From positions 1 to 23,443 of the forward strand of contig JASNJN010000064.1 of assembly GCA_030180075.1 (NCBI GenBank): 23,443 nucleotides of DNA. Reading direction: 5' to 3'. Below the pieces are notes generated by a model. It saw only the letters and a list, made by a program, of their open reading frames with translations, was not told the DNA's origin and ran no database searches. This DNA is from Mikrocytos mackini (Eukaryota > Endomyxa > Ascetosporea > Mikrocytida > Mikrocytiidae). The first letter of the stretch is position 1. The number at the start of each line of letters is the position of its first letter. Positions 1 to 23,443 of the stretch are shown here, in pieces. Both the position numbers and the translations under genes were made by a program.

Positions 1-60
1 AATTCTCACCTCTAGTTTAAACCGGTTTTTACCGGGTGGTTTAAACCTGCCAACCCTGCA
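1..60. repeat. End of a GGTTTAAACC-rich repeat element, cut by the window edge
   Basis: This stretch has two GTTTAAACC-type blocks around a TTTTTACCGGGTGG core. Read on the reverse strand it aligns loosely with the right arm of the element at 4434-4865, in the order GGTTTAAACC, an intervening A-rich piece, GGTTTAAAC, then a GGTG-like block. It is probably the right end of a second copy whose body lies left of the window. Family unknown. Confidence 0.4.
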
Positions 61-169
61 AGTGATACGAGTTGACGTAAATACATTTTTTAATTATTAA
101 TTTTTATAAATTTTTAAAATTATATTTACATGGATTAATCTGATAAAATTTATATAATAGATGTTTTAA

Positions 170-904
170 GATTTTCACTCTTCCAGCCACAAGTTTACTA
201 ATCTGCCCCCAAATTTATTTCCTAACCCCATTTTACTCATCTAGCCCCAGGTTGTGTTTCCAGCCCCCGAAGGTTTTTTGTTTATGTTTTACAACTAATT
301 AATATAATAATGAGCTGAAATCCCTATAGCCGCTAAAACGTCCAGTTAACCAAAAAAATCTTAATAACCACAAATATTTCGAAGTTTTTTACCTCTACAT
401 AAAAAGTGTAAACATAAATTTTAAATTTATGTTTCAATAGCTGAAATGTTTTAAATTACAATTACAATGTCCAGAAAATTCCAATGGAAATTTAAGACAA
501 CAATTTCGAACCATAATAAAAATTTGATAGATATTACAATTCTAATCAAAGACAATTCTACTATAATAAACATAAATTTAAAATTTATGGTCACATTTTC
601 GTAGCTAGGTTTTAAAAATTTTTTTTAATTATGTGTATTCGTATTCCGATCAAAAATTACACGAACTAGTTGTAAAATGTTAGCCGAAAATTTTTGGGGG
701 CCACATCAGTAAACTTGTGGCCAGCTGAGAAATGAAAATTTTCGTTTACGAAATAATTGCGCATACATTAAACGGAAATTTATATATTGGTTTATTCATC
801 TGTTTGGCGATACATTCCAAATAATTTCAGACCAAATAATGTACACAGTGGATTTTTCAATTTGGAGCCAGGTGAGTAAACTTGTGGCCAGAAAAGTGAC
901 AGCC
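170..904. mobile_element. Non-autonomous inverted-repeat element with 9-bp target duplication (Mutator-like MITE)
   Basis: A 735-bp element is flanked by perfect copies of ATGTTTTAA at 161-169 and 905-913. Its ends are inverted repeats that align without gaps for about 35 bp; the core shared word is GCCACAAGTTTACT. A third copy of this terminal word lies inside, at about 694-726, in the same orientation as the right end. No convincing reading frame is present. A 9-bp duplication is typical of Mutator-like (MULE) elements, so I assign it there by inference; the ends and duplication are seen directly. The third end copy suggests a rearranged or composite element. Confidence 0.75.
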
Positions 905-1126
905 ATGTTTTAATACCAAAAATGTAAAAGACCAATTTTTTGTAACGGGGTGTATATTTTGCAATATTTCAGAGATTTTGCAGACCCTTCGTATCAAAAT
1001 ATACCCGATACTCAATCGAGATGTTTCCCTGGCCCTTTTACTAATGTTTTACAAACCCACAATAATTTTATAGAACGGTTATCTTCTCGTCAGTAACTTA
1101 TTTGTATCTTTAGTAGTTTTAATTAT

Positions 1127-1819
1127 TTATTTTTTGTATAATTTCTTTTGTTTTTGTATTGTCTTCTTTACACTCTTTTTATATTCACGAACTTTAGATT
1201 TTCTTTCTTTGTTCCACTTCCTTTTAATTTCCGTTAACTCTGCTTTTCTTTCTTCTCTTGGTACAAACCCACAACATTTATTCTTTGTATATTTTTCAAC
1301 ATATTCTTCCCATTTCGCTTCTTCCCCATTTTCCAAGTAATTTTCTTTCATTTCGTCCAATGTTTTAAACCCTAAATCCCAAAAAGACACCAAATCATTT
1401 TCATGTTGATGTCTGTTCTCTCTTTCTTTTATGTACTTCCAAATGTTATGTTCTACATTCCATTCCTTTAATCTTTTAAACATTTCTTTAGCTTCTTCAT
1501 TATTCTTTAAGAGTTCTCTTTTAGCCAGCCGCATCATATTCTTCAAACTATTCCCTCTATTCCAAACAGGCTCGTTATTTTCTTATTGCTTAGATCTAAA
1601 TCACGCCCAGTTAATAAAATCCATAACTTTCGTAAGTGAAGTTCACTGTAATCATCATTACATTTAAAACGGTTTGGATTACTACTGGTATTAAAGAACT
1701 TGTTTTCTAATAACTCTCTCTTCTTTATTTTCGCTTGGGTTTTATAATTTATATTTTTGTTTATTACGTCTAATTCCATTAGACAATAATTCTTTGAACG
1801 TATTTACATCATTGCAGCT
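1127..1819 (-). pseudogene. C-terminal segment of the broken vWA gene (Lys/Glu-rich)
   Basis: Two overlapping open stretches (1779-1543 and 1546-1127) join through a one-base shift in an A run near 1584. The second is strongly charged, with KWNKERKSKVREYKK-type stretches and a poly-Lys end, and contains one Cys pair (KCCGF). It ends at a TAA at 1127. Low-complexity charge makes homology hard to judge. It could instead be a separate small gene of about 139 codons, but it lacks an ATG at the start of the open stretch. Confidence 0.5.
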
Positions 1820-1828
1820 AAATAACTT

Positions 1829-2161
1829 ACATGAAAAATAAAATAGGAATTCAGATTTTTACTAGTATTTTATTTATCAGAATTTATATGTAATTATATC
1901 TTAATCGATAGATCTTGAGCTCGTTTATTTCATAATAATATTTATTTCGAAAAACAAGCCGAAATTTTAGAGAAATTATTCTCTCGAAGTTTTTGAATTT
2001 GGGTGTGAATAAGTAAAAATGTAAAATATTTGACATGAACAGAAATGTTCCATTTTCAACTGGCCATTTTTATTCAAATTCTCTGATAAACAACATATCT
2101 CATTTTAAGATAATTTTGAGCAAGAAAATTTCAATCTGAATTCCTATTTTGTAACTCGTGT
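1829..2161. mobile_element. Short inverted-repeat element with 9-bp target duplication (MULE-like MITE)
   Basis: A 333-bp element is bounded by perfect AAATAACTT copies at 1820-1828 and 2162-2170. The ends begin ACATGA / ACACGA (read inward) and share an exact 18-bp inverted core, AAAATAGGAATTCAGATT, within 29 bp of each end. It has no coding capacity. It sits inside the decayed vWA gene. The 9-bp duplication suggests a Mutator-like origin (inference). Confidence 0.75.
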
Positions 2162-2170
2162 AAATAACTT

Positions 2171-2360
2171 TCCTACCAATTTCCCTAACATTACTTTTCT
2201 TGTCTTCAAAAAACACTTTTTCATCTTCATTATAAAATAATTTAAAACGTCTTTTTATTAATTTAACACCTTCATTTTTATATTCTGTGTCGTTTATTAT
2301 CATTTTGTCATTTACTTCGTCGTATCTAGATTTCTTTGTTGTGTAAATCAGAGTTTGGAC
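2171..2360 (-). pseudogene. Fourth segment of the broken vWA gene
   Basis: This short piece lies between two mobile elements. Its first codons read VQTLIYTTKKSRYDEV; the VQT is encoded by the target duplication and matches the VQT that ends the upstream piece, so the insertion at 2361-2999 went into an open frame. The segment is rich in Lys and Asp/Glu. After the 9-bp-duplication element the coding pattern resumes in a different frame. Confidence 0.6.
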
Positions 2361-2999
2361 CAGAGGTGTCAGCTTCCGCCCGACCGACACTTTTCCGACC
2401 CGATCGGGTCGGAACCGGCCGGAAGAACATTGAAAAATCCCGATTTTCTGACCCTAAAAGGCATGTCTTCTTTATTTTGATATAATATCAATTTTGATAC
2501 AATAATTTAGTGTAATTAAATCCACAATTTAACACAAACCTCAAACGAAGTGATTTAGTATCATTATAAGGTTTATATGTTGAATTCAAAATGACATAAA
2601 AATAAAAAATATTTTTAAATAATTTTGTGGCACTTATCATGTCAAAATAAAACATATTCAGGTGTATTTTTATATAATATGTCTTGAAAGAACTTTAAAT
2701 AGAGCAAATTAATTTGATAATCCTAAGACTATTTTAATATATCATATAAAAGAGTATTTATTCAGTATAAAATAACACAATAATCAAGATTTTATGGTTG
2801 GAAATTATTTATAGTGTTTTATTACATGGTGAAAATTTTTTATTACAAACATGCTAGTAAAACTGTACAGAAAAAATGTTGTTGTGAAAAATTGTGATTG
2901 CAATTTACATGAGCGATCGGAAAGGAAAACTCTTCCGACCGACCCGACGTCGGAGTCGGTCGGAATCGGAATAGAATTTTTTCATTTTTGACACCTCTG
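2361..2999. mobile_element. Non-autonomous hAT-type element in the vWA gene
   Basis: A 639-bp element has 11-bp perfect terminal inverted repeats CAGAGGTGTCA and a perfect 8-bp target duplication GTTTGGAC at 2353-2360 and 3000-3007. An 8-bp duplication with CAG...GGTG-type ends is the hAT hallmark. Just inside both ends are CCGACC/GGTCGG-rich subterminal repeats, unusually G+C-rich for this window and possible transposase-binding sites. No transposase frame is present. Confidence 0.88.
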
Positions 3000-3007
3000 G
3001 TTTGGAC

Positions 3008-4433
3008 TATAGTGTTCAACTTAAACGCGTCCAAAGACTGCACACCAAAATACCCCGTTAATTTCTCAGTATTTAATTTGTAGTATTTCAAATGGTTTAA
3101 AATAGCTTCTTTGGGTTTGAGCTGTAAACTATGATCTATTAACCATGTAAGTAACAATAAATCATCAAATTTTTCTGTTTCTTTTTTATAACGCTCAAAC
3201 ATTGGTTTGTTCAAAGTAACTTTTTCTGGTATGGGATATTTAACGTCTTTAAAGAGATCTTGTTCTTTACATTTGTCTTGTTCAGTTAAGAGTAATAAAT
3301 TGTTCAATTCAGTTTGTTTATCCAAACCTTTTCGTCTAAGTTTACGTTTAATATGAAGATTATATTCTCTATTGTATGTAGTTCTTAGTAATCTTGAAAG
3401 TATATTTAAAGACCCATTCTTTAACAAAAAATAAATAGGGCAAATCATATGTATTATTCCTAAATTTCCATTGTTAAGAAGTTTATCCAGTGTCTGTTCT
3501 TTTTGTATTGTTTCCAAAATTGGTCTGTGGTAATTCGGTACAGTGTACGCTAAGTTGTCTAATAAGTTTAAAATGTTTCTATGTCTACTTCAAGTGCTTC
3601 TTTATAAATTTTTTGTGCGAGTGCGAGTATGCAAGAAGGAACAGAAAACTCGTACGTCGTTGGTATTTTGGCGAGCGCCCTCCTCATTCCAAAAGAAGCA
3701 TTTACTTCCAATAAATCCTTCCCATATTTAAGAATATAATTTAACAATTTTGTATCTTTATTAGAAATTGGGATAACGTTTGTTATCTTTTTGTGTGTTT
3801 AAAAACCCAAAATTTTCATTAGGTCCGTTGTATATATAATTGTCTATTAAATCAGAGCAGCTCAAATACATTCCAGAAAACACTTCTTTTATTGAATACT
3901 CTGACGGGTCTGGGTATTCTGCAATTCGCCCATTTACAGCAACTCCCACAAAACCAGCTATACTTAAAATTTCTCCAATTGAAGTTTTGTGTAAAATTCC
4001 TAACTCAATAAGTTCGAACATTGCTATTAATCCTTTTTGGTTGTTGTGTTATCATAAACACTTCTGTTGTGTTCTGAATTGTTTAAATTTTCTATAATAC
4101 TTCTGTTGTTGTAAAGGTTGTTAATACTGTTTTTAAGCTGTACTTATAAATCTGTTGTGTGTTTATCTGCACGCCTTACAAGTGCTTTTGATAGTTTAGA
4201 ATCATTTGATTTCCGTAAATACTCTGCTTTTTATGCGTTGTCAAACTTTATTATTTTATACCCTGTATTTAAAACAGAGTTTAATTCTTCTAAAAGATAT
4301 GCAGTTTTTCTTTGTAATTTGTTCTTTAAATTGTTAGTTCTCGAAGTAAGCAAAGACTTATGTTTAAAAGACACATCGGTTTGTTTTTCATGTTCTATGT
4401 TTATAGTGTTTTTTGTATTACTCAGAGTTGTTA
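3008..4433 (-). pseudogene. Third, longest segment of the broken vWA gene
   Basis: Coding-like sequence continues through several breaks. A Lys/Asn-rich part (about 4446-4030) carries two in-frame TAA codons. A one-base shift in an A run near 4032 leads into a frame starting MFELIELGILHKTSIGEI. Another A-run shift near 3792 leads into a frame containing KLLNYILKYGKDLLEVNASF. A T-run shift near 3571 leads into a long open stretch down to the hAT-type insertion. No domain is recognised. Each short open piece taken alone looks like a small gene, but continuity across the breaks argues they are remnants of one. Confidence 0.6.
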
Positions 4434-4865
4434 CGGTTTTAACCACGCGGTTAAAACCAGTGGATAATACCGAGGTTTAAACTGGGTGGCATTAACGTTT
4501 TACCCAAAATTCAAGGTAATTTAACCCGCTTTTTTCGAGTTACATATTGTGGGATATGCATCGACACATAAAAACTTGTCCAGACGGTCAGAACTGAAAA
4601 ACAACATAATGGAAGAAATTTCAGCTGATTTAAAAATGCAAAATTTTTGAAAAATCTAAAAATTAAAAATTTCTTATTTTGGAAAAATATTTCCCATGAA
4701 AATAAATAATATTCTCAAATTTTTCTAGAATTTGTTAAATGTATATACAACCCCATAAAGAAGTTTCTAGAATTTATAATCCATAAATTTTCAAAATTTT
4801 GAATTTATACCGAAAATAGGGGTGGAGTAAACTGGTATTAACCGGTTTAAACTGGTTTAAACCGG
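4434..4865. mobile_element. GGTTTAAACC-rich inverted-repeat element in the vWA gene
   Basis: About 430 bp lie between degenerate inverted ends; read inward both give CGGTTTWAACC, then a second TTAAAACC/TTTAAACC block, then ATAATACC/TTAATACC. The palindromic word GGTTTAAACC recurs. The interior is A+T-rich and non-coding. It interrupts the vWA gene reading frame, which is open on both sides. I found no clear target duplication, so the exact ends and the superfamily are uncertain. Confidence 0.6.
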
Positions 4866-5257
4866 AATGGGTGGTATTATTACAGTTTCACCCGCTTTCA
4901 TAACAACTCTGGTATTACTGTTTGTATAATTTTCATTCGAAATTGACGTAAAGAAATCTTTGTATTGAGTAAAAAATGTTTTCATTGATTCTTTCTCTTC
5001 GACTGTTTCTGCACTGTCTATAGTGGTTAACAATTTGGCTCTAGATATCATTTTTTTCAACTCTGTAGCAAGGATTAAGAACATTGGCCCATAGTTACTT
5101 TCAGTGTTGACTTCTATAAGCTTTCCACTCGCTTTAAGCTCGCCTGGGTACTCTTTTAACCAAACCAAATTGTTTCCCATATTTAGGTTTAGTTTATTTT
5201 GAAACCCTAACCATGGAGATTTGCTTATTTGGCCCGCATGGCTTTCTAATGTACCGC
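4866..5257 (-). pseudogene. Second segment of the broken vWA gene
   Basis: This stays open from the hAT-type insertion to the GGTTTAAACC element. It begins GGTLESHAGQISKSPWLGF, in frame with the preceding segment across the 8-bp duplication. The stretch resembles the region that follows the vWA domain in large vWA proteins, but I cannot name a domain. It runs out of frame at a TAA contributed by the inserted element at its 3' side. Confidence 0.65.
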
Positions 5258-5265
5258 CCGGTGTG

Positions 5266-5628
5266 TAGAGATTGAACTTACGAATATTCGTTTTGAAAAA
5301 CTTCGAATATTCGCCAAAAATCGAATTTCCGGTATTCGTTTTCCGAATTTTTTTTGAAAATAATTTCAATTTTTGCAAAAATTTTCAAAAAAAATTCGAA
5401 TATCCGTTAATTTTTTGATGTCAAAAAATTAAATTTTGGAGTTGAATATAAAAAACATGCAAAATTTAGTTTTAAAATCCAGAATGACGAATCAATATTT
5501 AAAATAAATTTATTAAAAAAATTTCAGCATATTGAGACATTCCAAAATTCCTAAGATTATTCGAATATTCGTCCACTTGGAAAATCGTGCTTCGAATATT
5601 CGCTCATTTTGCAAGTGTCCAATCTCTA
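5266..5628. mobile_element. Non-autonomous hAT-type element in the vWA domain region
   Basis: A 363-bp element has inverted ends TAGAGATTG and near-matching 8-bp flanks CCGGTGTG (5258-5265) and CCAGTGTG (5629-5636), one mismatch. Inside, the palindromic word CGAATATTCG and variants recur close to both ends as subterminal repeats. The element splits an open frame (GAGKLTL before, GGTLESHAG after) whose phase is preserved across the duplication. No coding capacity. The diverged duplication suggests an older insertion than the one at 2361. Confidence 0.8.
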
Positions 5629-5636
5629 CCAGTGTG

Positions 5637-6258
5637 AGCTTCCCAGCTCCCCATGCTTCCAGCAGTGAATCAATTATCGATTCTGTTGGTTGATCTTTGG
5701 TTATGTGGATTGGAAACAAACATTCGCTGTCTGTGTTTAGTCTTAGTAAAGCAGCCAGTGCATCGAAGTCAGGTTCGCCGCCTGTAAAGAAACGGACGAC
5801 GATAGAATCCACATGAGATGTCAACACCCTCGGAAGCCTCGGGATTCGATCGATGGTTTTCTGTTGGTCGTCTAATTCTCCGTCGCTTAATGTGAAAATT
5901 TTAAAATTGCATTTTTGTTTGCAATAATAAAACGCTTCAGATTTATTATTGCAGGCTCCATATATGTCTGTCCTTTTGAGTACACCCACGCTTTTTCTAA
6001 ACCAGATATAGACAGATTTTGAGCATTAGATCTATGGTTGAATGTAATGAGATGGAATTTATCATTTTGTGTGTATCCAAGGTTTTCTAACACTCTAGGA
6101 AGAATTTTGTTTACAATTCAAGATGAATTACTCCTCATTGATTCTAATATGTCAATAATGAAGACAATCTTTGTCTCTTTTTTAAGTGATAAATTGTCTT
6201 CCTTATCAATGCGTACATCAAGCATGTATTTATTATTGACTTTCCAAAGTTTAAACAT
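5637..6258 (-). pseudogene. vWA-domain segment (N-terminal part of the broken gene)
   Basis: vWA domains bind metal through a MIDAS site made of a DxSxS loop, a distant Thr and a distant Asp, and usually mediate protein-protein contacts. Here residues 31-41 read IVFIIDILESM, which matches the first loop except that the first Ser is Leu (a one-base change). Next come KFHLITFNHRS and GQTYMEPAI, supplying the MIDAS Thr, and after a frameshift KIFTLSDGELDD, supplying the Asp. A later FFTGGEPDFDALAALLRL stretch resembles the end of some protist vWA proteins. An in-frame TGA falls at codon 47 and a one-base frameshift in an A run near 5912. The segment stops at the hAT-type insertion after GAGKLTL. 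Confidence 0.7.
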
Positions 6259-6779
6259 TTTAAAAATGGTAAAATAAATGAATCTTGATTTTAGATCTTA
6301 GAATTGTGGTTAAAAACATAGGATGGCGAAATATTAAAAGTTATAGTTGTGATATTGTTTTAGTTTATATAAATCTGTTAAGAAAGGTTATATAAAAATA
6401 ACTTTTATAAAAACCAAACATAGAAAAGATTATTCTTAATTCAAAAGTGTGATTTTAAACTTTTTATGGCCATATTTATTTACAATATTTAAGATAATAT
6501 GGTTATCAGCTTGTTTGGTTATCCGTTGATTTGTATAGAAACTCTCTTTATGTCAATTTGTTTACGAGGTTGGTTTTTTATTATCAAAATTTTAAGATTT
6601 TTCAATCATATAAATGGGCTTGCTTAGACTACACAAGGGTCGGATCCCTCTAATAAACAGGTTTTTCCCAAGGATCTTTGCCATACAAGAGATGCACGAC
6701 AAGACGTATACGTTTGACCCTTCCTTCGACCTATTAAGACCAGAAGTCTGCTCTCTTATTACGGGAGTATTTAGGTTTT
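6259..6779. other. A+T-rich gap without a recognisable gene
   Basis: No supported reading frame. It contains one arm of a diverged direct repeat (6377-6423), and a TTTTTCAATC-ATATA word at about 6597-6617 that recurs at about 6776-6792 and may bracket a small insertion of about 170 bp. The stretch 6618-6775 is a little richer in G+C than its surroundings but gives no tRNA or snRNA fold that I recognise. Confidence 0.4.
6377..6423 (+). repeat. Left arm of a ~46-bp diverged direct repeat
   Basis: This aligns with 8941-8986 in the same orientation, about 38 of 46 positions with one gap; the best shared word is ACCAAACATA. The two arms bracket the decayed zinc-finger and integrase pieces, so they may be remnants of terminal repeats or of a duplication. 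Chance is not excluded in such A+T-rich DNA. Confidence 0.35.
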
Positions 6780-7740
6780 TTCAATCGATATAGAACAATT
6801 ACAATCCCTGGAAGCTTATCAGAACAAATCATACTTTCATTAACTAACCAACAGAGTGGGTTAGCCCATAACATACTTCAAACAAATATAGACTTCACCA
6901 CAGACTGTGAATGTGAGATTTCTTATATATTAACAAATGCCAATGGAAAGAACGACTACTTACTTTCGCCGTCAGTGGACAAAACGAATTATAGAAACCA
7001 TTACTCAAATTATTTCATTACAGATCTAATATCAGTTGAAGAAACTACTTTTGCCTTTTAAGCTATTTCTTTGTCTTGCTAATGAGTAACTTATAGGTGA
7101 CACAGAACTAATAACCGACAATACCTCTATTGAAAATCCAACTAATCTCTTACATTGTACGCAATTTAACACGAATAGAAAATTAGAATATGATTTAGAT
7201 CTCACAAATTATGTTATCAGTTATTCGATGGGTGAACATAGTGTAGTCTTGAATACGAGTTTAATCTCGGATATTTTTGTATATTTATCAGAAATTACAA
7301 GTTATGAAGAAAATCGAATAAAAAGCCCCTTACAAACACAACAAGAAAACCCCAAAACTAAGAATACAAAAATCACGGAGGTAGTTTGCTGTCATGGTAA
7401 GGAAGATTTTCACAAAAGCAATTAGTCTCTCATGTTGACTCAAAGCATGATATTAAGCTTGAATTTAAACACAAAACCTTTAGAAAGATAGAACAGTTCG
7501 AGCAGTGAAAAACCGGGCTATTTGAAGTCGATACGTTTTATTTCCGGAAAGTTAGAGGGAATAAAAAAGTTAAGAAATCATCATATAGTTCATTTGTTTG
7601 TAATTACAGATTTGATGATAACATATGCTGTATGTCAATCATACAGTGTAAAAGAAAGCTTAATGGTTATATCAAAGTTGATTATCTTTTCCACCACAAT
7701 CACAAGCCAATAACTACAATTAATTATATTACATTTTATA
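6780..7740 (+). pseudogene. Decayed gene with a FLYWCH/FAR1-like zinc-finger pattern
   Basis: Coding-like sequence can be followed on the plus strand through several breaks. About 6798-7062 is open (contains SLTNQQSGLAHNIL); a shift leads to a frame open from about 7096 to 7425 with an in-frame TAA near its start; a third frame from about 7428 has a TGA at 7506-7508. The last piece contains FRKIEQFEQ, then FVCNYRFDDNICCMSII and LFHHNHKP. This spacing of Cys and HxH matches the WRKY-GCM1/FLYWCH/FAR1 DNA-binding zinc finger often found at the N-terminus of MULE-type transposases. No catalytic domain follows; the frame ends in A+T-rich DNA. The product of the first two pieces is unrecognised and may belong to a different gene. 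Confidence 0.42.
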
Positions 7741-8019
7741 TATTGAGGAATGGGTATCTTCTTTAGTTTCACTTCATTTTGGGGCATTTCAACCTCCAAA
7801 TACATCAATTGTTATCTAGAAATAGTTAGGAAAATATAAAGAGAAAATGAATCAAAACTTAATTACAAAGAAACAATTTACTTAAAAGTTTATGAATTAC
7901 AGAAAATATTTAAATTGAAATCTGATACCAGTAATATTACCAAATACCGGTAATTAACAATAATGGATGAAATACCGTTATGTCGGATAACACCGGTATT
8001 TATTTTGGAAACTCTACTT

Positions 8020-8869
8020 CAATATAACCATCGGAGGTAAATTAAGAGGAGACCAGACGGTTTGGCTGGGGGTAGAGCTCCCAGAAATTGCTTTTATATT
8101 TATATAGGAAATCGCCCTAAAACATGCATTTTTGCGCCAAATTGCCGCTAAAACGATGAAAATCCATCCATTTTATTATAAAATTGGGAAAATTCCTTCC
8201 AAAAAAATAACCTGAAATGACAAAATAATTCTGTTTATGTATTAATAACGATATTAAATAACTATTAATGATAAATATGGCGAATTTAATTTTTGATTTT
8301 TCGTCAAAAATTTGATTTGAATTTTGCCAGATTGGCAACTCAAATAATTCCATTTATTACGCCAAATTGCTGTTATTTTAGTCAATTTACCTAAAAATTC
8401 CCCAAATTGCTTTGTTGCCTTTTATTTCTTTTAAATATCGCTACCAGAGGCTCTACGGGATCTGAAAATCGTTATAAAGCGTTAAAATGATGTAATAATA
8501 ATCATGTGTCATTTTTAAAAATTTCTTTTTGGGAGCCCTAGCTGGGAGTATAAGACACATATTGGAGTTATCGATGGGTTGCAGAGGGATTCCCCATGTG
8601 TTCAGGGAATATCCCCACATGAAGCTCTATTTAGTCGGAAAATGCGTATTTCTCTTAGCCACTTGGCCCCTAGCAGAACATGTGAACAGGAAGGAATAAA
8701 AGATATAGATAGAGTGGAAAGAAAACAACTAAGAATGAAAAGGAACTTTGATAAAAGAGGAACAGTCCAGGAAAGCCCGATAAAATATGGGACTGTATCC
8801 GAATTAAAAACATTGATGGCCAATATAGAAGACCAACGAGAGTGGTGGGCATTGGAAGAACTTCTGTAA
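8020..8869 (+). pseudogene. Ty3-type integrase C-terminal fragment, split by a hAT-type element
   Basis: Downstream of the inserted element (8073-8540) an open stretch reads YKTHIG, then GISPHEALFSRKMRISLS, then FDKRG. This is the order seen at the end of LTR-retrotransposon integrases: a Tyr/His stretch, the sPxeaLfgRk motif, and a later basic region with fDkr. A short stretch just upstream of the element (LRGDQTVW-like frame) is plausibly its continuation. Reverse transcriptase, RNase H and the integrase DDE core are absent, and no LTRs were found. The end at 8869 is a TAA. It is a relic. Confidence 0.5.
8073..8540. mobile_element. Non-autonomous hAT-type element in the integrase relic
   Basis: A 468-bp element has inverted ends TAGAGCTCCCA / TAGGGCTCCCA and 8-bp flanks GCTGGGGG (8065-8072) and GCTGGGAG (8541-8548), one mismatch. 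The minus-strand open stretch inside it has no recognisable similarity and is probably chance. It lies within the integrase fragment, so it inserted after or during the decay of that retroelement. Confidence 0.72.
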
Positions 8870-9332
8870 AGACAGAACAAGGGTATTTCTGGGCAAAAAG
8901 CCATATATACCGGATCTCCGGATAGTTTTTAATGGAGGTTGTAAAGAAAAGTTAACTAAAATAACTTTCATAAATACCAAACATAAAATATAACAACTTT
9001 ATTACAGAGGTATTAAAAACTGATCGACAAAAATCGTTAAATACATCGTTATATCTATGATTTTGGGTTGAATATCATGAAAATTTTATTTTTCATAAAT
9101 AAATATATGAATTTCTTAAAATTGGGATAATTATGGACGAAAATTTTCCAAAACTTTGATTAAAATATATTATTTGGTACAAATCACTGATTATTACCTT
9201 TTTAATCTAAATATGTTATTGTTATCTTTTTGATTAAACCTGTATTACACATTACAACAATTTTTAATATTTCCATATATTAACAACGTATATATTTACT
9301 TTTTTATTTCTTCACGCAATTCACCCCAATAC
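8870..9332. other. A+T-rich gap; one repeat arm
   Basis: No gene is supported. Positions 8941-8986 match the direct repeat at 6377-6423. The rest is A+T-rich with many short stop-containing frames. It forms the 3' flank of the minus-strand gene that ends at 9333. Confidence 0.5.
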
Positions 9333-10094
9333 TTAAGGCGCAGGTTCCCACTCCTGTCCTTCTAACACAAACAAATCATTATCCAATCTTTCCAAGTCAC
9401 TTACCCCACAAATATTCTCAAAGAATATTTTTAAAGTAAACTTTTTTGTAACTCCAACAATGTCCGGATTTATTATCAATCTAATAACGCTTTTAATACA
9501 AAAGAACCAATTGCTTGTAAAAGGAGGGTCGTTATAAGTGCCGTATAAGTTTTCCAGAACAGCTACCACTTCAGAGTCGCTGATTTGGAGCACGCACGAA
9601 GTTACGACTGGATCTATGGCGCCCAGACTGGCTGTGTACCCAGTTTTCGCTGCGGGGAACGCTTGTGAGAGAATTGTTACGCCGTTTACCTTCTGCTCGA
9701 GCACTATGTCTTCTGATGGGTCAAGACGAAGGGTTATCTCAAGCTCTTGGTTGTTAATGCGCTTTAAAACTGAGTTCCAAATCCGCTTGAATGCGTCGTT
9801 GTGCTTTGTTGCTGTGTTAATGGTTAGAGGACCTTTTGGGACTAGTTTGACTGGTACAAACAATGTAAGCATTTCACATTCCGGTGGTGCGTTTGTGAAC
9901 GTTTGGAAGTGTGGGTACTCCCTCAAAGTATTACCTCGTGTGTTCTCAGACTCTGTAAATCTTCGTGAGTTTTTCCTCAAATATCCAGAAAATTGTTTTT
10001 TGTTCAGTTTGCTGTTTGTATTTTCATATTTCTTTATTGGCCTTGAAAAAGCACAAAATAACAAGAAATTTATGATAAGAAAGTTTCTAACCAT
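9333..10094 (-). CDS. Secreted four-cysteine WFFC-motif protein, paralogue 1
   Basis: Predicted protein of 253 residues, function unknown. Residues 1-18 form a hydrophobic signal peptide (FLIINFLLFCAF, then SRP), so the product is probably secreted. A basic, low-complexity stretch (about 20-60) precedes a conserved domain with cysteines at 73, 167, 199 and 229. The most conserved part is CVLQIS, an acidic helix-like stretch, a Tyr, then NWFFC at 195-199 and FENIC at 225-229. Spacings are 94, 32 and 30 residues, nearly the same as in the two paralogues to the right. The ATG is chosen because it starts the signal peptide and lies next to a TTTTTAAAATT block. It is divergent from paralogue 2 over a 72-bp spacer. 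I know no named family with this pattern. Confidence 0.85.
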   Translation of the reverse strand: MVRNFLIINFLLFCAFSRPIKKYENTNSKLNKKQFSGYLRKNSRRFTESENTRGNTLREYPHFQTFTNAPPECEMLTLFVPVKLVPKGPLTINTATKHNDAFKRIWNSVLKRINNQELEITLRLDPSEDIVLEQKVNGVTILSQAFPAAKTGYTASLGAIDPVVTSCVLQISDSEVVAVLENLYGTYNDPPFTSNWFFCIKSVIRLIINPDIVGVTKKFTLKIFFENICGVSDLERLDNDLFVLEGQEWEPAP

Positions 10095-10166
10095 TTTAAT
10101 TTTAAAAATTGAATTTATTTATAAATTTAAAAATAAATTAAATTCAAAAAAGTTTTTTGTAAACAA
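10095..10166. promoter_or_regulatory. Bidirectional promoter between paralogues 1 and 2
   Basis: This 72-bp, almost purely A+T spacer must serve both divergent genes. It contains TTTAAAAATTGAATTTA at 10101-10117, which recurs exactly at 11200-11216 upstream of paralogue 3, and AATTCAAAAAA, also shared with that promoter. Such AAATTT-like blocks next to start codons are described for microsporidian genes. Function is inferred from position and recurrence. Confidence 0.55.
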
Positions 10167-10913
10167 ATGATATTTTTCTCAATTTTACTTGTTTCTTTGG
10201 TAATAAACTTCGGTACATCATTTATGAACCGAAAAAGTACAAAGAACAACCTGATCGAATCTTTAGCCAATTATCGAGACAATCTTTACAGAAAGAAACT
10301 TAAAATTTCTAAACACGCAAAACAACACAGCCTGAAACAGTTCGCATTACCTGGCGTGTGTGCAACTATTTTAGACAACATCACAACAATAGAACTGTTA
10401 GATCCCAATTCTTTAACCCCAGCAACGAATAACATTTCAAACAGAGTTTGGCGCTACATTTGGAGAGTCGTACGCAGAACGCCCAACCAAGAGAAGTTCA
10501 CAGTTAGGCTAGACCACGACGGGAGCTACAACTTCGTGCTCAACCAATACAACTCTTCAGACTTGCTTACCGTTCTAGAAGCAGACAATTTCAATGTTGG
10601 AGACATTGAGTTCGAAGAGTCTTCAATTACTTCTCCAAACGACGCCTGTTTGCTTAAAATCTACGACACAACTTTAGACGCTGTTTTAATTGACATATTT
10701 GCGCCTTACGATTTCAATTCTACGTCAACGTGGTTCTTCTGTGTGGAGCCCAGGATAAACTTAAAGATAGGACAGTCCTCAGCTGTTCCAGGGCCAAATG
10801 ACGTGGGAGATTTAAAGATAGAAATAAAGTTCTTCAATTTATGTGCTAATCCTGAAACAGAATTACCGGTAGATGTTTTGTCTGAACTTAAAACAGAATA
10901 TAAAAAGATATAA
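10167..10913 (+). CDS. Secreted four-cysteine WFFC-motif protein, paralogue 2
   Basis: Predicted protein of 248 residues, function unknown. The N-terminus (IFFSILLVSLVINFGTSF) is a signal peptide. A Lys-rich region (about 21-60) is followed by the conserved domain with cysteines at 65, 161, 192 and 226 (spacings 96, 31, 34). Matching landmarks to paralogues 1 and 3 are a Trp-rich stretch (VWRYIWRVVRR, 94-104), CLLKIYD at 161, TWFFC at 188-192 and FFNLC at 222-226. Even cysteine number and fixed spacing suggest two disulfides in an extracellular or secretory-pathway domain. No transmembrane segment follows the domain. The stop TAA is followed by AATAAA-like words. Sequence identity to the neighbours is low outside the landmarks, so the family evolves fast. 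Confidence 0.85.
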   Translation: MIFFSILLVSLVINFGTSFMNRKSTKNNLIESLANYRDNLYRKKLKISKHAKQHSLKQFALPGVCATILDNITTIELLDPNSLTPATNNISNRVWRYIWRVVRRTPNQEKFTVRLDHDGSYNFVLNQYNSSDLLTVLEADNFNVGDIEFEESSITSPNDACLLKIYDTTLDAVLIDIFAPYDFNSTSTWFFCVEPRINLKIGQSSAVPGPNDVGDLKIEIKFFNLCANPETELPVDVLSELKTEYKKI

Positions 10914-11276
10914 AGATAAAATAAATATATAAAAATGTTAATAAAATAAATAGTGATTATTTGTATTTGTACGTTTTTATGAAAATAGATAATAGTAGAA
11001 GAATTGTTATTGTTTAAAATAAAAAGAATTAAGAAAAACATATTATAAATAAATATTTGATGAAAGTATTAAAACTTTTAATTCTAATTTTAATTTAGTA
11101 TTATTGCTATTTACAAGAGACATTTATTTTGCATTTATATTTAATTTTATAAAAGCCTTTACTATTTTTTTCACATATTTTTTGCCTTAAAAATTTAACT
11201 TTAAAAATTGAATTTACATTTTCAAAGTTTCAAATTTCCAATTCAAAAAATGAATTTAATTTTAAATTAAATTTTC
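10914..11276 (+). promoter_or_regulatory. Intergenic region and upstream block of paralogue 3
   Basis: No gene is seen. The last 77 bp carry TTTAAAAATTGAATTTA (11200-11216, identical to 10101-10117), an AATTCAAAAAA word, and a palindromic run of AATTTAA/TTAAATT words at 11253-11275 directly before the ATG. An ATG at 11250 opens a 6-codon frame ending at 11270; it matters only if transcripts begin upstream of it. Confidence 0.5.
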
Positions 11277-12035
11277 ATGTCTCTTACCAATATTTTATTA
11301 CTTCTTTTAAGCTCACATTTAACATTCCCACGACTTAAGCCCACCACCAACACCAACAACAAGCAATCTCCCCATCTTCACGCCCGCCCTTTCAACCACG
11401 GCAACTCCCGCGCACCAATTATCCAAAACACCGAAATAGCATCCACTCCCATTTGTCAGAATTTATTCCCAAGTTCCACAGGCCTTAAACTAGTTGGAGT
11501 AGTTGGCAACTTAGTAAACACTCCGTTACAGTCCGGGCATATTTGGAACGTAATTTGGAACGGCATAAAAAGATTAGTCGCTACGCCAGACATTGTCCCA
11601 TTCATTACGCAAGCGTCCGCGCAAACTCAATTGCAATTAGGACAGAATTTTGGTGGATTTCCTGGCACAAATTATATTGGCTTTGTAAGCAATGAATTTG
11701 TTGAGTACACACTTGAACAAGCTACGTTTGATGGGGACCCGCTTGTGTCTAGGGACGTCTGTAGGATCAAAGTTGAAGACCCAGACCTCACTGCAATCCT
11801 GTACGACATATTCACGGTGTATAACGGGAATACACCAGAGTGGTTCTTTTGTACGGAAATAAGTATTAACTTTTTTATAACTCCAGATGATGCTGTGAAT
11901 TATGGTGCTGATAGTAAAAAATTTCACTTTGAAATTAGATTTGAAAACGACTGTGCAGATAATGGGCCAGAACCACTTGCAACAGAAGTTTATAAGATTG
12001 AGAATTTAAATTGGGATTCGGTGGTGTTAATTTAG
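11277..12035 (+). CDS. Secreted four-cysteine WFFC-motif protein, paralogue 3
   Basis: Predicted protein of 252 residues, function unknown. The signal peptide (about residues 1-18, with NILLLLLSSHL) is followed by a Pro/His/Asn-rich linker (20-55). The conserved domain has cysteines at 60, 162, 192 and 226 (spacings 102, 30, 34). Landmarks shared with the other two are IWNVIWNGIKR (89-99), CRIKVED at 162, YDIF/VYN, EWFFC at 188-192, and FENDC at 222-226. It lies in tandem with paralogue 2 on the same strand. It is the most diverged of the three in the region between the first two cysteines, where it is Gln/Gly-rich. No membrane anchor. Possible roles (spore surface, secreted effector) are guesses from the signal peptide and tandem amplification only. 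Confidence 0.85.
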   Translation: MSLTNILLLLLSSHLTFPRLKPTTNTNNKQSPHLHARPFNHGNSRAPIIQNTEIASTPICQNLFPSSTGLKLVGVVGNLVNTPLQSGHIWNVIWNGIKRLVATPDIVPFITQASAQTQLQLGQNFGGFPGTNYIGFVSNEFVEYTLEQATFDGDPLVSRDVCRIKVEDPDLTAILYDIFTVYNGNTPEWFFCTEISINFFITPDDAVNYGADSKKFHFEIRFENDCADNGPEPLATEVYKIENLNWDSVVLI

Positions 12036-12401
12036 TGAAATTGAAAAGGAAATTTGGTTACAATCAGTTAGTGAGATAGTAAATATGTTGTTTATAGAAT
12101 TCTTGTTTTAGAAGGCGGTAATTATAGTTGTTTTGTATATCTTTCGTTAGTTTAATATTTTGTAAATAACTTTTCTTTTTCGCGATAGTAACTTGAAATT
12201 GTCTGTTGTGTGAAATAGGGTGTTTTCAAATTCTCAAATTCTAAAGTCGAAATTGTTAATTTATAGAAAGTACTGGGGGTCATTGTGTTGATATGGCATG
12301 TCTCGTTTTACTGTTTTTGTTCTTTATGAAGTGTATAACGTTCTGGTTCAGTAGTTATCAACGTATCATTTTTAAAGAAAATAAATTTTAAATTTTGATA
12401 A
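12036..12401 (+). promoter_or_regulatory. Intergenic region upstream of the ribophorin-like gene
   Basis: No gene is seen. AAATTTTAAATTTT at 12383-12396 lies 5 bp before the ATG at 12402, matching the A+T block near other start codons here. A GGGGG word at about 12273-12277 might correspond to the GGG-like signals reported upstream of microsporidian genes, but single occurrences mean little. Confidence 0.4.
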
Positions 12402-13760
12402 ATGTTAACATCAAGATTACTCATCCTACACATCTTAATATCACACTTCATCTGCACAGATACCTCTTCATCCTCCAAGATAGGTCTGGACGACTCTTTG
12501 TCCGAACATTTAGGATACTACCAGAACAAGTCTATTACTCGTCTAATTACTCTCACCGACAAAACAGAAACCCACAAAATAACATACAGAATAATATCTC
12601 AATTCAAAGGAGAACTTAAAGAACCGTACCTAATATTCGTCCCCAAAGACAAAGTGGGTCATCTGGTCTCTCTAATAGCCCGCACCAAACTGCTCACCCA
12701 CGAACACTACACCACTTCCCCACTACGTCCTTCTTTACACTCTGACTTCTCTTTGTATGACATAGACTACTCCATATACGAGATAGACCTCCCCCAGTCA
12801 CTAGTAAAGTTGAACGAGCCAGGTGAGTTCATCTTGGAACTGACTATCAAGTACATAAAGCCATTCATAATAGACAACACAAACTTGGTGTATAGAGACT
12901 ATACTGGAGTGTTCAGTATATACATTACCACCATGATGATCACTAAGTTGGATTATACCGAGAGTGCCAAGATACTCCTTAACTATACGGGAAGTGACAA
13001 GACAGACCTTCCTATATCATTACACACTGAAAATAAACTATTGGTATATGGTCCATACAAAGACCTGGTACCTATGGATGATAGTTCTATTTATAATATA
13101 GAGAGGATAGAGGGACTGTTCAAAACACACAGGGGAATACCAGAGATAAACAAACTAAAGAGAACGATCAAATACAATTACTTCAGTAAAATGAGGTATA
13201 CAATAGGGGATAACATTGTACTAAAGAACATATACAATAATAATAATGATAATAATAATAGTATAGATAACAACATTAGGTTTATAAGACTGAACTTTAA
13301 TAACTATAAGAATATTAAGATAAGGAAAGATAATGTTAGTAAAGACAAGTACTACTATGACAAAGCGAGTGGGAATCTGTTAGTTAAGTTTGACAGAGAT
13401 TTGAAGCCACAAGAAGAGAGGGAGATAAAGTATGACTTTAGTACGAAGACTAAGAGCATAGGGTTAAAGCCTTATATTAAAGACCACTATATAATGAAGA
13501 GGAAGATTGTAGTAATTGCCCCTTTGTTCTTTACATTCAAGAAGATAAACAGTAAGCATAGTTTCCTGGTTAAAAGGAAGAGGGTTGCTTTCTTCTTTAA
13601 TAATGAATATGCTGTATATGAAGACAGTTATGTAGACACAGAGAGTGACAATAAAGAAGATGGAACAGTAGAAGCAGAATTTGAATTGGATAAAAAAGAA
13701 GTTTCTAAATTGGTGTTTAGTATAGTAGGAGTTATACTAGGCTTTATCATACTTAAGTAA
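12402..13760 (+). CDS. Divergent ribophorin I (OST1)-like type I membrane protein
   Basis: Predicted protein of 452 residues. Ribophorin I/OST1 is the large lumenal subunit of the oligosaccharyltransferase that N-glycosylates proteins in the ER. Family-like landmarks appear in the expected order: ITRLITLTD near 45-53 (family: RxIDL), YSIYEIDLPQSL at 123-134, VYGPYKDL at 215-222 (the GPY/GPF block, which is the strongest match), RTIKYNYFSKMRY at 254-266 in place of the usual IEVSHWG stretch, and KYYYDKASGNLLV at 316-328 (family: DVYYxDxxGN). A signal peptide (about 1-18) and a single C-terminal membrane segment (434-450) fit the topology. An Asn-rich insert lies at 277-291. The protein is shorter than typical and lacks the WG of SHWG, so the call rests on order and architecture. 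Alternatively it is an unrelated ER or surface protein. Confidence 0.5.
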   Translation: MLTSRLLILHILISHFICTDTSSSSKIGLDDSLSEHLGYYQNKSITRLITLTDKTETHKITYRIISQFKGELKEPYLIFVPKDKVGHLVSLIARTKLLTHEHYTTSPLRPSLHSDFSLYDIDYSIYEIDLPQSLVKLNEPGEFILELTIKYIKPFIIDNTNLVYRDYTGVFSIYITTMMITKLDYTESAKILLNYTGSDKTDLPISLHTENKLLVYGPYKDLVPMDDSSIYNIERIEGLFKTHRGIPEINKLKRTIKYNYFSKMRYTIGDNIVLKNIYNNNNDNNNSIDNNIRFIRLNFNNYKNIKIRKDNVSKDKYYYDKASGNLLVKFDRDLKPQEEREIKYDFSTKTKSIGLKPYIKDHYIMKRKIVVIAPLFFTFKKINSKHSFLVKRKRVAFFFNNEYAVYEDSYVDTESDNKEDGTVEAEFELDKKEVSKLVFSIVGVILGFIILK

Positions 13761-13970
13761 ATGAGTAGTGGTTACTGAATGATTTTATTTTGTATTTGAA
13801 ATGTGATTTACTTGCATTTACTTTTTCTTTATACATTTTCTGGGAAAAGGGGCTTTTAAAAACAGGTATAAATTCTAATTGTGTTAAATTTGTGTTCACT
13901 ATAAACAAATCAATATTATTTAACTCTCTATTCAAATAATAATCTATTCAAGCTATTTATTCACTCTAAT

Positions 13971-15206
13971 TTAACTCGTGTAATCCAAAGTTTTATCTTT
14001 GTTTCCAACCATCAGCACAGTCAATACTATACCTGTAATCACAAGTACAACAAAGATTACTAACAATGCAATGAACCAACCTGACTTGTACCACTTTGAA
14101 GCTTCTTTCTTATCAGTGGAGCTACTGCTGCTAGAACTGTCGCTTGAACTGCTGCTGCTACTAGAACTGTCACTTGAACTACTGCTGCTGCTAGAACTGT
14201 CGCTTGAACTACTGCTACTGCTAGTTGTTCCGCTTGTACTGCTACTGCTAGTTGTTCCACTTGTACTACTAGTGCTAGTTGTTCCGCTTGTACTACTACT
14301 GCTTGATGTGTCTTTGCTTGAAGTTTTCTCAGTGCTTGTGTCTTCGCTTGAAGAGGCCTCGGTTGTATCAACACCCATTGTCTTAGCCTTTTCCGCTGTT
14401 TGTCTGTCAATCTCCTCTTTAACCCGAGTGTAAACTAAAGTAATCAATTCAGTAGACATATTAGGAATCACAATGGCGTTGCTTGGGTCAGCCTTATATC
14501 CCTTTAGCGCTTTCTTAGCTTCCTCATGCCTCTTAGCATCATCCTCGGCAACTCTATACAAGTCACAGTATAGCACCGGGAGGTGTACAAAGTTAGTACC
14601 ATTGTTAAAGATATATTTAGCGAACTGACAGTTGTCATCCTCGTCTTCATCTTCCAGCTTAAACGAACCTTTGACGTTGCTCTCTTGGTACCTTAACAAA
14701 GACCCGTCTGTATTGTCTACCAAGCTATTCAAAAACTTATCTCTTTCCTCCTTAGTTATTCCCTTTTCCTCTTGTGTAGTCACTTCGTCGCCTTCAGCGC
14801 GAGCAACTAAGTCCGTAGACTCTTTCTCTTTCTCTTCTTCTTCTTTCTTTTCAAGCAGAACAAACTTCTTGTAGTCTGCGTCTGTAATGTGCGTGTTCAT
14901 TGAAACTATTCCTTCTTTTGGAATTTCCATAGTGAAAAGGAAAGTTCTATTATTCCAAGTTACGACTTCCCATTTGGCAGACGTTTTGTTTACCAAGGGA
15001 GTCGAGTAAATCAAGTGGAGCACTGCAGTGTGCACCAACACTGGCGCGTCATCCTCAGTGGGTTTATCGGCAATGGTTAAGTACGCCTTTATCATGTTGT
15101 CACTAGATATCTGCTTGGCGATGTGCGTTGCTTTATTCTTGTCTACCCACCACTTGGAAAGTGCGAGGTGGACAAAGATTGAGACTGCAAGTAATTTCTT
15201 TATCAT
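13971..15206 (-). CDS. Serine-repeat type I membrane protein with signal peptide
   Basis: Predicted protein of 411 residues, function unknown. I start it at the ATG at 15206, which opens directly into a signal peptide (MIKKLLAVSIFVHLALS). The frame stays open 10 codons further upstream but without an ATG. The ectodomain has only two cysteines (193, 214), likely a disulfide, four N-glycosylation sequons (N73, N86, N202, N249) and Glu/Lys-rich stretches around 120-155. Residues about 285-363 are a Ser/Thr repeat stalk: STSGTTSSS-type 9-residue units, then D plus nine Ser 10-residue units. A membrane segment (377-400) and an 11-residue tail close the protein. This build is common for surface proteins whose Ser/Thr stalk is O-mannosylated (inference). 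A TTTAAAATTTAATT block lies about 35 bp upstream of the ATG on the coding strand. Confidence 0.8.
   Translation of the reverse strand: MIKKLLAVSIFVHLALSKWWVDKNKATHIAKQISSDNMIKAYLTIADKPTEDDAPVLVHTAVLHLIYSTPLVNKTSAKWEVVTWNNRTFLFTMEIPKEGIVSMNTHITDADYKKFVLLEKKEEEEKEKESTDLVARAEGDEVTTQEEKGITKEERDKFLNSLVDNTDGSLLRYQESNVKGSFKLEDEDEDDNCQFAKYIFNNGTNFVHLPVLYCDLYRVAEDDAKRHEEAKKALKGYKADPSNAIVIPNMSTELITLVYTRVKEEIDRQTAEKAKTMGVDTTEASSSEDTSTEKTSSKDTSSSSSTSGTTSTSSTSGTTSSSSTSGTTSSSSSSSDSSSSSSSSSDSSSSSSSSSDSSSSSSSTDKKEASKWYKSGWFIALLVIFVVLVITGIVLTVLMVGNKDKTLDYTS
14131..14301 (-). repeat. In-frame minisatellite: three 30-bp and three 27-bp units
   Basis: Three adjoining 30-bp units start at 14131, 14161 and 14191 (each beginning CTAGAACTGTC on the plus strand). 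Three adjoining 27-bp units start at 14221, 14248 and 14275 (each beginning CTAGTTGTTCC). They encode the Asp/Ser and Thr-Ser-Gly-Thr-Thr parts of the stalk. Units within each class differ at only a few bases, and the two classes resemble each other, so they probably share an origin. Both unit lengths are multiples of three, so copy-number change keeps the frame. Confidence 0.9.
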
Positions 15207-15927
15207 TTTATTTTTTACTTTTATTTCCGAATTCAAGTTTAATTAAATTTTAAACAAAACTAAGCGTGTAATAAATTTTGATTGTGTGCGTACTGTTGTA
15301 ACTATTGCTTAAGTGTAATTGTGTTGTATTGTTGTAAGTGGGGGGTTCTGTGGGCTTTGGAAATAAAGCGCTTTGGTTACTTGGGGGTAAAAAGAAAGAT
15401 TTTAAATACGTGCGGTGCTGTTGGACAGTTTTAAAGAGTTTGGTGCTTTTAAATGTTTGGAGTTATTTTTTGATTTTGTTTTCGGATTGAAGGAAAGTTT
15501 GAAAGAGGAGAATTTTGTTGGTGCTTGTGGTTTATCGTGTGTGTTGGACTAAGAATAAATGGATGTAGGTGAACGTTGATTGTGTTAATGATACACAGGT
15601 GGTTTCAAATTTCACAACTTGAATATTTGCATACCTATCTTCGCACATAGCTTCTTATGGACTTGGTAACCTACTGGGCGGAGTAAAAGGGCGTTGAGAC
15701 ACCGTATAGTCCGCACTTGGGAAATAAAGAACTATTTACATGATTTGTTTTTTTCAGTTTGTCAATTTAGTTAGGATTAGTTATTTTCTTGCTAAAATGG
15801 AAGTAATTTACTCTAGTAAGAAAAGAAGTCACAATTAAACCCGCACAGCATTATTCGTTGCATTAAAGCCAGTAAAAGTGTAACAGTGCCGTTTAAAATT
15901 TTAAGAAAATTTTAAATTCAAACTCAA
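15207..15927. promoter_or_regulatory. Shared upstream region of two divergent membrane-protein genes
   Basis: The 721-bp spacer between divergent starts has A+T blocks at both ends (AATTAAATTTTAAA at 15241-15254; TTTAAAATTTTAAG and AAAATTTTAAATT within 15892-15918). Between them it is G+T-rich on the plus strand, with GGGGGG near 15342 and GGGGG near 15384 (C-runs in the sense of the minus-strand gene, resembling the CCC-like microsporidian signal). At about 15650-15710 a more G+C-rich stretch is bounded by GGACT and AGTCC words and might be structured, but I cannot assign an RNA. Confidence 0.4.
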
Positions 15928-16851
15928 ATGTTATTCAAACTTTTCATCTTCTTCACATACTCACTCCAACATCACTACACCCAAGGCTTCGGTACAATCA
16001 AAGGTGTTTTACTCACTACATTCGAAGTAAACAACAGCAACTGTGAGAACAATGGCAGGTACCTAAACTTCGTACTTATCAATATAGAGAACGACAAAGC
16101 TCTCATTAAGTTCGACGATTTCATTAAGTTCAATCTTTTGTTGAGCGTTACATTAAACGACCACACAAACATCGCCGAGACAGAGTACAATACACTATTC
16201 GACCTAAACGCCATCCCAGACACTCCCACTACAAAAAACAACACAGCAAACTTTTACCAATTAAAAACTAAACAATTAGTAAACAATATAATTTACAAAG
16301 TTAAAAACACATTGCAAAGTGACTTTATTGTAAAAGAGTTAACGCAAAGATTGCCCAGTGTTACATTTGGAAATGAAAATATGAACCCGGAATATGTTAA
16401 AAGTCTTACCACTTCAATAATGTTAGTACCAACTGTTGATGCTATGTACAGAAATAATCTATGTGGGAAATCTTATTTAATAACTAACCTTATTTATAGT
16501 GAGTACAAAGATAATATTAATATAAATGTTGATTCTAAATATAGTAGTGCTCATACTATAACTATACCAATTATTCTTTACAATAATAGAAATAGAGACA
16601 GTGGAAATATTTCTATTGATGAAAATAGTTTGGATGATAAGGATACAAATGCTATTAAAAAAAATTTCGATGAAATATGGAAAGAAAATGAAGAAGGACT
16701 TTTTGATGATCATAATAGAGCAAAAGTTAAATATAAAAACGACGAGAAAAGGAAAAAATTTTATCCTACGGAAATATTTATTATCATAGGATTGTCGTTT
16801 ATGGGAATTTTGATTATTATTACATTTATAAATGAAAAAATAAATAATTGA
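15928..16851 (+). CDS. Type I membrane protein of unknown function
   Basis: Predicted protein of 307 residues. A signal peptide (MLFKLFIFFTYSLQHHYTQG, 1-20) opens the frame and a hydrophobic segment near 282-301 (IFIIIGLSFMGILIIITFI) closes it, leaving a 6-residue tail. The ectodomain is Asn-rich and has two cysteines, C39 and C179, which could pair. Several NxS/T sequons occur (for example NNS near 35 and NNT near 104). The juxtamembrane part (about 240-275) is Lys/Asp/Glu-rich and may be helical. The build matches the serine-repeat protein transcribed divergently from the same spacer, but I see no sequence similarity between the two. The last third has higher A+T and more Ile/Asn/Lys codons than the start. 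No family recognised. Confidence 0.75.
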   Translation: MLFKLFIFFTYSLQHHYTQGFGTIKGVLLTTFEVNNSNCENNGRYLNFVLINIENDKALIKFDDFIKFNLLLSVTLNDHTNIAETEYNTLFDLNAIPDTPTTKNNTANFYQLKTKQLVNNIIYKVKNTLQSDFIVKELTQRLPSVTFGNENMNPEYVKSLTTSIMLVPTVDAMYRNNLCGKSYLITNLIYSEYKDNININVDSKYSSAHTITIPIILYNNRNRDSGNISIDENSLDDKDTNAIKKNFDEIWKENEEGLFDDHNRAKVKYKNDEKRKKFYPTEIFIIIGLSFMGILIIITFINEKINN

Positions 16852-17147
16852 ATTTGTATTGAATTTTGCTTTATTTTGCAATATTGGTAATTTTATAAGA
16901 ATATTTGCGACTTTTAAAAGGCTTTAAATATCAAAATGGTGTATAAAATCGATGTATTTTTAATGAACTTCAGAGACAAAACTGGCCAAAAATAATGCAT
17001 CTAAAAAATTTTTGTGGTAATCTCTTTAATTGTTTAAAAATTTGTAATCCTTTTGATATAAATTAGGTAAAATATCTGATTGGCCCAAGAATATTGTCAA
17101 TAAATTATAAACTTATAGTAATACAATCGTCTCCGGATATCTGGGCA

Positions 17148-17270
17148 AATAAACCCAAGCGGATCCGCACAATCAACCACCTCGTTGGGAAAATCCAAAA
17201 CGTGGGGTTGAAAAGATCCTTGGTGATCTACAGCTGGCTGAGGGGGCTAACTAAGATCGTATCATGCTGA
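17148..17270 (+). pseudogene. LINE endonuclease C-terminal fragment (5'-truncated copy)
   Basis: Forty codons plus TGA match the end of the LINE frame at the right edge of the window (about 21513-21635, minus strand), roughly 36 of 40 residues identical. It starts at NKPKRIRTINHLVG and has no upstream part, as expected for an aborted reverse transcript. The few DNA differences are mostly C/T and G/A changes, so both copies are young relative to the other relics. Confidence 0.85.
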
Positions 17271-17332
17271 AGCGGCATATGACGAAGATAGGAAATATTA
17301 TTCTTTTTTTTTAATAAAGAAGATAAAGAAAT

Positions 17333-17372
17333 AATTAATTAATATGATAGTTTCCTTTATCTTCATACTACG
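17333..17372 (-). repeat. LINE 3'-tail fragment in opposite orientation
   Basis: This resembles the LINE 3' end at about 21464-21500 in the same (minus) sense: AATTAATTAATATGATAGT, then TTTATCTTC. It directly follows the plus-sense LINE fragment, so two tails meet head-on. The copy is only about 40 bp long. Confidence 0.6.
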
Positions 17373-18584
17373 CTGTCCTCCTGACCCAATTTCCCAGTTC
17401 AAAATGGACCTTGTAAACTATTTTATAAATAATTTAAAGAATACATACAATTTGCAAGCATAAATTTTGACCGTTTGTCAAAATACATGTAAAAGTAAAA
17501 ATCCCTAATACTTATTGCATTATTAATATGACAAACTTATGTTATATGCTTGTACCCATATTAAAATATGCCCTTTTTGGTTTAGGGATTAATTTATTTT
17601 ACAACAATTTCTTTATGAAATTGTACATGCATAATCTTTAAACTAAAATTTATTATTTATAAATATTAATTTAAAAATCTGGTATTTGTTTATATTTTCG
17701 CAAATATTTCCACATTGATATCATGTGTACTAGACTTGTTACTTATACAAACATACCAAGCAATATTTAAAAGACAAAGATTTCTTTGAATTTTAAATTA
17801 ATTCGCAACATATTTTATTGCTATTTATTAAAATTAATTAAAGTATCCACTCGTCCATTTTGTTATTCCCAATCATTTCCTAAATTCCCTTCTTATCTTC
17901 CCCAAGCTTTTTCTCGCCTCCACCATTTAGACACCAAAGTTACTTTATGTTGTTCCACCTTTCTTGGTCTTTCTTAATGGCATATGTATTTCTATGTTCT
18001 TTAAGAAGGTTAGAGAGTGGCATTAAAGATCTACACGTCGCTCTTTTATGTTGTAGGCTTGGAATCCGTGTTTTAAGAAGTTTCTAGGCTGTTGGTTTAT
18101 GTTCCTATTTGAGTGAAGCTTTTGGTCTTTGTTTTAAGTCATGCTTTCCAGAACTTCCATTTAAAGAGTATAGGTAAGAAACCTGTCTTTTTACTTCGGA
18201 CCTCCAGATAGTGAACAGTGCTGTGAAAAGGAATAACTGTGAACAAGCCTATACTGCATATGAGAGCATGGGCTTTGTTCAAAATTTAAAATTTCGAAAA
18301 CATTATTTTCAGTTTTCAAAACTACAGGCACCGCTATTTGCTTAGCCTTTTCGTATTACTCATAAACACTTTCAAAAACATCTTACGTTTGCAAAATAAA
18401 TTTTATTGGTCTTACAAAACATTTTTGAAAATGGACAGGTATATTTTACCTTTATCAATGAGTTTGTTAACTGGGGCGGCACATACACCAATGTAAACAT
18501 AGCGTTGTTATATGTACCGGCTTATACATTAAACTGGGTTGTTAATTCGATTTATTATTTATAAAACATAACAATTATAGGAAG
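17373..18584. other. Non-coding A+T-rich stretch inside the LINE-flanked insertion
   Basis: I find no gene here. The short open stretch at 17786-17977 has no similarity that I recognise. At about 18434-18554 one plus-strand frame reads FINEFVNWGGTYTNVN and remains open for about 40 codons; it looks protein-like but has no start and no recognised family. Confidence 0.4.
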
Positions 18585-18950
18585 AGGGCGTTTATTGCAC
18601 TTATTCCGTCGTGGTCAAATACTTACTACCCATATGGGTACCTAACTCGGGTTTACGACCATGACAGTACCGTGTACCCTGCTCTGTATATAGCATTAGC
18701 TGTGTTACCCGAGACAGGACGGTTTTGGCATGCCACTCATATTTGGTGGTTTCGGGCCCTTTATTCCTTGTTCCCTTCAGCTGGTTGTTGCCTACATGGG
18801 AACATTAGAAATTGGCCCCTGCACAGTAGTTTACTATGGCAGCCATAATACGGAGGTTTCTCCGACCCAACAACCCGCCCTGATCTTTCCGCAGTCATAC
18901 TGTGCGTTACTAAACCAGGAGGAATGTTGGGATTTTTTTTGAAAATTTAA
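18585..18950 (+). other. G+C-richer block of unknown origin
   Basis: This is noticeably less A+T-rich than its flanks. Two overlapping plus-strand frames are open: one from about 18585 to 18824 (aromatic-rich, ALIPSWSNTYYPYGYL and RFWHATHIWWFRALY), and one from 18730 to 18942 (70 codons). I do not recognise either product. It could be a fragment of a transferred or mobile gene; the ends are not defined. Confidence 0.3.
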
Positions 18951-19001
18951 AATTCAACAATATTATTCTATTAATTTCTTTATCTTCTTAAAATAAAAAA
19001 A

Positions 19002-19300
19002 AATCGTCTCCGGATATAACGAAGTTTTTAAAATTATACCAGCTTTTCTCTATCATTTTATTTCGCTATAACAAATTACCGCTTACAACGGGATAGTATA
19101 ATTTCAACGAAGTTTGAAATAGAATTTTTTACCTTTGAAATTTTTTTAATATTACGAAATTATGAAAATGCATATTAAACGCATACGTTCTTGGTTAGTA
19201 TCAAAACTTTTTTAATAAATAACGTAATTGAGTATACCTGAATTTTTGTTCGGATATAACGAAGTTTGTTGCTATATAAGCGAAGTTGGTTGAACTAGAA
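19002..19300. repeat. Cluster of TATAACGAAGTT-type repeats
   Basis: CGGATATAACGAAGTTT occurs exactly at 19011-19027 and 19251-19267. Variants (TTCAACGAAGTTT near 19102, CTATATAAGCGAAGTT near 19272, and an inverted TTTCGCTATAACAAA near 19065) lie between and beside them. Such repeats resemble the subterminal repeats of some pogo/Tc1-type elements. I cannot find matching inverted ends, so the element type is a guess. Confidence 0.4.
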
Positions 19301-19640
19301 AAACGCTTGACGAGTGTATTCTATACCGGGCCCACCTGGGGAAATGGTGAGTGACTAGCGACACGCAGTTTATATCGGATTAAATTGAAAGGTTTTAAAG
19401 AAGAAGGGTATCCTCTATCAAAAATGACTTCTTATTCCCCAAATCTAAATGATCGAGTAAAGGGGTTTAAAAAATTCTATCTGAGAGATTTGAAGAAGTG
19501 CGAAAGTTCTGATAGGACATATTATTAACTATGGAGGAGGTAGTATGTCAATATAGACAGAGTTGATTTAGTATGCGGATAAAGCGCTTTGGACAGGGCA
19601 TGGTTTCAACTAGAGATGATAATTTTGGCATTTTCAATAA
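19301..19640. other. Gap without recognised features
   Basis: Mixed-composition sequence with no supported frame on either strand. It separates the TATAACGAAGTT cluster from the foldback element. Confidence 0.4.
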
Positions 19641-21112
19641 CCGAGCCCAACCCAACCAAGTCGTGTTGAATTGAAAAATGCCACAAAATTGAAAATGTCC
19701 CAAATTTGACGTTTTGATTGTCCCAGAAAATAACCATGTTCAGAAAAAAATTATTTTGAAAAAAAAAACGAATTATTTTCAGGCAATAATTTTATGGGAA
19801 AATATTTCTAAAATTTTTATTCTAAAAAATTTCTCGAACATGAAATAAATTTTTTTGGGAAATTTTAAGGGGGTGCATCGGAAAATTTTCAAAAAAGTTA
19901 AAGTTCAAAAGCACAAAAATTTTTGAGAATTTTTTAGCGCATGTATTTTCAAAAAATCTACAAAAAGAAACTTTTTAAAAATTTGAAAATATTATGATCA
20001 ATTTAATATTTAAAATTAAATGACGATGTATTAAACACCTATTCTTGATGTATCAATCAGGGTTCGGAAAATTCCATGGTTTGTTCCGTCTTTTGTTTTA
20101 GCGGTTAAATTTTTTAAAAGAAAAATTTCTAAACAAAATGAAAAGTAGACATTGTTTTGAGGAACAGAAAATATTTTCAATTTTTTTTTTCAAAAATTTC
20201 ATGAGTAGCAAAATACAAAAAAATTTAACGTTGTTGCGCAAAATGTTCAAAAATGACATACGTTGATGATATGAGCTTTCTACATAAAATAAGTTTCAAA
20301 GTCCTCATATATTAGATATCTGAACCACATAATTTTTGAAAATTATGGTGTAAAATACATTAAAATATAAAATTAATTTCTATGTATCCCAAACTCGTCT
20401 AAAAGTGGGCCTAATTTATGATGTCTTGGCATGAATATGGGTTGTTTCGAGATATTAAATAAAGGTTTTATGGAAGATAAATGAAACTTTTTCCAAAAAA
20501 CACAAATAATCCAAATGAAAATCGTTAAATTATTAAAATATTTCTTGTTTAGTTATTATTCGTCAATATCCCTTTCACATATGTTTAAGATTATATAATT
20601 ATTGGAAAACAACTTCACATCGACCAACGAAGAAAGTGTTTGAATATTTTTCGAAAATACAAAAATACAGATTCCAAAAGATTTTCCCTGATTTCGTGGA
20701 TTATTCTGCGTTTTACGACATCCCGAATTTGCCGAACCCTGGTATCAATATAGCGAATTTGTTTAGATTTTTTTTTTAAATGCATTTGCATTGAGATCAT
20801 GCTCTTACCACGCTCTAAAAAAATAATATAAAAATTTTCGGGCTCATTTAGAAAAATTTTTGGTGTGACTTTTTGGCCAAAATAAAAAAATTCAAACATG
20901 ATAAAACGTGTTTTGGGCAATAAAAAAATGTTGTTGGGTTATTAAAAAATTTTTAGGTAATATTTTCCCATAAAATTATCGTCTGAAAAATAATTCACTT
21001 TTTTCAAAAAATTTTTTCTGAGCATGGTTATTTTCTGGGACAATCAAAACGCAAATTTGGAATAATTTTCAATTTTGTGGCATTTTTCAATTGAGCATCA
21101 AGATGGGTTCGG
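19641..21112. mobile_element. Foldback-type element with long inverted arms, carrying a nested hAT-type element
   Basis: Arms of about 150-180 bp at 19641-19815 and 20955-21112 are inverted copies. They share CCGARCCCA ends, then TTGAAAAATGCCACAAAATTG, then TTTTGATTGTCCCAGAAAAT, then TTTTATGGGAAAATATT. The similarity fades inward. Without the nested element (20058-20741 plus one 8-bp copy) it would be about 780 bp. The open minus-strand stretch at 20920-20615 straddles the junction with the nested element and is probably chance. No target duplication was identified for the outer element. Confidence 0.7.
20058..20741. mobile_element. Non-autonomous hAT-type element nested in the foldback element
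   Basis: A 684-bp element has ends CAGGGTTCGG followed by (A/C)AAATTC, inverted over 17 bp with one mismatch, and a perfect 8-bp target duplication GTATCAAT at 20050-20057 and 20742-20749. This is hAT-like. It has no transposase frame. Its intact duplication shows it is younger than the host foldback element. Confidence 0.85.
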
Positions 21113-21464
21113 ATGAAAAAAAAATTCTTGATAAAACCTATCATGTAATTTTAATATTGGGTTCAAATTTACATTGAAATATACTATAAAGCCACGAATA
21201 TTATATTTAAATATTAAATACGTTTTTAGAATGGTCGGAATGCATATTTTATGTTTGTAGCAGTTAAGTTGGCATTATTTTCATGCTGGCAATTATTGGC
21301 CATTGTATGTACGACTAGATTGGATCGGGTTCGGACGGAAGAAGATCCGAAAATCGGCAAAGGTTTTTAACAAATCGCGAAATATCGTAATTAATGAAAA
21401 TATCATTTTTAAACGTGAAACATTTATACTAAGAATGGTATAATTTTTTTTTAAAAGATACAGA
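21113..21464. other. Gap between foldback element and LINE tail
   Basis: No gene is seen. A short G+C-richer patch (GATCGGGTTCGGACGG near 21323-21338) resembles the G+C-rich subterminal sequences of the hAT-type elements and may be a relic end. The right part is A+T-rich, ending at the LINE 3' tail, where an AATTAATTAATTAAT run lies. Confidence 0.4.
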
Positions 21465-21512
21465 ATTAATTAATTAATATGATAGTATTCTTTATCTTCG
21501 TCATATGCCACT

Positions 21513-22262
21513 TCAGCATGATACGATCTCAGCTGGCCCCCTCAGCCAGCTGTAGATCACCAAGGATCCTTTCAACCCCACGTTTTGGATTTTCCCAACG
21601 AGGTGGTTGATTGTGCGGATCCGCTTGGGTTTATTGGTCCAGGAGGTTACCTGCTGTTTGCAGGACCTCTTTAAAAAGTGTATAAGACTTTGGGTAGAGC
21701 GTTTGGAAATTACTCCTAGTTGTCCAATTATGAAGGCTCTCACCTTCACTTCGAAACCAGGGTACTGGTTTCGAAGGACAGGGATGAGATCCAGGTATTT
21801 CCCGGACTTCTCTTCTTCCCGAGATTTGATCAAATCCTCGGCGGGGACTGCTACTTCTAGCAGTTCTACCCGCCTGGATGCATGGTCTATTGCTATGATA
21901 TCTGGAAGGAGGAAATGTGGCTTGTCCTCCATACCTTCAACCCATAGCCTTTGGTCTGGCACCAGTTGGAAGGAGTCCGAGTTTTTCTCGATTCTCCTAC
22001 CCATATCTGATAGCTTGAGTTTGTCTCCTAGGCCTCGTCTTCTGATGACTTCGTTTGCTATCTGCAAAACGACTCCATCGTGACGAGACTTTAGGAGAGC
22101 GAAGGGGATTTTCGTACATGCTCCCAAAACATGTCCGAAAGTTTCCCATGTGGAATGACACTTCCGACATAGGTTGGAGAGGTCCCGGTTTATGACTTTT
22201 GCCCATGTCCGGATATCTCTTTTTCCGTCCTGTAACTGCAAGATTTTCTTGCAATCGTTATG
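21513..22262 (-). pseudogene. LINE zinc knuckle and REL-type endonuclease segment
   Basis: Continuation of the same protein after a second frameshift near 22262, reading HNDCKKILQLQDGKRDIRTW onward. The CCHC knuckle is CRKCHSTWETFGHVLGAC (C-x2-C-x8-H-x4-C), as in R2/R4 elements. Next comes the endonuclease: LLPDIIAIDHASRRVELLEV supplies PD and E, and a Lys follows in the SGKYLDL stretch. It nicks target DNA for priming. The frame ends at a TGA (21515-21513). The last 40 residues match the truncated copy at 17148-17270. Confidence 0.85.
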
Positions 22263-22333
22263 AGAATAGACCTGGTTGTTTAAGCCAGATGTGGGTGAGC
22301 TGGTGGTTCACAAAATCTCTCATTCTGGCTCTG

Positions 22334-23443
22334 TTAAAGCCAGATGGGAGCTTTGTTGCATTCCACTTTAAAAGGTGTTGGTGTTCTATCCTCATCGACA
22401 CGCAACATGGATGTGTTTCGTCCAGTAAATTGCTGAATTCTTTCAGCTTCTTGCTGGATACGACCCACTATATCCACCCTTGTTGCCTTCATCTCTGGTC
22501 GACGCTTGATTAACCACTCCTGGACTCTCACAATGTTTTCAGCGAGACTGCCCCTGATGAAACGGCTATTGCCTTCACTTGACACTTCGTCCAATTTGCA
22601 CGCTTTAAGGTACTTGGAGACTGCTAGTGTTTCTAGCCAGTATTCGTGTTTGAAGTTTGGCAATCCAAAACCACCTACCTCTGGCCTGGCATGGACTCTC
22701 CCGTTTGAGATCTTCCATGGGATCCTGTTGGCCCTCTTGACCTGGACTCTAGCGAATCTTGTAAGATCCTCCAGTTCGGTGTCCGTGAATCGTAGACATT
22801 GGCCTACGAATCTGATCAGAGGGGCAGCATACACCAACATGGGTTTTCCCATATTGACTACGTTGATGAGTGTCAGAGGTGAGAAGACGATCTTTTTAAT
22901 TCTCGCCTTCGCCTCTTTCATCACTGCGTCTTTGGTAGTCATTGTGTTGTTCCAGTGCTGCTTGAACCCAAGGTATTTGTACTCATGGGTTTCAGTCACC
23001 ATAGGGAAATCACTAACACCCTGGGTGGAGTTTTTCTCTTCCTCAGTTTTGTTCGTAACAATACCGCTCTTGGCATTGTTAATGAACAAGCCGACTAGTT
23101 TAGCCAGTTTGCGTATTTCGCTAACCTTTTGGCCTAGTCGGTGTAGTGACGAGCCAAACAGTTTGATGTCATCCATGTAACATATTTTGTCCACAGTGAC
23201 TTCATCGACCAGCGTTGATATTTTCATCGCGTTGTCTTGGTTTGCTCTCAACACAGTTAGTGCCACACAAAAGAGGGTCGGGGACATTTTGTCTCCCTGG
23301 AATATCCCTCTTTTAATGTTTATCTGCTCACTCTCGCCCTTGAAGTTCGTTATATACGTCCTCCAGAGGGGCATGAGTGCCCGCAGAATGGCTACTAACC
23401 TATTGGGTTTGTTCGTTGAGGATTGGGTGGTCACTTCAAGCAT
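22334..23443 (-). pseudogene. LINE reverse transcriptase segment (partial at the window edge)
   Basis: This segment would copy element RNA into DNA at the target site. In 369 codons it shows GIFQGDKMSPTLFC (RT block 4), YMDDIKLFGSS (catalytic block 5, two aspartates intact), GLFINNAKS (block 6) and YKYLGF (block 7), followed by the thumb and a linker with RFARVQVKRANRIPW. The N-terminal RT blocks lie right of the window; the Met at the edge is not a real start. The frame ends at a TAA (22336-22334) caused by what looks like one extra C in a CCC run just upstream (about 22345); the next frame continues with GFNRARMRDFVNHQLTHIW. Confidence 0.88.

What the first reader, a model, noticed from the sequence alone, without database searches (positions are those of the whole stretch)
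9333..12035. New-looking family of secreted proteins: four cysteines with an invariant WFFC motif
Three neighbouring genes encode proteins of 248-253 residues with a signal peptide, a variable linker and a domain with four cysteines at nearly fixed spacing (94/96/102, 32/31/30, 30/34/34), always with W-F-F-C at the third and F(E/F)N-x-C at the fourth. Outside these landmarks identity is low, so the family diversifies fast. I recognise no described family with this signature. Tandem amplification plus secretion fits surface or effector proteins.
Basis: partly seen in the sequence, partly recalled or inferred. Interest (0 to 1): 0.82.

Follow-up and report, generated by a model that had tools for sequence, protein, structure and literature searches.

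The report
Orphan secreted four-cysteine parasite proteins
A tiny oyster parasite carries a small set of related, probably secreted proteins that match no described family found here; they may be disulfide-braced barrels switched on together by a shared promoter signal and used at the boundary with the host cell.

The parts
9333..10094 (-). gene wA (type A), 253 aa four-cysteine protein with hydrophobic N-terminus
   Evidence: relatives C65:10371-11150 (37%) and C320:34161-34889 (32%)
10167..10913 (+). gene wB (type B), 248 aa
   Evidence: relatives C65:7992-8738 (44%) and C65:11853-12614 (36%)
11277..12035 (+). gene wC (type C), 252 aa
   Evidence: relative C65:9185-9925 (42%)
10095..10166 (.). 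72-bp divergent intergenic region shared by wA and wB, with two TTGAATT/AATTCAA sites (10109-10115, 10141-10147)
11208..11246 (+). paired TTGAATT / AATTCAA sites upstream of wC (11208-11214 and 11240-11246; spacing 32 as in the wA/wB region)
9333..9878 (-). wA acidic four-cysteine core (C73 to end, with stop)
   Evidence: model m0d83a71f1514 (full length), pLDDT 64.6, pTM 0.60
10359..10913 (+). wB acidic four-cysteine core (C65 to end, with stop)
   Evidence: model m24d4c922edd2, pLDDT 73.3, pTM 0.70
11454..12035 (+). wC acidic four-cysteine core (C60 to end, with stop)
13971..15206 (-). associated, not family: frame with hydrophobic N-terminus, Ser-rich stretch and C-terminal hydrophobic span (start taken at an internal ATG), one motif site 30 bases upstream
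   Evidence: features by eye; no Pfam match over its cut-off
15928..16851 (+). associated, not family: frame with hydrophobic N-terminus and C-terminal hydrophobic span, one motif site 13 bases upstream
   Evidence: features by eye; no Pfam match over its cut-off

Best explanation
This is a family of soluble secreted proteins of Mikrocytos. A signal peptide (inferred from hydrophobicity) and a variable basic linker, perhaps a propeptide, precede an acidic core of about 180-195 residues. The core probably folds as an antiparallel beta-barrel of calycin type (lipocalin/FABP-like) with an extra helix, braced by two disulfides (proposed C1-C2 and C3-C4). Three old types (A, B, C) were copied as a block and all kept, and the genes share an upstream element that suggests co-expression. 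The proteins are most likely released at the parasite-host interface, where each type binds its own partner (a hydrophobic ligand or a host protein). Shown: homology, cysteines, charge pattern, types, transcripts for three members, shared upstream element. Inferred: secretion, fold, disulfide pairing, co-expression, binding function, host-facing location.
Confidence: 0.42

Rival explanations
1. Structural coat: the three types A, B and C assemble into a hetero-oligomeric layer of the parasite surface or of a secretory organelle, and the basic linker binds the acidic core of a neighbour.
For: All three types are kept in both clusters; linker and core carry opposite charge in 8 of 8; shared upstream element suggests co-expression.
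Against: C320 holds one type A gene only and C65 has two B genes, so a fixed stoichiometry is not visible; no membrane anchor; no complex was modelled.
Confidence: 0.22
2. Secretory-pathway residents (ER, vacuole) with a luminal housekeeping role, not host-facing.
For: A signal peptide alone does not prove export; a neighbour (12402-13760) reads to me like an ER ribophorin I-like protein (pattern recalled, no database match).
Against: No KDEL-like tail in the eight sequences; no homologue of another species found, unusual for housekeeping; the BiP-like and ribophorin-like genes have no upstream site (labels by eye).
Confidence: 0.15
3. Exported effectors that act on the host mitochondria that surround the parasite, with the basic linker as a targeting segment.
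For: Linker is basic in 8 of 8; mikrocytids associate closely with host mitochondria (PMC10245619, section 8).
Against: The linker is not clearly amphipathic outside type B (by eye) and follows a hydrophobic N-terminus; cores held by disulfides would be unusual for proteins working in cytosol (general knowledge).
Confidence: 0.1
4. The calycin resemblance is an artefact of a shallow alignment and the core is a fold of its own (a rival on the fold only; it can be true together with any of the roles above).
Confidence: 0.35

Closest known systems
Calycin superfamily (lipocalins, FABPs, nitrophorins; Tp0751, whose lipocalin fold is recalled)
   Same: Predicted antiparallel beta-barrel; secreted arthropod lipocalins (recalled) also show low identity, conserved disulfides and gene expansion
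Lineage-specific signal-peptide gene clusters of Ascetosporea (PMC11069148, section 10 read)
   Same: Ascetosporea-specific gene clusters are enriched for signal peptides (939 of 7004 proteins against 102 of 6909 in shared clusters); 893 of the 939 lie in clusters without GO terms
   Different: That section names no such family, motif, fold or promoter; this report describes one family
Aloc SWP2, four-cysteine microsporidian spore wall protein (PMC5697631, start of abstract in the listing)
   Same: Spore wall protein of an intracellular parasite, four conserved cysteines
   Different: Here the organism is a rhizarian; the sequences were not compared

Membership tests
Lipocalin / FABP (calycins) | closed 8-10-stranded antiparallel barrel (recalled) | tested here: inconclusive
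Lipocalin / FABP (calycins) | GxW motif near strand A (lipocalins; recalled) | tested here: not met
   present in 1 of 8 (c320A)
Lipocalin / FABP (calycins) | match to a Pfam calycin model | tested here: not met
   0 of 8 members match any Pfam model over its cut-off; no calycin model among matches up to E 1
Lipocalin / FABP (calycins) | binds a small hydrophobic ligand | not testable with these tools
   no binding data
Lineage-restricted secreted multigene family | several homologous members in one genome | tested here: met
   8 members
Lineage-restricted secreted multigene family | no homologue outside the lineage | tested here: inconclusive
   only M. mackini transcripts found; no search could be aimed at Paramikrocytos or other Ascetosporea; the prokaryote scan failed
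Lineage-restricted secreted multigene family | signal peptide | tested here: inconclusive
   hydrophobic N-terminus in 8 of 8 (15-residue mean 1.61-2.57); no signal-peptide predictor on hand

The most novel reading that the evidence does not exclude
Mikrocytids evolved their own secreted barrel family of three obligate types, and a short promoter code (paired TTGAATT/AATTCAA just upstream of the start codon) marks this family and many other lineage-specific secreted or membrane proteins, so that the parasite's host-interface genes could be listed from promoter DNA alone.
Probability: 0.25. Interest if true: 0.68.

Novelty: new member of a known kind. Interest (0 to 1): 0.5.

Why it matters
[quoted passage not shown] A defined family of probably secreted proteins with a conserved core, three types and a candidate promoter signal gives concrete host-interface candidates and possible detection markers, and a testable way to look for the rest of the secreted set. 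If the barrel fold holds, it would be a case of calycin-like secreted proteins expanded in a rhizarian parasite.

Tried and rejected
Microsporidian origin: considered first (AT-rich, few introns), then dropped because M. mackini transcripts match family members. Side evidence is weak. The microsporidian SSU model found no SSU gene at all here although it rings in 9 of 14 control genomes, so it does not discriminate. No NTT/TLC match, but the controls did not ring either. The best PDB rows for uL16 and eEF2 are not microsporidian by my recall of the entries (the tables name no species). The held genome (13.6 Mb, 733 contigs) is smaller than the published M. mackini assembly (49.7 Mb, 16,018 contigs); I think it is a subset of long contigs (inference), so eight members is a lower bound.

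Named-family match: Pfam gave only sub-cut-off hits, in 2 of 8 members (HTH_Tnp_2 E 0.012, DUF3695 E 0.021). Judged chance.

A secreted-looking protein with the same upstream element (L054, with a 45% paralogue on C91) looked colinear with the family around Q and C2, but hmmsearch gave 1.6 bits (E 8.3 among 813 open frames) and hhalign a probability of 0.04. Not claimed as a relative.

Viral structure library: nothing at E<=0.001. Paper searches (open-licence library only): nothing in the listings or in the parts of the three papers opened (PMC10245619, PMC11069148, PMC9998036) describes this family. Supplements were not read.

The upstream element was found by eye in the same promoters that were then counted, so its p-value (2.9e-6; 7 promoters against 17 genes) is post hoc. 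A first count used 14 other frames: 2 held one site each, and one start (the Ser-rich frame) was wrong; one search uses the inner ATG, which adds a site. The 17 genes were those at hand, not a random draw; except for uL16, eRF3 and eEF2 their labels are mine by eye. The genome-wide excess (114 places against 6 for the reversed pattern) counts overlapping places twice and includes transposon copies and a 22-base repeat (11 of the places listed, one of them with a changed base); only part of the 114 was listed. I read 17 non-family regions: the 9 that came first in the list and 8 that I picked for dense sites. In them I scored five frames; 4 had two or more sites within 150 bases upstream (L038, L054, L055, L056), L058 had none. 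The other 12 regions showed transposon-like frames, the repeat, sites inside frames, or no clear gene; their frames were not scored.

Full report
What was checked. They are homologues beyond doubt: pairwise local scores of 123-142 against shuffled maxima of 54-62. The core starts at the first of the four cysteines; before it lies a hydrophobic N-terminus and a variable linker (39-53 residues counted from residue 21).

Whose genome. The window is contig C58 of a 13.6-Mb, 733-contig assembly. A profile search of 5.8 billion proteins returned one protein at E<=10, GAHX01001837, and a core-only profile two more, GAHX01003501 and GAHX01002112. They equal the members c65B2 (one residue different), c65C and c65A (no difference). 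A table in PMC9998036 lists GAHX01000001 as the Mikrocytos mackini transcriptome (passages seen). So the organism is M. mackini, a rhizarian and a strictly intracellular parasite of oysters (PMC10245619, part 1 of section 4 read). No NTT gene was found here (its controls did not ring), and PMC10245619 reports none (section 8 read).

The family. Searching the genome with each window protein gave the same eight places: three on C58, four on C65, one on C320. All eight have the four cysteines; C1-C2 is 94-102, C2-C3 30-32, C3-C4 29-35 (from the positions). Invariant in the alignment are M1, C73, L84, W106, Q134, C167, F198, C199, F225 and C229, in wA numbering. WFFC is exact in 6 of 8; one member has FFFC, one WAFC.

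History. The tree has three groups: A (wA, c65A, c320A; bootstrap 93), B (wB, c65B1, c65B2; 100) and C (wC, c65C; 96). Identity is 31-44% within a type and 15-25% between types. Both clusters hold A, B and C, with a B and a C gene adjacent and co-directed. The types therefore existed before the cluster was copied, and all were kept in both copies. No recent duplicate was seen, so the data show old specialisation; fast ongoing change is not demonstrated.

Database standing. No Pfam model over its cut-off, no PDB chain by sequence at E<=10. with wA alone found nothing, so wA was not seen among transcripts. One search missed proteins that one search found, so a miss by those searches says little about wB, wC, c65B1 or c320A.

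Shared upstream element. Reading the upstream DNA showed TTGAATT and its complement AATTCAA again and again. Within 150 bases of the ATG the eight genes hold 20 sites (wA and wB share two), against a mean of 2.0 and a maximum of 8 in 1000 dinucleotide shuffles. At two or more sites: 8 of 8 family genes, 0 of 11 housekeeping genes, 0 of 6 other genes with hydrophobic N-termini; at one or more: 8 of 8, 1 of 11 (at -149), 3 of 6 (classes by eye). The family sites lie 10-73 bases before the start codon except one at -145. wA and wB diverge from one 72-bp region; its two sites are 32 bases apart, as are those of wC. Genome-wide the paired pattern occurs at 114 places against 6 for its reversal, overlaps and repeats included. 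Of 17 non-family regions read, 4 have two or more sites before frames with an N-terminal hydrophobic stretch and no Pfam match over cut-off (L038, L054, L055, L056); 8 of the 17 were picked by me, and many regions are repeats or transposons. The motif was chosen after seeing the data, so this is a strong lead that still needs a test on a set chosen beforehand.

How it most likely works. The genes are transcribed together from the shared element, the proteins enter the secretory pathway, disulfides form, and the basic linker is removed or used as a charged tail. The acidic barrel then binds a ligand or host protein outside the parasite. Lack of any invariant catalytic-type residue argues against an enzyme. 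The homology, cysteines, charge pattern and upstream element are shown; co-expression, secretion, fold and binding are inference. PMC11069148 (section 10 read) reports that Ascetosporea-specific gene clusters are enriched for signal peptides, which fits, but names no such family.

Verdict. A real family of probably secreted proteins, not described in anything the searches above showed: new as a sequence family, ordinary as a kind. The shared upstream element and possible calycin fold raise its interest.

Noticed in passing
genome-wide; window sites include 10109, 10141, 11208, 11240, 15230, 15915: TTGAATT/AATTCAA upstream element, 114 paired places against 6 for the reversed pattern; also before some unrelated genes with hydrophobic N-termini.
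   Followed up: partly
window 12402-13760 (+): 452-aa frame with hydrophobic N-terminus and C-terminal span that reads to me like a very divergent ribophorin I (OST1); pattern recalled, no Pfam or PDB support.
   Followed up: partly
window 21513-23443 (-): Reverse transcriptase (RVT_1, E 4.8e-14) followed by a cysteine-histidine finger and a PD-type endonuclease-like stretch by eye: looks like an R2/NeSL-type LINE (type recalled).
   Followed up: no
window 8579-8869 (+): Frame resembling the integrase tail of an LTR retrotransposon (by eye; no Pfam match).
   Followed up: no
window 5304-5627: Repeated at 82.8% identity on contig C320.
   Followed up: no
L054:428-1066 (-) and L060:1480-2112 (-): A second pair of secreted-looking proteins (45% identical, two shared cysteines) with the upstream element (four sites and one site); relation to the family not shown.
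   Followed up: partly
C10, C61, C72, C75, C80, C91, C124, C143, C168, C198 (L037, L046, L047): A 22-base repeat TTGAATTGGCGGATAAATTCAA (one copy with a changed base) at 11 listed places, perhaps a transposon end.
   Followed up: no
L026 (C65:16334-18595): uL16 and an RtcB-like gene (by eye) diverge from a 66-base region, so very short divergent promoters may be usual in this genome.
   Followed up: no
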